Source: Vineibacter terrae
GTDB lineage: Bacteria; Pseudomonadota; Alphaproteobacteria; Reyranellales; Reyranellaceae
Assembly (NCBI RefSeq): GCF_008039615.1
Contig: NZ_VDUZ01000007.1
Coordinates: forward strand, 1 to 64,000
Direction: 5' to 3'
DNA: 64,000 nt
Positions 1 to 64,000 of this stretch are shown in pieces. Within the stretch, counting starts at the first letter, position 1. Each line of letters starts with the position of its first letter. The position numbers were made by a program, and so were the translations under genes. The notes under the pieces were generated by a model. The model was not told the origin of the DNA. It searched no databases and worked only from the letters and a program-made list of their open reading frames with translations.

Positions 1-135
1 CAAGCGGATGTTCACCCTCGCACACGCCTGACGGGGAAAGTACCACCAAAAATCGCGACCCATGACCTCGGTGCTTTCAAAATCACTCAATCAACTACCC
101 AATAACCTCAGTCCGACAGGCTGCTAGTCGCCGAG
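1..135. other. Left edge, no assignable gene
   Basis: This stretch is clearly AT-richer than most of the window. In one forward frame the first 31 bases read as a short peptide tail ending KRMFTLAHA and a TGA, so they may be the 3' end of a gene that lies outside the window, but ten codons cannot be identified. The rest, up to the first coding region, shows no terminator with a T tract and no confident promoter. An in-frame TAA at 103-105 limits how far upstream the next gene can start. Confidence 0.4.
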
Positions 136-489
136 TTGACTTGGCTGGATGAGCCGCGGCGCCTTTCCGAGATACTCGACGCTGCGCGCCTGCTGGAACG
201 GCAGGTTTGGTATAATCGCTACTGGAACCGGCGGGTGCGGATCGAGAGGGGCCACACCAAGCTCGTTACCAGAGAGGAATGGGAAGCAGCAGAGCTACGA
301 GAGCGAAACACCACGCTTATCATCGACAGCATATGGCAGGGAGCGCTCGATGCGGCTCGGCGCACCGAAGAAGACGTTGGGATCGAAAATCTCGGGCCGT
401 GGGACGACTTCGAGTGGGGGATGATCAACGGCAAGCTGAGCGCCCTGCGATGGGTCATGGGCGACGACTGGGACATGCTGGACACGTAA
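136..489 (+). CDS. Hypothetical protein, first gene of the island operon
   Basis: A 117-residue soluble protein rich in Trp, Arg, Glu and Asp, with no signal peptide or membrane segment. I do not recognise its family. The only usual start codon after the in-frame stop at 103-105 is the TTG at 136, which has no clear ribosome-binding site, so the true start is uncertain. The acidic C-terminal half carries two Trp-Asp pairs (GPWDDFEW and DDWDML). The stop is followed after 9 bases by the next gene, whose ribosome-binding site overlaps the end of this one, so it looks like the first gene of a coupled operon with the two HEPN-type proteins downstream. Base composition is AT-richer than the main chromosome here. 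Confidence 0.55.
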   Translation: MTWLDEPRRLSEILDAARLLERQVWYNRYWNRRVRIERGHTKLVTREEWEAAELRERNTTLIIDSIWQGALDAARRTEEDVGIENLGPWDDFEWGMINGKLSALRWVMGDDWDMLDT

Positions 490-498
490 GGAGGTTGC

Positions 499-726
499 AT
501 GGAAGGCATCTGGACAATCGTCGTCACCTCCGCTGTTTGCGTGGTCGCTGCGCTCGGGACAACCTGGTTCGGCCACTGGCTCGGCCTGTCTAAGGATCGC
601 GCTCTTCGGCTCGAGCCGAAGACGACGGCCGAAGAGTTCTACAAACTGTGCCTCGATCTTGGCCGGGACCCGTGGGACGCGCGCAGCAACCGGCCGTCGG
701 TGCAACAGGTGAAGCTCCCCCGCTGA
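499..726 (+). CDS. Small single-pass membrane protein of the HEPN operon
   Basis: A 75-residue protein. Residues 4-28 form one hydrophobic segment (IWTIVVTSAVCVVAALG...), followed by a charged tail of about 45 residues that would face the cytoplasm or periplasm. It has a very good ribosome-binding site, AAGGAGG, seven bases before the ATG. Its TGA overlaps the ATG of the next gene (TGATG), so the two are probably translated together. No family was recognised. Position suggests a membrane anchor or partner for the TPR-HEPN protein that follows; that is inference from coupling only. Confidence 0.65.
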   Translation: MEGIWTIVVTSAVCVVAALGTTWFGHWLGLSKDRALRLEPKTTAEEFYKLCLDLGRDPWDARSNRPSVQQVKLPR

Positions 727-2309
727 TGGCACCGCCATTACGCAAACCTTCCTTGGCTTCCCTCATGGTAAAGAAGCTTGATCGGCTTTCCGAGAGCAAA
801 GCCATGCAGTTGATCGGTGCAATCATCGATCAAGGCGGCGATGAGGCATCGGTTGCAGCGCTGGATCACGCCAGCGCCCTGCTCGACCAGTACTTGGCGG
901 TAAATGTGGCGGTGCGTCACGCCTGCCGTGCACATTATTTTCGCGCCAATATCTGGAGCGCGAAGCGCCATTCATCGCCGGATTGGCAGGCGTGGCTGTG
1001 GAAAAGTGAAGCCATCGACGGCGAGATATTGGAGCTACGCCGGGCGCTGGCGCATCCCGGCTTTGAGGAATTGGAGCCACGCGAACGCGCGCAGATCTAT
1101 ACCAATCTCGGCAACATCCTGAACCACACCGGCCGGTTCATCGAAGCCGTCGAATATTGGGACCGGGCGCTGATCGCCGTTCCCAAGTTCGCAATGGCAT
1201 GCGGCAACCGTGGCGTCGGGCTCGGGCACTATGCGCACGCGCTCTACGATCCAGGTCATCACGGCGTGTTGATGATCTTCGCCGCAGAGTCGCTGGCGCA
1301 GGCATGCGCCGACGACGCGGTGGTTGAGAGTTATGGCTATGAAGAAGCGTTCGGTAAGTTTGCGGCGCATCTGGATGATATCTGGACGCGGTACGATATT
1401 CCCGGGATGGTCGGGCAGATCGACTTGCTGAATCATTCGATGGGTCGCGGCAAAAAAGAGCGCGAGTACCGGCAATGGTGCTTGAGCAACCGTCTCTTCA
1501 TCAACCCACTCAATGATATTGGACCTAACCCGATCGCCGCGCGCGACGTGATGACGTTGCCCTCGATTACCGCGGGCCTGGATGAGGAATCGGGCGTGCC
1601 CGCTGTCATCCACTATTTCAGCATCATCAAACAGGAGTTCTGTGCCGCACGATATGCGCTGTATGAAGGCATCACCGCAACCGGCGTCCATTTCTCGGAT
1701 CGCGGTGTTCTGCTCTATAACACGCTCGACTATCCAGCTTTTGGCTTTGCCGTCGAGCGGATGAAAATGGCGTTCCGGGGTGCTTATGCGGTGTTCGATA
1801 AAACCGCGTTTCTGCTCAACACCTATCTCGATCTCGGGCATAAGGACCGACAGGTCAATTTCCGTAACCTCTGGTTCGTGAAGGGTAAGGGAAAGGAGCT
1901 TCATCCAGCGCTGGACGGATTGGCAAACTGGCCGCTGCGTGGCCTGTTCTGGCTATCCAAGGACATCTTTGAAGACGATTTTCAGGAGGTCACCGAGCCG
2001 GACGCGCAATCGCTCTACGAACTGCGCAACCATATGGAACACAAGTTCGTAGCGGTGCACGATTCGCTGTTGCGGTTTACGTCCACACAGCGTGCCGAGC
2101 CCCGCAAAGCGGGCATCTCCGATCTTCCTGTTACTGACCTGATCGCCAAGACCGTGCGCCAATTGAAGCTGGCGCGGGCGACGATTACGTACTTGTCGTT
2201 GGGCATCCATGCGGAGGAACGGCGACGCGGCTACAAAAAGGGGGGCGACGCACTGGGTGTGCCTATGATCCTCAATGCCTGGGACGACAACTGGAAGAGA
2301 CAGGATTAG
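726..2309 (+). CDS. TPR protein with LA2681-like HEPN domain
   Basis: A 527-residue protein. The frame is open further upstream, but the ATG at 726 overlaps the previous stop (TGATG) and is the sensible start. Residues about 118-170 look like tetratricopeptide repeats (YTNLGNILNHTGRFIEAVEY). The C-terminal part, about 320-520, resembles the LA2681-like HEPN family: a WxLRGLxWLSKD segment followed by R434-N-H-M-E-H439, which fits the RX4-6H active-site signature of HEPN ribonucleases. HEPN proteins are commonly toxins or defence effectors that cut RNA; whether this one is active is not shown by sequence alone. It is followed after 3 bases by a second protein with an RX4H motif. Family call is from recall of the motif pattern. 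Confidence 0.78.
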   Translation: MAPPLRKPSLASLMVKKLDRLSESKAMQLIGAIIDQGGDEASVAALDHASALLDQYLAVNVAVRHACRAHYFRANIWSAKRHSSPDWQAWLWKSEAIDGEILELRRALAHPGFEELEPRERAQIYTNLGNILNHTGRFIEAVEYWDRALIAVPKFAMACGNRGVGLGHYAHALYDPGHHGVLMIFAAESLAQACADDAVVESYGYEEAFGKFAAHLDDIWTRYDIPGMVGQIDLLNHSMGRGKKEREYRQWCLSNRLFINPLNDIGPNPIAARDVMTLPSITAGLDEESGVPAVIHYFSIIKQEFCAARYALYEGITATGVHFSDRGVLLYNTLDYPAFGFAVERMKMAFRGAYAVFDKTAFLLNTYLDLGHKDRQVNFRNLWFVKGKGKELHPALDGLANWPLRGLFWLSKDIFEDDFQEVTEPDAQSLYELRNHMEHKFVAVHDSLLRFTSTQRAEPRKAGISDLPVTDLIAKTVRQLKLARATITYLSLGIHAEERRRGYKKGGDALGVPMILNAWDDNWKRQD

Positions 2310-2312
2310 GCC

Positions 2313-3788
2313 ATGCTTGCGAAACAGCTTTCCCAGGTGCTGGCTCAGCTCTGCCGCCATAGTGAAGTGGTAACCGATACGACCGGCGATATGGATCGGC
2401 GGTTTGAGTCCCTGCGCAACTACGGCAGGCTGCCGCGCGGTCGCGGTAACCGGGGGCACGCGCTTAGTAACGAGCAGATCGTAGCGGCGGTGCCCGGTTT
2501 GACAGCGGTGCAGCCTAGTTGGTCGGGCCACGTGGCTACGATCCTCGCCAAGCTGAAGCCGGTCGGCGGAAAGACCGAAGCATTTGGCAATGCAGCCACG
2601 CTAGCTGATGCGCTAAGCAGCATCCTTATCGACTGCGCCATTCGTCATAGTGTTGTCTCCGTGCGGCTTTCTGTGGCGGAATCTGGAGCCAACAGTCATG
2701 GCCTCGCGGTCATCACCTATGAGCATGACGGTACGCGAGGTCAATTATCGTTCGTGCGAGATGAGGCGGTATCATTACTGCAACCCGGAGCACGCCTCGA
2801 TGCAGAATCTCGGTATGCCCCAGCCAACCGCGAATTGGTCCTCAGTCAACGATTTTTTGATCGGCTGGCAGGAGAGATCGCCGATGCGCGAGCGTGTCCA
2901 TCACCCCCTGTCGGCGACGGTTCGGAATATGAGCGAGAGGATGCCGAGGAGGCGCGCCGTCTTCGGTTGGGTGCGAGGCCGTTATCGCGCTTCCTAAATG
3001 TCGGCGTCGATAATCAGGTGACTTGGCCGCGCGAAGAAATGTTGATCGAATTCGATCGCTACAAACTCGTGCTGATGCCAAAGACCAACGACCATATGCA
3101 ATCGGTCCACATTGATCTGCATGCGAACCGTCTGAGCATGGAAGAGGCAATGACGATCATCAACCGCTTTCTCAGCGTGCTAACGTGGTGCGATGACCAA
3201 TATGCCATCATGCAGGATGGTTGGGCGGGCAACCCGGTGCCCGTTGCCGTACACAAGCGCAATTTGGCCTTTACGACAACCTACCATTGGGTTTTTAACC
3301 GGGACATTCCGGCATCTGAGGAGGCGCGACGCGCCCTCGCGCTCTACCGTGAGGGGCGCAATGCCGAACAGAACTTTATGATCGGCTACGCGGTGCTTAG
3401 TTACTTCAAAGTACTCGAAGTCCGCTACCCAGAAGGAAAAGACATCCGCTCTTGGATCGCTCAAATATTCCCACTTCTACAAAGTGGCCTCGATGCAGAC
3501 CGCGCGAAAGCGTTTCTGAACGCATGCGGCAACGAGAACGTTGAGCAATATCTATGGAAAGCGTGTCGGGTCGCTGTAGCGCATGTGCGCGAAAAGCACC
3601 CGTCTGATCCTGACGTTGTCGAGGAATTGCATCGGTTGCACAACGCAGCGGCTATAATGCGCCGACTAGCTCGGCATTTTATCAGAACAGAGCTTGGGGT
3701 TTCGGACTCGCCGTTTAGCGATGCGGCTGAGATCGCGTCTGAGCAGAGCGCGGCATCGCCGTCACCCCATGGCCAAACAAGTCACTAA
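2313..3788 (+). CDS. HEPN-like (MauJ-like) C-terminal domain protein
   Basis: A 491-residue soluble protein starting 3 bases after the stop of the TPR-HEPN gene. The N-terminal 220 residues are not recognised. Residues about 230-460 resemble MauJ-type or apo-HEPN alpha-helical domains: a helix with NFMIGYAVLSYFKVLEVRYP near 350, then R419-V-A-V-A-H424 followed by REKHPSDPD. This fits the RX4H signature, and the Arg/His pair followed by a loop with a conserved Asp is typical of HEPN-like folds. The last 25 residues are low complexity (Ser, Ala, Pro). Its 3' end overlaps the following DUF4238 gene by 20 bases. Alternative reading: a MauJ-family protein without nuclease activity. It lies in the same AT-richer island. 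Confidence 0.6.
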   Translation: MLAKQLSQVLAQLCRHSEVVTDTTGDMDRRFESLRNYGRLPRGRGNRGHALSNEQIVAAVPGLTAVQPSWSGHVATILAKLKPVGGKTEAFGNAATLADALSSILIDCAIRHSVVSVRLSVAESGANSHGLAVITYEHDGTRGQLSFVRDEAVSLLQPGARLDAESRYAPANRELVLSQRFFDRLAGEIADARACPSPPVGDGSEYEREDAEEARRLRLGARPLSRFLNVGVDNQVTWPREEMLIEFDRYKLVLMPKTNDHMQSVHIDLHANRLSMEEAMTIINRFLSVLTWCDDQYAIMQDGWAGNPVPVAVHKRNLAFTTTYHWVFNRDIPASEEARRALALYREGRNAEQNFMIGYAVLSYFKVLEVRYPEGKDIRSWIAQIFPLLQSGLDADRAKAFLNACGNENVEQYLWKACRVAVAHVREKHPSDPDVVEELHRLHNAAAIMRRLARHFIRTELGVSDSPFSDAAEIASEQSAASPSPHGQTSH

Positions 3789-4097
3789 GTGCTGCCACTG
3801 GGTGGCGCAGTCCTACCTGAAGGCGTTCGCCGCCGATGAGGGCAGGCAACGTATTTGGCGCTTCAGCAGGAACGACGGTGAATCTGAGGTGAAGCACATC
3901 GACAAGGTAGCGGTGAAGTTTCACCTCTACGCGCCGCTCCAGGCGGACGGCCGGCGCGACGACGCGGTGGAGAAGAAGCTTGCGGAACTGGAGAATTTTT
4001 CGGCGATCCGGCGTGGAAGGCAGTTTGCAATGACTTCCCCGATTTTTCCTGGGAACCATTGCGCAAGATGGTGACCCTGATGGCAGCCGTGACTTGA
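3769..4097 (+). pseudogene. DUF4238-family protein, frameshifted and truncated
   Basis: From the ATG at 3769 the protein begins MAKQVTKCCHWVAQSYLKAF, the typical start of DUF4238 proteins (His-x-x-x-Gln-xx-Leu-xx-Phe), and continues to VEKKLAELENF. After a run of five T at 3996-4000 the first frame gives an unrelated tail and stops at 4074. If one T is added to that run, the reading continues as GDPAWKAVCNDFPDFSW and EPLRKMVTLMAAV, which looks like real family sequence, and stops at 4095-4097. The family is usually around 270-300 residues, so the C-terminal half is missing in either case. Either the gene is decayed, or the frameshift is a homopolymer sequencing error in a gene already cut short. 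It overlaps the HEPN-like gene upstream and marks the end of the island. Confidence 0.65.
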
Positions 4098-4566
4098 AGC
4101 TGAGGGGGCGTTGTCGTCTTTTAATCTTGTTCTTCGACCGAGAATAGTGCATACTACCTACCAAGTCGCATTCCCGCCGCCGGGGCCAACGGGCGTTTCG
4201 TGGGCCCCGCCGCAAGGGGCAAGGCCGCCGCCGGGTCGAGGCACGGGCGCTTCGTCCGCTCCACGCGCGGAGCACGCTGCCGCCGCTCTTGCCGGATCAG
4301 CGACGCCGCCGGTTGCCGTCGCAGGCACCCATCATGTCCACCCGTCCGCGAGCCGACACATGGCTGCCACCGCTATCGCCGCTGCTGCGCTCCAGGTGTG
4401 CCGGGAGAGGGCCCACCGCCCGTCGTCGTCGAATTTGAGTCATTTTCGACGTTTCCGTCACGCGCTTTTCGGGGTGAAAAATGACAAGTCGTTGATTTTG
4501 CTGACAAAAACTCAGCCCGAGTCCGCCAGCGGTGACACGGTCGCCGGCCCAATGGCTGGGGCCGGC
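4098..4566. other. 469-base gap at the island edge, no gene seen
   Basis: Open frames here have no start with a ribosome-binding site, no recognisable protein and low-complexity Arg/Ala/Pro composition, so I call no gene. The first part (about 4098-4160) keeps the AT-richer composition of the island; then composition jumps to GC-rich sequence with short inverted repeats around 4180-4260. No integrase, tRNA or direct repeat that would mark an attachment site was found. The right end contains a hairpin listed separately. Confidence 0.5.
4543..4566 (-). terminator. Hairpin just past the NTF2-like gene
   Basis: A perfect 8-base-pair stem (GCCGGCCC / GGGCCGGC) with an 8-base loop ends one base before the leftward stop codon at 4567-4569. 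In the leftward direction it would be the first structure transcribed after the coding region. There is no T tract, so it is at best a weak or Rho-assisted terminator. Confidence 0.4.
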
Positions 4567-5190
4567 CTAGCCCGGGCCGCCGGCCGGGAATGCCGTGGGC
4601 GCGCCCTCGCGCCAGGCGAGACCCTCGGCGTAGAGCCGCATCACGGCCTCGCCCTTCAGCTGCGGCAGGTCCTTCTTGATGGTGAAGCCCAGCCTGGTCT
4701 GCAGGTAGGCGAGGTGCCGGTAGCCCTCGGGGAAGCTGTCGAGCAGCGCCGCGTCCAGGGTCAGGCGCGCGTCGGGGCTCACCGGGTCCATGCGGTCCTT
4801 CTCGTAGATCGGCTGGCGGCGGACGATCGCCCAGCGGCCGTTGCGCTTGGCCAGGAAGTCGAAGAACCGCCCGGTGCAGACGACATCGACCAGCACCCCG
4901 TCGACCAGGCCGCGTTGGCTGATCGTCATCTTGGTCTGTGCCGTGGCGCGGTGATCGTTGAGGTCGATGCTGATGCCGCCCAGGAAGTGCAGGATGCTGA
5001 CGCCGCGGTCGAAGCCGGCCTGGCTGACGGCGATGAACTTCTCGGCCGGCCCCTGGAACCATGTCGCGGTCATCCAGCCGTCGTCGTGCCAGACGGTGCG
5101 CAAGCGCTCCCAGTCGCCGGCGTCGCGCCAGACGGCCCAGTTCTGGATCACCTCGGCGATCGCGAGCTTTTCCAGCATTTGGTTCTGCAC
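4567..5190 (-). CDS. SnoaL/NTF2-like superfamily protein
   Basis: A 207-residue soluble protein with the pattern of the nuclear transport factor 2-like (SnoaL) fold: an N-terminal helix (LEKLAIAEVIQNWAVWRDAGDW), a Trp-containing turn, then beta strands (DVVCTGRFFDFLAKRNGRWAIVRRQPIYEKDRM). Members are diverse, from small dehydratases and isomerases to binding proteins, so a substrate cannot be named. I chose the GTG at 5190 because GGAGA lies about 8 bases upstream; an ATG four codons later (5178) is the alternative. It is divergent from the CoA hydrolase gene at 5255, sharing a short intergenic region of 64 bases. Confidence 0.7.
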   Translation of the reverse strand: MQNQMLEKLAIAEVIQNWAVWRDAGDWERLRTVWHDDGWMTATWFQGPAEKFIAVSQAGFDRGVSILHFLGGISIDLNDHRATAQTKMTISQRGLVDGVLVDVVCTGRFFDFLAKRNGRWAIVRRQPIYEKDRMDPVSPDARLTLDAALLDSFPEGYRHLAYLQTRLGFTIKKDLPQLKGEAVMRLYAEGLAWREGAPTAFPAGGPG

Positions 5191-5254
5191 GCTAGGTCTC
5201 CACGGGTTGCGCACGGCATTATGCATCGTGCAACGAGGACGTGAAGTGAGGCAG

Positions 5255-7105
5255 ATGCAACCGGTCCAGCACGGCGATCCCGAGGCGCTCGCCGATTCCA
5301 TCATCGCCGCGGTCGGCAAGAGCATCGTGCTGGCGCTGCCGCTGGGCCTGGGCAAGGCGAACCACGTGGTGAACGCGCTCTATGACCGCGCCGCCGCCGA
5401 TCCGTCGATCTCGCTGCGCATCGTCACGGCGCTGACCCTGGAGACGCCGCGCGGCGGCAGCGCGCTGGAGCGGCGTTTCATGGGGCCGGTGATCGAGCGG
5501 CTGTTCGGCGGCTATCCCGACCTCGCTTATGTGCCCGGGCTGCGCACCGGCACCCTGCCGCCCAACATCGAGGTCAACGAGTTCTTCATGCTGGCCGGCC
5601 GCTGGCTGTCGGTGCCGACGGCGCAGCAGGCCTACATCTCGGCCAACTACACCCACGCGGCGCGCTACGTGCTGGACCGCGGCGTCAACGTCGTGGCGCA
5701 GCTCGTGGCCAGGCGCGAGGCGGACGGCGCGGCGCGCTACAGCCTGAGCTGCAACCCCGACCTCACGCTCGACCTGCTGGCCGCGCGCCAGGCCGGCCGC
5801 GCGAAGTTCCTGCTGGTCGGCCAGGCCAACGACGAACTGCCGTACATGCAAGGCGTGTGCGAGCTGCCGTCCGAGGCCTTCAGCCACGTCCTGGACGGCC
5901 CGGCGACCCAGTTCCCGTTGTTCGCCCCGCCCAAGCAGCCGGTGACGGCGGCGGAATACGCGATCGGCTTCCATGCCGCGCGGCTGGTGCGCGACGGTGG
6001 CACCCTGCAGATCGGCATCGGTTCGGTGGGCGACGCGGTGTGCCAGGCGCTGATCCTGCGCCAGCACGAGAACGCCGCCTACCGCGACACGGTCGAGCGG
6101 CTTTCGGCCGTGCCGCCGCAGCCGTTCGAGGCGGCGCCGTTCACGGCAGGCCTTTACGGCGCGACCGAGATGCTGGTCGACGGCTTCCTGGAGCTGATCA
6201 GGCACGGCATCCTCACCCGCGAGGTCGACGGCGCCGTCGTGCACGCCGCTTTCTTCCTCGGGCCCAAGGCGTTCTATCGCGCGCTGCGCGAGATGCCGGA
6301 CGCGCAGCGGGCGCGCATCGCCATGATGCCGGTGGGCTACGCCAACGAGCTCTACGGTGACGAGGCCGGCAAGCGCCGGGCCCGGGTCGAGGCGCGCTTC
6401 ATCAACAACGCCATGATGGCGACCCTGCTGGGCGCCGTCGTCTCCGACGGCCTGGAGGTCGGGCGCGTCGTGAGCGGCGTCGGCGGGCAGTACAACTTCG
6501 TCGCCCAGGCCTTCGCGCTCGAAGGCGCGCGCTCGATCATCACGCTCAACGCGACGCGCCAGGACGGCGGCCGCGTGCGCTCCAACATCCGCTGGTCCTA
6601 CGGCCACACGACCATCCCGCGGCACCTGCGCGATACAGTCGTCACCGAGTACGGCGTGGCCGATCTGCGCGGCAGGACCGATGCCGAGTGCGTGGCGGCG
6701 ATGCTGTCGATCACCGATTCGCGCTTCCAGGCCGGGCTGCTGCGCCAGGCCAAGGCGGCCGGCAAGATCGCGGCGGGCTACGAGATCCCGGCAGTGTTCC
6801 GCGACAACACCCCGGCGCGCATCGAGCGGGCGTTGGCGCCGGCACGGGCCCGTGGCGTGGTGCCGCCGTTCCCGTTCGGCACCGACTTCACCGCCGAGGA
6901 GCAGCGCCTGATGCCGGCCCTGATGCGCCTCAAGAGCGCGGCGCACAGCCTGCCGGCGCTCGGCGCGCTGCTGTGGCAGGGCCTGACCGCCGGCCCGCCA
7001 TCGCCGCAGGACGCCGCCTGCCTGGAACGCATGGGCCTGCACAAGCCCACCGACTGGCGCCAGCGCCTGCAGCGCACCCTGCTGCGCGCCGCGCTGGGGG
7101 AATGA
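5255..7105 (+). CDS. Acetyl-CoA hydrolase/transferase family protein
   Basis: A 616-residue enzyme of the class that moves CoA between carboxylic acids or hydrolyses acyl-CoA. The C-terminal part has family features: GVGGQYNFVAQAF near residue 415, SYGHTTIPRHLRDTVVTEYG and VADLRGRTDAE around 450-475. It is longer than the usual 430-500 residues of 4-hydroxybutyrate CoA-transferase; the extra length is an N-terminal part (residues 1-150, with a glycine-rich ALPLGLGKANH motif) and a C-terminal tail after 560. The ATG at 5255 is my start; GTG at 5246 has a better-spaced GAGG upstream and would add three residues. It converges on smc, with a dispersed palindromic repeat between them. Confidence 0.82.
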   Translation: MQPVQHGDPEALADSIIAAVGKSIVLALPLGLGKANHVVNALYDRAAADPSISLRIVTALTLETPRGGSALERRFMGPVIERLFGGYPDLAYVPGLRTGTLPPNIEVNEFFMLAGRWLSVPTAQQAYISANYTHAARYVLDRGVNVVAQLVARREADGAARYSLSCNPDLTLDLLAARQAGRAKFLLVGQANDELPYMQGVCELPSEAFSHVLDGPATQFPLFAPPKQPVTAAEYAIGFHAARLVRDGGTLQIGIGSVGDAVCQALILRQHENAAYRDTVERLSAVPPQPFEAAPFTAGLYGATEMLVDGFLELIRHGILTREVDGAVVHAAFFLGPKAFYRALREMPDAQRARIAMMPVGYANELYGDEAGKRRARVEARFINNAMMATLLGAVVSDGLEVGRVVSGVGGQYNFVAQAFALEGARSIITLNATRQDGGRVRSNIRWSYGHTTIPRHLRDTVVTEYGVADLRGRTDAECVAAMLSITDSRFQAGLLRQAKAAGKIAAGYEIPAVFRDNTPARIERALAPARARGVVPPFPFGTDFTAEEQRLMPALMRLKSAAHSLPALGALLWQGLTAGPPSPQDAACLERMGLHKPTDWRQRLQRTLLRAALGE

Positions 7106-7110
7106 TTTTC

Positions 7111-7233
7111 CCTCCCCACGCAGTGGGGAGGTGCCCCGAAGGGGCGGAGGGGAGCCGCCGTGGTCTCAGTTGCGGAAACCTCGTGGGTCCCCCTCCGGCC
7201 TTCGGCCACCTCCCCCAGCTTCGCTGGGGGAGG
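7111..7233. repeat. Dispersed palindromic repeat, family A, copy 1
   Basis: About 123 bases made of hairpin-forming units: CTCCCCACGCAGTGGGGAG at the left, CCCCGAAGGGG, then a centre ending GGCCTTCGGCC and TCCCCCAGCTTCGCTGGGGG at the right. The same unit, inverted, occurs at 26860-26985. Both copies lie exactly between the 3' ends of convergent genes, here the CoA hydrolase and smc. Such REP-like elements are common in alphaproteobacterial genomes; a role as a two-way terminator or mRNA 3' stabiliser is inference. Confidence 0.8.
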
Positions 7234-7239
7234 AAAAAG

Positions 7240-10200
7240 CTACGCCGCCACGGTGCTTTCGAGCACGCGGTCGGCTTGCTCGAGGTCGACCGAGACCAGG
7301 ATCGAGACGCCGCGCTCGGCCATGGTCACGCCGTACAGCCGGTGCATCTTGGCCATGGTCACGCGGTGGTGGGTGATGATCAGGAACCGCGTGTTGGAGC
7401 GCTGGGCGATGTCGGACACCAGGTCGCAGAAGCGCTCGACGTTGGCGTCGTCCAGCGGCGCGTCGACCTCGTCCAGCACGCAGATCGGCGCCGGGTTGGT
7501 CATGAACACCGCGAACAGCAGCGACAGTGCCGTCAGCGCCTGCTCGCCGCCCGACAGCAGCGACATCACCTGCAGCTTCTTGCCCGGCGGCGAGGCCACG
7601 ATCTCCAGCCCGGCCTCGAGCGGGTCCTCCGACTCGGTCAGCCGCAGCTCGGCGCGGCCGCCGCCGAACAGCTTGGTGAACAGCTCCTGGAAATGGCGGT
7701 TGACGTTCTCGAACGCCGCCACGAAGCGCTCGCGGCCCTCGCGGTTGAGGCTGGCGATGCCCTGGCGCAGGCGGCCGATGGCGGCGGTGAGGTCGTCGCG
7801 CTCGCCGGTCATGGCGATGATCTGCTGGTCGAGCTCGGCGGCTTCCTCCTCGGCCCGCAGGTTCACCGCGCCCATGCCCTCGCGCTCGTTGACCAGGCGC
7901 TCCAGCCGGCGCTCGGCCTGGGCCACGTCGGGCAGCTCCTCCAGGCTCTGCACCTCGGCGGCTTCGAGGAGCTGCTCGGGCAGCAGGCGCAGGCGCTCGC
8001 CGATGCGGTCCACGATGGCGCCGCGGTCGCGCTCGGTCTGCTCGGCAAGGCCCTCGCGGCGCACGCGCTGCTCGCGGGCGGCGGCGAGATCGTGCTCGAC
8101 CTGCTTCAGCGCCTTGTCGGCCGCCTCCAGGGTGTTCTCGGCCTCGGCGAGGCGGTCGGCCGCGGTGCGGCGCGCCTCGTCGGCGGCGGCGATGTCGTCT
8201 TCCAGCGTCGCGCGCTGCTCGGCGAGCTCCTCGGGCCGCGCATCGAGGTCGGCCAGCTGCTCGGCCAGCGTCTCGCGGCGCTCGTTCAGGGCCGCGAGCT
8301 GCTGGGCGGCACCGGCCAGGCGGCCCTGCCAGCCCTGGCTGTCGGTCTCGATCTGCCGCAGGCGCTGGCCGCGCAGCTCGGCCTCGCGCGCCAGCGTGTC
8401 GCAGGCCGTCTGGCGCTCGACCAGGGCGGTGCGCAGCTCCGCCAGCAGCGCCCGCAGCGAGGCGGCTTCCTGGCGGTCGGCCGACGGGTCGGGGATCCAG
8501 GAGCGGCGCGCCTCGCGGAAGGTGCGGCGCATCTCGAGGTCGGCGATCTCGCCGCCGACCTGCGCCGCGACGTCGTCCAGCGACGACTGGCGGGTTGTCA
8601 GCGCCGCCGTCTTGCGGGCGACGTCGGCGGCGCGGTCGCGGGTCTCGCTGGCGACCAGCTCGGCGCGGCTGATCTGCGCCTGCGACTCGGCGCGGGCCTG
8701 GGCCAGCGCCTGCTGTGCGGCACGCTCCTGGGCCTGCGTGCGCGCCAGGATCTCGCGCTCGTATTCCTGGGCCTCGGCCACGGCGGCCTGCTCGGCCTCC
8801 TGCGCCTCGGCGACCAGCTGCTTCTCCACCTGGCGCGCGCGCTCGACGAGGGCGGCGCCAAACTGGCGCGAGCGCTCGACCACCAGCCGCTCGGCCTGGC
8901 GGGCGGCCTCGACCGCGGCGCGGGCAGCGAGGTGACGGGTCTCCACCGCCGCCAGATCGGCCTGCACGCCTTCCAGCTGGCTGCGGATCTCGGCCAGCTT
9001 GTTGCGCTGGCTCAGCCGGTTGGCGGCGGCCGTGGGGGCGCCGGCCTTGACCGTGAAGCCGTCCCAGCGCCACACCGCGCCGTCACGCGTCACCAGCTGC
9101 TGGCCGGCCCGCAGCGTGTCCTGCAGCCGCCGCCCGGTCTCCTCATCGGCCACGATGCCGATGAACTGCAGGCGGCGCTCCAGCTCGGGCGGCGCCGTGA
9201 CGTGCAGCGCCAGCGGCTCGACGCCCTCGGGCAGCCCGGGCACGCCTTCCATCGCGCCCAGCGCCTGCCAGTAGAGCGGCGCGCCCTGGTCGTAGGAGGC
9301 CTCGAGCTCCTCGCCGAACGCGGCGCCCAGCGCCGCCTCGTAGCCCGGCGCCACGGTCAGCGCGTCGATCAGCGGCGGCCACAGGCTGCCGGCAGCCGAG
9401 CGCAGGGCGGCGGCGATGCCCGACTCCTCGGCCTTCAGGCGCGTCACCCGGGCCGAGGCCTTCTGCACCTGGTCGGCGATCTTGGCGGCTTCGTTCTCCG
9501 CCGCCATCCGCTCGGCGGCGCGGGCGCGCTCGCTTTCCAGCCGGTCGGCCTCGGCGCGGGCCATGGCCTCGCGCACCTGCGCCGCGGCCTGGCCCTGGGC
9601 GGTGCGCACCGCCTCGGCGGCCTGGGCCTGGGCGGCGCGCATGGCCTGCGCCGCGTTGGCATGGGCGCTGCGGGCCTGCTCCACGGCCTGGCGCTCGGCG
9701 CTCTGCGCCATCTCGACCATGGCCGTGCCCCGGTCGCGGGCCTCGGCCAGCGCCTCGCGCGCCTCCTCGGCGGCGGCCTCGATATCGGCCAGCGCCGGCA
9801 GGGCCGCAAGCTCGCTGCCCACCTGGCGGCGCTGCGCCTCGGTGTCGTCGCGGCGCGCCTTGAGGCGGATCAACCGCTCGTTGAGCTCGGCGACGTCGCG
9901 CTGCACGCTGGCCATCAGCGTCTCATCGGCCGCGATCTGGCGGGTCAGCCGGTCGAGCTCGGCCTCGGCCTCGGTCATGGCCACGCGGGCATCGTCGCGC
10001 GCCGTGATGGCCTCGGCCTGGCGATCATCCTCGCCGACGCGCTCGGTGTTGAGCCGCTCGGCCTCGCTGCCCAGCTCGCCGAGCGCGGTCTCGGCATCGC
10101 GGTGGCGCTCGCCCTCGCGCGCCGCGTCGCTCTCGATCTGCGTCAGCCGAACGCGGCCTTCCTCGCGCGCCGCCTGGACGCGGCGCATCTCGTCGGCCAG

Positions 10201-11106
10201 GGTCTCGTGCGCCACGCGCAGGCGCTGCAGCTTGGCCGCCGCCGCGGCTTCCTCGTGCCGCAGCGCCGGCATGTTGGCGGCCGACTCGGCCTGGGCCGTG
10301 GCGGCCATGCCCGCCAGCCGCGTCAGGTCGGCGACGGCGGCGGTGGCGTTCTTCAGCTCCTCGGCGGCGGTGGCCATGTCCTGGTCGGCCTGCGCCAGCC
10401 TGAGCGCCAGCACGGCGGCCTCGGCGCGCCGGATATGGTCGGACAGGTTGCGGTAGCGGCTGGCCTGGCGGGCCTGGCGCTTGAGCTGCCGGTGCTGCTC
10501 TTCCAGCGCCGCCAGCACGTCCTGCACGCGCAGCAGGTTGGCTTCCGCCGCCTTCAGGCGCAATTCGGCCTCGTGGCGGCGCGAGTACAGGCCGGTGATG
10601 CCGGCGGCCTCGTCGATGATGTTGCGCCGGTCCTGCGGCTTGGCGTTGATGATGGCGCCGATGCGGCCTTGGCTCACCATGGCCGTGGAGCGCGCGCCCG
10701 AGGCGGCGTCGGCGAACATCACCTGCACGTCGCGGGCGCGCGTCTCGCGCCCGTTGACCTTGTAGAGCGAGCCGTGGCCGCGCTCGATGCGGCGGACCAC
10801 CTCCAGCTCGTCGCTGTCGTTGAACACCGCCGGCGCGGTGCGGTTCTTGTTGTCCAGCCGCAGCAGCACCTCGGCGATGTTGCGCGCCGGCCGCTGGCCG
10901 GTGCCGCCGAAGATCACGTCCTCCATCTCGGAGCCGCGCATCTGCTTGGCCGAGGTCTCGCCCATCACCCACTTGAGCGCCTCGACCAGGTTCGACTTGC
11001 CGCAGCCGTTGGGCCCGACAATGCCGGTCATGCCCGGTTCGATGGTGAGCTCGGTCGGGTCGACGAACGACTTGAAGCCGGACAGGCGGAGCTTGTTGAA
11101 CTGCAC
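7240..11106 (-). CDS. smc: Chromosome segregation ATPase SMC, extended arms
   Basis: A 1,288-residue SMC protein, the core of the condensin-like complex that folds and separates the chromosome. Walker A is GPNGCGKS at residues 31-38; the Q-loop region and the start of the first coiled coil follow. The hinge lies about 570-700 (from LWPPLIDALTVAPGYEAALG). The C-terminal head has the signature LLSGGEQALTALSLLFAVF and Walker B ICVLDEVDAPLDD. It is about 100-130 residues longer than usual for the family; the extra is Ala/Glu/Arg-rich coiled coil on both sides of the hinge (about 463-543 and 728-836). The gene follows the DsbA-like and DUF721 genes, an order shared by many alphaproteobacteria. No scpA/scpB is present here. 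Confidence 0.96.
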   Translation of the reverse strand: MQFNKLRLSGFKSFVDPTELTIEPGMTGIVGPNGCGKSNLVEALKWVMGETSAKQMRGSEMEDVIFGGTGQRPARNIAEVLLRLDNKNRTAPAVFNDSDELEVVRRIERGHGSLYKVNGRETRARDVQVMFADAASGARSTAMVSQGRIGAIINAKPQDRRNIIDEAAGITGLYSRRHEAELRLKAAEANLLRVQDVLAALEEQHRQLKRQARQASRYRNLSDHIRRAEAAVLALRLAQADQDMATAAEELKNATAAVADLTRLAGMAATAQAESAANMPALRHEEAAAAAKLQRLRVAHETLADEMRRVQAAREEGRVRLTQIESDAAREGERHRDAETALGELGSEAERLNTERVGEDDRQAEAITARDDARVAMTEAEAELDRLTRQIAADETLMASVQRDVAELNERLIRLKARRDDTEAQRRQVGSELAALPALADIEAAAEEAREALAEARDRGTAMVEMAQSAERQAVEQARSAHANAAQAMRAAQAQAAEAVRTAQGQAAAQVREAMARAEADRLESERARAAERMAAENEAAKIADQVQKASARVTRLKAEESGIAAALRSAAGSLWPPLIDALTVAPGYEAALGAAFGEELEASYDQGAPLYWQALGAMEGVPGLPEGVEPLALHVTAPPELERRLQFIGIVADEETGRRLQDTLRAGQQLVTRDGAVWRWDGFTVKAGAPTAAANRLSQRNKLAEIRSQLEGVQADLAAVETRHLAARAAVEAARQAERLVVERSRQFGAALVERARQVEKQLVAEAQEAEQAAVAEAQEYEREILARTQAQERAAQQALAQARAESQAQISRAELVASETRDRAADVARKTAALTTRQSSLDDVAAQVGGEIADLEMRRTFREARRSWIPDPSADRQEAASLRALLAELRTALVERQTACDTLAREAELRGQRLRQIETDSQGWQGRLAGAAQQLAALNERRETLAEQLADLDARPEELAEQRATLEDDIAAADEARRTAADRLAEAENTLEAADKALKQVEHDLAAAREQRVRREGLAEQTERDRGAIVDRIGERLRLLPEQLLEAAEVQSLEELPDVAQAERRLERLVNEREGMGAVNLRAEEEAAELDQQIIAMTGERDDLTAAIGRLRQGIASLNREGRERFVAAFENVNRHFQELFTKLFGGGRAELRLTESEDPLEAGLEIVASPPGKKLQVMSLLSGGEQALTALSLLFAVFMTNPAPICVLDEVDAPLDDANVERFCDLVSDIAQRSNTRFLIITHHRVTMAKMHRLYGVTMAERGVSILVSVDLEQADRVLESTVAA

Positions 11107-11151
11107 GTCGGGTACTCGCAGGGTGAGGGACGTGAAACGCGGGGCGCCGGG

Positions 11152-11790
11152 CTACTTGATGAGCTTGCCCAGCGCCTCATCGAGAGCTTCGACGGTACGG
11201 GCGCCGTTCCAGCGCTGGCCGTTGATGAACAGCGTCGGCGTGGCGTTGACACCGGCCTTCTCGCCGACCTGGCGCTCGGTCACGATGGTGGTGGCCAGCT
11301 TCTGGTCGGCGATGCAGGTCTTGATGTCGGCCTCGGTGATGCCGGCGATGCGCAGCGTCTTGCCCAGCTCGGCGATCGGGTCCTTGTTGGCCGCCCACTG
11401 CGCCTGGGTCCGGAAGATCACGTCGACGACCGCGAAATAGCGGTCCTTGCCCGAGCATTCCGAGATCTGGGCCGCCTGCAGCGCGATCTGGTCGAGCGGG
11501 AAGTCGCGGTAGACGAACCGGACCTTGCCGGTATCGACATACTTCTTCTTCAGCTCCGGCAGGACCTGGGTGTGGAAGTCGGCGCAGTGCGGGCAGGTCA
11601 TCGAGGCGTACTCGACGATGGTCACCGCGGCGTCGGGGTTGCCCATCACATGATCGTCAGCCGAGGGCTGCAGCTCGGCCGGAACCGTCTGCGCCAGCTG
11701 GACGGGGGCAGCCTGCAGCGGCGCAGCCGGCGGCAAGCTGATGGTGGCAGCGCCCAGAACCGCACCCGCCAGGATCAATATCTTATGCAT
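11152..11790 (-). CDS. DsbA-family thiol-disulfide oxidoreductase
   Basis: A 212-residue exported thioredoxin-fold protein. Residues 1-28 form a cleavable signal peptide (MHKILILAGAVLGAATISLP...LQAA). The active-site motif is C66-P-H-C69 in a YASMTCPHCADFH context, and the cis-proline loop is NATPTLFING. It should oxidise or isomerise disulfides in the periplasm; without a partner in sight the direction is unknown. The start at 11790 is set by the signal peptide and an AGGGGG stretch upstream. It lies 45 bases upstream of smc and 141 bases downstream of the DUF721 gene on the same strand, a common alphaproteobacterial arrangement. Confidence 0.9.
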   Translation of the reverse strand: MHKILILAGAVLGAATISLPPAAPLQAAPVQLAQTVPAELQPSADDHVMGNPDAAVTIVEYASMTCPHCADFHTQVLPELKKKYVDTGKVRFVYRDFPLDQIALQAAQISECSGKDRYFAVVDVIFRTQAQWAANKDPIAELGKTLRIAGITEADIKTCIADQKLATTIVTERQVGEKAGVNATPTLFINGQRWNGARTVEALDEALGKLIK

Positions 11791-11931
11791 CGAACCCCCT
11801 ATAGCCCCCACATTTTGGGAGCTAGGCCTGTGAAGAGTCAACGAAACCGGCTGTCCGGTTGTCCACAAAATGTCGTGGGAATGTGGCGCGCGCGTAGCAA
11901 ATACCCGGGCTGCGGTCAAAACCCGTTGAGC

Positions 11932-12438
11932 CTACCGGCGGCCCAGGATGGCGCGGCCCAGCCGTTCCAGGGCGCCGCGCAGGGCCTCGTCGCCGATCGG
12001 GGCGACGCGCTCGCGCAGGGCGCGCTGGCGGGCCGGGTCGAGCGGCCGCGGCGCCGGCGGCGGGGCCGGCGGCGTGTGCGGCAGCGGCCCCTGCATGATC
12101 TGCAGGCGGGCCACCGCCGGGTAGCCGAAGAAGCCGTTGATGCGCTCGATGAGCTGCGGCGCGAGGTGCTGCAGCTCCAGCGCCAGGGGGCCGGCGACCC
12201 GCAGCTTCAGGGTGGCGCCGCCCTTGCCGCTCGCCTTGCCGCCGGCGCCGACCAGCCGCTCGGGCAGGCTCTGCCGCGCGATCTCGGGGCCGACGATGGT
12301 CGACCACTCGGCCTGCAGGCGCGCGCTTGCCGTGCCGCGGTGGCGCGCCAGCGGCGCGGTCAGCCGGCCGACATGCGCGCCGACGGCCTTCATCCCGCCG
12401 CGCCGGTCCAGCTCGATCTCACGCTCCTCCTCGGCCAT
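11932..12438 (-). CDS. DUF721 / DciA-family protein
   Basis: A 168-residue protein. Residues about 15-105 carry the DUF721 pattern: an N-terminal helix (GRLTAPLARHRG), then W-S-T-I-V-G-P-E-I-A and a basic beta region ending in LELQHLAPQLIERINGFFG. DciA proteins of this family load the replicative helicase DnaB in bacteria that lack DnaC; that role is known for the family and inferred here. The C-terminal third is Pro/Ala/Arg-rich and probably disordered. The ATG at 12438 removes an unlikely 100-residue upstream extension. It is divergent from the small gene at 12563 and heads the leftward series DUF721 - DsbA-like - smc. Confidence 0.85.
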   Translation of the reverse strand: MAEEEREIELDRRGGMKAVGAHVGRLTAPLARHRGTASARLQAEWSTIVGPEIARQSLPERLVGAGGKASGKGGATLKLRVAGPLALELQHLAPQLIERINGFFGYPAVARLQIMQGPLPHTPPAPPPAPRPLDPARQRALRERVAPIGDEALRGALERLGRAILGRR

Positions 12439-12562
12439 GGCCCAGTCTACGCCGCCGGCCCCGGCACGGCCACTGCCGCGCCGTCGGTTTCGTGCCCGAG
12501 GGATGGAACAGCCTGCCGCTTCCAACCGTTTATCAGGCGCAGGCACCGATGGGAGGTGAGGG

Positions 12563-12952
12563 ATGTCCGAGACGCTTTCGAAGCTGCACCAGTTCAGCCT
12601 GGGCTTCAGTACCGACGGACGCCACTGCCGCATGGTGTTCGTCGACGACCGGGCGCACTCGGTCGAATGCCTCGCCGATTTCGAGGAGTTCACGCAGTTC
12701 GTCTCGCGCCTGTGCGATGCGGCGACCGAGATGGCCAAGCGCCAGGCCCCCGACGAGACGGACGGCTCGGAGCCCTATGGCGGCATACCGGTGGCGTCGG
12801 CGTCGTTCCGGCCCGACCCGGACACCGGCCATATCCAGGGCAACCTCGTGACCGATACCGGCGACACGCTGACGGTCCAGCTGGGGCCGCTGCTGGCCGC
12901 CCACATGGCGCGCGACCTGGTGATGGCGCTGCCGGCGCCGCCGGCGAGCTGA
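12563..12952 (+). CDS. Hypothetical acidic protein
   Basis: A 129-residue soluble, acidic protein, not recognised. It has a strong ribosome-binding site (GGGAGGTGAGGG directly before the ATG). The sequence has regular mixed alpha/beta character: a strand (HCRMVFVDDRAHSVECLADF), a helix around residues 45-62, then strands ending with a hydrophobic C-terminal helix (LLAAHMARDLVMALPAPP). No signal peptide or membrane segment. It is divergent from the DUF721 gene and followed after 89 bases by mutY on the same strand, so it could be co-transcribed with mutY. Confidence 0.75.
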   Translation: MSETLSKLHQFSLGFSTDGRHCRMVFVDDRAHSVECLADFEEFTQFVSRLCDAATEMAKRQAPDETDGSEPYGGIPVASASFRPDPDTGHIQGNLVTDTGDTLTVQLGPLLAAHMARDLVMALPAPPAS

Positions 12953-13041
12953 AAACAGTCCACCGCAGCGGTGAAACTTCGCGTCGCGGTTTTCGAATCC
13001 AGCGACCTATGATGGGCGCCTGTACCAGTGCAGGCGTCGTC

Positions 13042-14151
13042 ATGTCCGATATTGCTCCCGATATTGCTGAAGTCATTGCCGAGCCGGATCCGCGGGCGCA
13101 TGCGAGCAGGCTTCTGGCATGGTACGACCGCCACCGCCGCGACCTGCCATGGCGCGCCGCGCCCGGCGAGCGCGCCGATCCCTATCGCGTCTGGCTCAGC
13201 GAGATCATGCTGCAGCAGACGACGGTGGTGACGGTCGGCGGCTACTTCGATGCCTTCCTGCGCCGCTGGCCCACGGTGCGCGATCTCGCCGCGGCGCCGC
13301 TCGATTCAGTGCTGCATGCCTGGCAGGGGCTGGGCTACTACGCCCGCGCCCGCAACCTGCACGCCTGCGCCCAGGCCGTGGTCGAGCGCCATGGCGGCGT
13401 CTTTCCCGACGATCTCGAGGCGTTGAACGCCCTGCCGGGCGTCGGCGGCTACACCGCGGCCGCCATCGCCGCCATCGCCTTCGACCGGCAGGCGAGCGCC
13501 GTCGACGGCAATGTCGAGCGCGTCATCGCCCGCCTGCATGCGCTGGAGACGCCGCTGCCGGACGTCAAGCCGGCGATCCGCATCCTGGCCGAACGGCTGG
13601 TGCCGGCGACGCGGCCCGGCGACTACGCCCAGGCGATGATGGACCTGGGCGCCACGGTGTGCACGCCGCGTGCGCCGCGCTGCGTGCTGTGCCCGCTGAT
13701 CGACATGTGCGCCGGCCGCCGCCTGGGCGTGGCCGAGGTGCTGCCGCGCCGGCGCGCCAAGCCGGCCCGGCCGGTGCGGCAGGGCATCGCCTTCCTGCTG
13801 CGGGCCCGCGACGGGTCGGTGCTGCTGCGCCGGCGGCCGCCCAGCGGCCTGCTGGGCGGCATGATCGAGGTCCCGTCCAGCCCCTGGCGCGAGGGTGAGC
13901 TCGACCGCGCCGACTGCCTGGCCGCCGCGCCGCTGCCGGCGGACTGGCAGCCGCTGCCCGGCATCGTGCGCCATGTCTTCACGCATTTCGAGCTGCGGCT
14001 GGAGGTCGTGGTGGCGCGTGCGCCGACGACGACCGGCATGGCCGAGGACGCGGCCGACTGGCAGTGGTGCGCCGTCGACCGCCTCGACGAGATGGCGCTG
14101 CCGACGGTGATGAAGAAGGTGCTGACGCACGGGCTGAAGGCATTGACCTAG
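13042..14151 (+). CDS. mutY: Adenine DNA glycosylase MutY
   Basis: A 369-residue base-excision repair enzyme that removes adenine mispaired with 8-oxoguanine. The catalytic glutamate is E54 in LSEIMLQQTTV, the helix-hairpin-helix is LPGVGGYTAAAIA, and the catalytic aspartate is D155 in SAVDGNVERV. The [4Fe-4S] cluster ligands are C207, C214, C217 and C223 (C-x6-C-x2-C-x5-C). Residues about 245-365 are the Nudix-like domain that reads 8-oxoguanine (GIVRHVFTHFELRLEV). Length is typical. The start is the ATG at 13042, well placed before the first helix. Adjacent to the DUF721 - smc block, as in many alphaproteobacteria. Confidence 0.96.
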   Translation: MSDIAPDIAEVIAEPDPRAHASRLLAWYDRHRRDLPWRAAPGERADPYRVWLSEIMLQQTTVVTVGGYFDAFLRRWPTVRDLAAAPLDSVLHAWQGLGYYARARNLHACAQAVVERHGGVFPDDLEALNALPGVGGYTAAAIAAIAFDRQASAVDGNVERVIARLHALETPLPDVKPAIRILAERLVPATRPGDYAQAMMDLGATVCTPRAPRCVLCPLIDMCAGRRLGVAEVLPRRRAKPARPVRQGIAFLLRARDGSVLLRRRPPSGLLGGMIEVPSSPWREGELDRADCLAAAPLPADWQPLPGIVRHVFTHFELRLEVVVARAPTTTGMAEDAADWQWCAVDRLDEMALPTVMKKVLTHGLKALT

Positions 14152-14204
14152 GCCGGCGACGCTATAACTCCTCTCCAGGAACAGACTTCCGCAACGAGGT
14201 TCCG

Positions 14205-14360
14205 ATGACGGTCGCCGAGCTGATCGCGCTGCTCGAGAACGAGGATGCCGACGCGACGATCCTGGTCAACATCGAGGGAACACCGCGCGAGATTTCCCAT
14301 CTCGAGGCGCTGCCGCAGGAGGACGGCGAGATCGAGGTCCACATCATGATCCCCGACTGA
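14205..14360 (+). CDS. Small acidic hypothetical protein
   Basis: A 51-residue protein (MTVAELIALLENEDADATIL...VHIMIPD) that is acidic and has a helix followed by two or three predicted strands. AACGAGGT lies about six bases before the ATG, which supports it as a real small gene. I do not know the family. It begins 54 bases after mutY. Its TGA lies inside a perfect palindrome shared with the stop of the convergent gene. Confidence 0.65.
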   Translation: MTVAELIALLENEDADATILVNIEGTPREISHLEALPQEDGEIEVHIMIPD

Positions 14361-14376
14361 GGCCGGCCGGCCTCAG
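14357..14376. terminator. 20-base palindrome holding two convergent stop codons
   Basis: CTGAGGCCGG followed directly by CCGGCCTCAG: a perfect inverted repeat with no spacer. The rightward TGA (14358-14360) is in the left arm and the leftward TGA (14373-14375) in the right arm. The position suggests a two-way terminator or mRNA-end hairpin, though no T tract follows. Confidence 0.55.
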
Positions 14377-14804
14377 CCGGCGGCGGGAGCCAGGTGCCAG
14401 ACGATGACGAGCGCGGTCATGCCGATCGCGATGGCTGCCGGGGCCAGCAGGATGTCGACGGCCACATGGGAGCCGCGCTGATGGCCGCTGCCGACCTCGA
14501 TCTCGCGCGACCTCCAGTCGTGGAACGAGCCGCGGCTCGCCTTGTCGTCGTCGCGCGCCGGGTCGGGGCTATGGCGCGCGAAGCTCCCCAGCGCGAAGAC
14601 CAGGCCGATCGTGACGATGCACAAGTAGCTCACGAAGACCAGCGCGAGGTCGGTGTAGGACTCGCTGACATCGGGACTCCAGGTCGCGGCGAAGCCCCAG
14701 GCCGCGAGCAGCGCCCAGGCGGCAAGGGCGACGACGCCGCGGAAGATCCAGGGGTGCAGGCGCACGGTGGTGGGCCGTTCGGTGGACGGGCTGGTCATGG
14801 CCAT
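14373..14804 (-). CDS. Small membrane protein with three membrane segments
   Basis: A 143-residue protein. Hydrophobic segments lie at about residues 20-42 (GVVALAAWALLAAWGFAATW), 52-75 (LALVFVSYLCIVTIGLVFAL) and 117-140 (DILLAPAAIAIGMTALVIVW). A charged cytoplasmic or periplasmic loop of about 40 residues separates the second and third. GGAGG five bases before the ATG supports the start at 14804. I do not recognise a family. It is divergent from the pore-like membrane protein at 14947, so the two might share a control region, but there is no clear promoter motif. Confidence 0.75.
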   Translation of the reverse strand: MAMTSPSTERPTTVRLHPWIFRGVVALAAWALLAAWGFAATWSPDVSESYTDLALVFVSYLCIVTIGLVFALGSFARHSPDPARDDDKASRGSFHDWRSREIEVGSGHQRGSHVAVDILLAPAAIAIGMTALVIVWHLAPAAG

Positions 14805-14946
14805 GGTGGCCTCCGTTTGGCTGTTGCCAGACCAACGATGTGCCGGCGCGACCTGTTGCGCCGGCCTTGCCCTGGCGACCGCATGCCGCAGGCGTCCCGA
14901 AAGGTGTCAGGATGCGGTCCGCGACGACTGGCAGGGTGACGGCAAC

Positions 14947-15294
14947 ATGAAACGTCGGCGCACACCCGAGATGATCCACGCCGAATGGCGGCGCCGGATG
15001 GCGAACTCGCTGGTCTTCGCATCCGTGGCGCTGGCCGTGATGCTGGGGGCCGGCATCGCCGGCTACCACTACCTGGCCGACCTGCCGTGGATCGATGCGC
15101 TGCTCAACGCCTCGATGATCCTGGGCGGCATGGGGCCGATCGACCCGGTCAGGAGCGACGTCGGCAAGGTCTTCGCCTCGGTGTATGCGCTGCTCAGCGG
15201 GCTCGTGTTCGTGGGCGTGTGCGGGGTGCTGATCGCGCCTTTTGCCCATCGCTTCCTGCACCGCTTCCATGCCGAGCTGGAGGAGGGGGAATGA
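14947..15294 (+). CDS. Two-helix membrane protein with pore-loop-like segment
   Basis: A 115-residue protein with two membrane helices, about 20-43 (LVFASVALAVMLGAGIAGYH) and 75-100 (FASVYALLSGLVFVGVCGVL), separated by a short amphipathic region with LLNASMILGGMGPIDP. That layout - helix, re-entrant loop, helix, with a Gly-rich filter position - is like two-helix potassium channels, but the selectivity filter TVGYGD is not present; GGMGPID sits there instead. It may be a related membrane protein of unknown function rather than a working K+ channel. The start is the ATG at 14947. Its last 101 bases overlap the convergent GNAT gene. Confidence 0.75.
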   Translation: MKRRRTPEMIHAEWRRRMANSLVFASVALAVMLGAGIAGYHYLADLPWIDALLNASMILGGMGPIDPVRSDVGKVFASVYALLSGLVFVGVCGVLIAPFAHRFLHRFHAELEEGE

Positions 15295-15799
15295 CGGCCG
15301 TGGTGTCGCCGTCGATCAGCTGGTCGAACGCCTCGCCGAACAGCGCATGAGCCACGACCGTATCGGCCATCGCGCCCAGCTTGCGGTAGAACGCCAGCGC
15401 CTCGGTGTTCCACTGCTTGGCCGTCCACCAGAAGAAGATGCAGCCTGCCTGGCGCGCCTCGCGCGCCACCGCCGTCATCAGCGCCCGGCCGACGCCTTGC
15501 CGCCGCTCGCCGTCGTTGACGAAGAGATCCTGCAGGTAGAGGCCGCGCGCGGCATGCGGGGCGTCATAGGCGGCATGGAACATGGCGTAGCCGACCGGCC
15601 GCCCGTCGCGCTCGGCGATCAGGGCGGTCCAGCACGGCGCCTCGCCGAAGCCGTCGCGCCGCGCCGCGGCCGGACTGAAGCTGCTGACGGGGTCGCCCTG
15701 ATGCGCGTTGAGGCCCTGCGCCATCTCGGCCAGCGCCTCGGCGTCCTCGATGGTGGCGCGGCGGACACTCAGCCCACGCCCACGCGGTGCGTCGCTCAT
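15194..15799 (-). CDS. GNAT-family N-acetyltransferase
   Basis: A 201-residue acetyltransferase. The acetyl-CoA-binding motif A is visible as LYLQDLFVNDGERRQGVGRALM (Q/R-x-x-G-x-G/A), followed by the C-terminal GNAT strands (CIFFWWTAKQWNTEALAFYRKLGA). It probably acetylates a small molecule or a protein amine; the substrate is unknown. Residues 165-201 are Pro/Arg-rich and are encoded in the region that overlaps the 3' end of the membrane-protein gene on the other strand, so the tail may be a recent read-through extension. Start: ATG at 15799; GTG at 15808 is possible and neither has a strong ribosome-binding site. Confidence 0.85.
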   Translation of the reverse strand: MSDAPRGRGLSVRRATIEDAEALAEMAQGLNAHQGDPVSSFSPAAARRDGFGEAPCWTALIAERDGRPVGYAMFHAAYDAPHAARGLYLQDLFVNDGERRQGVGRALMTAVAREARQAGCIFFWWTAKQWNTEALAFYRKLGAMADTVVAHALFGEAFDQLIDGDTTAVIPPPPARHGSGAGSDGQKARSAPRTRPRTRAR

Positions 15800-15865
15800 G
15801 GCCCGCACGATGAAGCGACGGCAACGGAAGGCAAGCGATTTCCTTCGTGCGACGCCGCGCCGGCG

Positions 15866-17089
<1,224 letters not shown>

Positions 17090-17136
17090 TCAAGTGGTTG
17101 CCGGCTTCGATTCGCGCAACTCGGAATGTTGTGGCC

Positions 17137-17742
17137 TCAGAGCAGACGCCCCAGGGGCGCGAAGCTGAGGCGGTGATGCGGCGTCGGCCCGAGCTTCTGC
17201 AGTCCGGCCAGGTGCGCGGGCACCGAGTACCCGACATTGGTAGCCCAGCCATAGCCCGGATGGCGGATATCGAGCCGGTGCATGATGCGGTCGCGGGTGA
17301 CCTTGGCGATGATGGAGGCGGCGGCGATCGAGTAGCTGAGCGCATCACCGCTGACGACGACCTCCACGGGACAGGCGAGCGGTGGCGGCCGGTTGCCGTC
17401 GACCAGCGCCATGGCCGGGGCGGTCGGCAGCGCGGCCACCGCCCGGCGCATCGCCAGGAAGCTGGCTTGCAGAATGTTGAAGCGGTCGATCTCGCGCGCG
17501 CTGGCGGCGCCGACGCCGATCAGCACCGCGTCACTCTTGCGCAGCGACCTGTAGGCCTTCTCCCGCTCCTCGATGGTGAGCTTCTTGGAGTCGTCGAGCA
17601 GCCGCAGCAGGCTGCGCTTGGCACGCGTTCTGTCGAGGATGACGGCGGCGGCCAGCACCGGCCCGGCCAACGGCCCGCGGCCGGCTTCATCGATGCCGGC
17701 GACAAGGCCTTCATGGCGCGATTCGATTCTAAAACTGGGCAT
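17137..17742 (-). CDS. rnhB: Ribonuclease HII
   Basis: A 201-residue enzyme that cuts the RNA strand of RNA-DNA hybrids, including single ribonucleotides in DNA. The catalytic pair is D18-E19 in GIDEAGRGPLAGPV, and further conserved blocks are DDSKKLTIEERE, ALVDGNRPP and SIAAASIIAKVTRDRIM. Length is typical. I chose the ATG at 17742 because it leaves the usual short leader before the active site; an upstream start would add 16 residues. Downstream on the same strand, 173 bases away, is ccrM, with its own promoter in between. Confidence 0.95.
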   Translation of the reverse strand: MPSFRIESRHEGLVAGIDEAGRGPLAGPVLAAAVILDRTRAKRSLLRLLDDSKKLTIEEREKAYRSLRKSDAVLIGVGAASAREIDRFNILQASFLAMRRAVAALPTAPAMALVDGNRPPPLACPVEVVVSGDALSYSIAAASIIAKVTRDRIMHRLDIRHPGYGWATNVGYSVPAHLAGLQKLGPTPHHRLSFAPLGRLL

Positions 17743-17838
17743 TGCTGGTCGATGGTCAACATCGCCGCCCGCGCCACCGAACGGAAGCAAGATCTTTCAA
17801 CAGCTTGTGGAGATCCTCCGGCGGCGCCGCCGGCAGGG

Positions 17839-19041
17839 TCAGAACAGCGACAGCTGGCCGCCCTGCGAAGCGCTGCCCGCGGCATCGGCCGGAACGCGGA
17901 ACTGGGTGATGTCGAGCGTGTAGCGGAAGCGGTTCATCTCGAACCTGCGCGCCGCCAGCGCAAAGCGCGTGCGCAGCAGCTCGGCGTAGGTGCCCGTGCC
18001 GGTCATGCGCTGGGCCCAGTCCGAATCGTAGAGCTTGCCGCCGCGGGTCTGGCGCACCAGCGACAGGACATGCTCGGCCCGGCCGGGGAAGTGCTCGCGC
18101 AGCCATTCCTCGAACAGCGGCCCGATCTCCAGCGGCAGGCGTAGCACGGTATAGCCGGCCCGCGTCGCCCCGGCCGCTGCCGCCGCCTCGAGGATCGCCT
18201 CCATCTCGTGGTCGTTGATCGCCGGGATCATCGGCGCGCTCATCACGCCGGTGGGGATGCCGGCCTCGCTCAGCGCCTTGATGGCCGCGATGCGGCGCGA
18301 TGGCGTCGAGGCGCGCGGCTCCATGACGTTGGCCAGATGCCGGTCGAGCGTGGTCACCGAGACGAACACCTCGGCCAGCTGGCGCTTGGCCATCGACGCC
18401 AGGATGTCGATGTCGCGCGTGATCAGGTGGTTCTTGGTGACGATGCCCACCGGGTGGTTGAACTCGGCCAGCACCTGCAGGATCGCGCGCGTGATCTTCA
18501 GCTCGCGCTCGACCGGCTGGTAGGGGTCGGTGTTGGTGCCCATCGCCATGACGTTGCAGCGATAGGATTTCTTCGACAACTCCTGGCGCAGCAGCTGCGC
18601 GGCGTCGGGCTTGAACAGCAGCTTGGTCTCGAAATCCAGGCCCGGCGACAGGCCGAGATAGGCGTGGCTGGGCCGCGCGAAGCAATAGATGCAGCCGTGC
18701 TCGCAGCCCCGGTAGGGGTTGATCGAGCGATCGAACGGCACGTCCGGCGAGGTGTTGCGGGCGATGATCGTGCGCGTGGCATCGCGGGTCAGCGTCGTGG
18801 CCAGGCGCGGCGGGTCCTCGTCCTCGGGGTGGGGGTTGACTTTGCCGGCGTCGCGGTCGTCCGCCGATCCCCAGCCGTCGTCGACCGCCACCGTCGTCTG
18901 GCTGTCGTAGCGGTTGGCCGGGTTGCCGATCGCGCCGCGGCCCTTGCGGGCGCGCGCCGCGACGGCCGCGTCGTGCGCCATGGGCGCGGTATCGAAGCCC
19001 TCGATGTCCGGCCCCGGCAGGGGTGTCGAACGGGGTCTCAT
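17839..19041 (-). CDS. PA0069-family radical SAM protein
   Basis: A 400-residue protein of the radical S-adenosylmethionine superfamily. The [4Fe-4S] ligands are in the RGCEHGCIYCFARP motif (C-x3-C-x2-C, near residues 113-120), followed by the usual TIM-barrel features (VMAMGTNTDPYQPVE, VGIVTKNHLITRD). The best-known bacterial homologues are called PA0069 after Pseudomonas; DNA photolyase-like (spore photoproduct lyase-like) chemistry has been proposed for related groups, but the reaction is not known. The ATG at 19041 matches the usual N-terminus (MRPRSTPLPGP). It lies 97 bases upstream of rnhB on the same strand. Confidence 0.9.
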   Translation of the reverse strand: MRPRSTPLPGPDIEGFDTAPMAHDAAVAARARKGRGAIGNPANRYDSQTTVAVDDGWGSADDRDAGKVNPHPEDEDPPRLATTLTRDATRTIIARNTSPDVPFDRSINPYRGCEHGCIYCFARPSHAYLGLSPGLDFETKLLFKPDAAQLLRQELSKKSYRCNVMAMGTNTDPYQPVERELKITRAILQVLAEFNHPVGIVTKNHLITRDIDILASMAKRQLAEVFVSVTTLDRHLANVMEPRASTPSRRIAAIKALSEAGIPTGVMSAPMIPAINDHEMEAILEAAAAAGATRAGYTVLRLPLEIGPLFEEWLREHFPGRAEHVLSLVRQTRGGKLYDSDWAQRMTGTGTYAELLRTRFALAARRFEMNRFRYTLDITQFRVPADAAGSASQGGQLSLF

Positions 19042-19131
19042 GGCGGTGCCTTGATGAGAACGAAAGAAGAACAAATTGACTCGGCAAAGGGCGCGAGTCA
19101 AGCCTGTCCAGTCGTCCTCGGACGAGCGGCC

Positions 19132-19689
19132 TCAGCCGCTGCGGGGTGGCTTGCCCTCGTTCAGGCGCGGCAGCAGCTCGGCGAAGTTGCAGGGCCGATA
19201 GCGGATATCGAGCTGGTACTTCAGGATGTCGTCCCAGCCGTCGCGGCAGGCGCCGGGCGAGCCGGGCAGGCCGAAGATGTAGGTGCCGCCCGCGACACCG
19301 GCGACGGCGCGGCTCTGCATGGTCGAGGTGCCGATCTTCTGGAAGCTGATCCAGCGGAAGGTCTCGCCGAAGCCTTCGATCTCCTTCTCGAACAGGCCCT
19401 TGAGCGCCTCGGGGGTGACGTCGCGCCCTGTGACCCCGGTGCCGCCCGTCGTGATCACGACCTCGATCGCGGGATCCTGGATCCAGGCGGTGACCCGGCG
19501 CCGGATGTGCTCGATATCGTCGGTCACGATGGCGCGGTCGACGAGGTGATGGCCCGCACCCTTGATGCGCTCGACCAGGGTGTCGCCCGATTTGTCGTCG
19601 GCCAGGGTGCGGGTGTCCGAGACCGTGAGCACGGCGATGTTGACCGGCTTGAACGGCCGGCTCTCGTCGATGCGGTCCATGCGCGTCAT
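19132..19689 (-). CDS. moaB: Molybdenum cofactor biosynthesis protein MoaB
   Basis: A 185-residue MoaB/MogA-type protein. The molybdopterin-binding signature is ITTGGTGVTGRDVTPEAL, followed by E-I-E-G-F-G-E-T-F-R and the AVAGVAGGTYIFGLPGSP loop. The family adenylylates molybdopterin before metal insertion in MogA; for many MoaB the activity is less clear. The start at 19689 has GTGAGG five to six bases before it; starts further upstream would add an unlikely leader. It is divergent from the FAD oxidoreductase gene starting at 19739, so the 49 bases between hold both promoters. Confidence 0.93.
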   Translation of the reverse strand: MTRMDRIDESRPFKPVNIAVLTVSDTRTLADDKSGDTLVERIKGAGHHLVDRAIVTDDIEHIRRRVTAWIQDPAIEVVITTGGTGVTGRDVTPEALKGLFEKEIEGFGETFRWISFQKIGTSTMQSRAVAGVAGGTYIFGLPGSPGACRDGWDDILKYQLDIRYRPCNFAELLPRLNEGKPPRSG

Positions 19690-19738
19690 GACATCCTCAC
19701 GGTCTTGCATTGCGGTGGCCCGGACTATAGGCGTTTCC

Positions 19739-21355
19739 ATGATGTCCACCCACGCGCATGATGTCGTCATCATCGGCGCCGGCCACAACGGCCTGGTGTG
19801 CGCGGCCTACCTCGCCGCCGCCGGGCTGAAGGTGAAGGTGCTCGAGCAGCGCGGCGTGGTGGGCGGCGCGGCGGTGACGGAGGAATTCCACCCCGGCTTC
19901 CGCAACTCCGTCGCGTCCTACACGGTGAGCCTGCTGCAGCCGCGGATCATCCGCGACCTCGAGCTGCGTCGCCACGGGCTGGAGATCGTGCATCGCCGTC
20001 TGGCCAATTTCCTGCCGCTGCCCGATGGCGGCTACCTCAAGGCCGGCGATGGGGTCACCCGCGGCGAGATCGCGCGCTTCAGCCCGCGCGATGCCGAACG
20101 GTACGACGCCTACGGTGCCGAGATCGAGGCCATAGCCGACGTGCTGCGCGCGCTTGCGTTGCAGCAGCCGCCCAATCTCGTCGGGTCGTGGCGGCTCGGT
20201 CTTGCCGAAGCCTGGCGCGCGCTCGCCACCGGCAACCGCCTGCGCCGGCTGACGCCGCCGCAGCGCCGCACGCTGCTCGACCTCTTCACCAAGTCGGCCG
20301 GCGATTATCTCGATGGCTGGTTCGAGGCCGATGCCGTGAAGGCCCTGTTCGGCTTCGACTCGATCGTGGGCACCTATGCCAGCCCCTACACGCCCAACAC
20401 GGCCTATGTGCTGCTGCACCACGTGTTCGGCGAAGTGAACGGCCGCAAGGGTGCATGGGGCCATGCGATCGGCGGCATGGGGGCGATCACCCAGGCGATG
20501 GCGCGCTCGGCGCGCGAGCGCGGGGTCGAGATCGAGACCGACACGGCGGTGCGCGAGGTGATCATCGAGCGTGACCGCGCGGTCGGCGTCGTGCTGCAGG
20601 ACGGGCGCACCGTGCGGGCGCGCGCCGTCGCCGGCAACGTCAACCCGAGGCTGCTGTTCGAGCGCCTGGTGCCGCCGGAGGCGGTGCCCGCCGATTTCCT
20701 GGAACGCATGCGGCGCTGGCGCTGCGGGTCGGGCACGTTCCGCATGAATGTCGCGCTGTCGGCCCTGCCCAGCTTCACGTGCCTGCCGAGCACCGGCGTT
20801 GCCGACCATCATACGGCCGGCATCATCATCGCGCCGTCGCTGGCCTACATGGACCGTGCCTATGACGATGCCAAACGCGACGGCTGGAGCCGCGAGCCGA
20901 TTGTCGAGATGCTGATCCCCTCGACCCTGGACGACAGCCTGGCGCCCAAGGGCGCGCATGTCGCCAGCCTGTTCTGCCAGCATGTGCAGCCACAGCTCTC
21001 CGGTGGCCGGTCATGGGACGATCATCGCGACGAGGTCGCGGACCTGATGGTCGCGACCGTCGAGCGTCATGCCCCCGGCTTCGCCGCCAGCATCGTTGGC
21101 CGCCAGATCCTGAGCCCGCTCGATCTGGAGCGGACCTTCGGGCTCGTCGGTGGCGACATCTTCCACGGCGCCTTGTCGCTCGACCAGATCTTCAGCGCGC
21201 GCCCGATGCTGGGCTATGCCGACTATCGCTCGGCCGTGCGCGGCCTGTATCTCTGCGGCTCGGGCACCCATCCCGGCGGCGGGGTGACCGGTGCGCCGGG
21301 CCATAACGCGGCGCGCGTCATCATCGCCGACAGCCGCCGCGGCTTTCGCGCCTGA
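19739..21355 (+). CDS. FAD-dependent oxidoreductase (PYROXD2/CrtI-like)
   Basis: A 538-residue flavoprotein. The N-terminus binds FAD: DVVIIGAGHNGLVCAAYLAA with the G-x-G-x-x-G pattern, then a conserved VLEQRGVVGGAAVTEE. The family includes carotenoid desaturases and vertebrate PYROXD2-like proteins; the C-terminal motif GLYLCGSGTHPGGGVTGAPG is typical. The substrate is unknown: no carotenoid genes lie nearby, so phytoene desaturation is unlikely. Start: ATG at 19739 or the adjacent ATG at 19742; there is no clear Shine-Dalgarno and TATAGG lies 7 bases upstream, so translation may be leaderless. Converges on the CoA transferase gene at 21364, 8 bases away. Confidence 0.88.
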   Translation: MMSTHAHDVVIIGAGHNGLVCAAYLAAAGLKVKVLEQRGVVGGAAVTEEFHPGFRNSVASYTVSLLQPRIIRDLELRRHGLEIVHRRLANFLPLPDGGYLKAGDGVTRGEIARFSPRDAERYDAYGAEIEAIADVLRALALQQPPNLVGSWRLGLAEAWRALATGNRLRRLTPPQRRTLLDLFTKSAGDYLDGWFEADAVKALFGFDSIVGTYASPYTPNTAYVLLHHVFGEVNGRKGAWGHAIGGMGAITQAMARSARERGVEIETDTAVREVIIERDRAVGVVLQDGRTVRARAVAGNVNPRLLFERLVPPEAVPADFLERMRRWRCGSGTFRMNVALSALPSFTCLPSTGVADHHTAGIIIAPSLAYMDRAYDDAKRDGWSREPIVEMLIPSTLDDSLAPKGAHVASLFCQHVQPQLSGGRSWDDHRDEVADLMVATVERHAPGFAASIVGRQILSPLDLERTFGLVGGDIFHGALSLDQIFSARPMLGYADYRSAVRGLYLCGSGTHPGGGVTGAPGHNAARVIIADSRRGFRA

Positions 21356-21363
21356 GGGCCGAT

Positions 21364-22512
21364 CTATTCAGCTGCTTTGCTTGCAAGCGCGCCCAGCACC
21401 GCCTGCGTATCGCCGCCCAGCGCCGGCGGCTCGTGGCGCACCGGCAGTGTCTCGCCGTCGAAGCGGACCGGGAACCCGAATGTCTGCGTCTTCACGCCGG
21501 AGGGCAGGGTGATGGGCTGCACCCAGCCCATATGCGCGACCTGCGGGTCGGCTAGCACCTGGGCGTAGCTGTTGATGCGGCCATGCGGCACCCCGGCGGC
21601 CTCGAACGCCGCGATCCAATGATCGACGGGCTGCGTCGCGAACACGTGCTCCAGGATGTCCTTCAATGCCACCTGGTTCTGGGCCCGCAGCAATGTGGTG
21701 GTGAAGCGCGCGTCGGCGAGCAGGTCGGGGCGCGCCACCACCTCGGTCACGGCCTGCCACAGCCGGTCATTGCCGGCCGCGATCACGAAATAGCCGTCCT
21801 GCGCCTTGAAGGCCTGATAGGGGGCATTGCGCGGATGCGCCGAGCCCAGCTTGCGCGGGTCGCGGCCGGTGCCGAAGAACTCGCTGGTCTGCAGGGCGGC
21901 GATGCCGAGGCTGGCGCCCAGCATCGATACGTCGATATGCCCACCCGGGCCGCCGTTCTGCACCACGCGCAGCTTGGCGGCGATCGCGAACGCGCCGTAC
22001 AGGCCGGCGGTGAAATCGGAGACCGGCACGCCGCACTTCACCGGCGCGCCATCGGGCTCGCCGGTGACGCTCATGATGCCGGAGACCGCCTGCACCGTGA
22101 CGTCGAAGCCGCCTTCGCCGCTGCGCGGGCCGGTCTGGCCGAAGGCCGAGATGGAGCAATATATCAGGCCCGGCTTCTCGTCCTTGAGCGCCGCGTAGCC
22201 CAGCCCAAGCCGGCCCATGACGCCGGGCCGGTTGTTCTCGACCACGACGTCAGCCGACAGGATCAGCGCGCGCGCCTGCTTCTTGTGCTCCGGGTTCTTC
22301 AGGTCGAGCACGATCGAGCGCTTGTTGCGGTTCAGCGAGGCGAAGTTCTCGCTGTAGCCGTTGGAGATCGGCGGCCACTGGCGCAGCATGTCGCCGCCGG
22401 GCGGCTCGATCTTGATGACGTCGGCGCCGAGGTCGGCCAGCAGCATGCCGCAGAACGGCCCGGCCGCGACCTGGCAGAACTCGATCACCCTCACACCGGC
22501 CAGCGGCAGCAT
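21364..22512 (-). CDS. CaiB/BaiF-type CoA transferase
   Basis: A 382-residue family III CoA transferase that moves CoA between carboxylic acids. Conserved features: an N-terminal LAGVRVIEFCQVAAGPFCGMLLADLGADVIKIE segment, the nearby R-x-x-R-S-I-V-L-D-L-K motif (NRNKRSIVLDLKN), and GGFDVTVQAVSGIMSVTGEP. Such enzymes often act on carnitine, oxalate, bile-acid or itaconate derivatives; the substrate here cannot be named. The start at 22512 (MLPLAGVRV) is the usual N-terminus; a longer form would add 22 unlikely residues. It lies 16 bases upstream in map order of the lytic transglycosylase, same strand. Confidence 0.92.
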   Translation of the reverse strand: MLPLAGVRVIEFCQVAAGPFCGMLLADLGADVIKIEPPGGDMLRQWPPISNGYSENFASLNRNKRSIVLDLKNPEHKKQARALILSADVVVENNRPGVMGRLGLGYAALKDEKPGLIYCSISAFGQTGPRSGEGGFDVTVQAVSGIMSVTGEPDGAPVKCGVPVSDFTAGLYGAFAIAAKLRVVQNGGPGGHIDVSMLGASLGIAALQTSEFFGTGRDPRKLGSAHPRNAPYQAFKAQDGYFVIAAGNDRLWQAVTEVVARPDLLADARFTTTLLRAQNQVALKDILEHVFATQPVDHWIAAFEAAGVPHGRINSYAQVLADPQVAHMGWVQPITLPSGVKTQTFGFPVRFDGETLPVRHEPPALGGDTQAVLGALASKAAE

Positions 22513-22528
22513 CTCGGGACCTCTGGAG

Positions 22529-24457
22529 CTAGCGTCGCGCGTCGCGCGCGGTGTGCGTCGGCCACTGGGCCTGGGCAACCTGGTCCAGCGACTCGGCCCG
22601 CTGGCCCAGCCGCATGCGGTAGATCCAGTAATTCGCCATGACCGACTCGAGGTAGCCGCGCGTCTCGTTGATGGGAATCGATGCGGCGAACAGCAACGGG
22701 TCGTTGGCCAGGTCGGCCGCGGCGAGCCAGCGGTTCACGTTGCCCGGCCCGGCGTTGTAGGCGGGCACCACCTGCATCAGGTTGTTGGCGTAGTCGTCAA
22801 GCAGGGTCTGCAGGTAGCTCTGGCCCAGCGACACGTTGTGGCTCGGGTCGTAGCGGTCGGTGCCGATCCGGTCGGGCATCGACTGGCGCTCCATCTGGGC
22901 GGCGGTGCCGGGCATGAGCTGCATCAGCCCCATGGCGCCGGCCCAGGAGCGGGCGCGCGGATTGAAGGCCGATTCCTGGCGCATCACGGCGAAGACCAGG
23001 GCGCGGTCGACACTGAAGCCCTCGCGCGGCGTGTAGGGCGGAATTGGATAGAGCGCGTTGTCCAGGCCTTCGATCTTCTCCGGCCGCTCGCGCGCCTGGG
23101 TGGCGACCTTCAGCGCCAGGCTGGGCAGCTTCGCCTCCTCGGCCAGAGCCAGCACGGCCTCGACCATGCGCGGGTCGGCGTCCAGCGCGGCGGCGTTCAG
23201 CTCGACCTCGGCATTGCTCACGGCCTTCAGCTGCAGCAGCGCCAGCCCGCGGCGTGCGGTGCGATCGTCGCGCAGCAGGCTGCGGCGGGTGCTGTTGAGC
23301 TCCGCGGCCTTCCATTGCGGCCGCACCTCGACGCCCAGGGTGCGCAGCGCGATCAGCCCGTAGAACGTGCGGTCGTAGATCGCGGCCCGCTTCATCCACA
23401 AGGCAAAGCGTTCGGGGCTGCCGGCCGCCAGGTTGGCACGCGCCGCCCAGAAGGCGCCGGCAGCGATGGTGGCGGAATAGGCGCGATCGCCCGGCGTCTC
23501 GGCGACACGCTCGAACTGGCGGGCAGCCTCGCTGAAGGCACCCTGGCGCCAGGCCGCGATGCCGGCCTGGAAGGCGGCCGAGGGCCGATCGTCATAGTCC
23601 TGCACGATCGGCTGGTCCTCGCCGCCGCTCTCGACCTGGCGGCTGCCGATCTCCGCGCGCCAGCGCTGCACCTCGTCCGGCGGCAGGGCACGCTGCGTGT
23701 CGGGCAGGTCCAGCACCAGACGCGCGGCCGAGAAGCCGCGATCCTCGATCATGCGCGCCAGCCGGCTGCGGATCGAGGCAGCCTGCACGGACTCACCGCC
23801 CATCATGCGCGCATCGGGCGCGATGGAACGCGAGGCCGTGGCGAACGTGGCCGCCTGCGGCTCGGGAGCGCCCGCCGGCCGGCGCGCCAGCGCGGCCTTG
23901 TAGATATTGGGGGCGTCGGGGTGGTCACCATAGTCCCGCAGCCAGTCGGCGAGCTGGTCGTAGGACGCAGCGTAGCCCGAAGACAGGTAGCGCTGCGCCA
24001 GCACGTAGCCGACGAGCACCTTGTCGCGCAGGGCGCCGATATCGGTGTCGGCAGCGGTCCAATCGCTGCTGGCCTGGGCGGCGATGATGCGCTGGTAGCG
24101 GGCCACGTCGGCGGAATCCAGCACCGTGGGCGGATTGCCGGCGACCTGCGCGCCCGGGTCGATGTCGATGACCGGCGGCGGCGGCACGTAGGCACGCCGC
24201 GGCGCCGCCTGCGGGCGGAACGTGGTGCGCTTGGCCGGCGCCGGCCGCGCCGCCGTGGGGCGCTTTGCCCCGGGGCGCGCCGCCACCGGTCGTGCCGGCG
24301 TTGTGCGCACCGCGGCTGCGCGTTGAGCGGCCGCAGGCTTCGCTGTCGGCACATGCGGTCGTGTCTGCGGCCGGGTGGCCTGCGCCCATCCCTCGGCAGC
24401 CGGCACGGCCGCCCACAGGACCAGCGCGGCAACCGCCGGCAGCACGATCGTCTTCAT
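22529..24457 (-). CDS. Soluble lytic murein transglycosylase
   Basis: A 642-residue exported enzyme of the Slt70 type. A signal peptide occupies about residues 1-26 (MKTIVLPAVAALVLWAAVPAAEGWA), then a Pro/Arg/Ala-rich linker to about 105, a long helical U-domain (about 110-470) and the SLT catalytic domain with E495 in MRQESAFNPRARSWAGAMGLMQLMPG and the AYNAGPGNVNRW motif. It cuts the glycan strands of peptidoglycan to give 1,6-anhydro ends. The ATG at 24457 is preceded by GGAG in GGAGACC. Just downstream, 16 bases away, lies the CaiB-type CoA transferase on the same strand. Confidence 0.92.
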   Translation of the reverse strand: MKTIVLPAVAALVLWAAVPAAEGWAQATRPQTRPHVPTAKPAAAQRAAAVRTTPARPVAARPGAKRPTAARPAPAKRTTFRPQAAPRRAYVPPPPVIDIDPGAQVAGNPPTVLDSADVARYQRIIAAQASSDWTAADTDIGALRDKVLVGYVLAQRYLSSGYAASYDQLADWLRDYGDHPDAPNIYKAALARRPAGAPEPQAATFATASRSIAPDARMMGGESVQAASIRSRLARMIEDRGFSAARLVLDLPDTQRALPPDEVQRWRAEIGSRQVESGGEDQPIVQDYDDRPSAAFQAGIAAWRQGAFSEAARQFERVAETPGDRAYSATIAAGAFWAARANLAAGSPERFALWMKRAAIYDRTFYGLIALRTLGVEVRPQWKAAELNSTRRSLLRDDRTARRGLALLQLKAVSNAEVELNAAALDADPRMVEAVLALAEEAKLPSLALKVATQARERPEKIEGLDNALYPIPPYTPREGFSVDRALVFAVMRQESAFNPRARSWAGAMGLMQLMPGTAAQMERQSMPDRIGTDRYDPSHNVSLGQSYLQTLLDDYANNLMQVVPAYNAGPGNVNRWLAAADLANDPLLFAASIPINETRGYLESVMANYWIYRMRLGQRAESLDQVAQAQWPTHTARDARR

Positions 24458-24642
24458 GATGGAGGTCTCCCCACGCCAGTGGCCCAGGCCAAGGCGTTGG
24501 TTAGTCGATTGCAGGCGCGCGGGCAAGCGGAGGAACCTCCATCTCCGGCTGCTGTCCGGAAGAAGGGATTGCTGCCATGCGTTGACCGGGCTGCGCGCCG
24601 CCCTATAGTCCGCCGACGCTTGAGGATCCCAAGGAGACAGCC

Positions 24643-26850
24643 ATGTCGCTGTGGAACGAGCGCGCGGCCGCCGCGCGCGACATGCTTGCGAAGGTACGCC
24701 AGATCGAGGGTAGCGACGGCGTCACCCGCGAGGCGTTGGCCAAGATCGGCCAGGAGCTGGTCGGCCTGGCGACGCGCACGGAATTCTTTCCCCTCGAGCA
24801 GTTCCCGGTGCGGGCTGACGGCGGCATCTACCGCATCTCGGAAGATCCCGACCATCGCTTTGCGCTCTACGCCTCGGCCGGCGCGGAGGGCAAGCTGGTG
24901 CCGCCGCACAACCATACCACCTGGGCCTGCATCGCCGGCGTGCATGGCCAGGAGCACAATGTGCGCTACAGCCGCGTCGATGATGGCCGCAACGATCCCG
25001 AATACATTACCTTGGAGCGCGGCGGCGAGAGCACGATCGTCAGCGGCAACGTTATCGAGTATCTGCCGGATGACTTCCACACCATCCAGGTGCCGGCTGG
25101 CGGCGCGCCGGCGCTGCATCTGCATCTCTACGGCCTCAGCCTCGAGCATCTGCCGGACCGGGTGACGGTCGAGCAGGAGACCGGCCGTGCCAAGCGCTTC
25201 ATGGCCAAGCCCAGGATCCTGACGCCGCTCATCTCGGCTCAGGAGGTCAAGGCGGTCCTGGGCACCGACGCGGAGCTGGCGTTCTTCGACGCGCGCGAGG
25301 AGGGCGAGTTCAACGAGGGCCACCCGCTGTTCGCCACGCCCTTGCCGCTGTCGAAGCTCGAGCAGCGCGTGCGCGCGCTGCTGCCCAGCCCGGATGCCCG
25401 CATCGTGCTGATGGATAGCGGCGAGGAGGGTCAGATGGGCCGCGCCAACCGCGCCGCCGCCCGCCTGTCGCGCTGCGGCTACGGCAATGTCGCGGTCATG
25501 GATGGCGGGCTGAAGGCCTGGCGCGATGCCGGCTACGAAGTGTTCGGCGGCGTCAACGTGCCCAGCAAGGCCTTCGGCGAGGTGGTCGAGCATGACTGCG
25601 ACACGCCGCGCATCGAGGCGGCCGATCTGAAACAGCTGATCGACGAGGGCAAGGACCTGATCATCCTCGACAGCCGCCCGATGGACGAGTTCCGCAACAT
25701 GTCGATCCCCGGCGGCATCGACTGCCCCGGCGCCGAGCTGGTGTACCGCGTCAAGGATTTCGCGCCCAACCCGGAGACGCTGGTGGTGGTCAACTGCGCC
25801 GGCCGCACGCGCTCCATCATCGGCGCGCAGTCGCTGATCAACGCCGGTCTGCCCAACAAGGTGATTGCCTTGAAGAACGGCACCATGGGCTGGCACCTGG
25901 CCGGCCTGCAGGTGGCACGCGGGCGTCACGACACCTATCGCGGCCAGAGTCAGGCGGCGCTCGGCTGGGCCCGCGAGGCGGCTGCTCGTGTGGCCCAGAA
26001 GGCAGGCATACGTCCGATCCCGATGAGTGAGCTGCGGCGCATCGAGGCGGCCGCGGCCAGCGCCGGCGGCAGCGTCTACAAGCTCGACGTGCGCGATCCG
26101 GCCGAGTACGCCAAGGGGCACCTGATCGGGTTCCGGCATGCGCCGGGTGGTCAGCTGGTGCAGGCCACCGACCACTATGTCGGTGTGCGCAACGCCACGA
26201 TCGTGCTGCACGACAGTGACGGCGTGCGCGCCACCATGACGGCGCACTGGCTGGTGCAGATGGGCTGGCAGAAGGTCCATGTGCTTAAGCACCGGCCGCT
26301 GACGGACGAGATCGAGACCGGTCCCGAGCGCCGTCCGGTGCCTGGCCTCAATCGGGTCGCGGTCGCCACGATCGAGGCGCCGGAGCTGAAGGCGATGGTC
26401 GATGCCGGCGAGGTGCTGGTGGTCGACCTCGACACCTCTATCCGCCACCGGGATGGCCATGTCCCCGGTGCCTGGTTCGCGGTGCGCGCCGGCCTGGGCA
26501 AGACGTTGCCGGAGATGCTGGCGCAGACACCCGGTGCCAAGCAGGTTGTGCTGGTGTCACCCGACGGCGTGTCGGCACGGCTTGCCGCGGCTGATGTGGT
26601 CGAGGACGGTGCCACGACGCTGCCGGTCATGGTGCTGCAGGGCGGCATGCGCGCCTGGCGCGATTCGCGCCTGCCGATCGAGAAAGGCCAGAACCGCATG
26701 GCCGATCCGCCGACCGACGTCTGGTACCGGCCCTATGACCGCGCCGAAGGCGTCGAGGCGGCAATGAACCAGTACCTGACCTGGGAGGTCGACCTGGTCG
26801 GCCAGGTGCAGCGCGACGGCGATGCGCGCTTCAATGTGCTGAAGATGTAG
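24643..26850 (+). CDS. Cysteine dioxygenase-like cupin fused to four rhodanese domains
   Basis: A 735-residue protein. Residues 1-190 look like a cysteine dioxygenase-type cupin: H89-N-H91-T, then H146 in DDFHTIQVP, the iron-ligand pattern of cysteine dioxygenase. Four rhodanese-like domains follow, about 200-315, 325-435, 460-560 and 590-700. Only the second has a cysteine at the sulfur-transfer position (C385 in VVVNCAGRTRS); the others have Ser at S259, S525 and S639 (LMDSGEEG, LHDSDGVR, LVSPDGVS) and are probably structural or sulfur-binding. AAGGAGAC precedes the ATG. The likely role is sulfur or cysteine handling; the domain combination is inferred from the sequence and may be new. It converges on the MetX-like gene across repeat A, copy 2. 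Confidence 0.85.
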   Translation: MSLWNERAAAARDMLAKVRQIEGSDGVTREALAKIGQELVGLATRTEFFPLEQFPVRADGGIYRISEDPDHRFALYASAGAEGKLVPPHNHTTWACIAGVHGQEHNVRYSRVDDGRNDPEYITLERGGESTIVSGNVIEYLPDDFHTIQVPAGGAPALHLHLYGLSLEHLPDRVTVEQETGRAKRFMAKPRILTPLISAQEVKAVLGTDAELAFFDAREEGEFNEGHPLFATPLPLSKLEQRVRALLPSPDARIVLMDSGEEGQMGRANRAAARLSRCGYGNVAVMDGGLKAWRDAGYEVFGGVNVPSKAFGEVVEHDCDTPRIEAADLKQLIDEGKDLIILDSRPMDEFRNMSIPGGIDCPGAELVYRVKDFAPNPETLVVVNCAGRTRSIIGAQSLINAGLPNKVIALKNGTMGWHLAGLQVARGRHDTYRGQSQAALGWAREAAARVAQKAGIRPIPMSELRRIEAAAASAGGSVYKLDVRDPAEYAKGHLIGFRHAPGGQLVQATDHYVGVRNATIVLHDSDGVRATMTAHWLVQMGWQKVHVLKHRPLTDEIETGPERRPVPGLNRVAVATIEAPELKAMVDAGEVLVVDLDTSIRHRDGHVPGAWFAVRAGLGKTLPEMLAQTPGAKQVVLVSPDGVSARLAAADVVEDGATTLPVMVLQGGMRAWRDSRLPIEKGQNRMADPPTDVWYRPYDRAEGVEAAMNQYLTWEVDLVGQVQRDGDARFNVLKM

Positions 26851-26859
26851 CTCTCTTCC

Positions 26860-26985
26860 CTTCCCCACACTTGCGTGGGGAAGGTGGCCGAAGGCCGGAT
26901 GGGGAGCTCACGTGGTCCATGGAACTGAGACCACGTCGGCTCCCCTCCGCCCCTTCGGGGCACCTCCCCAACTTCGTTGGGGAGG
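26860..26985. repeat. Dispersed palindromic repeat, family A, copy 2
   Basis: About 126 bases, the inverted partner of the copy at 7111-7233: TTCCCCACACTTGCGTGGGG at the left, GGCCGAAGGCC, a GACCACGT core, and CCCCTTCGGGG and CTCCCCAACTTCGTTGGGGAG at the right. It again fills the space between two convergent 3' ends. Identity with copy 1 is high in the shared hairpin arms and lower in the middle. Confidence 0.8.
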
Positions 26986-26993
26986 ATGATGCC

Positions 26994-28064
26994 TCACCCC
27001 GCCAGCCTTTCCAGGAACGCCCGCAGCATGGGGGCCCATTGCTCGGCGTCGGCATGGCTGGCGAGATGGCCCTTGTCGGTGACCAGCTCGACATAGGTGA
27101 TGTCGACACCTGCCTTGCGCAGATCGGCGGCGTAGCCGGGACCGATCGTGCCGGGGAACAGCTTGTCGTTGGGGGCGATGACGTAGAGCACCTTGGCTTT
27201 GATCTTCGCGTATTCGTCCGTGATGTCGAAGCGGCTGATCGCCTTGCGCAGCGCCACCAGCGAATGGCCATCGTAGTTGGCGGCCCACGCCCGTGCGGTA
27301 GCCCGGATCGCGGCCTCGCGTGCGGCGGCATCGGGAATTGTGGCGGCGAGAAGCTCGCGCTGACCGTACTGCACCAGCGTATCGTAGCGGATCGCTTCCA
27401 GCACCGTCCTGATGCCGCCGTTCTCATAGTACCAGCCGCCGTTCCAGTTGGGATCCGTGGCCAGGCGCTTGGTCAGCGCCTCGATCGCCTCAAGCCCGCT
27501 GCGCATCCGGGGCGCCGTCACCGTCGGCACGATGCCGCGCATGAAGTCCGGAAATGTCACCGCCCATTGAAAGGCCTGGAAGCCGCCCATCGAGGGGCCG
27601 ACAACGGCATGCAATCGTTTGACGCCCAGGCTGTCCAGCAGCAGCTTCTGCGCCCGCACCGAATCGCGCAGCGTCACGTCGGGGAAGGTTGGTCCATAGG
27701 GCTTGCCGGTGACCGGATCGATCGTGTTGGGCCCTGACGAGCCATGCGCCGAGCCCAGCGCATTGGCGCTCACGACGAAGTAGCGGTTTGTGTCGATTGC
27801 CTTGCCCGGGCCGATCAGCGCGTCCCACCAACCCGGCTGGTCTTTCGGCACACCCTTGGCGGCCTTGCCCGGCGCGTAGCGGCCGGCGACATGCGCGCTG
27901 GACGTGTAGCCGTGGGTGACCATGATGGCGTTGTCCGCCGCCGCGTTGAGAGCGCCATAGGTCTCGTAGGCCACGCGGCAGTCGGGCAATGTGCCGCCGA
28001 GGTCGAGGTTGAAATCGCGTGTTGTGAATGTCCTGCCTTCGACGTGATCAAGCGTGGCATCCAT
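26994..28064 (-). CDS. MetX-like alpha/beta hydrolase
   Basis: A 356-residue alpha/beta-hydrolase-fold protein that resembles homoserine O-acetyltransferase (MetX). The nucleophile motif is GPSMGGFQAFQWAVTFPDFM, and the C-terminal histidine is in LVTDKGHLASHADAEQW. Regions near 100-130 (AHGSSGPNTIDPVTGKPYG) also match MetX-type enzymes. The usual catalytic end of MetX (DGHDAF) is replaced by KGHLAS, so a hydrolase or acyltransferase of another substrate is just as likely. The ATG at 28064 starts MDATLDHVEGRTF. It is divergent from the exported aldo/keto reductase at 28169. Confidence 0.8.
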   Translation of the reverse strand: MDATLDHVEGRTFTTRDFNLDLGGTLPDCRVAYETYGALNAAADNAIMVTHGYTSSAHVAGRYAPGKAAKGVPKDQPGWWDALIGPGKAIDTNRYFVVSANALGSAHGSSGPNTIDPVTGKPYGPTFPDVTLRDSVRAQKLLLDSLGVKRLHAVVGPSMGGFQAFQWAVTFPDFMRGIVPTVTAPRMRSGLEAIEALTKRLATDPNWNGGWYYENGGIRTVLEAIRYDTLVQYGQRELLAATIPDAAAREAAIRATARAWAANYDGHSLVALRKAISRFDITDEYAKIKAKVLYVIAPNDKLFPGTIGPGYAADLRKAGVDITYVELVTDKGHLASHADAEQWAPMLRAFLERLAG

Positions 28065-28168
28065 GGCGGCCTCACAGGATTTTGTAGAATGGCCGTGTTC
28101 TCGTCGGCCCCGGCATTGGCCGCAGAGAGTAGCATCACGACGACGCCTGGATCACACGGAGAGTTTCG

Positions 28169-29101
28169 ATGCCGCCATCGCCACGCGTCGGCCGCCGAAG
28201 CCTGATCCGCGGCCTCGTGGCCGCAGGCGCAGCGACGCTGCTGGGACCGACGCCGGCCGCGGCCCAGCAGCGCCCGATCCTGACCCGCCCGATTCCGTCG
28301 AGCGGCGAAGCCTTGCCGGTCGTCGGACTGGGGAGCTGGATCACGTTCAATGTCGGCAACGACAAGGCTGCCCGCGATTCCTGCGCCGAGGTGATGCGCC
28401 ACTTCTTCAACGGCGGCGGCCGGTTGATCGATTCCTCGCCGATGTACGCTTCTTCACAGGAGGTCATCGGCTACGGCCTCGACAAGCTCGGCAAGCCGGC
28501 GGCGCTGTTTTCCGCCGACAAGGTCTGGCTCCCGTACGGATCGCGCGGCCGCTACCAGATCGAGCAGTCCCGCCGGCACTGGAACGTGCCCCGCTTCGAT
28601 CTGATGCAGGTGCACAACCTGCTGGCCTGGGAAGACCATCTGCCGACCTTGTTCGCCATGAAATCGGCAGGTCAGCTTCGCTATGTCGGGATCACGACCT
28701 CGGAGGGGCGCCGCCATCACGAGATCGAGCAGATCATGCGCAGCCAGCCGATCGACTTCGTCCAGGTCACGTACAACGTGCTCGACCGGCAGGTCGAGGA
28801 ACGCATCCTGCCGCTGGCCCGCGACAGGGGCATCGGCGTCATCGTCAACCGGCCGTTCCGCGAGGGCGCGCTGATCAAGAAGGCGCTGCGCCATCCGCTG
28901 CCGAACTGGGCGGCCGACATCGACTGCGCCAACTGGGCCCAGATCATCCTCAAGTTCATCGTGTCGCATCCCGCCGTGACCTGCGCCATTCCGGCGACGA
29001 CCAGCGTGGCGCATGTGCGCGAGAACATGGGCGCTGCCTACGGCCGGCTGCCGGACGAGGCGATGCGTCGGCGCATGATCGTGCATGTCGAGGCGTTGTG
29101 A
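28169..29101 (+). CDS. Tat-exported aldo/keto reductase
   Basis: A 310-residue enzyme of the aldo/keto reductase family. The N-terminus GRRSLIRGLVAAGAATLLGP is a twin-arginine signal (R9-R10), so the folded protein should be sent to the periplasm. The catalytic tetrad is visible: D88 and Y93 in LIDSSPMY, K118 in SADKVW, H149 in LMQVHNLL. The usual cofactor is NADPH, which is odd in the periplasm unless the protein binds it before export. GGAGAG lies before the ATG. Its stop overlaps the ATG of the DUF6064 protein (TGATG), suggesting a coupled membrane partner. Substrate unknown. Confidence 0.87.
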   Translation: MPPSPRVGRRSLIRGLVAAGAATLLGPTPAAAQQRPILTRPIPSSGEALPVVGLGSWITFNVGNDKAARDSCAEVMRHFFNGGGRLIDSSPMYASSQEVIGYGLDKLGKPAALFSADKVWLPYGSRGRYQIEQSRRHWNVPRFDLMQVHNLLAWEDHLPTLFAMKSAGQLRYVGITTSEGRRHHEIEQIMRSQPIDFVQVTYNVLDRQVEERILPLARDRGIGVIVNRPFREGALIKKALRHPLPNWAADIDCANWAQIILKFIVSHPAVTCAIPATTSVAHVRENMGAAYGRLPDEAMRRRMIVHVEAL

Positions 29102-29802
29102 TGTCGGAGTGGTGGACCTACAGCCTCTCGGATTTCCTGCTCTTCTCGCCCCGGACCTACTATCGGCTGTTCGAGCTCTACAACGCCGATATCTGGCCTA
29201 TCCAGATCCTGACCGTGATGCTTGGCGGCGCCATTCTTGCGCTGATCCGCTGGAATGGCGTGTGGCAGGGGCGTGCGGTCGCTGCCATCCTGGCTATGTG
29301 CTGGATATGGATCGCATGGGCATTTCATGCCGAGCGCTATGCGACCATAAACTGGGCTGCGACCTATATCGCGATGCTCTTTGTGGCGGAAGGACTGGCG
29401 CTGCTGGTGGTCGGCGCAATTCGCAGTCCGCTCCGCCTGCGGCCGGGTGGAAGCGTGGTGAACCGGGGTGGCCTCTGTCTGTTCGTGTTCGCGTTGCTGC
29501 TGCAGCCCGCCATCGGTCCGCTCGTCGGCAGGACATGGATGCAGGCCGAGATCTTCGGCGTCGCCCCGGATCCGACGGCAGTCGCCACCCTGGGTGTCGC
29601 GCTGATGGCTGACAGGGTTGTCCGGAACATCATGGTGGTGCCGCTCGTATGGTGCGTTGTGAGCGGCGCCACGCTGTGGACGATGGAGGCGCCGGACGCC
29701 TTTGTCATGCCGGTGGCCGCGTTGCTGGGGATTGGGCTGCTGATCTGGAAGGCGTGGACGCTCCGGCGCTCCCGTCGTGCGGCCGGCATCGCACCGGTAT
29801 AG
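29101..29802 (+). CDS. DUF6064-family membrane protein
   Basis: A 233-residue protein with about six hydrophobic segments (for example PIQILTVMLGGAILALIRW, AVAAILAMCWIWIAWAF, AATYIAMLFVAEGLALLVVG). The N-terminus MSEWWTYSLSDFLLFSPRTYYRLFELYN matches DUF6064. Function unknown. The start codon overlaps the stop of the aldo/keto reductase gene, and the amidohydrolase gene follows after 80 bases, so the three probably form one operon with two Tat-exported enzymes and one membrane protein. Confidence 0.8.
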   Translation: MSEWWTYSLSDFLLFSPRTYYRLFELYNADIWPIQILTVMLGGAILALIRWNGVWQGRAVAAILAMCWIWIAWAFHAERYATINWAATYIAMLFVAEGLALLVVGAIRSPLRLRPGGSVVNRGGLCLFVFALLLQPAIGPLVGRTWMQAEIFGVAPDPTAVATLGVALMADRVVRNIMVVPLVWCVVSGATLWTMEAPDAFVMPVAALLGIGLLIWKAWTLRRSRRAAGIAPV

Positions 29803-29882
29803 AATTCGGGCGGCGCAGGACTACTTGCCGAACACAGCGGCAGCGTAAGGAGAAGCAACGCAACATCAGGCGGGAGGACGCC

Positions 29883-31352
29883 ATGGCGTACGAACCGGTT
29901 CTGCCGATCAAGCTCGACTCCACGTCCAACGGCGAGTTCGCCCCGGTGCCGGTCAGCCCCGGCATCGCGCGCGCCAACAGGCTGGCGGCCCAGCGCATCA
30001 CGGACAACGCGCGGCATACGGGGCAAAAGAGGCGCACGTTCCTGACCGGCCTGTGCGGCGCGGCAACGACGCTGCTGACTCTCAACGAAGCCTTCGCCTC
30101 GCAGGGCGCCCGCGGCGGCGCCTTCGAGCTGCCGCCCGAGGCGGGGCTCGATCCGCAAATGGCGCAGGCGATCACCGGCCGCGAGTTCATCTTCGATATC
30201 CAGACGCACATGATCGAGGCCCAGGGCACGGCCTGGCGCAACGGCCCGTCCGCCGGCGGCCTCGACCAGCTGCGCTCCCTCCTGAGCCTGCCGCCGAAGC
30301 AGTGCGCCGAAGGACCAGGCCTGTGGTGCTACGATGCGCGGAACTTCGTCAAGGACGTCTTCCTCGACAGCGACACCGACCTTGCGGTGCTGTCCTTCGT
30401 GCCGGCGCTGCCCGATGAGAATCCCGTGTCGATGAAGGAAGCGACGCGCGTGCGCGATCTCGTGGCCGGGCTGGGCGACGGGCGGCGCCTGCTGCTGCAT
30501 GCCATGGTCGTGCCCAACGCGCAGCCTTATCGAAGGCAGCTCGAGCGGATGGTTGAGATGCACCGCGCCTACGGCATCGCGGCCTGGAAGGTCTATCCGC
30601 AATGGGGTCCCAGAGGTGTCGGCTGGTGGCTCGATGATCCGGAGGTGGGCATTCCCTTCATCGAGCAGGCGCGGCGCATCGGCGTGAACAACATCTGCAT
30701 GCACAAGGGACTGGCGTTTGGCGGCCAGGAGCCGCGCTACGCGTCCTGCGTCGATGTCGGCCGGGTCGCCAAGCGGTATCCGGACGTGAACTTCATCATC
30801 TACCATTCAGGCTTCGAGATCAGCCGGCGGGAAGGGCCGTATGACCCGGCCCGCGCCGATCGCGGCATCGACAGCCTGGTGAAGTCGCTACAGGACAACG
30901 GCATTGCGCCCAACAGCAATGTCTACGCCGAGCTGGGCAGCACATGGCGGATGGTGATGCGCGACCCCGACCAGGCGGCGCACACCTTGGGCAAGCTCTT
31001 GAAGCATGTCGGCGACAAGCGCGTGCTCTGGGGTTCCGATTCGATATGGTACGGCTCGCCGCAGGACCAGATACAGGCGTTTCGTGCCTTCCAGATCAGC
31101 CGCGAGTTCCAGGACCGCTACGGCTATCCCGCCCTGACTCCGGCGATCAAGGCCGATGTGTTCGGCCTGAACGCGGCGCCGGTCTACAGGATCGACCCGG
31201 CCACGGCACGCCGCCGCGCCGACGTCGACACGGTCGGCCGGCTCAAGGCGGCCTATCTCGAGGCCCCGGATCCGAGCTTCGCCACCTACGGTCCGCGGGA
31301 TGCGACGGAATGGCGCCGCTTCCGCGCGAGGCATGGCGACGGGCCGGGCTGA
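29883..31352 (+). CDS. Amidohydrolase-family protein with Tat-like signal
   Basis: A 489-residue TIM-barrel metal-dependent hydrolase of the amidohydrolase-2 type. An N-terminal extension of about 48 residues precedes R50-R51-T-F-L-T-G-L, a twin-arginine motif followed by a hydrophobic stretch and ASQG, so the protein may be exported, although the long pre-region is unusual. Metal-binding candidates are FIFDIQTHMIE, CMHKGLAFGG, IYHSGFE and WGSDSIW. GGGAGGAC precedes the ATG. Related proteins act as decarboxylases or lactonases; the substrate is not known. It is the third gene of the reductase - DUF6064 - hydrolase group. Confidence 0.82.
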   Translation: MAYEPVLPIKLDSTSNGEFAPVPVSPGIARANRLAAQRITDNARHTGQKRRTFLTGLCGAATTLLTLNEAFASQGARGGAFELPPEAGLDPQMAQAITGREFIFDIQTHMIEAQGTAWRNGPSAGGLDQLRSLLSLPPKQCAEGPGLWCYDARNFVKDVFLDSDTDLAVLSFVPALPDENPVSMKEATRVRDLVAGLGDGRRLLLHAMVVPNAQPYRRQLERMVEMHRAYGIAAWKVYPQWGPRGVGWWLDDPEVGIPFIEQARRIGVNNICMHKGLAFGGQEPRYASCVDVGRVAKRYPDVNFIIYHSGFEISRREGPYDPARADRGIDSLVKSLQDNGIAPNSNVYAELGSTWRMVMRDPDQAAHTLGKLLKHVGDKRVLWGSDSIWYGSPQDQIQAFRAFQISREFQDRYGYPALTPAIKADVFGLNAAPVYRIDPATARRRADVDTVGRLKAAYLEAPDPSFATYGPRDATEWRRFRARHGDGPG

Positions 31353-31366
31353 TGTGCCCCGGAGGT

Positions 31367-32233
31367 CTATGACGCCAGGATCTGGTCAAGCCGCTCGCGG
31401 ATATTGAGCAGGTCGATCCATGTCTGCCGCTTGCCGCCGGGTGTGCGCAGCAGATAGGCCGGGTGGAACATCGGCATGGTCGGAATGCGTGTGCCGTCGG
31501 GCAGGGTGTATTCGAACCAGCGACCGCGCAGGCGGGTGATGCCGGTCTCGGTCTCGAGCAGGCTCTTGGCCGGGACGCCGCCGGCCAAGACCAGCAGCCG
31601 CGGCCGCTTGAGCTCGATATGGCGGCGCGCGAAGGCGACGCAGATCGCGACATCGCTGAGGTTGGGCGTGCGGTTGCCTGGCGGTCGCCAATTCAGGATA
31701 TTGGTGATGTAGACGTCGCGCTCGCGGGTGAGTCCGATGGCCGCGAACATGCGGTCCATGAGCCGGCCGCTGACGCCGACGAACGGCTTGCCTTGGCGAT
31801 CCTCGTCCTCGCCCGGCGCCTCGCCCACCACCATCACCGGCGCATCGGCGGCGCCGTCGGCGAAGACCGTGTTCTTGGCCAGCCGCTTCAGCGAGCAGCC
31901 TTCGAAGGCGCGGATGGCCGCTTCCAGCTCGACCAGCGATTCGGCCCGGGCGGCGGTGGTGCGCGCATCCTCGACCAGTTGCGGCGACTCCAGCGGCACC
32001 GTCGGCATGGCGCGCGCGGGAGCGCTGGTCCGGGGCGCGGCTGCAGCGGGCGGGGGCGCGGCCGTCGCGACCCGTGCCGGCACCGATGCCGGCGGTGTTG
32101 CCGGCCGTGCCGCGAGCGCGACGGTGGCCTCATAGCGATCAAGCGCGGCCTCGCCGATGGCCTCGTCGACCCCGGCTTCCGCGTACCAGCGCAGCAGGGC
32201 GGCAATGTCGGTGGCGGAAGGCAACGCGTCCAT
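31367..32233 (-). CDS. Uracil-DNA glycosylase, iron-sulfur family (type 4/5)
   Basis: A 288-residue repair enzyme that removes uracil from DNA. The catalytic domain fills residues about 130-285 with motif GEAPGEDEDRQGKPFVGVSG, the conserved NWRPPGNRTPN stretch and HPAYLLR; Cys residues near FEGCSLKR fit the [4Fe-4S] ligands of this family. Residues 20-105 are a low-complexity Ala/Pro/Arg linker, probably disordered, which makes it longer than the usual 200-230. Start: ATG at 32233 (MDALPSATDIAALL). The gene is divergent from ETF-QO at 32410, a common alphaproteobacterial arrangement. Confidence 0.92.
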   Translation of the reverse strand: MDALPSATDIAALLRWYAEAGVDEAIGEAALDRYEATVALAARPATPPASVPARVATAAPPPAAAAPRTSAPARAMPTVPLESPQLVEDARTTAARAESLVELEAAIRAFEGCSLKRLAKNTVFADGAADAPVMVVGEAPGEDEDRQGKPFVGVSGRLMDRMFAAIGLTRERDVYITNILNWRPPGNRTPNLSDVAICVAFARRHIELKRPRLLVLAGGVPAKSLLETETGITRLRGRWFEYTLPDGTRIPTMPMFHPAYLLRTPGGKRQTWIDLLNIRERLDQILAS

Positions 32234-32409
32234 CGGATAGGTGTTTCGCAATGCGGCGAGGGGCAATCTGGCAGCGTGGGTAGCGCGGCGCAAACGGGTA
32301 CGCTATTGCTACTGCCAACATGGGCGATGTGGCGCACTCCGTCCATCGTCTATTTGCCAACAGGGGGAGCATCCGGCCGCGGACCCGGTGGCGCTTGCGG
32401 AGAGGGACG

Positions 32410-34065
32410 ATGTCGCGCGAGTCAATGGAATACGATGTCGTGATCGTGGGCGGCGGGCCGGCAGGCCTGGCTGCGGCGATCCGGCTGAAGCAGCTCGCGG
32501 CCGAGCAGGGGCACGAGGTCTCGGTCTGCCTGCTGGAGAAGGGCTCCGAGGTCGGCGCCCATATCCTGTCGGGCGCCGTCATCGACCCGATCGCGCTCAA
32601 TGAGCTGCTGCCGGACTGGAAGGAACGCGACGCGCCGATCAAGACCCAGGTCACGGACGATCGCTTCCTGTGGCTGACGCAACCCTCATCGATCCGTTTC
32701 CCGAACTTCTCGATGCCGCCGCTGATGAACAATCACGGCAACTACATCGTCAGCCTGGGCAATGTCTGCCGCTGGCTCGGCCAGCAGGCCGAGGCGCTGG
32801 GAGTCGAGATCTATCCCGGCTTTGCCGCCGCCGAGGTGCTCTACAACGACGACGGCAGCGTCAAGGGCGTGGCCACCGGCGACATGGGCATCGCCAAGGA
32901 CGGCCACCACAAGGACAGCTACACGCCGGGCATGGAGCTGCACGCCAAGTACACCTTCATCGCCGAAGGTGTGCGCGGCTCGCTGGCCAAGATGCTGTTC
33001 GAGAAGTTCAAGCTGCGCGAGGGCGTCGACCCGCAGAAGTTCGGCATCGGGCTGAAGGAGCTGTGGGAAATTCCCAAGGACAAGCACAAGCCCGGGCTCG
33101 TGGTGCACACGCAGGGCTGGCCGCTCACCGAGTCGGGCTCGCAGGGCGGCTCGTTCATGTACCACTACGACGAGAACCTGGTGTCGATCGGGTTCGTGGT
33201 GCACCTCAACTACGAGAACCCGTACGTCTCGCCGTTCGACGAGTTCCAGCGCTTCAAGACCCACCCCGATATCCGGGGCTATCTGGAAGGCGGCAAGCGG
33301 ATCGGTTATGGCGCGCGAGCCATCAACGAGGGCGGCATCCAGTCGATCCCGAAGCTCACCTTTCCGGGTGGCGCGCTGATCGGCTGCTCGGCGGGCTTCG
33401 TCAACGTGCCGCGCATCAAGGGCAGCCACAACGCCATGAAGAGCGGCATGCTGGCGGCCGAGGCCGCCTTCGCCGCGCTGAAGGGCGGCAGCGAAGGGCA
33501 TGACGAGCTCACCGCCTATCCTGAGGCGCTGCGCCGCTCGTGGCTGTGGAAGGATCTCGACAAGGTGCGCAACGTCAAGCCGTCGCTGCGCTGGGGCTCG
33601 CTGATCGGGACGGTGTATGGCGGTTTTGACATGTGGATGCATGATATGGGCATCCGCCTGCCCTGGACGCTGCACCACCACAAGGCCGACTACCAGACCC
33701 TCAAGCCGGCCAGCGAGTGCAAGCCCATCGCCTATCCCAGGCCGGACGGCGTGGTGAGCTTCGACAAGCTGTCGTCAGTTTTCCTGTCGGCGACCAATCA
33801 CGAGGAGGACCAGCCGGTCCATCTCAAGCTCAAGGATCCCTCGGTCCCCATCGGCGTGAACCTGCCGAAATGGGCCGAGCCGGCCCAGCGCTACTGCCCG
33901 GCCGGGGTCTATGAGGTGGTTGACGGCGAGAACGGCCAGAAACGCTTCCAGATCAACGCCCAGAACTGCGTCCACTGCAAGACCTGCGACATCAAGGACC
34001 CGTCGCAGAACATCAACTGGGTCGTGCCCGAAGGGGGCGGCGGACCGAACTATCCCGGCATGTAG
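32410..34065 (+). CDS. Electron transfer flavoprotein-ubiquinone oxidoreductase
   Basis: A 551-residue inner-membrane-associated enzyme that passes electrons from acyl-CoA and other dehydrogenases, through ETF, to ubiquinone. The FAD motif is [16 protein letters not shown] at the start. The C-terminal part has the [4Fe-4S] ligands: YCPAGVYEV, then [15 protein letters not shown], and ends [16 protein letters not shown], as in the family. Length is typical. AGAGGG precedes the ATG. Neighbours (uracil-DNA glycosylase upstream, TPR and ispE downstream) match Rhodospirillales order. ETF itself is not in the window. Confidence 0.97.
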
Positions 34066-34198
34066 GGGGCAAGCCGGCGCTTCACATGGACGTCATGCGC
34101 CGCCCCTGCTATGCGGGGTGTCGAAAGCACAGTCCCGCCCTATTTCTCGATCAGAAAGTCGGCGGGAATCCGACTAGAGACGGCGCGGAGCAGTGCGC

Positions 34199-36064
34199 AT
34201 GAGTGCCAAGGCGGGACGTGTGTTGATCATCGCGTCGTTCGTTGCGCTTGCCCTCGGGGCAGCGGCGGTGATCGGTGTCGATCTGGTGCGGCGCGACCAG
34301 CCGGCCAGTGCCCAGTCGGGACAAGGCCGCGGCGGCGACCCGCAGGGGCGTGTGCGCCAGCCACGCAGCCTTGATGGCCTCTACCTCTCGGCACGCGTCG
34401 CCGAGCAGGCCCGGGACTACGAGGGCGGCCTGGCGCAGGCCGAGCTGGCGCTGCGCCGGTCACCCGACGATCCCTATGTCCAGCTTCTGACGTTCCGCCT
34501 GCGGCTGCTGGCTGGCAAGATTTCGGCGGCGGCCGAACTGGCGCCCAAGATCATCGCCATGAGCTCGGTCGACGGCATGCCGGGCGCGAATGAGGGGCTG
34601 CCGAATCTGACCCTGGCGGTGATGGCGATCCGCAAGGGCGATTTCAAGGCGGCCGAGCCCTATGTCGCCAAGCTGGGCGACGACGCCTCGACCGGCCTCA
34701 TGCGCCCGATTATCGAGGCCTGGCTCAAAGTCGGCCAGAAGGACTTCGCGGCGGCACGCGGCCGGCTGGAGGCGGCGCGGCCTGACGATGAAGTGCTGAT
34801 GGGCCTGTTCCGCATCTATGAAGGCCTGTTCGAGGAGGCCGCCGGAGATCGCGATGCCGCCGAGCGCAAGCTGCGCGAGGTCGTCAAGCAGGACGAGGTC
34901 GCGCCGTTGCGCACGGTGCTGGCGCTGGCCGGCGTGCTGCGCCGAGCCGGCAAGACCAACGAAGCGCGCGACTTGCTGCGCAAGTACGGCGAGGCCAATG
35001 CCGACGCCGTGGTGATGGACAACCTGGTGCGCAACGACTCGCTGCCGCGTCAGCCGACACCAGCCGACGTGATCGCCGATGTGCTGCTCGATATCGGCAG
35101 CGCGATCGCCGGCGCGCAGCGCGAGAACGCCGGTGACCTCGCCCTGGTCTTCGTCTGGCTGGCGCTCGAGCTGTCGCCGACATCCGACAACGCGCATCTG
35201 GTGGCTGCCGACCTGCTCGAATCCGGGGACCGGCCGGACAAGGCCATCGCGCAGCTCAACGCCGTCGACGCCGCGTCGCCCCTGCAATGGCGGGCCCGGA
35301 TGAAGGCGGCCGCCCTGCTGGCCGATACCGGCAAGACCGAAGAGTCCATCAAGGCGCTGCAGGCGATGGTCAGCGAGCGGCCGGAGCGGATCGACGCCGC
35401 AGCGGCCCTGGGCGATCTGCTGCGCAGCAAGGAGCGTTATGCCGAGGCGGTGAAGGCCTACGACACGGCGGTCACGCGCCTGCGCAACGTCGAGGACCGG
35501 CACTGGGCGCTTTTCTATGCCCGCGGCATCGCGCTGGAGCGCATCAAGGATTGGCCGCGGGCCGAAGCCGATTTTCGCCGGGCGCTTTCCATGGTGCCGC
35601 CGGACGATGAAGGCAAGCGGCGCAGCCGCGGCTTCGTGCTGAACTATCTCGGCTATTCCTGGATCGACCAGGGCGTCAACCTCGATGAAGGGTTGAAGCT
35701 GCTGACCGAAGCGGTCGAGCTGGTGCCCAATGACGGCGCCATCACCGACTCGCTGGGCTGGGCATATTACCGTCTCGGGCAGTACGAGCGGGCCGTCACC
35801 TTGCTGGAGAAGGCGATCCAGCTCAAGGCCGACGATGCCACGATCGTCGAGCATCTCGGTGATGCCTACTGGCATGTCGGGCGCCAGCGCGAGGCCCGCT
35901 TCCAGTGGGAGCGCGCCTTGCGCCAGAAGCCGGAACCCGACCGTGTCGATCCGCTGAACCGAAAGCTCGCCGAGGGGCTCACCCGCGAGCTCGACCAGCC
36001 GACCGTCACCAAGCCGCCGGCGGCGGACACGGCACCGGCCGAGAAGCCGGCGGAGAAGAAGTAA
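34199..36064 (+). CDS. Tetratricopeptide-repeat protein with N-terminal anchor
   Basis: A 621-residue protein. Residues about 7-30 (VLIIASFVALALGAAAVIGVDLV) form a signal-anchor, then an Ala/Gly/Arg linker, and from about 60 to 590 many TPR-type helical pairs, for example RAVTLLEKAIQLKADDATIVEHLGDAYWHVGRQREA. Such proteins act as scaffolds; homologues next to ispE are described only as TPR proteins. The C-terminal tail is Lys/Ala/Pro-rich. ATG at 34199 is supported by GGAG upstream. The stop is 16 bases before ispE, so the two may be co-transcribed. Confidence 0.85.
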   Translation: MSAKAGRVLIIASFVALALGAAAVIGVDLVRRDQPASAQSGQGRGGDPQGRVRQPRSLDGLYLSARVAEQARDYEGGLAQAELALRRSPDDPYVQLLTFRLRLLAGKISAAAELAPKIIAMSSVDGMPGANEGLPNLTLAVMAIRKGDFKAAEPYVAKLGDDASTGLMRPIIEAWLKVGQKDFAAARGRLEAARPDDEVLMGLFRIYEGLFEEAAGDRDAAERKLREVVKQDEVAPLRTVLALAGVLRRAGKTNEARDLLRKYGEANADAVVMDNLVRNDSLPRQPTPADVIADVLLDIGSAIAGAQRENAGDLALVFVWLALELSPTSDNAHLVAADLLESGDRPDKAIAQLNAVDAASPLQWRARMKAAALLADTGKTEESIKALQAMVSERPERIDAAAALGDLLRSKERYAEAVKAYDTAVTRLRNVEDRHWALFYARGIALERIKDWPRAEADFRRALSMVPPDDEGKRRSRGFVLNYLGYSWIDQGVNLDEGLKLLTEAVELVPNDGAITDSLGWAYYRLGQYERAVTLLEKAIQLKADDATIVEHLGDAYWHVGRQREARFQWERALRQKPEPDRVDPLNRKLAEGLTRELDQPTVTKPPAADTAPAEKPAEKK

Positions 36065-36080
36065 GGCGCGGCACGTCAGG

Positions 36081-36953
36081 ATGATTGCGCGCAACGCACC
36101 GGCGAAGGTGAATCTCTACCTGCGGGTCGTGGGCCGGCGTGCCGACGGCTACCATCTGCTCGACTCGCTGGTGGCATTCGCGACCTTGGCGGACCGTGTC
36201 GAAGCCGAGACGGCGGACGCGTTGTCGCTTCGGCTCGACGGGCCGTTCGCCTACCCGCTGGTCGTCGAGTCGACCGGAGACAATCTGGTGCTGCGCGCGG
36301 CGCAGGCCTTGGCTGCCCGGCTTGGGATCGTGCCGCGCGCCCAGCTCAAGCTCACAAAGAACATTCCGGTCGCTGCCGGCCTGGGGGGAGGGTCCGCCGA
36401 TGCCGCCGCGGCGTTGCAGGTGCTGAGCACCCTGTGGGGCGCCGACCTTGCCGAAGCCGAGCTTGCCGAGATCGCCGCCGGCCTGGGGGCCGACGTGCCG
36501 ATGTGCCTGGCCGGACGCACGGCGACGGTATCGGGCATCGGCGAGCAGATCGGCCCCGGGCTGGGCCTGCCGGCCTGCGGCCTGGTGCTGGTCCATCCGC
36601 TGGTGCCGTTGCCGACGGCCGACGTCTTCCGCGCTGTGGCCCGTCGGCCGTCGGCGCCGATGGCGGACGCGCTGCCCATGCGCCACGGCCCGCCGACGGT
36701 CGCCGCCCTGGCGCAGGCGCTGACCATCCGCGGCAACGACCTGACCGATGCTGCGGTCTCGCTGGTCCCCGAGATCGGCGCCATCCTGGCGGCGCTGCAT
36801 GCCACGCCGGGCTGCCGCTACGCCGCCATGAGCGGCAGTGGCGCCACGTGCTTCGGCCTGTACGAGGACGTGCTCGCGGCCGAGGCGGCCCGGCTCGACA
36901 TCGCGCAGACGCATCCGCGCTGGTGGACCTACGGCGGCGCGTTCCTCGGCTAG
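36081..36953 (+). CDS. ispE: 4-diphosphocytidyl-2-C-methyl-D-erythritol kinase
   Basis: A 290-residue GHMP-superfamily kinase of the MEP route to isoprenoids. The N-terminus APAKVNLYLRVVGRRADGYHLLDS is characteristic, and the ATP-binding loop is PVAAGLGGGSADAAAALQVL. The C-terminal motif MSGSGATCFGLY is also conserved. Length is typical for the enzyme. It starts 16 bases after the TPR gene and converges with the Sel1/peptidoglycan-binding gene 20 bases downstream. Confidence 0.96.
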   Translation: MIARNAPAKVNLYLRVVGRRADGYHLLDSLVAFATLADRVEAETADALSLRLDGPFAYPLVVESTGDNLVLRAAQALAARLGIVPRAQLKLTKNIPVAAGLGGGSADAAAALQVLSTLWGADLAEAELAEIAAGLGADVPMCLAGRTATVSGIGEQIGPGLGLPACGLVLVHPLVPLPTADVFRAVARRPSAPMADALPMRHGPPTVAALAQALTIRGNDLTDAAVSLVPEIGAILAALHATPGCRYAAMSGSGATCFGLYEDVLAAEAARLDIAQTHPRWWTYGGAFLG

Positions 36954-36973
36954 GGACCGTACGCCCCGTCGGC

Positions 36974-38251
36974 CTACTTCTTCTTCGCGGCCTGCTCGAC
37001 CCGCTGGCGCAATGCCTCGACCAGGGCCTGCGAGGTCTCGCCGGTCTCGGGCAGGTTGGCCGAACGCTGGAAGGCCTTGATGGCGTTGCGCGTGCCCGGG
37101 CCCATCAAGCCGTCCGGCTTGCCGTTGTAGAGGCGCAGGGTCGACAGCAGCTTCTGGACTTCGATGAGCTGCTCCTTGGCGTCTGCCGGATTTGCCGCAG
37201 CGGGCGTCGCAGTGCCCGGTGCTGCCGTATCCCCCCCGGACTGCGGTGGCGGCGCCAGCGCCGCCGAGGGCACCTTGGGCCCGGTACGAATGGTGTCCAC
37301 GATCAGGCGGAACTCGGTCTCTCCCATTGCCTGGGCCCGCTTCAGGTCGGCGGCCGGCATGATGAGCTGCAAGCTGCTCATCTTCTGCTGCGCGCGCGCC
37401 GCGAGCTCGCTGTTCTGCGTCGCCGGGTTGGCGCGCTGGAACTGCAGCGCCATCGCATACCAGACCACCGCCTGGGCGAGGTCCTGCTGCACGCCGTAGC
37501 TGCCTTCGTCGTATATGACGCCGAGCGCATACATGGATGCGCTCATGCCGCTGCGCGCGGCTGCCTGCAGCAGCTCGACCGCACGCTTGGGGTCGGCCGG
37601 AACGCCGCTGCCGTCGCGATACATCAGCGCCAGGTTGTGCATGGCCATCGGCACGCCGGCGATGGCGGCCTTGGTGTACCATTCCAGCGCCTTGGCCGTG
37701 CTGCGCGTGAAGATGATGCCACGCTCATACATGACGGCGATATTGTACATCGCGCCCGGCGCGCCCCGATCGGCGGCGCGTTGCAGCCAGCCGGCGCCCT
37801 CGGTGGCGTTGACCTTCACGCCGGCCCCTTCGAGGTAGCGCCGCGCCAGCTCCTCCATGGCTTCGGTCTCGCCGGCATTGGCCCGGCGCTTGACCAGATC
37901 GAGCGTTTCTTCGGTGATCGGCGCAGTGCTGGGCGGCAATGGCGGCCCGGCGGCACGCGGGCCCGCCGACGGCGGCGCGCCGGCTTCGGGCTTGCCCTCC
38001 GGCGCGCCGGCATTGGGGGCTGGCGCCGGGCTTGTTGGCGCAGTGCCAGGTGCCGGCGTCGGCGGCTTGTCCGCTTGCTGCGCGCGCAGATGCCCTGAAG
38101 GTAGCACCAGCATGGCGATCCCGATGGTCGCGCCCAGCCCGACCAAGCCAGCGAGGGCCGCGCGCGCCCGCGGCTTGGCCGGCGCTGCCGAGAGGAGGGT
38201 ATCGGCCGTCGACTTGGCGGGTCGAGCAGTCGGCAGCTTGCTGTCGGTCAT
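36974..38251 (-). CDS. Sel1-repeat protein with peptidoglycan-binding domain
   Basis: A 425-residue protein. Residues about 30-53 form a single membrane anchor (ARAALAGLVGLGATIGIAMLVL), followed by a Pro/Ala linker to 110, then four to five Sel1-like repeats (EELARRYLEGAGVKVN, YNIAVMYERGIIF, HNLALMYRDGSGVP, YALGVIYDEGSYGVQ). Residues about 345-415 carry a peptidoglycan-binding fold (LYNGKPDGLMGPGTRNAIKAFQR). This suggests a periplasmic scaffold near the cell wall. Length and layout resemble SpmX-independent Sel1 scaffolds of alphaproteobacteria, but no specific partner is implied. Confidence 0.85.
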   Translation of the reverse strand: MTDSKLPTARPAKSTADTLLSAAPAKPRARAALAGLVGLGATIGIAMLVLPSGHLRAQQADKPPTPAPGTAPTSPAPAPNAGAPEGKPEAGAPPSAGPRAAGPPLPPSTAPITEETLDLVKRRANAGETEAMEELARRYLEGAGVKVNATEGAGWLQRAADRGAPGAMYNIAVMYERGIIFTRSTAKALEWYTKAAIAGVPMAMHNLALMYRDGSGVPADPKRAVELLQAAARSGMSASMYALGVIYDEGSYGVQQDLAQAVVWYAMALQFQRANPATQNSELAARAQQKMSSLQLIMPAADLKRAQAMGETEFRLIVDTIRTGPKVPSAALAPPPQSGGDTAAPGTATPAAANPADAKEQLIEVQKLLSTLRLYNGKPDGLMGPGTRNAIKAFQRSANLPETGETSQALVEALRQRVEQAAKKK

Positions 38252-38281
38252 GCGTACAAGTCCTGAACGAGGCGATCGACG

Positions 38282-39385
38282 TTAGCCCGTCCGCGCCGGA
38301 CCGGCGAGGGCGTCCTGTAGCGGCCATGCGCGCCGCAAGGTGAGGATCAGGGTGGAGAGCAGCAGCACGGCACCGGCTTGATGCACCGTCGCGATGGCGA
38401 GCTCGGCGCCGGTCAGGATCGTGCCGATGCCCAATCCGAGCTGGATCAGCGCCATCAACGCCACCATGGTCGTTGCGCGTCGCACGGGGGCCGTCGCATC
38501 GACGCGGCGCGCCCGCACCCACAGGGCCAGGCACAGCACGACCAGGATCTTGGCCAGCCAGCGATGCGCGAACTGCGTGCCGGTCTGCGTGGCGACGAAG
38601 TTCAGCCAAGCGGGCTCGAGCTCGAGCAGGCCAGGCGGGATCCAGTAGCCCGACATGGTCGGGAACGTCGTGTGGACCTGGCCGGCACGCAGGCCGGCCA
38701 CGAAAGCACCGAAGGTCAGGACCACGAACAGAAACCCGACCGCGGCAGCCGCGGCTCTGCCGACGCGCCGGTCGCCGGCCAGGGGTGAGGGTGCTTCGGG
38801 GCGCAGCAGGCCGAAGGCCAGCCACAGGATATAGGCATAGAGGCTGATGGCCAGGACAAGGTGCAGCGCGAGCCTGTAGTGGCTTACCGACGGCGCGTCC
38901 TGCAGCCCGCTCGCCACCATGATCCAGCCGACGGCGCCCTGCAGGCCGCCGAGCAGCAGCAGCACGACCAGACGCGGCTTGAGCCAGCGCGGCACCCGGC
39001 CCCTGATGAAGAACCACAGCATGGGCAGCGCGAAGGCGAGGCCGATCAGGCGGCCCCATAGCCGGTGCAGATACTCCAGCCAGAAGATTTCCTTGAACTG
39101 CGCGACCGTCATGCCCTGGTTGACCAGCCGGCCCTGCGGCGACTGGGCATACTTGGCGAGCTCGGCCTGCCAGGCCGCGTCGCTCAACGGCGGCAGCCAG
39201 CCGGTCACCGGCTTCCATTCGACCATCGACAGGCCGGATTCCGTGAGCCTGGTCAGCGCCCCCAGCACGATCATGGCAAAGATCATCGCCGCGACGACAG
39301 CCAGCCAGCGTCCGATGGCTCGCGCGTCCGAACGACCGGTGACAGCGGCCGGCGGTCGATCGGCCGTAGGGAAAGCCACGCTCAT
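38282..39385 (-). CDS. ctaA: Heme A synthase, COX15/CtaA family
   Basis: A 367-residue multi-pass protein that oxidises heme O to heme A for aa3-type cytochrome oxidase. Eight hydrophobic helices are visible. The conserved EYLHRLWGRLIGLAF, LALHLVLA, FAHRWLAKILV and VHQAGAVLLL contain the histidines that bind heme. The family motif E-x-G-L-S-M-V-E-W-K-P (LTESGLSMVEWKPVTGWLPPL) is near the N-terminus. Start: ATG at 39385; the longer upstream frame adds only 12 doubtful residues. The ctaB and oxidase genes are not in the window. Confidence 0.95.
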   Translation of the reverse strand: MSVAFPTADRPPAAVTGRSDARAIGRWLAVVAAMIFAMIVLGALTRLTESGLSMVEWKPVTGWLPPLSDAAWQAELAKYAQSPQGRLVNQGMTVAQFKEIFWLEYLHRLWGRLIGLAFALPMLWFFIRGRVPRWLKPRLVVLLLLGGLQGAVGWIMVASGLQDAPSVSHYRLALHLVLAISLYAYILWLAFGLLRPEAPSPLAGDRRVGRAAAAAVGFLFVVLTFGAFVAGLRAGQVHTTFPTMSGYWIPPGLLELEPAWLNFVATQTGTQFAHRWLAKILVVLCLALWVRARRVDATAPVRRATTMVALMALIQLGLGIGTILTGAELAIATVHQAGAVLLLSTLILTLRRAWPLQDALAGPARTG

Positions 39386-39457
39386 GCTTCGGGTTGTGCG
39401 CAGCGCGGCCGGCAGTGTCAACCCGGCGTACGGTCGCGTTTGAGGACGGGTACACCT

Positions 39458-39542
39458 GTCATCCCGAGCGCAGCGAGGGATCTCCCACGAATGGCGCGCT
39501 GTTGCGTCTTCCGCAGGAGATCCTCGCTGCGCTCGGGATGAC
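39458..39542. repeat. Inverted repeat element between ctaA and livH
   Basis: Left arm GTCATCCCGAGCGCAGCGAG (39458-39477, continuing to ATCTCC at 39485) and right arm GGAGATCCTCGCTGCGCTCG (39516-39535, continuing to GGGATGAC at 39542). The arms are complementary over about 27 bases with one extra G in the left, with a loop of about 30 bases. GTCATCCCGAGCGCAGCGAG-type elements are widely dispersed in bacterial genomes. It lies between two divergent genes, just upstream of the livH promoter. Confidence 0.75.
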
Positions 39543-39551
39543 TGTCGATGC

Positions 39552-39557
39552 TATAAT
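39552..39557 (+). promoter_or_regulatory. Perfect TATAAT before livH
   Basis: TATAAT ends six bases before the ATG of livH at 39564. A start site about seven bases past the -10 would fall at the ATG itself, so the mRNA would be leaderless; no Shine-Dalgarno is visible. The matching -35 region lies inside the right arm of the inverted repeat and does not match TTGACA well. Confidence 0.45.
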
Positions 39558-39563
39558 AGCCGC

Positions 39564-40451
39564 ATGCCGACGGTGCAGCTTCTCGTCAACGCCCTGGCGC
39601 TGGGTGCCGCGTACGCGCTCGTCGCGCTGGGCTTCGTCCTGGTGCTCAACGCCGCCGGCGCGGTGAACTTCGCGCATGGCGACATGGTGATGCTGGGGGG
39701 TGTCGCGGCGGTCGCCGCGAGCACGCTGCTCGCGGCCGGCGGCCTGCGGTTGCCGGGCATCGTGCTGGTGCCGCTGGTCGTGATCGTATCGGGACTGGTT
39801 GGCCTGGTGGTCGCCGCCGTGGGCTTCTGGCCGCTGCGCGATCGGCCGCCGGCGGCGATGTTCGTGGCCACCATCGCGCTGGCGGCGGTGTTCGAGCAGT
39901 CGGCGACCGCCTTCTTCGGCCCCGAGCCGCGCGCCGCGCCGGCGATCTGGGACGGCCCCCCCGTCATCATCGGCGGCATCGCGCTTGGCCGGCAGCCGCT
40001 TGCGCTCATCCTCGTGGCCGGCCTCGCCCTGGCCGGCGTCTATGCGCTGCTCGAACGCACGCAGATCGGCCGCAGCTTCCGCGCCGTGGCGCAAGATCGC
40101 GAGATGGCGCGCGCGCTGGGGCTGCGCGCCACCCGCCTGATCGTTGGCGCCTTTGCGCTCGCCGGCGGCCTGGCCGGCCTGGCCGGCGCGCTGCTCGGCC
40201 ACCAGTTCTTCGTCAACGCCGGCCAGGGGCCGGCCTACATGCTGAAGGCCTATATCGCGACCGCCATCGGCGGCTGGGGCAGCGTGCCGGGCGCGCTCGT
40301 GGGCGCGCTGCTGATCGCGCTGTTCGAGATGCTGGTGTCTGCTGCCCTGTCGGCAGTGTGGGCGCAGGCGCTGCTCTACCTGTCGCTGCTGGCGATCCTG
40401 CTGCTGCGGCCGCAGGGCCTGTTCGGCGAAGCGGTCGGGCGCCGCGCGTGA
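39564..40451 (+). CDS. livH: Branched-chain-type ABC transporter permease LivH
   Basis: A 295-residue inner-membrane permease. The N-terminus VQLLVNALALGAAYALVALGFVLVLNAAGAVNFAHGDMVMLGG is typical of LivH, with NFAHGD the family motif, and the rest has eight or so helices. The system takes up branched-chain amino acids or related acids, depending on the binding protein. The stop overlaps the GTG start of the next gene by four bases (GTGA). No ribosome-binding site; see the TATAAT entry. The cluster lacks its own binding protein. Confidence 0.93.
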   Translation: MPTVQLLVNALALGAAYALVALGFVLVLNAAGAVNFAHGDMVMLGGVAAVAASTLLAAGGLRLPGIVLVPLVVIVSGLVGLVVAAVGFWPLRDRPPAAMFVATIALAAVFEQSATAFFGPEPRAAPAIWDGPPVIIGGIALGRQPLALILVAGLALAGVYALLERTQIGRSFRAVAQDREMARALGLRATRLIVGAFALAGGLAGLAGALLGHQFFVNAGQGPAYMLKAYIATAIGGWGSVPGALVGALLIALFEMLVSAALSAVWAQALLYLSLLAILLLRPQGLFGEAVGRRA

Positions 40452-42207
40452 CCACGCTGCGTCCGCCGGCCGCGGCCGTCATGCGTGGCCCGGCGCCGAT
40501 GCTGCTCGTGGCGGCTGCGGCGCTGGCTTGGCTTGCGCTTATCGGTGATGCCTATGCCGTGCGGCTGGCGACCCTGGCGGGCGCGCAGGCGCTGCTCGTG
40601 CTCGGCTACCAGCTCGTCTTTGGCCATGTCGGCGCGCTTTCGCTGGCGCAAGGCGCGCTGTTCGGGCTGGGAGCCTATGTCGCGGCGATGCTGTCGCTGC
40701 ATGCGCCGTGGAGCCTGTCGCTGACATTGCCGGCCGCCAGCCTGGCGGCGATGCTGGTCGCCGCCCTGGTCGGGGCGGTGGTGCTGCGGCTGCAGACGCA
40801 CTACTTCGCGCTGGCAACCTTGGCCGTGGCCCAGCTCATCCATCTGGCCGCGGTGAACCTGGAAGGCCTGACCGGTGGCGCCAATGGCTTGCCGGGCGTG
40901 CCGACAGTGTCACTGGCCGGCGTCGCCATCGGGCGTGGCTGGCCGATGCTGCTGCTGGCCTGGGGGCTGTTCGCAATCGCCGGTTGGGCCGTCGCGCGTG
41001 CTCTGGCAGGCCTGCGCGGACTGGCGTTGGACCTGGCGCGCGAGCATCCGTTGGCAGCGCAGAGCATCGGCATCGATGTCTCGGCGCTGCGCTTCACGGC
41101 GTTCGTTGCCGGTGCCGGGTTGGCGGGCCTTGCCGGTGGCCTGCATGCGCATGTCGTGGGGGTGGTGTCGCCCGACGTGACGGACATGCCGGTCATGGTC
41201 GGCTGCCTGATCGCTACCGTGATCGGCGGGCACCGTGCGGTCTTCGGGGCGGCGCTGGGCGCCATCCTGCTGACGCACGCGCCGGAATGGTTCCGCTTCC
41301 TGGAGAACCGCCATCTCATCGCCTTCGGCGTGCTGGCGCTGGCGATGGTGATCGTAGCGCCGGACGGTCTGGCGGCTCTTCTCGCGGCGATGCGCAACCG
41401 GCTGTGGCCCAGCCCTGACCAGACGCCGCCGGCGGCCATGCCGGCTCCACCGATCGCGACCACGCGACCACCACTCCTGCTGCGCGTTGCGCATGTCGGC
41501 AAGGCCTTCGGCGGCGTGCGCGCGCTTGATGACGTAAGCCTGACGCTGGCACCGGGAGAAGCCGTGGGCGTGATCGGTCCCAACGGTTCCGGCAAGACGA
41601 CGCTGATCAATGTCATCACCGGGGTCGTGCCGGCGGATGACGGCGTGGTGCATCTGGGCAGCGAGCTGTTGCGGCATCGGCCGGCCTTTGCCATCGCGCG
41701 CCTGGGCCTCGCGCGCACATTCCAGCATGCCGAGCTGTCGGCGACGACCGTGGCGCTCGATGCCGTCGCGACGTCGGCGTTCGCGCGCACGCCGCGGCCG
41801 CAGCGGCACGCGGCCCGGACCGAGGCGATGGGCTGGCTGACCCGCCTGGGCGCGGGCGCGCAGGCAGGCATGCGCTGCGGCGCTCTGCCGGCCGGCCGAC
41901 GGCGGCTCATCGAAGTGGCACGCGCGCTGATGGTGCGGCCGTGCGTCCTCATCCTGGACGAGCCGGGGGCCGGCCTCTCGCGGCCCGAGCGCATCGAGCT
42001 TGCACGCCGGCTGCGGGAGGCGCAGGAAGGCGGTGTCGCGCTGCTGGTCGTCGACCACGATATTGATTTCCTGGCGGCCTGCGCCGATCGGCTGATCTGC
42101 CTCGGGCGTGGCCGGGTCGTCGCCGATGGCCCGATCGACACCGTGCGGCGCGATCCGCTCGTGCGGCGGGCCTATTTCGGCCGCGACGACGATGCGGTGA
42201 TCCAGGC

Positions 42208-42211
<4 letters not shown>
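40448..42211 (+). CDS. LivM-LivG fusion: permease plus ATPase
   Basis: A 587-residue protein. Residues about 12-310 form a LivM-type permease (LVFGHVGALSLAQGALFGLGAYVAAML; THYFALATLAVAQLI; about nine helices). After a Pro-rich linker, residues 345-580 are a LivG-type ATPase: Walker A GPNGSGKTTLIN, FQHAEL, Walker B CVLILDEPGAGLS and the H-loop VVDHDID. The ABC signature usually reads LSYGQQR-type; here it is LPAGRRRLIEVARAL, with Pro and Ala in place of the Ser-Tyr/Gly pair. The GTG at 40448 overlaps livH's TGA, and ATG at 40481 is the alternative. Separate LivM and LivG proteins are the rule, so the fusion is notable. Confidence 0.9.
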
Positions 42212-42912
<701 letters not shown>

Positions 42913-42966
42913 TGATACCAGTGGCGTGGCCCGTGTTCTCGTGCGGGCGTTGCGTGCTGCCCGCCC

Positions 42967-43740
42967 GTGATCGACTCAGTCATCGCCTACATCGCCGCGT
43001 TGTTCGCGGCCACAGGCTTCTGGATTCCAGCCGTGGTCGTGCTGGTGGCCGGGCTGATGCGCGGCTTCGCGGGCTTCGGCTCGGCCATGCTGATGGCGCC
43101 GGTGTTCGCGGTCCTGTTCGGGCCGACCGACATGATCGCGACAGTGGTGGCGATCGAGCTCGCCGTCAGCTTGCAGCTCTTTCCCTCGGCGCGGGGCGAC
43201 TGCGACTGGCGCATCGTCGGCCCGATGAGTGTCGTGGTCTGTCTTGCCATGCCGCTGGGCGCCTGGCTGCTGGCCAGCGTCGACAAGGGGCTCATCGTCA
43301 AGACGGTGTCGGGCATCATCGTCGTCTTCGTGCTGATCATGGCGAGCGGCATCCGCTACCGCGGCGAGCGCTCGGTCGGCGCCGGCATGGTGGTGGGCGC
43401 GCTCTCGGGCGTGATGATGGCTACGACCAGCGTCGGCGGGCCGCCGGTGCTGATGTACCTGCTGGCCGGCAACGACCCGCCGGCGCGGCACCGAGCCAAC
43501 ATCATCACCTACTACATGGCGACCCAGGTTCCGCTGATCGGCATCATGTTCTGGTATGGATTGGCGGGTGTCGGATCGATCGTGCGCGGCCTGGTGCTGC
43601 TGCCATTGATGCTGGTGGGAGCCTGGATCGGCCGGCTGCTGTTCAATCCGCGCGACGAGCGCCTCTACCGCAGCGTGGCGCTGGCCATCCTGTTCGGTGC
43701 TGGCGCTTTCGGCCTGCTGCGCGACTTGATCATCCGCTAG
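42967..43740 (+). CDS. TauE/SafE-family sulfite or organosulfonate exporter
   Basis: A 257-residue membrane protein with eight hydrophobic helices. The family pattern GFAGFGSAMLMAPVFAVLFGP and ATTSVGGPPVLMYLLAG is clear (glycine-rich half repeats of the TauE/SafE domain). Members export sulfite, sulfoacetate or related anions. The frame starts with GTG at 42967; no better start is seen. It lies 54 bases after livF and could be in the same transcript. Confidence 0.88.
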   Translation: MIDSVIAYIAALFAATGFWIPAVVVLVAGLMRGFAGFGSAMLMAPVFAVLFGPTDMIATVVAIELAVSLQLFPSARGDCDWRIVGPMSVVVCLAMPLGAWLLASVDKGLIVKTVSGIIVVFVLIMASGIRYRGERSVGAGMVVGALSGVMMATTSVGGPPVLMYLLAGNDPPARHRANIITYYMATQVPLIGIMFWYGLAGVGSIVRGLVLLPLMLVGAWIGRLLFNPRDERLYRSVALAILFGAGAFGLLRDLIIR

Positions 43741-43772
43741 GATGGGCCGACAGGACGACAGCGAGGCTATGG

Positions 43773-44180
43773 ATGACCACGACCCTACCGCTGATCACGG
43801 CATTCTGGGCAGGGCTGATCGGACTGCTTGGGCTGGCGCTGGCGCTGAACGTCGTGCGCCTGCGCCAGAAGTTCCGCGTCGGCCTTGGTGACGGTGGTCA
43901 TCCGGAGCTGACGCGCGCCACGCGGGTGTTCGGCAATTTCGCCGAGTACACCGCGCTCTGCCTGGTGATGATCGCGCTGCTCGACATGCTGGCGGGGCCG
44001 CGATGGCTGATCCACGCCTGCGGGGCGGCGCTACTGGTCGGCCGCGCCGCGCATGCCTGGGGGCTTGCCGGCAGCGGCGAGACGTCGGCCGGCCGCGCAA
44101 TCGGCATGGTCCTGACCTGGCTGGTGATCCTGGCCGTCGGCGTGTCGCTGGTCTGGGCGGCGCGCGGCGCGGTGCTGTGA
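43773..44180 (+). CDS. MAPEG-family membrane protein
   Basis: A 135-residue protein with four hydrophobic helices. The typical family features are the N-terminal helix (LITAFWAGLIGLLGLALALNVVRLR) and the R-x-x-x-N-F-x-E-Y motif (TRVFGNFAEYTALCLVMIALLDM). MAPEG proteins are glutathione- or eicosanoid-metabolising enzymes in eukaryotes and of unknown role in bacteria. GCGAGGCT precedes the ATG at 43773, and the stop overlaps the start of tarD by one base (TGATG). Confidence 0.87.
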   Translation: MTTTLPLITAFWAGLIGLLGLALALNVVRLRQKFRVGLGDGGHPELTRATRVFGNFAEYTALCLVMIALLDMLAGPRWLIHACGAALLVGRAAHAWGLAGSGETSAGRAIGMVLTWLVILAVGVSLVWAARGAVL

Positions 44181-45343
44181 TGCGCATCGTTGCCATCCGT
44201 GACATCGTCGCGCCGATCCGCTCGCAGATCGCGAACGCCTATATCGACTTCAGCCAGATGACGGCAAGCGTGGTCGCCGTCATCACCGACCGCGTCGTCG
44301 ATGGCCGGCCGGTGGTCGGCTTCGGCTTCAATTCGAACGGCCGCTATGCCCAGCACGGCCTGCTCGGCGAGCGCTTCATGCCGCGCCTGCAGCTGGCCGA
44401 TCCGGAAGCGCTGCTCGACGACCGCGGCCTGCTCGATCCGGCCCGGTGCTGGGCCGCGATGATGAAGAACGAGAAGCCCGGCGGCCATGGCGAGCGCTCG
44501 GTGGCCGTCGGCGTGCTCGACATGGCGATCTGGGATGCTCTCGCCAAGGCCGAGCGCCGGCCGCTGTGGCGCCTGCTGGCGGATCGCTACAACGGCGGGG
44601 TGGCCGATGACGCGGCCTGGGTGTATGCCGCCGGCGGCTATTACTACCCCGGCAAGGACGTCGAGCAGCTCACGGCGGAGATGCGCCGCTACCTCGACCT
44701 CGGCTACCGGCATGTGAAGATGAAGATCGGCGGCGTGGCGCTGGCCGACGACCTGCGCCGCATCGAGGCGGTCCTGGCGCTGGTCGGCGAGGGCGAGCGG
44801 CTGGCGGTGGACGTCAACGGCCGCTTCGACCTGCCCGCCGCCCTGGAGTGGGGCCGCGCGCTCGGGCCGTACGGGCTCAAATGGTACGAGGAGCCGCTTG
44901 ATCCGCTCGACTACCTCGCCCATGCCGCGCTGGCCACGCAGTACGACGGCGTGATCGCCACCGGCGAGAACCTGTTCTCGATGCAGGATGCGCGCAACCT
45001 GGTCCGCCACGGCGGGCTGCGGCCCGATCGCGATGTGCTGCAGTTCGACCCGGCGCTGAGCTACGGGCTGGTCGAATACCTGCGCACGCTCGATATGCTG
45101 AAGGCCCACGGCTGGTCGCCGCGCCGCTGCGTGCCGCATGGCGGACATCAGTTCGCGCTCAACATCGCCGTGGGCCTGCAGCTCGGCGGCAATGAATCCT
45201 ATCCGCAGGTGTTCGCGCCGTTCGGCGGCTTCGCCGACGATTGTCCCGTGGTCGACGGCCGTGTGCGCATGCCCGATCTGCCAGGCATCGGCTTCGAGGC
45301 CAAGAACGATCTGTGGGCGGTGATGAAGACGCTCCTGGATTGA
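44180..45343 (+). CDS. tarD: D-tartrate dehydratase, enolase superfamily
   Basis: A 387-residue enzyme that matches the D-tartrate dehydratase described from Bradyrhizobium, as I recall it, along its whole length: IRSQIANAYIDFSQMTASVV at the start, VVGFGFNSNGRYAQHGLLGERF, WAAMMKNEKPGGHGERSVAV, and the C-terminal MPDLPGIGFEAKNDL. The enolase-superfamily chemistry is visible: K-x-K in HVKMKIGG, metal ligands in AVDVNGR, WYEEP and ATGENLF. It would turn D-tartrate into oxaloacetate. The ATG overlaps the MAPEG stop. Its neighbours (Liv-type transporter, TauE) suggest an uptake and use unit for hydroxy acids. Confidence 0.9.
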   Translation: MRIVAIRDIVAPIRSQIANAYIDFSQMTASVVAVITDRVVDGRPVVGFGFNSNGRYAQHGLLGERFMPRLQLADPEALLDDRGLLDPARCWAAMMKNEKPGGHGERSVAVGVLDMAIWDALAKAERRPLWRLLADRYNGGVADDAAWVYAAGGYYYPGKDVEQLTAEMRRYLDLGYRHVKMKIGGVALADDLRRIEAVLALVGEGERLAVDVNGRFDLPAALEWGRALGPYGLKWYEEPLDPLDYLAHAALATQYDGVIATGENLFSMQDARNLVRHGGLRPDRDVLQFDPALSYGLVEYLRTLDMLKAHGWSPRRCVPHGGHQFALNIAVGLQLGGNESYPQVFAPFGGFADDCPVVDGRVRMPDLPGIGFEAKNDLWAVMKTLLD

Positions 45344-45348
45344 GAGCG

Positions 45349-46017
45349 TCAGATCCGCGGGGTGCCGTCCTTCCAGCCTTCGGCACCGATCAGAGGCACG
45401 AAGCTCACCAGCCCAAGCTGCTCCTCGCGGTCCGGGGTGCCGTCGCCGCGCGTCACCCGGATCAGCGACTGGCCATGGGTATGATGCCCGACGGGCATCA
45501 CCAGCCGGCCGCCCGGCTTGAGCTGGGCGCGCAAGGTGGGTGGCACGGAGGGGCCGCCCGCCGCCACCACGATGGCGTCGTAGGGCGCTGCCGCCGGCCA
45601 CCCCAAGGTGCCGTCGCCCTCGACGACATGCACGTTGGCGTATCCCAGCGTCGCCAGCACGGCGCGGGCCCGTGCTGCCAGCGTCGGCAGCCGCTCGACG
45701 GTGAGCACCTCGGCGGCGATCTCGGCCAGCACCGCCGCGGCGTAGCCCGAGCCGGTGCCGATTTCCAGGACCCGCTCGCCATCACGCAGCGCCAGCGCCT
45801 CGGCCATATGGGCGACAACATAGGGCTGGGAGATCGTCTGGCCGTCGCCGATCGGCAGCGGCCCGTCATCGTAGGCTGCATCCTGCAGCCATTCCGGCAC
45901 GAAGACATGGCGCGGCACCTTGCGCATCGCCGCCAGCACCCTGGCATCGCGGATGCCCATCCCGGCGATCTGGTGCTCCACCATGTCGTGGCGTTGCGCG
46001 GTGAACGGGTCGCTCAT
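45349..46017 (-). CDS. Protein-L-isoaspartate O-methyltransferase
   Basis: A 222-residue repair enzyme that methylates isoaspartate in damaged proteins. The S-adenosylmethionine motif is VLEIGTGSGYAAAVLAEIA, preceded by the family's GDGQTISQPYVVAHMAEAL. Post-motif blocks (EVLTVERLPTLA, DAIVVAAGG) fit too. Start: ATG at 46017. It converges with tarD 5 bases away, and is divergent from the MFS gene. Confidence 0.92.
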   Translation of the reverse strand: MSDPFTAQRHDMVEHQIAGMGIRDARVLAAMRKVPRHVFVPEWLQDAAYDDGPLPIGDGQTISQPYVVAHMAEALALRDGERVLEIGTGSGYAAAVLAEIAAEVLTVERLPTLAARARAVLATLGYANVHVVEGDGTLGWPAAAPYDAIVVAAGGPSVPPTLRAQLKPGGRLVMPVGHHTHGQSLIRVTRGDGTPDREEQLGLVSFVPLIGAEGWKDGTPRI

Positions 46018-46269
46018 CGTCAAGCTCTCGCCGCACCAAGCCGGCGCGCGATGAAATGGCGTCAAGACACTCTATGCCAAGCACGGCCCCTGTGAAACCC
46101 GACCTGCGGTACGCAAGCCGCTGTCGCTTGGGGCAGCCCTGCAAAGCTGCAGAACCCGGGGCGGCGGATTCGTGATAGCGAATCGGCGGGCCGCTGGTCG
46201 TCGGCCGGCCGCGAAGGTCCCACCCACAGGAGCTGTGCCATTTCGCACCTTCAGACAGCGCTTGCCGCG

Positions 46270-47427
46270 ATGCTGGCCCAGCAGACCTGCGCGACGATGG
46301 GACGTTCTGTGGTGCCGCTGGTGGCGCCTGCCATCGTCACCGGACTTGAGATCAGCCCGGCGCTGGTAGGTGTCTATCTCAGCCTGTCGTCGGCCGCCGC
46401 CTTCCTGGCGACCCTGGGATGCGGCGGCTTCATCCTGCGATACGGGGCGCTTCGGATCACACAGATCGGCATGCTTTTCCTGGGTGGCGGGCTGGCGATC
46501 TGCGCCAGCGGCACGGTGGCCGCCTTCGTGCCGGGAGCGCTCGCCAGCGGCCTCGGCCAGGCCGTGTCGACTCCATCCAGCTCCCATCTGCTGGGGCGCT
46601 TTGCGCCGCCGCGCCTGGCGCCGCTGATCTTCTCCCTGAAGCAGACCGGCGTGCCGGCCGGCCTCATGCTGGCCGGGATCCTGGCGCCCGCCCTGGTCGA
46701 GACGGTAGGCTGGCAGCTGACGCTGCTGTGCATCGCAGCGATCTGCGCCGGCGCGGCGCTGGCGCTGCAGCCGCTGCGCGACCGGTTCGACACCGACCGC
46801 AATCCGGCGCAGAAGCTGTCGCCTGCCGACATGCGCAGCAATGCGCTGCTGGTGCTGCGCCAGCCGGCGCTGCGCCTGCTGTGTTTCACCATGTTCAGCT
46901 TCGTGGGACTGCAGTCGCTGTTCACGGGCTTCTTCGTGCTCTACCTCGTGGAGGATCTTCGGCACGACCTTGCGAATGCCGGCTTCGTCTTCGCGATCGC
47001 CGTGGCGGTGGCTGTGCCGGCACGCATCGGCTGGGGCTGGGTGGCGTCACGCCTGGTGCCGCCGGGCACGCTGCTGGCGGCGCTGGCCATCGCCATGGCG
47101 GCCGCGGCCGCGGGCACGGCGGCGCTGGATGGGCGATGGCCGTTCTGGGCCATCGCCGCGGTCACGATGGTGTTCAGCGCCACGGCGGTGAGCTGGCACG
47201 GCGTGCTGCTCGCCGAGGTCGCGCGCCTGTCGCCCAGCGGGCGCATCGGCAGCACGACCGGTGTCGTGCTGGCCTTCGGCGATGCCGGTGCGCTGATCCT
47301 GCCCCTGATCTTCAGCGCCGCGCTGGCCTTGATCGACAGCTATCGCGCCGGGTTCCTGATCGGCGCCCTGCCGGCGTTGATCGTCGGCCTGTACAGCTTC
47401 CGCTCGCGCACGCGGCAACAACCGTAG
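46270..47427 (+). CDS. MFS transporter
   Basis: A 385-residue major facilitator with about eleven or twelve hydrophobic segments (LVGVYLSLSSAAAFLATLGCGGFILRYG; LKQTGVPAGLMLAGILAP; GSTTGVVLAFGDAGALILPLIFS). The substrate is unknown. The ATG at 46270 lacks a ribosome-binding site. Ten codons upstream, in the same frame, ATT at 46240 has AGGAG (46228-46232) at the ideal distance and would add SHLQTALAA, making a more complete first helix; ATT is a rare start. No operon partners. Confidence 0.8.
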   Translation: MLAQQTCATMGRSVVPLVAPAIVTGLEISPALVGVYLSLSSAAAFLATLGCGGFILRYGALRITQIGMLFLGGGLAICASGTVAAFVPGALASGLGQAVSTPSSSHLLGRFAPPRLAPLIFSLKQTGVPAGLMLAGILAPALVETVGWQLTLLCIAAICAGAALALQPLRDRFDTDRNPAQKLSPADMRSNALLVLRQPALRLLCFTMFSFVGLQSLFTGFFVLYLVEDLRHDLANAGFVFAIAVAVAVPARIGWGWVASRLVPPGTLLAALAIAMAAAAAGTAALDGRWPFWAIAAVTMVFSATAVSWHGVLLAEVARLSPSGRIGSTTGVVLAFGDAGALILPLIFSAALALIDSYRAGFLIGALPALIVGLYSFRSRTRQQP

Positions 47428-47449
47428 CCGCGTGCAACGTGGGGCCGGG

Positions 47450-50400
47450 CTATTCCGCCGCGATCGCCCGCAGGCCGGCACGGCGCAGGGAGCGGTCGAT
47501 CCACTGCAGCGCCACCTTCTCCTGGACGCTGTTCTGGATCAGGCGCTGGCGCAGGCACTGGAAGTCGACGCGGTCCAGCGGCTGATCCTGGTTGAAGCAG
47601 GAGAACACGATCGTCTCCTCGCCGGTCTGCGGATCGACCTGCCGCTGCAGGCACTGGGCGCAGATCTCCTTCATCATGCACTGCATCGGGCTGTTGATGC
47701 TGGCGATCGCCTTGTGATGCGGGTCGAGATAGGACTTCAGCACGCCATGGCGGGCCTGGCGCACCGCGTTCATCATGCCGTCCGAGCCGATGGCGATCAG
47801 GCGGTTGGTGGCGCTGAACGGGATCGGCTGCTCGCCCAGCTCGCCCGCGGCGTAGCGGCGCATCGCCTCGACGATGTTGGTGACGACCGACTTGTCCTGC
47901 GGCCGGCCGGGCGTGAAGCCGGGCGCCTCGTCGCACGACCAGACGATGACGTCGGCGGCAGCCTCGATCTCCTCCACCTTGTAGCGGTCCTGCAGGCGCT
48001 TGTAGCCGGCGAAGTACAGCACCTTGCTGCCGGCCTTGCGGAAGGCGGCCCCGATCGAGAACAGCACGGCATTGCCCAGGCCGCCGCCGACCAGCACCAC
48101 GGTCTCGTCCGGCTCGATCTCGGTGGGTGTGCCGGTGGGCCCCATCAGGATCACCGTCTCGCCCGGCTCCAGCAGGTCGCACAGATCGGACGAGCCGCCC
48201 ATCTCCAGCGTGATCAGCGACAGCAGGCCCTTTTCCTTGTCGACCCAGGCGCCGGTCAGGGCCAGGCCCTCCATCGACAGCAGCGTGCCCTCGACCCGCC
48301 GCGAGTGGAACTCGTAGTTCTGCAGGCGGTAGAACTGGCCCGGCGAGAAGGCGCGTGCCGCCGCCGGCGCCTTGACGATGATCTCCACGATGGTGGGCGT
48401 CAGGCGGTTCACCACATGCACCGAGGCGCGCCAGTCGGCGTTGGCCTCCGCGAGGATCGCCTCGGGCGCGCGCGTCGCCGGCGGCAGCGCGCTCATCACG
48501 CGGCTCACCACCGGATAGCCCAGCTTGGCGCCGCCCATCGCCTTCACGACGTTGCCGGCGAAGGAGGGGTGCAGGTCGCCGAAGAACGAAACCGCACGGC
48601 CGTCGTGATGGCGATAGGTCAGCACCCGCACGGCCGTCGGCTTGGCGACGCGCTCGGGCGCGACCGGCTCGCCATGCTCGTCGAGCGCGCGGAAATACCT
48701 GCCGTCGAGCATCATGTGCTCGGCATCCTCGCGCGCCAGCACCGTGTTGGGCTGGGTGCCGGCGGCCACCAGCACCGAGCGCGCCGGGAGGCTGGCCTCG
48801 ATGCGCTCGCCGCCCTGCTCGCCGCTCACCCGCAGGGCGCTGGCGTGGCCATGCTCGTCGATCTCGATGCCGATCGGCGACAAGCCCTCGGCGAAGCGGA
48901 TGCCTTCCTCCATCGCCTTGTGAACTTCCTCGTGGTTCAGCGTGTAGGACGGCGACTCGGTCAGCTTGCGGCGGTAGGCGATCGTGACACCGCCCCAGCC
49001 GTTGATCAGCCCGACGAGATCGGGATCGCGGCCTTCGCGTCGTGCCACGTCGCGCTCGGTGCGAAAGGCGCGGGCGTGGGCGATGAACTCGTCGGCGATG
49101 CTGCGCTCCTCGGCGCTCCAGCCGGCTCGGACCGCGTCCTCGCCGCGCTCGGCCACCAGCGCCTCGTGCCGGGCCAGGAACTTCTCGACCTGCAGCGGGT
49201 AGTAGGCCAGCGACTCCGTGGCGGTGTCGATCGCGGTCAGGCCGCCGCCGATCACCACCACCGGCAGGCGGATCTGCAGATTGGCGATCGAGTCCTTCTT
49301 GGCGGCGCCGGTGAGCTGCAGCGCCATCAGGAAGTCGGATGCCTGGCGCACGCCGCGTGCCAGCTTGTTGGGCATGTCGATCACGGTCGGCTTGCCGGCG
49401 CCGGCGCACAACGCGATGTGGTCGAAGCCCATGGCGAAGGCGCTCTCGATGGTGACCGTGCCGCCGAAGCGCACGCCGCCGAACATCGAGAACTGCGCCC
49501 GCCGCTCCAGCAGCAGGCGCACCACCTTCAGGAAGTTCTTGTCCCAGCGCACCGTGATGCCGTACTCGGCGACACCGCCGAAGCCGGCCATGGCACGGTC
49601 GCCCAGGTCCTCGCGCAGCTCGTCCATGCTGCGGATGGGACGGAACGGCACACGCGCGCCATCGGGCTTGACACCCGATATGTCGCCGGCCAGCGGCTCG
49701 ATCTTCAGGCCGTCGATCGCCACCACGGCATGGCCGTCGTTCATCAGGTGGTGCGACAGGTTGAAGCCGGCCGGCCCGAGGCCGACCACCAGCACGGTGC
49801 GGCCGCTGGCCGCCCTGGGCAGCGGCCGGCGCAGGTCCAGCGGGTTCCAGCGCGTCAAGAGCCCGTAGATCTCGAAGCCCCAGGGCAGCGACAGCACATC
49901 CTTCAAGGTGCGCGTCTCGATCTGCGGGATGTCGACCGGCTCCTGCTTCTGGTAGATGCAGGCCTTCATGCAGTCGTTGCAGATGCGATGGCCGGTGGCG
50001 GCGCAGAGCGGGTTGTCGATGGCGACAATCGCAAGCGCGCCCACCGAGAAGCCCTGGCCCTTCACCAGGTTCATCTCGGAGATCTTCTCCTCCAGCGGGC
50101 ATCCGGCCAGGGTCACGCCGAACGGCGACTTCTGGAACGCACCGGTCTTCTTGTCCTTCAAGCCGCGCGAGCAGCTGTCCTTGCCCTGGTTGTGGCACCA
50201 GATGCAGTACTGGGTCTGGTCGAGCGCGTGGTTGAGGTCGAAGCCGGCGTCCGTGAGGCTGAAGCCTTCGCGATGGCGCTGCAGGGCCTGCGGCAGCTTC
50301 AGCCGGGTGACGCCGTCGGCCACCTCGGTCTCGAGCGGCACCAGATGCTCGAAGTCGAGCTTGTGCGGCTGCTTGAAGAGCACGCCGGGGCGGTGGCGCT

Positions 50401-50968
50401 TCTTGCCGTCGGCGGCGTTGAGCGCCCAGGCGGCATAGCGCGTGAGCGCGTCGATCTGCGGTGTCGGCGCGGCGACCTTGTACTCGCCGCCCACCAGGCG
50501 CCGAACGGCTTCGGCGAAGGCCAGCTCCCGCGCCTCGAGATCGAGGCTGGGATCGGCCAGGTCGACGTCGGCGACGGCGTTGGCCGCGGCGGTCACGGCG
50601 GCGCCGTCCAGCGCAGCCGCCTCCGGTGCCTTCACGGCCCGCGCGGCATGGCGCTGCACGAACAATCGCTTGCAGTCGTAGATCGGCATCAGCCGGTCAT
50701 GCCGGGCGCGCATTGCCGCGGCCTCGTCCGAGACACCGAACAAGCCGGCGACGAAATCCTCCAGATGCGGCGCCAGGTCGATCAGCAGCGACGATTCGTC
50801 CTTGGCCGCCAGCGCGTCCGGATTGGCGCGGGCGGTCACGAACCGGTTGTGCAGGTCGACATTGGCGGTCGCCAGACCGGCGACGAAGGCAGCGTCCAGG
50901 CGTGCCAGCCCGTCGCGGCGATAGAGGTCTTCGAAGGCGAGACCGTGCTGCAAGTTCAGGGCGGTCAT
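47450..50968 (-). CDS. NfnBA-like fused flavo-iron-sulfur oxidoreductase
   Basis: A 1,172-residue protein. Residues 1-240 are mostly helical and not recognised. About 250-370 contain cysteine clusters (QYCIWCHNQGKDSCSRGL near 252; HRICNDCMKACIYQKQ), like the Fe-S domain before GltD-type enzymes. About 385-830 is a GltD-like FAD/NAD(P) region (VLVVGLGPAGFNLSHHLM near 389, LPVVVIGGGLTAID near 571). About 845-1080 is a ferredoxin-reductase/PyrK-like module (PGQFYRLQNYE; VVLVGGGLGNAVLFS), and the tail has C-x5-C-x2-C with a later Cys (MQCMMKEICAQC, near 1093), fitting a [2Fe-2S] site. The order equals NfnB then NfnA in one chain. GGGAGCC precedes the ATG. Confidence 0.88.
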   Translation of the reverse strand: MTALNLQHGLAFEDLYRRDGLARLDAAFVAGLATANVDLHNRFVTARANPDALAAKDESSLLIDLAPHLEDFVAGLFGVSDEAAAMRARHDRLMPIYDCKRLFVQRHAARAVKAPEAAALDGAAVTAAANAVADVDLADPSLDLEARELAFAEAVRRLVGGEYKVAAPTPQIDALTRYAAWALNAADGKKRHRPGVLFKQPHKLDFEHLVPLETEVADGVTRLKLPQALQRHREGFSLTDAGFDLNHALDQTQYCIWCHNQGKDSCSRGLKDKKTGAFQKSPFGVTLAGCPLEEKISEMNLVKGQGFSVGALAIVAIDNPLCAATGHRICNDCMKACIYQKQEPVDIPQIETRTLKDVLSLPWGFEIYGLLTRWNPLDLRRPLPRAASGRTVLVVGLGPAGFNLSHHLMNDGHAVVAIDGLKIEPLAGDISGVKPDGARVPFRPIRSMDELREDLGDRAMAGFGGVAEYGITVRWDKNFLKVVRLLLERRAQFSMFGGVRFGGTVTIESAFAMGFDHIALCAGAGKPTVIDMPNKLARGVRQASDFLMALQLTGAAKKDSIANLQIRLPVVVIGGGLTAIDTATESLAYYPLQVEKFLARHEALVAERGEDAVRAGWSAEERSIADEFIAHARAFRTERDVARREGRDPDLVGLINGWGGVTIAYRRKLTESPSYTLNHEEVHKAMEEGIRFAEGLSPIGIEIDEHGHASALRVSGEQGGERIEASLPARSVLVAAGTQPNTVLAREDAEHMMLDGRYFRALDEHGEPVAPERVAKPTAVRVLTYRHHDGRAVSFFGDLHPSFAGNVVKAMGGAKLGYPVVSRVMSALPPATRAPEAILAEANADWRASVHVVNRLTPTIVEIIVKAPAAARAFSPGQFYRLQNYEFHSRRVEGTLLSMEGLALTGAWVDKEKGLLSLITLEMGGSSDLCDLLEPGETVILMGPTGTPTEIEPDETVVLVGGGLGNAVLFSIGAAFRKAGSKVLYFAGYKRLQDRYKVEEIEAAADVIVWSCDEAPGFTPGRPQDKSVVTNIVEAMRRYAAGELGEQPIPFSATNRLIAIGSDGMMNAVRQARHGVLKSYLDPHHKAIASINSPMQCMMKEICAQCLQRQVDPQTGEETIVFSCFNQDQPLDRVDFQCLRQRLIQNSVQEKVALQWIDRSLRRAGLRAIAAE

Positions 50969-51000
50969 GCAGGCTCCCGCAGCCCGGTCGGCCGCGATTG

Positions 51001-51012
51001 TTTGTATACGAA
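51001..51012. promoter_or_regulatory. Operator-like palindrome
   Basis: TTTGTATACGAA, a near-perfect inverted repeat with one mismatch, centred on GTATAC. The form resembles sites bound by GntR/FadR-type or TetR-type repressors. It lies just past the expected transcription start of the fused oxidoreductase gene, so binding there would block it. Regulator unknown. Confidence 0.4.
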
Positions 51013-51021
51013 CGATATTAA

Positions 51022-51050
51022 ATTGTAACCGACGCCGATAATCCGTTCAA
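51022..51050 (-). promoter_or_regulatory. Promoter of the fused oxidoreductase
   Basis: Read leftward, TTGAAC (51050-51045), 17 bases, TACAAT (51027-51022): a near-consensus sigma-70-type promoter. Transcription would start near 51015, about 47 bases before the ATG at 50968. Confidence 0.6.
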
Positions 51051-51129
51051 ACGACGGACCGCCGCGGCCGGAATGACCAAATCTCATGCGATCCATGTGG
51101 CCGGTCCAGCCCAGGCGGACAAGGTCCAC

Positions 51130-53229
51130 TTAGACCTCGACCTGACCACCCAATTCCACCGCCCGGTTGGGCGGGATGCGGAAGAACACCTTCGATGCCA
51201 GGGCCGTGGTCGACAGGAAGATGAACAACGCCTGGCGAGCCCGGCCAAGGGTCGATCGCGCCGCCGGCAGCAGGCTCTCGCGGCCGAGGAAGAACGAGGT
51301 CTGCATCTCGTCGTAGGCCAGGCCATGCGCCCGGCACTTCGACAACGCCCCCGGCACGTCGGGCTGCTCCATGAAGCCATAGCGCACCACCACGGCATGG
51401 AAGCCCTTGCCCAGCCGGCGCACCTCGACCCGCTTGACCTCGGCCACGCGCGGGATGTCGACCGTCAGCACCTGCAGCAGCACGATGCGCTCGTGCAGCA
51501 CCTTGTTGTGCTTGAGGTTGTGCAGCAGGGCCAGCGGCACGGTGTTGATGTCGCCGGTCATGAAGACCGCGGTGCCGGCGACGCGCAGCGGCGCCTCGCG
51601 CATGGTCGACAGGAACAGATCGACCGGCATGGCGTTGCCATGCAGCTTCTCGTACAGCACGGCACGGCCGCGCCGCCACGTGGTGATCACGAACCAGGCG
51701 CCCACGGCCATGGCCAGCGGGAACCAGCCGCCCTCCGGGATCTTGAGCGCGTTGGCGGCGAAGAAGGCGACGTCGATCAGGCCCAGCGCCGCGAACACGG
51801 CCACGGCTGTCCACTTGTTCCACTTCCAGATCAGCGCTGCGACGATGGCGGCGAGACCGACATCGATGGTCATGGCGCCGGTCACCGCGATGCCGTAGGC
51901 CGCCGCGATGTTGCTCGAGGAGCCGAACCCGATCACCAGCGTGATGACACCGGCCATCATGATCCAGTTCACCCGTGGGACGTAGATCTGTCCGATCTCG
52001 GTCTCCGACGTATGATTGATGGTCATGCGCGGCAGCAGGCCGAGCTGGATCGCCTGCTGGGTCAGGGAGAAGACACCCGAGATCACGGCCTGCGAGGCGA
52101 TGATGGCCGCTGCCGTGGCGAGCGCGATCATCGGGATCAGGGCCCAGTCCGGCGCCAGCTCGAAGAACAGGTGGTCGAGCACGTCGGGATGGCGCAGCAG
52201 CAGCGCGCCCTGGCCGAAATAGTTGAGCAGCAGCGCCGGCAGAACCATCCCGAACCAGGCGATGCGGATCGGCCGGCGGCCGAAATGCCCCATGTCGGCA
52301 TACAGCGCCTCGCCGCCGGTGATGGCGAGCACGATGGCGCCCAGGGCTATGAACGTCTTCCACCCCAGGGACTCGATGAGGACGAAGCCGTAGTAGGGGT
52401 TGATCGCCTTGAGCACCGACGGGTTGTGCCCGATATGCCACAGGCCGAGCCCGGCCAGCGTGATGAACCAGAGGCACATGATCGGCCCGAACAGCCGGCC
52501 CACCCGGCTGGTGCCATGCGCCTGGATCAGGAAAAGCAGCGTCAGGATGCCGACCGCGATCGGCACCACGAAATGCTTCATCCCCGGCTGCACGGCCTGG
52601 ATGCCCTCAACCGCCGACAGCACCGTCATGGCCGGCGTGATCAGCCCGTCGCCGAAGAACAGGGTCAGGCCCACGATCGAGGCCAGCAGGATCAGGGAGC
52701 GTTGACGGATGGCGCCAACCGGCAAGGCATTGGATGCCAGCCGCGCCAGCGCCAGCACGCCGCCCTCGCCACGGTTGTCGGCCCGCAGGATGAGGACCAC
52801 GTACTTCACCGTGACGGTGAGGATCAGCGCCCAGAACACGAGCGAGAGGACCCCCAGCACGGCCGTCGAGTCCTGGACCGACAGGCCGCCCGTGGGGTGG
52901 AACGCCTCACGAACCGTATAGAGCGGGCTGGTGCCGATATCGCCGTAGACGACCCCCAGAGCGCCGAGCGTCAGGGTCTGCAGCGCGCCTTTGTGGCGGC
53001 TCTCGGTAGCGGCGCTGTCCGGGTTGTGCTCCGGCATCATCGCATCGACCACGGTCGGGCTGCCCAACACCGGATCGGCCGCCGCGGCGCTGGGCGCCGC
53101 CACGATCGTCGGCTCTGGCTCGGTGGGCGCGGTCGGCGGTTGCGCCGCAGCAGGTTTATCCTGGGCGCCACCCGGCTGCCCGGACGCACCGGTGAACGCG
53201 CCTGGGGCAGCGCTGTCCGAAGAATTCAT
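51130..53229 (-). CDS. kup: Kup-family potassium uptake protein
   Basis: A 699-residue potassium transporter with about twelve membrane helices. Kup features: GALGVVYGDIGTSPLYTVREAF at the first helix, LTLFFGDGLITPAMTVLSAVEG, and AITGGEALYADMGHFGRRPIR. The cytoplasmic C-terminal domain of about 200 residues follows. An N-terminal Ala/Pro-rich extension of about 85 residues precedes the first helix, which makes it longer than the usual 620-630. Start: ATG at 53229; no strong ribosome-binding site. The space upstream is AT-rich, with no clear -10/-35. Confidence 0.95.
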   Translation of the reverse strand: MNSSDSAAPGAFTGASGQPGGAQDKPAAAQPPTAPTEPEPTIVAAPSAAAADPVLGSPTVVDAMMPEHNPDSAATESRHKGALQTLTLGALGVVYGDIGTSPLYTVREAFHPTGGLSVQDSTAVLGVLSLVFWALILTVTVKYVVLILRADNRGEGGVLALARLASNALPVGAIRQRSLILLASIVGLTLFFGDGLITPAMTVLSAVEGIQAVQPGMKHFVVPIAVGILTLLFLIQAHGTSRVGRLFGPIMCLWFITLAGLGLWHIGHNPSVLKAINPYYGFVLIESLGWKTFIALGAIVLAITGGEALYADMGHFGRRPIRIAWFGMVLPALLLNYFGQGALLLRHPDVLDHLFFELAPDWALIPMIALATAAAIIASQAVISGVFSLTQQAIQLGLLPRMTINHTSETEIGQIYVPRVNWIMMAGVITLVIGFGSSSNIAAAYGIAVTGAMTIDVGLAAIVAALIWKWNKWTAVAVFAALGLIDVAFFAANALKIPEGGWFPLAMAVGAWFVITTWRRGRAVLYEKLHGNAMPVDLFLSTMREAPLRVAGTAVFMTGDINTVPLALLHNLKHNKVLHERIVLLQVLTVDIPRVAEVKRVEVRRLGKGFHAVVVRYGFMEQPDVPGALSKCRAHGLAYDEMQTSFFLGRESLLPAARSTLGRARQALFIFLSTTALASKVFFRIPPNRAVELGGQVEV

Positions 53230-53510
53230 TAGTGTGAAGGTCCCGGCCGGGTGGCAACCATCGATCGTCGTCCGGCCCGATCCGCAGGAACCTCGGGCGA
53301 CGTGGGGCCGCGTGATGCGCTCGCGCCTGCCACAAGTCAAGTGATGCCGTGATGGAAGGTCCGCAAGCTCCCTGGATTGGGAAGTATTGTCGTGTAATTT
53401 CAATAGATTAGGATTATGCTCAAAGCGGGTGAACATAACCGGTCCGCAAGCGCCCGGCAGGTTGTGATAGGGTGCAGGCATCGGGTTTCGAAGAGCGGGG
53501 GCGTCGCGCG

Positions 53511-53819
53511 ATGGCAGAGCGGCCTGAAGATGCGAAGCGTGTCCTGGCCAAGGGCACGAAACAGCTGGAGACCGATCGCGCCATTGTCACTGAATGGCGC
53601 TTCCCGCCCGGCGGCCATACCGGCTGGCACCGCCACGGCCACGATTATGTCGTCGTGCCGATTACGTCAGGCGAGCTCGCCATCTGGACCGGCACCCAGG
53701 AGGTCCGCTCGGCGCTTGCCACGGGCGTCTCCTACACCCGTGCCGCCGGCGTTGAGCACGACGTGATCAACCCCAACGACTTCGAGTTCGTGTTCATCGA
53801 GGTCGAGCTGAAACCGTAG
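53511..53819 (+). CDS. Cupin-domain protein
   Basis: A 102-residue single cupin. The metal-binding motif 1 is visible as GGHTGWHRHGHDYVVVPITSGE (H-x-H and further His and Glu), and motif 2 as GVEHDVINPNDFEFVFIEVE. Small cupins of this type act as dioxygenases, isomerases or sensing domains; no function can be assigned. The ATG at 53511 follows a GGGGCG-rich stretch, so the start is fair. It converges on the aldolase gene at 53836, 16 bases away. Confidence 0.85.
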   Translation: MAERPEDAKRVLAKGTKQLETDRAIVTEWRFPPGGHTGWHRHGHDYVVVPITSGELAIWTGTQEVRSALATGVSYTRAAGVEHDVINPNDFEFVFIEVELKP

Positions 53820-53835
53820 GGCGCAGGGCGCCGGC

Positions 53836-54627
53836 CTACCGGGGACGCACCTTGGCGATGCCGTCAGCCAGCGCGCTTTGCAGCAGCATCACGTCGCCGG
53901 CGACCGACACCCAGTCGTAGCCACGTGTGACGAAGAGCGCCGCCTCTGCCGGATCGCGGGCCAGGCGGCCGGCCGACTTGCCGTGGCGCCGGCAGGCGGC
54001 AATGGTCTGCGCCTCGGCGGCGACGAATGCCGGATCGTCGAACGCACCTGGGTTTCTTAGAGAAACCGAAAGGTCGTTGTGGCCGACCCACAGCACGTCG
54101 ACGCCATCCAGCGCCGCGATCTGGTCAGCCGCTGCGGCGCCGGCACCATCCTCGATCTGCAGGATCACCAAGGTGCGCGCGTTTTGCGCAGCGAAGCGCT
54201 CGGCGAGCGAGCCGCCTGTCATGCGGTAGCGCTCGTGCGCCAGCCCCATCGCCACGCCACGGTGTCCGTCGGGGAAGTACTTCACGGCGCGCACCGCCTG
54301 AAGCGCCTGCTCGACCGACGAGACCATCGGCACCATGATGCCGTCCGCGCCGATGTCCATGGCCCGCGCGATGTGATCGTAGGCTTTGGACGGCACCCGC
54401 ACGATCCCCGGCAGGTCGCCGGCCTGCATGAACTTCACGGCGGCGCGGGCGGTGTCGAAGCCGAAGCCGGTGTGCTCCATGTCGAGCACCGCGAAGTCGG
54501 CGCCGGCGGCTTTCAGGATCTGGCCGATCCCAGGCACCACGAACTCGAACACGAAGGTGCCGATCTTCGGCGCCGGCGTGCCGACATGCGCGCGCAGACC
54601 CGTCCTGGCGGCCGAGGCATTCATCAT
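53836..54627 (-). CDS. HpcH/HpaI-family aldolase
   Basis: A 263-residue class II aldolase. Family features: FAVLDMEHTGFGFDTAR with the metal-binding acidic residue, MDIGADGIMVPMVSSVEQA, ILQIEDGAGA and VDVLWVGHNDLSVSLRNPG. It splits 2-keto-3-deoxy sugar acids or 4-hydroxy-2-oxo acids into pyruvate and an aldehyde; the exact substrate is unknown. Start: ATG at 54627 or the adjacent one at 54624. It is divergent from the nitronate monooxygenase-type gene at 54712 across 84 bases. Confidence 0.9.
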   Translation of the reverse strand: MMNASAARTGLRAHVGTPAPKIGTFVFEFVVPGIGQILKAAGADFAVLDMEHTGFGFDTARAAVKFMQAGDLPGIVRVPSKAYDHIARAMDIGADGIMVPMVSSVEQALQAVRAVKYFPDGHRGVAMGLAHERYRMTGGSLAERFAAQNARTLVILQIEDGAGAAAADQIAALDGVDVLWVGHNDLSVSLRNPGAFDDPAFVAAEAQTIAACRRHGKSAGRLARDPAEAALFVTRGYDWVSVAGDVMLLQSALADGIAKVRPR

Positions 54628-54711
54628 CTTCTCCCGTAGCTCTTGCGCGACGTTAACGCGCAGTCTACGCGAGGCTCAACTCAAGACGTCAAGATGCCGA
54701 GGGGAGAGGCA

Positions 54712-55689
54712 ATGACCCTGCCGCAGCAGCTCACCGATCGCCTGGCGCTGCCGTTGATCGCAGCGCCCATGTTCCTGGTGTCGGGGCCTGACCTCATGGT
54801 CGCGACGTGCCGAGCCGGCGTGATCGGCGCTTTCCCGACAGTGAACTGCCGCACGACGGAAGAGCTCGATGCATGGCTCGTCGAGATGAAGCGGCGCATC
54901 GCCGATGCCGAGCAGGAAGACGGCCGCCCCGGCGCGCCGCTTTGCCCTAACATCCTGGTCCATCCTTCCAACACACGCCGCGATGCCGATATGCGCGTGC
55001 TTGTGGCGCACAAAGTCGAGCTGGTGATCGCCAGCGTCGGCAACCCCGCGCCGGTCATCCCGGCGCTGCATGATGTCGGCTGTCGCGTCCTGGCCGATGT
55101 CGCGACCTTGCGCCATGCCGAGAAGGCGATCGAGTCGGGCGCCGACGGGCTGGTGCTGCTGACCGCCGGCGCCGGTGGCCAGACCGGCTGGGCCAATCCG
55201 TTCGCGTTCGTGCGCGCAGTGCGGGCGATGTGGGACGGGCCGATCGTTCTGGCCGGCGGCGTTTGCGATGGCCAGTCGCTGTTCGCTGCTCGCGCGCTGG
55301 GCTGCGACCTCGCCTACATGGGCACACGCTTCATCGCCACGCGCGAGAGCATGGCTGCGCCACGGTACAAGGACATGCTGGTGTCATCGCGCCTGGACGA
55401 CGTGATGCTGACCAAGGCGATGACGGGGCTGGAGACCAACATCCTGCGGCCCTCCCTGATCGCGGCCGGGCTCGACCCCGACCGGTTGCCGGCGCGTGGC
55501 ATGATCGACATCGCCAAGGACATCAACCGCGCAGAACGCGAGCAGGAAGAGGCTGGTGGCGCAAAGCGGTGGAAGGATATCTGGAGCGCCGGGCATTCCG
55601 TCTCCGGCGTTGCCGATATCCCGTCGGCGGCAGAGCTGGTGGCGCGCACGATCAAGGAGTACGCGGCCGCGCGCCAAGCGATGGGCTAG
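54712..55689 (+). CDS. Nitronate monooxygenase-type flavin oxidoreductase
   Basis: A 325-residue FMN-dependent TIM-barrel enzyme. Features: the N-terminal LIAAPMFLVSGPDLMVATCRAG, a glycine-rich VLLTAGAGGQTGW loop and the phosphate-binding VLAGGVCDGQSLFAARALGCD. Homologues oxidise nitronates or act as enoyl-reductase-like dioxygenases. GAGGGGAGAGG lies six bases before the ATG. Length is typical. It converges on the Usg gene across a 76-base palindrome. Confidence 0.88.
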   Translation: MTLPQQLTDRLALPLIAAPMFLVSGPDLMVATCRAGVIGAFPTVNCRTTEELDAWLVEMKRRIADAEQEDGRPGAPLCPNILVHPSNTRRDADMRVLVAHKVELVIASVGNPAPVIPALHDVGCRVLADVATLRHAEKAIESGADGLVLLTAGAGGQTGWANPFAFVRAVRAMWDGPIVLAGGVCDGQSLFAARALGCDLAYMGTRFIATRESMAAPRYKDMLVSSRLDDVMLTKAMTGLETNILRPSLIAAGLDPDRLPARGMIDIAKDINRAEREQEEAGGAKRWKDIWSAGHSVSGVADIPSAAELVARTIKEYAAARQAMG

Positions 55690-55699
55690 AAAAGACGGC

Positions 55700-55775
55700 G
55701 GTCGGGCCGCGCCGCTCCAGCGGCGCTCTTCGGCGGCGGACATCCTGAGCGCCGCTGGAGCGACGCGGCCCGACC
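55700..55775. repeat. 76-base palindromic repeat, family B, copy 1
   Basis: Left arm GGTCGGGCCGCG + CCGCTCCAGCGGCGCTC (55700-55728) and right arm GAGCGCCGCTGGAGCG + ACGCGGCCCGACC (55747-55775); the 29-base arms pair at all but one position, around an 18-base loop. It lies between the 3' ends of convergent genes and would form a strong hairpin in either transcript. A second copy of the same length is at 58460-58535. Confidence 0.8.
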
Positions 55776-55781
55776 ATCGTT

Positions 55782-56048
55782 TCAGTGCACCTGGTACATC
55801 GCGTCGGCGAACCGGAATTCGGCCGGCTGGATCAGCCCGGCGCTGGCGATGCGCACGCGGTGCAGCTTGCCGTCGAGGTTGCGGTTCCAGAACCCCAGGA
55901 AGCGGGTCAGCACCGGATACCGTGGGGCAATGTCCAGATCCTGCCAGATGAAGGTCTGCAGGACGTGCTCGTGGTCCGGCATCCAGTAGAGGATTTCCGC
56001 CGTCGTCAGCCGGTAGTCCTTGAGCTGTTTTTCGAACGCTTTGGCCAT
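55782..56048 (-). CDS. usg: Usg-family protein
   Basis: An 88-residue protein that matches Usg, a small alphaproteobacterial protein known from the tryptophan region of Caulobacter: MAKAFEKQLKDYRLTTAEILYWMPDHEHVLQTFIWQDLDIAPRYPVL, with the conserved W-M-P-D-H and FIWQD-D-x-A-P-R-Y-P. Function unknown. AAGGAGC nine bases before the ATG supports the start. It is divergent from groES, and has no trp genes near it here. Confidence 0.88.
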   Translation of the reverse strand: MAKAFEKQLKDYRLTTAEILYWMPDHEHVLQTFIWQDLDIAPRYPVLTRFLGFWNRNLDGKLHRVRIASAGLIQPAEFRFADAMYQVH

Positions 56049-56248
56049 GGGAGGATGCTCCTTGACAACGCGAACGCAGGTGAATAGTCACATATTCCCG
56101 TTGCGGCCGCAAGATTTTTGCATAAAAATCAATAACTTAGCAGCAATTGGGTAAGAGTGCTGCCATTCCTGGCGAATGCCGCTGCGGCAACCTCCCGGCT
56201 CGGCCGCTAACGGTCGGAGAAATAACGGCAATCCACGCCGCCGCGGCC

Positions 56249-56277
56249 TTGACTCAAGGCAGGCCGACACTTAGATC
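56249..56277 (+). promoter_or_regulatory. groESL promoter
   Basis: TTGACT (56249-56254), 17 bases, TAGATC (56272-56277). Transcription would start near 56284, right before CIRCE, as expected for a HrcA-controlled groESL operon. The sigma-32 consensus is not obvious. Confidence 0.65.
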
Positions 56278-56288
56278 AGCGCCGCGCC

Positions 56289-56315
56289 TTGGCACTCGAT
56301 CTGATCGAGTGCTAA
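56289..56315 (+). promoter_or_regulatory. CIRCE element (HrcA operator)
   Basis: TTGGCACTC, nine bases, GAGTGCTAA: one mismatch from the consensus TTAGCACTC-N9-GAGTGCTAA. HrcA binds such sites and represses groESL until heat shock. The hrcA gene is not in the window. Confidence 0.95.
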
Positions 56316-56382
56316 CAGCGATGACACCGGTTGGCCCCAGTCTTCGGCGGGGTCTTTGTTTGATGTTTGGAGGAGGGAGTCC

Positions 56383-56697
56383 ATGCAGTTTCGTCCGCTG
56401 CACGACCGCGTCGTGGTGAAGCGCGTCGCGGAAGAGGAGAAGACCAAGGGCGGGATCATCATTCCCGACACCGCCAAGGAAAAGCCGATGGAAGGCGAGA
56501 TTGTCGCCGTCGGCCCCGGCGCCCGCGATGAGAAGGGCGTGCTCGTGCCGCTCGACGTCAAGGTCGGCGACCGCATCCTGTTCGGCAAGTGGTCGGGCAC
56601 CGAGGTGAAGCTCGATGGCCAGGATCTCCTGATCATGAAGGAGTCCGACATCATGGGCATCCTCGAGGTCACGAAGAGCGCGAAGAAAGCCGCCTAA
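56383..56697 (+). CDS. groES: Co-chaperonin GroES
   Basis: A 104-residue ring partner of GroEL that caps the folding chamber. The sequence is standard: [35 protein letters not shown] with the mobile-loop region, and ending [12 protein letters not shown]. The ATG is set by a strong GGAGGAGGGAG site. Controlled by the CIRCE element and promoter upstream, and followed by groEL after 54 bases in the same operon. Confidence 0.98.
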
Positions 56698-56739
56698 ATC
56701 CGTCCAGCGCCGCCGCGCGGACGGATTTTCCATTTTTGA

Positions 56740-58395
<1,656 letters not shown>

Positions 58396-58423
58396 GTCCG
58401 ACGCCGTTCCGCTTGGAACAAGG

Positions 58424-58453
58424 AAGGCCGGGGCGCAATCCCCGGCCTTTTTT
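58424..58453 (+). terminator. Rho-independent terminator of groESL
   Basis: Stem GGCCGGGG / CCCCGGCC with a 6-base loop, followed by TTTTTT (58448-58453). A complete intrinsic terminator. Confidence 0.93.
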
Positions 58454-58459
58454 GTCATC

Positions 58460-58535
58460 GGTCTGGCCGGGCCGGGCCAGCGGCGCTCATGATATCAGCC
58501 GACGAAGAGCGTCGCTGGAGCCGCACGGTCCGATC
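58460..58535. repeat. 76-base palindromic repeat, family B, copy 2
   Basis: Same length and layout as copy 1 at 55700-55775: left arm ending CCAGCGGCGCTC (to 58488), right arm GAGCGTCGCTGGAG at 58507-58520 and on to 58535. Its arms are more diverged than those of copy 1. It lies just after the groESL terminator. Confidence 0.7.
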
Positions 58536-58558
58536 AACGGCTACCTTGGAGCGCCACC

Positions 58559-58987
58559 ATGTCGGCAGGAACGCACTGCAACGGGCATCCCGTTTCCGTC
58601 AAGGGCGTGCTGCTGGTCGAGGGCCGTGTGCTGCTGCTGCGCAACGACCGTGACGAATGGGAGCTGCCAGGCGGCCGTCCCGAGATCGGCGAGACGTGGC
58701 CGGAAGCCCTCGTCCGCGAGATCCGCGAAGAGGCGGATCTGTCGGTCGACGTGGGCGCCTTGCTGGAACAATGGCCCTACGAGGTGCTGCCCGGCCGTTT
58801 CGTCTGGATCGCCGCCTATGGCTGCCGGCTCGTGGGGGCGCCGTCGCCATCGGTCAGCGCCGAGCACCGCGAGCTGCGCTTCTTCCGGGCGGTGGAGCTC
58901 GATGGCCTGGCCCTGGACGCGGGCTATCGCCGGGCCATCAGCCGATCGTCCACGTCACCTCACCGCCCGGATCGCCCGCCAGCGTGA
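58559..58987 (+). CDS. Nudix hydrolase
   Basis: A 142-residue enzyme that hydrolyses nucleoside diphosphates linked to another group. The Nudix box is complete: G-x5-E-x7-R-E-x-x-E-E, in GGRPEIGETWPEALVREIREEADL. The N-terminal strand VKGVLLVEGRVLLLRNDRDEWELPGG is typical, and the C-terminal residues from about 125 are Ser/Pro/Arg-rich. Substrate unknown. Its last 50 bases overlap the convergent gene at 58938. The ATG at 58559 is supported by GGAGCG upstream. Confidence 0.88.
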   Translation: MSAGTHCNGHPVSVKGVLLVEGRVLLLRNDRDEWELPGGRPEIGETWPEALVREIREEADLSVDVGALLEQWPYEVLPGRFVWIAAYGCRLVGAPSPSVSAEHRELRFFRAVELDGLALDAGYRRAISRSSTSPHRPDRPPA

Positions 58988-59999
58988 CCGGCATGAACCG
59001 GTCGTGCGCCAGGGCGGCACCGATCCATAGCTCATTCCATGCCCGCAGGGCGGCCGGCACGTGCTCCTCCCGGGCGAAGCCGACGCCGCGCATCAGCCGC
59101 CAGCCGCGCTGGCGGACGGTGGCCCGGAGGCCATCGATATCGCATGTGACGTCCTCGCCCTGCGCCGCCAGCAACGCAGTCATGTAGCGAGCGAAGGCCG
59201 GCGCATCATCGGCATCGATGCCCAGGGCCGAAGCGGTCTCTTCGTGAAGCTGCATGCCGATCAGGCGGGCTGCGCGGCCGATTTCGGCCTCGGCCTCGGC
59301 GGTGCCGAGAAGCTCCATCAGGGTCGGCATCAGGGTCCGGACGTACTCCATGGCGTAGGACCGGTATGTCCGGCGCAGGCGCTCCTGCGGCCAGGCGGAC
59401 GTGTCCAGTCGCGGCTGCTGCGCCAGATCGACCTGCGGCATGCGCTCGTCGGTGACGAAGCGCACGCGCTCCTCGGGCGCAAGCGGACGATCATATTCGT
59501 GGTAGTAGCCCTCAAGCCCGGGTGCGCCGGTCGTGATCATGCCGGTGCAGACGAATCCCAGGCGCGGATTGCCCAGCGACACGCCGTTGTGGCCATGCCA
59601 GCCGTGGAGCATGGCTTCGTTGACCGGGTGCGGCACCGCGCAGGCGGCGGTGCCGCGCCAGATCCAGCGCGGCGGTGGATAGCGCACCCAGGCCTTGCGG
59701 TCGGTCTCGCGCCAGTACTCGGTCTTCACGCCACCCAGCGCGTTGGAATGGTAGTGATAGAGCGCGCAGGCGACCGCGGCCGGCTGGCCGTCAAGCCCCA
59801 GCTTCTTCAGGCCGGGCAGGAACTTCTCGTGGTGCTGCCGGCGGAAATGGCGGAACACGAACTCGCGCGCGGTGTCGGCGCCGCGCCGGGTCACCAGCGA
59901 CAGCACGATGCCGGTCATCAGCGCGTTGTAGAGGGTGGCCAGCGTCTGGTACGCAGCCGACATGTCTTGTCGGGAAGCTGTCGCGGCGGGGACGGTCAT
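58938..59999 (-). CDS. Hypothetical protein (353 residues)
   Basis: A 353-residue soluble protein of mixed helical character, not confidently assigned. There is a HHHEK-type stretch (RRQHHEKFLPGL), and conserved-looking runs such as KTEYWRETDRKAWVRYPPPRWIW and CTGMITTGAPGLEGYY. It has weak resemblance in layout to L-2-amino-thiazoline-4-carboxylate hydrolase-like proteins; I treat that as a guess only. The start at 59999 is chosen as the ATG before MTVPAATASRQD; an earlier one would add 46 residues. Its 3' end overlaps the Nudix gene by 50 bases, and it is divergent from the alpha/beta hydrolase gene across 43 bases. Confidence 0.7.
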   Translation of the reverse strand: MTVPAATASRQDMSAAYQTLATLYNALMTGIVLSLVTRRGADTAREFVFRHFRRQHHEKFLPGLKKLGLDGQPAAVACALYHYHSNALGGVKTEYWRETDRKAWVRYPPPRWIWRGTAACAVPHPVNEAMLHGWHGHNGVSLGNPRLGFVCTGMITTGAPGLEGYYHEYDRPLAPEERVRFVTDERMPQVDLAQQPRLDTSAWPQERLRRTYRSYAMEYVRTLMPTLMELLGTAEAEAEIGRAARLIGMQLHEETASALGIDADDAPAFARYMTALLAAQGEDVTCDIDGLRATVRQRGWRLMRGVGFAREEHVPAALRAWNELWIGAALAHDRFMPVTLAGDPGGEVTWTIG

Positions 60000-60042
60000 C
60001 GGGTTAGGCTGCTGCTGTTGAACATCAGGGATCGGCAGCACC

Positions 60043-60807
60043 ATGGCACAGTTCGCATCGGATGGCGTCACCATTGCGTATGACGACAGCGGCAAGCGGC
60101 CCAGTGGCCGCACGGTCGTGATGGTCCATGGCTTCACATCGAACCGCTATGAAAGCTGGCGTCGCGTCGGCTGGTACGATGCGCTGGAGCGCAAGGGCAT
60201 CCGCGGCGTGGCGCTCGATTGCCGCGGCCACGGCGAAAGCGGCAAGCCGCATGACCCGGCTGCCTACGGCCGCGCGGCAATGGTGCGCGACATCGTGGCG
60301 CTCATGGACCATCTCGGCCTCGCGCAGGTCGACCTCATGGGCTACTCGATGGGGGCGCGGCTCGCCTTGGCGACCGCGCTGGAGCATCCCAAGCGCATCG
60401 ACAACCTGGTCCTGGGCGGCGTCGGCGGGCGCCTCCTGGAGCCGTCCCCGAATGACGGGCGCATGGCCGCGGCCATGGAAGCAGACGATCCGGCCAGCAT
60501 CGAGGATCCGCTGCTGCGCAGCTTCCGGCATTTCGCCGACGAGCAGCGCGAGGATCGCCTCGCGCTGGCCGCCTGCTCGCGCGGCGCCGGCGCGCCGGTC
60601 GACCAGGCGGCGCTGGCAGGCCTGCGCATGCCGGTGCTGGTGGTGGTCGGCGCGCGCGACGGCCTGGCGGGCAGCCCCGACGGTCTGACCGCGGTCATCC
60701 CCGGCGCGCGTTCCGTGGTGCTGCCGGGCTGCGACCACTTCTCCGCCATCCCGCACGCGCTGTTCAAGGCGGCGGTGTTCGATTTCCTCGAAGGCTACCT
60801 GGAGTAG
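60043..60807 (+). CDS. Alpha/beta-fold hydrolase
   Basis: A 254-residue esterase- or lactonase-like enzyme. The nucleophile motif is GYSMGARLALATALEHP (G-x-S-x-G), the oxyanion region is VVMVHGFTSNR, and the histidine is in LPGCDHFSAI. The C-terminal Asp is in VVGARDGLAG. Length is typical of the core fold. Substrate unknown. It converges on the binding-protein gene with a hairpin between. Confidence 0.88.
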   Translation: MAQFASDGVTIAYDDSGKRPSGRTVVMVHGFTSNRYESWRRVGWYDALERKGIRGVALDCRGHGESGKPHDPAAYGRAAMVRDIVALMDHLGLAQVDLMGYSMGARLALATALEHPKRIDNLVLGGVGGRLLEPSPNDGRMAAAMEADDPASIEDPLLRSFRHFADEQREDRLALAACSRGAGAPVDQAALAGLRMPVLVVVGARDGLAGSPDGLTAVIPGARSVVLPGCDHFSAIPHALFKAAVFDFLEGYLE

Positions 60808-60809
60808 CG

Positions 60810-60837
60810 GCCAGCGCCGTCGGAGGCCGGCGCTGGC
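60810..60837. terminator. Hairpin between convergent genes
   Basis: A perfect 10-base-pair stem, GCCAGCGCCG / CGGCGCTGGC, with an 8-base loop, three bases after the stop of the alpha/beta hydrolase gene. No T tract, so likely Rho-assisted or a stability element. Confidence 0.55.
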
Positions 60838-60853
60838 ACGTGCGCTGCCGCGT

Positions 60854-62080
60854 CTACTGGGATGCGGCAGCAACCAGCGGGCAGTTGCCCTCCGCGAGCG
60901 GACGGACCGCGTCCTTGCCGGCATTCGTGACCATGTGCTTGTAGATGTCCCAGCCGCCCGTGGATTCCGCGGCTGTCTTGGCCTGGAACACGTGCATCTC
61001 GCGCTCGACCCGTCCGTCGATGCGCAGCGGTGCGGATCGGGTCATGAAATCCTCGACCGGGATGGCCCGCATCTGTTTCATGACGGCCATGGCTTCCTTC
61101 GTGCCCGCGGCGCGCACGGCCTTCAGGTAGTGGAGCACCGCTGAGGCATTGCCGGCCTGTGTCATGGTCGGAGTCTTGCCGGCACGGGCCTGGAAGCGCT
61201 TCGACCATGCGCGAGTGCGATCATCAAGGTCCCAATAGAAAGGCGACGAGAAGACCATGCCGCCGGCGGCCTTGGGGCCGATGGAATAGATGTCGTGCTC
61301 CGTGACCACGGAGGCGACGAAACGCTGCCGCCTGGTGATATCGAACTCCGCGCCCTGCTTGACGACATTGACCAGGTCGGCGCCCGCGACCGCGACGCCG
61401 ATCAGGTCGGCGCCGGACGCCTGGGCCTGCAGCAGGAACGAAGAAAAATCGGCGGTCGCCAGCGGCACGGCGACGCGGCCGATGATCTTGCCGCCTGTCG
61501 CCTCGATGACCGCGCGCGCATCCCGTTCCAAGGCATGGCCGAAGGCGAAATCACCGGTCAGGAAGAACCACTTCTTCGGGCCGTAGAGCTTGTCGACCGC
61601 CTTGACCGTCGACCGGGCGAGCGCGCTGGTGTCGTACAGCGTCTGCACGGTGTTGGGTGAGCAGAACTTGCCGGTCAGGTCGGAGCTGCCCGCCCCGACG
61701 AACAGGGCGAGCCGGCGCTTCTGCTCGACCAGCTCCTTCACCGCCAGGCAAACGGCCGAATTGTTGACATCGACAATGACATCGACGTCTTCCTGGTCGA
61801 GCCAGCGCCGGGCGATGCTGGCGCCGATGTCGGCCTTGTTCATGTGATCGGCGCTGACGACCTGCACGGGATGGCCGAGCAGCTGCCCGCCGAACTCCTC
61901 GACGGTCATGCGGATGGCTTCGAGCGACCCCTTGCCGCTGGAGTCGGCATACACCGACGAAAAATCCGAGAGCAGGCCGATCTTCACACCCGCGGCCGCG
62001 GCGCTGGCGCGCGACGCCAGCAGCGATGCCGCCAAGCCTGTTCCGACCACGAACGACCGACGCCCCATCATGCTACGCAT
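60854..62080 (-). CDS. Branched-chain-type ABC transporter substrate-binding protein
   Basis: A 408-residue periplasmic binding protein of the Leu/Ile/Val type. Residues 1-30 contain a twin-arginine-like signal (MMGRRSFVVGTGLAASLLASRASA, R7-R8 from the first Met). The two-lobe fold is visible: VKIGLLSDFSSVYADSSGKGSLEAIRMTV near the start, and GADLIGVAVAGADLVNVVKQG midway. It has no permease or ATPase genes next to it. Its operon-like neighbours are a monooxygenase, a PanE-like reductase and an enolase-superfamily enzyme, all leftward. It could serve the liv cluster at 39.5-43 kb, but that is inference. Confidence 0.9.
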   Translation of the reverse strand: MRSMMGRRSFVVGTGLAASLLASRASAAAAGVKIGLLSDFSSVYADSSGKGSLEAIRMTVEEFGGQLLGHPVQVVSADHMNKADIGASIARRWLDQEDVDVIVDVNNSAVCLAVKELVEQKRRLALFVGAGSSDLTGKFCSPNTVQTLYDTSALARSTVKAVDKLYGPKKWFFLTGDFAFGHALERDARAVIEATGGKIIGRVAVPLATADFSSFLLQAQASGADLIGVAVAGADLVNVVKQGAEFDITRRQRFVASVVTEHDIYSIGPKAAGGMVFSSPFYWDLDDRTRAWSKRFQARAGKTPTMTQAGNASAVLHYLKAVRAAGTKEAMAVMKQMRAIPVEDFMTRSAPLRIDGRVEREMHVFQAKTAAESTGGWDIYKHMVTNAGKDAVRPLAEGNCPLVAAASQ

Positions 62081-62133
62081 GTGGCTTCCCCTCCCTCTTC
62101 ATGAATCAAGGCCAGAGCATCTGCCCGGCCGTC

Positions 62134-62469
62134 TCATCCTGGTGCGCCGCCGCTTGCGGGCGACGGCAGTCCTTTGCCGGCTACGAGCGATAGCCAATGG
62201 ATTTCCGGCGGTGCGGCCAGCACGGGCTTCAGGCTTGCCAGCACCGCGTCGTGTGTGGCGCTCGTCCGATGAATCTCGAACGCGGCTTTGTCCTGGTAGC
62301 GCTCGTAGAACCAGACGACATCCGGTTCGTTGTCCGAGAGGTGCATCAGATAGAGCAGGGTCCCCGGCTCCTTCTCCACCTCGTTGAACATCGGCTTCAG
62401 GATCGCGACCAGCTCATCGCGCTTTCCAGGCCGTGCCACGAATCTCACAACATGGCCATGCGTCGCCAT
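62134..62469 (-). CDS. Antibiotic biosynthesis monooxygenase-type protein
   Basis: A 111-residue ABM-fold (ferredoxin-like) protein. The family pattern VVRFVARPGKRDELVAILKPMFNEVEKEPGTLLYLMH and VVWFYERYQDKAAFEIHRTS is clear. Such small proteins are cofactor-free oxygenases or dimeric binding proteins. Start: ATG at 62469. It lies 53 bases from the solute-binding gene and 19 from the PanE-like gene, in the same leftward unit. Confidence 0.87.
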   Translation of the reverse strand: MATHGHVVRFVARPGKRDELVAILKPMFNEVEKEPGTLLYLMHLSDNEPDVVWFYERYQDKAAFEIHRTSATHDAVLASLKPVLAAPPEIHWLSLVAGKGLPSPASGGAPG

Positions 62470-62488
62470 CGTCGTTCCTCCTCGCCGA

Positions 62489-63475
62489 TCAGTGACCAAT
62501 AGCAACCGCGGTCGAAAGCTGCCCGCGCAGCACGTCCGGGGTCATGGTGCCGGGCTGCACGCGCTCGCGCGCCATGCGGCGCGCGAGCTGCTGCAGGAAA
62601 TCATTGACCGGAGTCGGCACGCCATGGGTGCGGCCCAACAGCGTGATCTCCCCGTTGAGCCAGTCGCCCTCGATGCTGCCGGTGCCACGTGCCAGGCTCT
62701 GCCAGGACGAGCCGCCGGGAAACGGCGCACCGTCGACCTGCTTCAGAGGCAGCAGCGCCGCCATCCGTTGCGCCCGCTCCTCGGCCGACGCCCAGGCGAT
62801 GCCGGCGGCCCGGTAGCACGCTTCGCCCTCGGCTCGCGCCGTGGCGTAGATGTCGCTGGTATCGGCGCCGGGACCGCATGCGGCATGCAGGGCGTTGGCG
62901 AGGTTGGCGAGCAGCTTGCCGTGCTTCCATCGCATGACGTCGCTGCGGCACAGACTGTCGAAGCCCGCGCCGGCAAGGTCGCTCGCCACCCACGACGCGA
63001 GGCTGTCGGCGCCGTCGGGGTAGCCGCCCACATCGAGCACCCCGTGACAAGGGGCCGTGTAGCCATGCACCAGTCCGGGTGCGAGGTGCAGGCCGAAGAT
63101 ATAGACATACATGCCGTAGACCCGGCGGAAGCGCCGCAGCGCCTGGCTTTCGTTGGCCACACCGTTCTGCGCGCAGAAGATCGGCACGTCGGCAGGAGCC
63201 GCGTCGGCCAGCGCATCCAGCGCGGCGGCGGTGTCCTGGCTTTTCACCGCCAGCACGACGGCGTCGTCGGCGGTAATCGCGGCTTCGCGCGGGTGCCCTA
63301 CGGCCTGAACGGCAAGGATCTGGTCGGTCTCCGGCGTGCGCAGTTGCAGTCCGTCGCGGCGCAACGTATCGAGCGTCGCGCCGCGCGCGATAAAGGTCAC
63401 GTGCTGCCCTTGCTGCTGCAGGCGGGCGCCGATGATGCCGCCGATGGCGCCCGCGCCATAGATCACGTACCGCAT
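62489..63475 (-). CDS. Ketopantoate reductase-like (ApbA/PanE) protein
   Basis: A 328-residue NADPH-dependent reductase of the 2-dehydropantoate 2-reductase family. The N-terminal Rossmann motif is MRYVIYGAGAIGGIIGARLQQQG, followed by VLAVKSQDTAAALDALA and FCAQNGVANE, and the C-terminal helical domain has WKHGKLLANLANAL. The real substrate may be another 2-keto acid, given the catabolic neighbours. CTGAGGG precedes the ATG at 63475. It lies 7 bases after the stop of the enolase-superfamily gene, so the two are probably co-transcribed. Confidence 0.9.
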   Translation of the reverse strand: MRYVIYGAGAIGGIIGARLQQQGQHVTFIARGATLDTLRRDGLQLRTPETDQILAVQAVGHPREAAITADDAVVLAVKSQDTAAALDALADAAPADVPIFCAQNGVANESQALRRFRRVYGMYVYIFGLHLAPGLVHGYTAPCHGVLDVGGYPDGADSLASWVASDLAGAGFDSLCRSDVMRWKHGKLLANLANALHAACGPGADTSDIYATARAEGEACYRAAGIAWASAEERAQRMAALLPLKQVDGAPFPGGSSWQSLARGTGSIEGDWLNGEITLLGRTHGVPTPVNDFLQQLARRMARERVQPGTMTPDVLRGQLSTAVAIGH

Positions 63476-63482
63476 CGGGCCC

Positions 63483-64000
63483 TCAGGAGACGCGCAGCCT
63501 GCGGACGGCGTCAGGATCAAGCTCCAGTCCATGTCCGGGCCGCTCGCTGAGCACGAGCTTGCCGTCCACGAGATCCGGCAGTCCGCAGAAGAGACCCTGG
63601 GTCCAGGGCATCCCTTCGACGATCAGGCCATTCGGGATCGCCGCGATGCAGTGGCAAAACACTTCCGGGATCAGATGGCTCGCGACCGGGACGCCGAACG
63701 CCTCGGCCATCGCCGCGACCTTGCGGAACTGGGTGATGCCGCCCATCCGCATCATGTCGACCATCAGGTAATCGACCGCGCGCGCCTCCAGCAGCTTGAG
63801 CAGCGGCGGCATGTCGTAGTGGTATTCGCCGGCGCAGACCGGCACGTCAAGCGCCCGGGCGATGGCGGCTTGGCCAACCACGTCGTGCATCAGCGTCGGG
63901 TCCTCGATCCAGAACAGCTCGAAGGGCTCGAGTGCCCGCCCGACCTGGATCGCGCGCGAGGGAGTCCAGGTCTGGTTCACGTCGTACATGAGATCGACGT
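63483..64000 (-). CDS. Enolase-superfamily enzyme, cut at the right edge
   Basis: The C-terminal 172 or so residues of a mandelate racemase/muconate-lactonising-type enzyme; the start lies beyond the window. The metal-ligand triad of the family is visible: VDLMYDVNQTW, FELFWIEDPTL and PVCAGEYHYD. Further on are MRMGGITQFRKVAAMAEAFGV and HLIPEVFC, which carry the active-site base region. It looks like a sugar-acid dehydratase or racemase. It is the first visible gene of the leftward catabolic unit with the PanE-like gene. Confidence 0.85.
   Translation of the reverse strand, partial: VDLMYDVNQTWTPSRAIQVGRALEPFELFWIEDPTLMHDVVGQAAIARALDVPVCAGEYHYDMPPLLKLLEARAVDYLMVDMMRMGGITQFRKVAAMAEAFGVPVASHLIPEVFCHCIAAIPNGLIVEGMPWTQGLFCGLPDLVDGKLVLSERPGHGLELDPDAVRRLRVS

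Follow-up and report, generated by a model that had tools for sequence, protein, structure and literature searches.

What kind of enzyme is made when a dioxygenase-type cupin and four rhodanese domains are joined in a single protein? The question is raised by a gene in the window, that is, the whole stretch of 64,000 nucleotides of the Vineibacter terrae genome analyzed here (Reyranellaceae; NZ_VDUZ01000007.1, positions 1 to 64,000). The gene is an intact open reading frame of the plus strand (24643–26850) that starts with ATG, with a Shine-Dalgarno-like AAGGAG just 5' of the start codon. Its translation of 735 amino acids comprises an N-terminal thiol-dioxygenase cupin and four rhodanese domains, and is conserved over the full length. 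The original prediction, made from the sequence alone, had postulated a cysteine dioxygenase-like cupin, one active and three inactive rhodanese domains, and a persulfide or cysteine pathway.

Domain architecture and predicted structure

A Pfam search detected the four anticipated rhodanese domains (PF00581, E 2e-45) and no match for the N-terminus of the protein; because a homolog of mercaptosuccinate dioxygenase (Msdo) that is 79% identical to PDB 8vni (L150) is likewise without a Pfam match, the missing match is normal for this branch of cupins. An assembly or gene-calling artefact is ruled out by the alignment of 81 distinct fused sequences from many records. The AlphaFold2 model of the fusion, built with an alignment of 65 homologs, is of high confidence (mean pLDDT 94.9, pTM 0.92) and the fusion is kept over many genera, beyond what chance would give. 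In a Foldseek search of the PDB, the top two matches to the model were 1yt8, the four-rhodanese protein PA2603 of Pseudomonas aeruginosa (TM-score by target 0.95), and 8vni (0.90), followed by structures of 3-mercaptopropionate dioxygenase (3MDO; ~0.75) and cysteine dioxygenase (CDO; ~0.7 for the mammalian enzyme), which identifies a thiol-dioxygenase fold in the cupin of the predicted model.

The gap between the fusion gene and the convergent alpha/beta-hydrolase gene (26857–26985) contains two G+C-rich perfect palindromes, one at 26860 (CTTCCCCAC..GTGGGGAAG) and one at 26963 (CCTCCCCAAC..GTTGGGGAGG); they could be a terminator working in both directions or copies of a repeat dispersed among intergenic regions.

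The cupin domain and its place among thiol dioxygenases

The cupin occupies residues 1–190 (24643–25212, plus strand, as all features of the protein given below). In a phmmer search, the N-terminal ~185 residues matched 8vni with E 2.6e-32, whereas the chains of CDO and 3MDO reached only E ~1e-3; in sequence and in predicted fold, the cupin is nearest to Msdo and not to cysteine dioxygenase. The three histidines singled out in the original prediction, H89 and H91 of the HNH motif (24907–24915) and H146 (codon CAC, 25078–25080), are indeed kept: they are invariant in all 81 fused sequences and align with the iron ligands in 28 of 28 sequences of the 3MDO type and 7 of 7 of the Msdo type. R173 (25159–25161) is invariant across all three groups of the cupin alignment (fused, 3MDO type, and Msdo type) and is the counterpart of Arg168, the residue by which Azotobacter 3MDO binds the carboxylate of its substrate (PMC8050391).

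Other positions set the fusion apart. Position 62 (I62, 24826–24828; codon checked, as for the motifs above and below), which corresponds to the residue that tells Arg-type and Gln-type thiol dioxygenases apart (PMC8050391), is Ile or Val in the fusion, Arg in all 7 Msdo-type sequences, and Gln in all 28 of the 3MDO type. The counterpart of the Ser-His-Tyr motif is H159-x-H161-x-Y163 (25117–25131), an H-H-Y motif in which His replaces Ser, as in the Msdo type; the 3MDO-type sequences have Ser here (28 of 28). The fusion thus lacks both Gln-type features (Ile62 for Gln, His159 for Ser), and it falls outside Msdo by clade and by residue, with a clade of its own and no Arg at position 62, a residue that may be family-defining for Msdo. 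Ile62 also occupies the position of the carboxylate-binding Arg60 of CDO, as aligned by sequence rather than by superposed coordinates. Cys93 of mammalian CDO, the residue crosslinked to Tyr157, is absent, and Ala95 (Ala in 78 of 78 sequences) is found at the position aligned with Gly95 of Pa3MDO, the glycine that was changed to Cys in 4wvz to give an artificial crosslink. A dioxygenase-type cupin, then, was correctly recognized at the outset, but the cysteine dioxygenase label was too loose and is ruled out by the rank of the sequence matches together with these residues.

The fused domains group together in the Msdo half of the cupin tree, in one clade (SH-aLRT 85) apart from Msdo itself and far from 3MDO; judged from the sequences, the fusion cupin is a third, so far uncharacterized branch beside the 3MDO and Msdo types. 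Msdo-linked, fused, and 3MDO-linked proteins are set apart in the rhodanese tree as well, where several branches run long and the fused group is not strictly one clade; the partner groups in the two trees largely match. Genome G225 encodes the fusion together with an Msdo-type pair (79% identity of its cupin to 8vni), and genome G390 encodes the fusion together with a 3MDO-type pair; since each of these genomes holds two of the branches, the fusion, Msdo, and 3MDO branches probably act on different substrates.

Two further cupins are encoded outside the window in the same genome (G000). One is a stand-alone cupin, 35% identical to the fused one (contig C7, 107206–107703; L161, 3180–3767), in which the HDH motif and the third His are conserved; its function may have changed, as Thr-x-Ala stands where the H-H-Y motif has His-x-His. 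The other (contig C31, 23850–24305; L162, 2740–3381) is a separate 3MDO/CDO-type thiol dioxygenase of the Gln type with Ser-His-Tyr, and the 7 kb around its gene showed no tetra-rhodanese.

The rhodanese body and its conserved cysteine

The tetra-rhodanese body comprises residues ~195–735, of which residues 200–733 match 1yt8 with E 1e-123. Its four domains, D1 (25219–25548), D2 (25600–25923), D3 (26008–26310), and D4 (26359–26685), are followed in the AlphaFold model by a conserved C-terminal helix (residues 704–725, 26752–26817) with a homologous stretch in 1yt8, so that the arrangement is of the PA2603 type, the active D2 loop included. At the cysteine position, the domains carry Asp258 (codon 25414–25416), Cys385 (25795–25797), Asp524 (26212–26214), and Ser639 (26557–26559), respectively. 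The motif of active rhodanese domains, Cx4R/T or Cx5R (PMC10135228), is present in D2 only (C385-AGRT-R390); all 128 sequences of the rhodanese alignment, PA2603 included, have C385 and an unchanged CAGRTR loop, and C385 is the only invariant Cys at the catalytic position among the four domains. The choice of C385 as the sulfur-carrying residue is therefore borne out, whereas the claim of Ser in the three other domains applies to D4 alone. The serines next to the aspartates, S259 in D1 and S525 in D3, lie one residue past the cysteine position and are variable.

Among the 81 fused proteins, the cysteine position is Asp in all for D1, Asp in 79 for D3, and Ser in 71, Ala in 9, and Gly in 1 for D4, which identifies D1, D3, and D4 as inactive domains; such domains are generally regarded as interaction modules (PMC10135228). 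In the homologs, D4 has Cys in 20 of 20 3MDO-linked proteins and in PA2603, and Ala in 5 of 5 Msdo-linked ones. This match between D4 Cys and dioxygenase type is perfect at the clade level; because the pattern follows the clades, it is not independent evidence, and D4 Cys was rejected as an independent signal, as only 2 of the 5 independent pairs were informative and a sign test gave p 0.5.

Several variants of the rhodanese body were observed. Just two fused proteins, L091 and L104, have Cys at the catalytic position of D3. Upstream, both loci carry genes for peptide-type ABC permeases; in L104, the complete transporter is encoded directly upstream of the fusion. Shortened homologs in one family of the same class (f8; L153–L155) end after the third rhodanese domain, keep the D2 cysteine, and have no neighboring dioxygenase. 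The tetra-rhodaneses of genus g161 (L138–L141; genomes of ~2 Mb), nested among the 3MDO-linked ones, no longer have a dioxygenase next to them, and their D4 cysteine has been replaced by Ser.

Unfused gene pairs and distribution of the fusion

From a sample of 398 genomes of the phylum, 36 unfused four-domain homologs were examined, and in 25 of these loci a thiol-dioxygenase gene, of the 3MDO type in 20 cases and of the Msdo type in 5, is located directly upstream on the same strand; no adjacent dioxygenase was detected for the other 11 tetra-rhodanese genes. The gaps between the matched stretches of a pair span 11–333 bp, most within ~150 bp, with one exception where a lyase gene intervenes, and the order, dioxygenase followed by tetra-rhodanese, is the same as in the fusion. 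A cystathionine beta-lyase-like gene is found near 4 of the 5 Msdo-type pairs; Msdo-type clusters of Caballeronia and Aminobacter also contain cystathionine beta-lyase genes, and that of Caballeronia further encodes an amino-acid ABC transporter and a protein annotated as sulfite exporter TauE/SafE, which has only a weak score against the one NCBIfam model it matched. Such linkage is on record: 3mdo and tst form a transcription unit in P. protegens (PMC12947264), and the neighbors of msdo in Advenella and Variovorax include genes for a rhodanese and a cystathionine beta-lyase (PMC5373536). That the fused gene usually corresponds to two neighboring genes in related bacteria suggests that dioxygenase and tetra-rhodanese act in one step or pathway. 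These adjacent homologs back the thiol or persulfide pathway proposed originally, but cysteine as the substrate is not supported, Msdo being the nearest enzyme and Ile occupying the CDO Arg position.

In the order to which the window belongs (Reyranellaceae), 55 of the 56 genomes searched gave a match and one did not: 49, the window's own included, encode the full-length fusion, and 6 the tetra-rhodanese alone, 67–69% identical to that of the window. No close stand-alone copy of the fused cupin was found in these six genomes, and the cupin-less Reyranella proteins nest inside the fused clade of the rhodanese tree; most likely, therefore, the cupin was lost secondarily, and the rhodanese body can persist alone. 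Beyond Reyranellaceae, the fusion is present in Stella and in MAGs assigned to Nitrosomonadales and Burkholderiales (Alpha- and Betaproteobacteria), in V. paradoxus VAI-C, where it is annotated only as 'sulfurtransferase', and, by tblastn, on a Cupriavidus necator plasmid. Our literature search found no description of a cupin/tetra-rhodanese fusion and no biochemistry for any fused member.

In several cases outside Reyranellaceae, the setting of the fusion is one of organosulfur uptake and catabolism: a cystathionine beta-lyase gene lies directly downstream of Stella-type fusions, and in V. paradoxus VAI-C, the fusion overlaps an operon for an ABC transporter of the peptide/glutathione type, with a CysB-family regulator encoded nearby. 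The neighbors in the window encode a CoA-transferase III, an SLT transglycosylase, an alpha/beta hydrolase, and an aldo/keto reductase; as the neighbors in the window and in Reyranellaceae look housekeeping or unrelated, no pathway partner is evident locally. The family III CoA-transferase, conceivable as an activator of the sulfinate, was rejected given the intervening SLT transglycosylase gene and the opposite transcription.

Many Reyranella loci (L095, L098, L108, L113, and others) have a 3MDO-type gene ~2–4 kb upstream on the opposite strand, preceding either the fusion or the cupin-less tetra-rhodanese; where the gene order was read (L061 and others), a lytic transglycosylase gene lies between the two.

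Possible function of the fusion protein

The protein is probably bifunctional, combining two activities of organosulfur catabolism, those of a mercapto-acid dioxygenase and of a sulfane-sulfur transferase. From the architecture, conserved residues, predicted fold, gene linkage, and phylogenetic placement found for the fusion, we infer catalysis by both parts, the class of substrate, and the direction of sulfur flow. The cupin would be a mononuclear non-heme iron thiol dioxygenase that converts a small carboxylated thiol (R-SH) and O2 to R-sulfinate, with the thiolate on the three-His iron and the carboxylate on R173. The tetra-rhodanese body would carry sulfane sulfur as a persulfide on one cysteine, C385, the Asp/Asp/Ser domains D1, D3, and D4 being structural or pocket-forming, and the fusion would keep sulfane-sulfur handling and thiol oxidation together. 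In the preferred direction, C385 would strip the sulfane sulfur from R-S-SH, a product, for example, of mixed-disulfide cleavage by a C-S beta-lyase, and the freed R-SH would reach the iron site. This direction is favored because the tetra-rhodanese mostly accompanies 3MDO, whose product, 3-sulfinopropionate, is not known to shed sulfite without CoA activation, and because C-S lyases, through cystathionine-lyase chemistry on mixed disulfides, would yield persulfides. When tst was deleted in P. protegens, extracellular 3-MPA showed no significant change (PMC12947264). Substrate oxidation in that organism may thus proceed without the rhodanese partner, and the result is evidence against a strict need for the rhodanese in thiol oxidation. 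We propose only tentatively that the fusion constitutes a third thiol-dioxygenase specificity class, neither Arg- nor Gln-type, with an undescribed natural mercapto acid or its persulfide as the substrate and C385 passing sulfur to or from it within one polypeptide; the specificity residue of the fusion branch is that of neither Msdo nor 3MDO.

Sulfur might also flow in the other direction, a possibility to which we give limited credence: the unstable sulfinate would decay to sulfite, which the C385 persulfide would sulfurate to thiosulfate, preventing sulfite damage. Oxidation of mercaptosuccinate gives sulfinosuccinate, from which succinate and sulfite form spontaneously (PMC5373536), a reaction that suits the Msdo-type members, and human TST is far more efficient in converting sulfite and glutathione persulfide to thiosulfate than in the reverse reaction (PMC10135228). 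The TauE/SafE-annotated exporter gene that adjoins one Msdo-type cluster fits the same scheme. Nevertheless, the commonest partner (20 of 25 pairs) is of the 3MDO type, with 3-sulfinopropionate as the product (see above), and the fusion is without the Arg that is present in all 7 Msdo-type cupins.

It appears doubtful that the fusion merely fixes the co-expression of two sulfur enzymes that act separately. The fusion order is the operon order, so that joining by stop loss would be easy, and the cupin was apparently lost again in several Reyranellaceae, but retention across many genera and a full-length model of high confidence argue for more than that.

It is unlikely that the protein is simply an Msdo fused with its operon partner and acting on mercaptosuccinate. 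Cleavage of S-(2-succino)cysteine as a source of mercaptosuccinate, an idea of our own, was dropped because mercaptosuccinate is not mentioned in PMC9706529. Msdo is the closest solved structure and Stella-type loci share the rhodanese and lyase partners; yet, the fusion cupins form their own clade beside Msdo, with Ile or Val, not Arg, at position 62, and the presence of both the fusion and an Msdo-type pair in G225 suggests different roles. Known persulfide dioxygenases are of the metallo-beta-lactamase fold, unlike the fusion cupin, which is a thiol dioxygenase by its predicted fold and retains the residues of enzymes that act on carboxylated thiols. It is thus quite improbable that, in analogy to ETHE1-rhodanese, the cupin oxidizes a low-molecular persulfide to sulfite while the rhodanese exchanges sulfane sulfur, although fusions of persulfide dioxygenases with rhodanese domains do exist and embody the same combination of iron dioxygenase and rhodanese (PMC10135228).

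Comparison with known systems

If the tentative reading of a third specificity class is true, a single protein that handles sulfane sulfur and oxidizes thiols would explain why thiol dioxygenases travel with tetra-rhodaneses. The crystal structure of PA2603 has been available since 2005 (1yt8), and its gene lies beside that of a well-studied thiol dioxygenase; for the PA2602/PA2603-type pair, our literature search found no role and one mutant (P. protegens tst), with no clear phenotype. The fusion, being natural and conserved, allows the coupling to be probed within a single protein by two separable point mutants (H89A and C385S).

Among the known systems, Msdo (8vni), characterized in Variovorax paradoxus B4 and Advenella mimigardefordensis, is the nearest solved relative of the cupin and shares with it the cupin fold, the three His ligands, the HNHTTWA motif, the H-H-Y motif, and the conserved Arg (R173), as well as a rhodanese partner, encoded next to the Msdo gene; the fusion differs in the overall sequence (36% identity), the separate clade, the Ile/Val for Arg substitution, and the very fact of being fused. 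PA2603, a 'thiosulfate sulfurtransferase', shares the four rhodanese domains, the C-terminal helix, and an identical D2 loop, NCAGRTRS, at 44% identity, but has a second Cys loop in D4 (TCGSS), where the fusion has Ser, and is separate from the dioxygenase PA2602. The 3MDOs (PA2602 and the Azotobacter enzyme) have in common with the fusion the iron ligands, the motif Tyr, the Arg168 counterpart, and a tetra-rhodanese (tst) neighbor, and are distant from it in sequence, with Gln62 and the Ser of Ser-His-Tyr, both absent from the fusion. ETHE1-type persulfide dioxygenase-rhodanese fusions likewise join an iron dioxygenase to a rhodanese domain, but their dioxygenase fold is unrelated to the fusion cupin; the dioxygenase half of the fusion matches the cupins 8vni and 3MDO/CDO and contains no metallo-beta-lactamase domain. 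The ergothioneine synthase EanB, a rhodanese-like sulfurtransferase with a persulfide-forming Cys412, also appears in the fold search, although the overall TM-score is only 0.19–0.28 and EanB is without a cupin. The original statement that no named enzyme has this layout accordingly holds for the fusion, but not for its halves, which have named, solved homologs (8vni and 1yt8) and known neighbors: both halves and their side-by-side genes were known already, and what is new is the fusion itself and the uncharacterized dioxygenase branch to which its cupin belongs.
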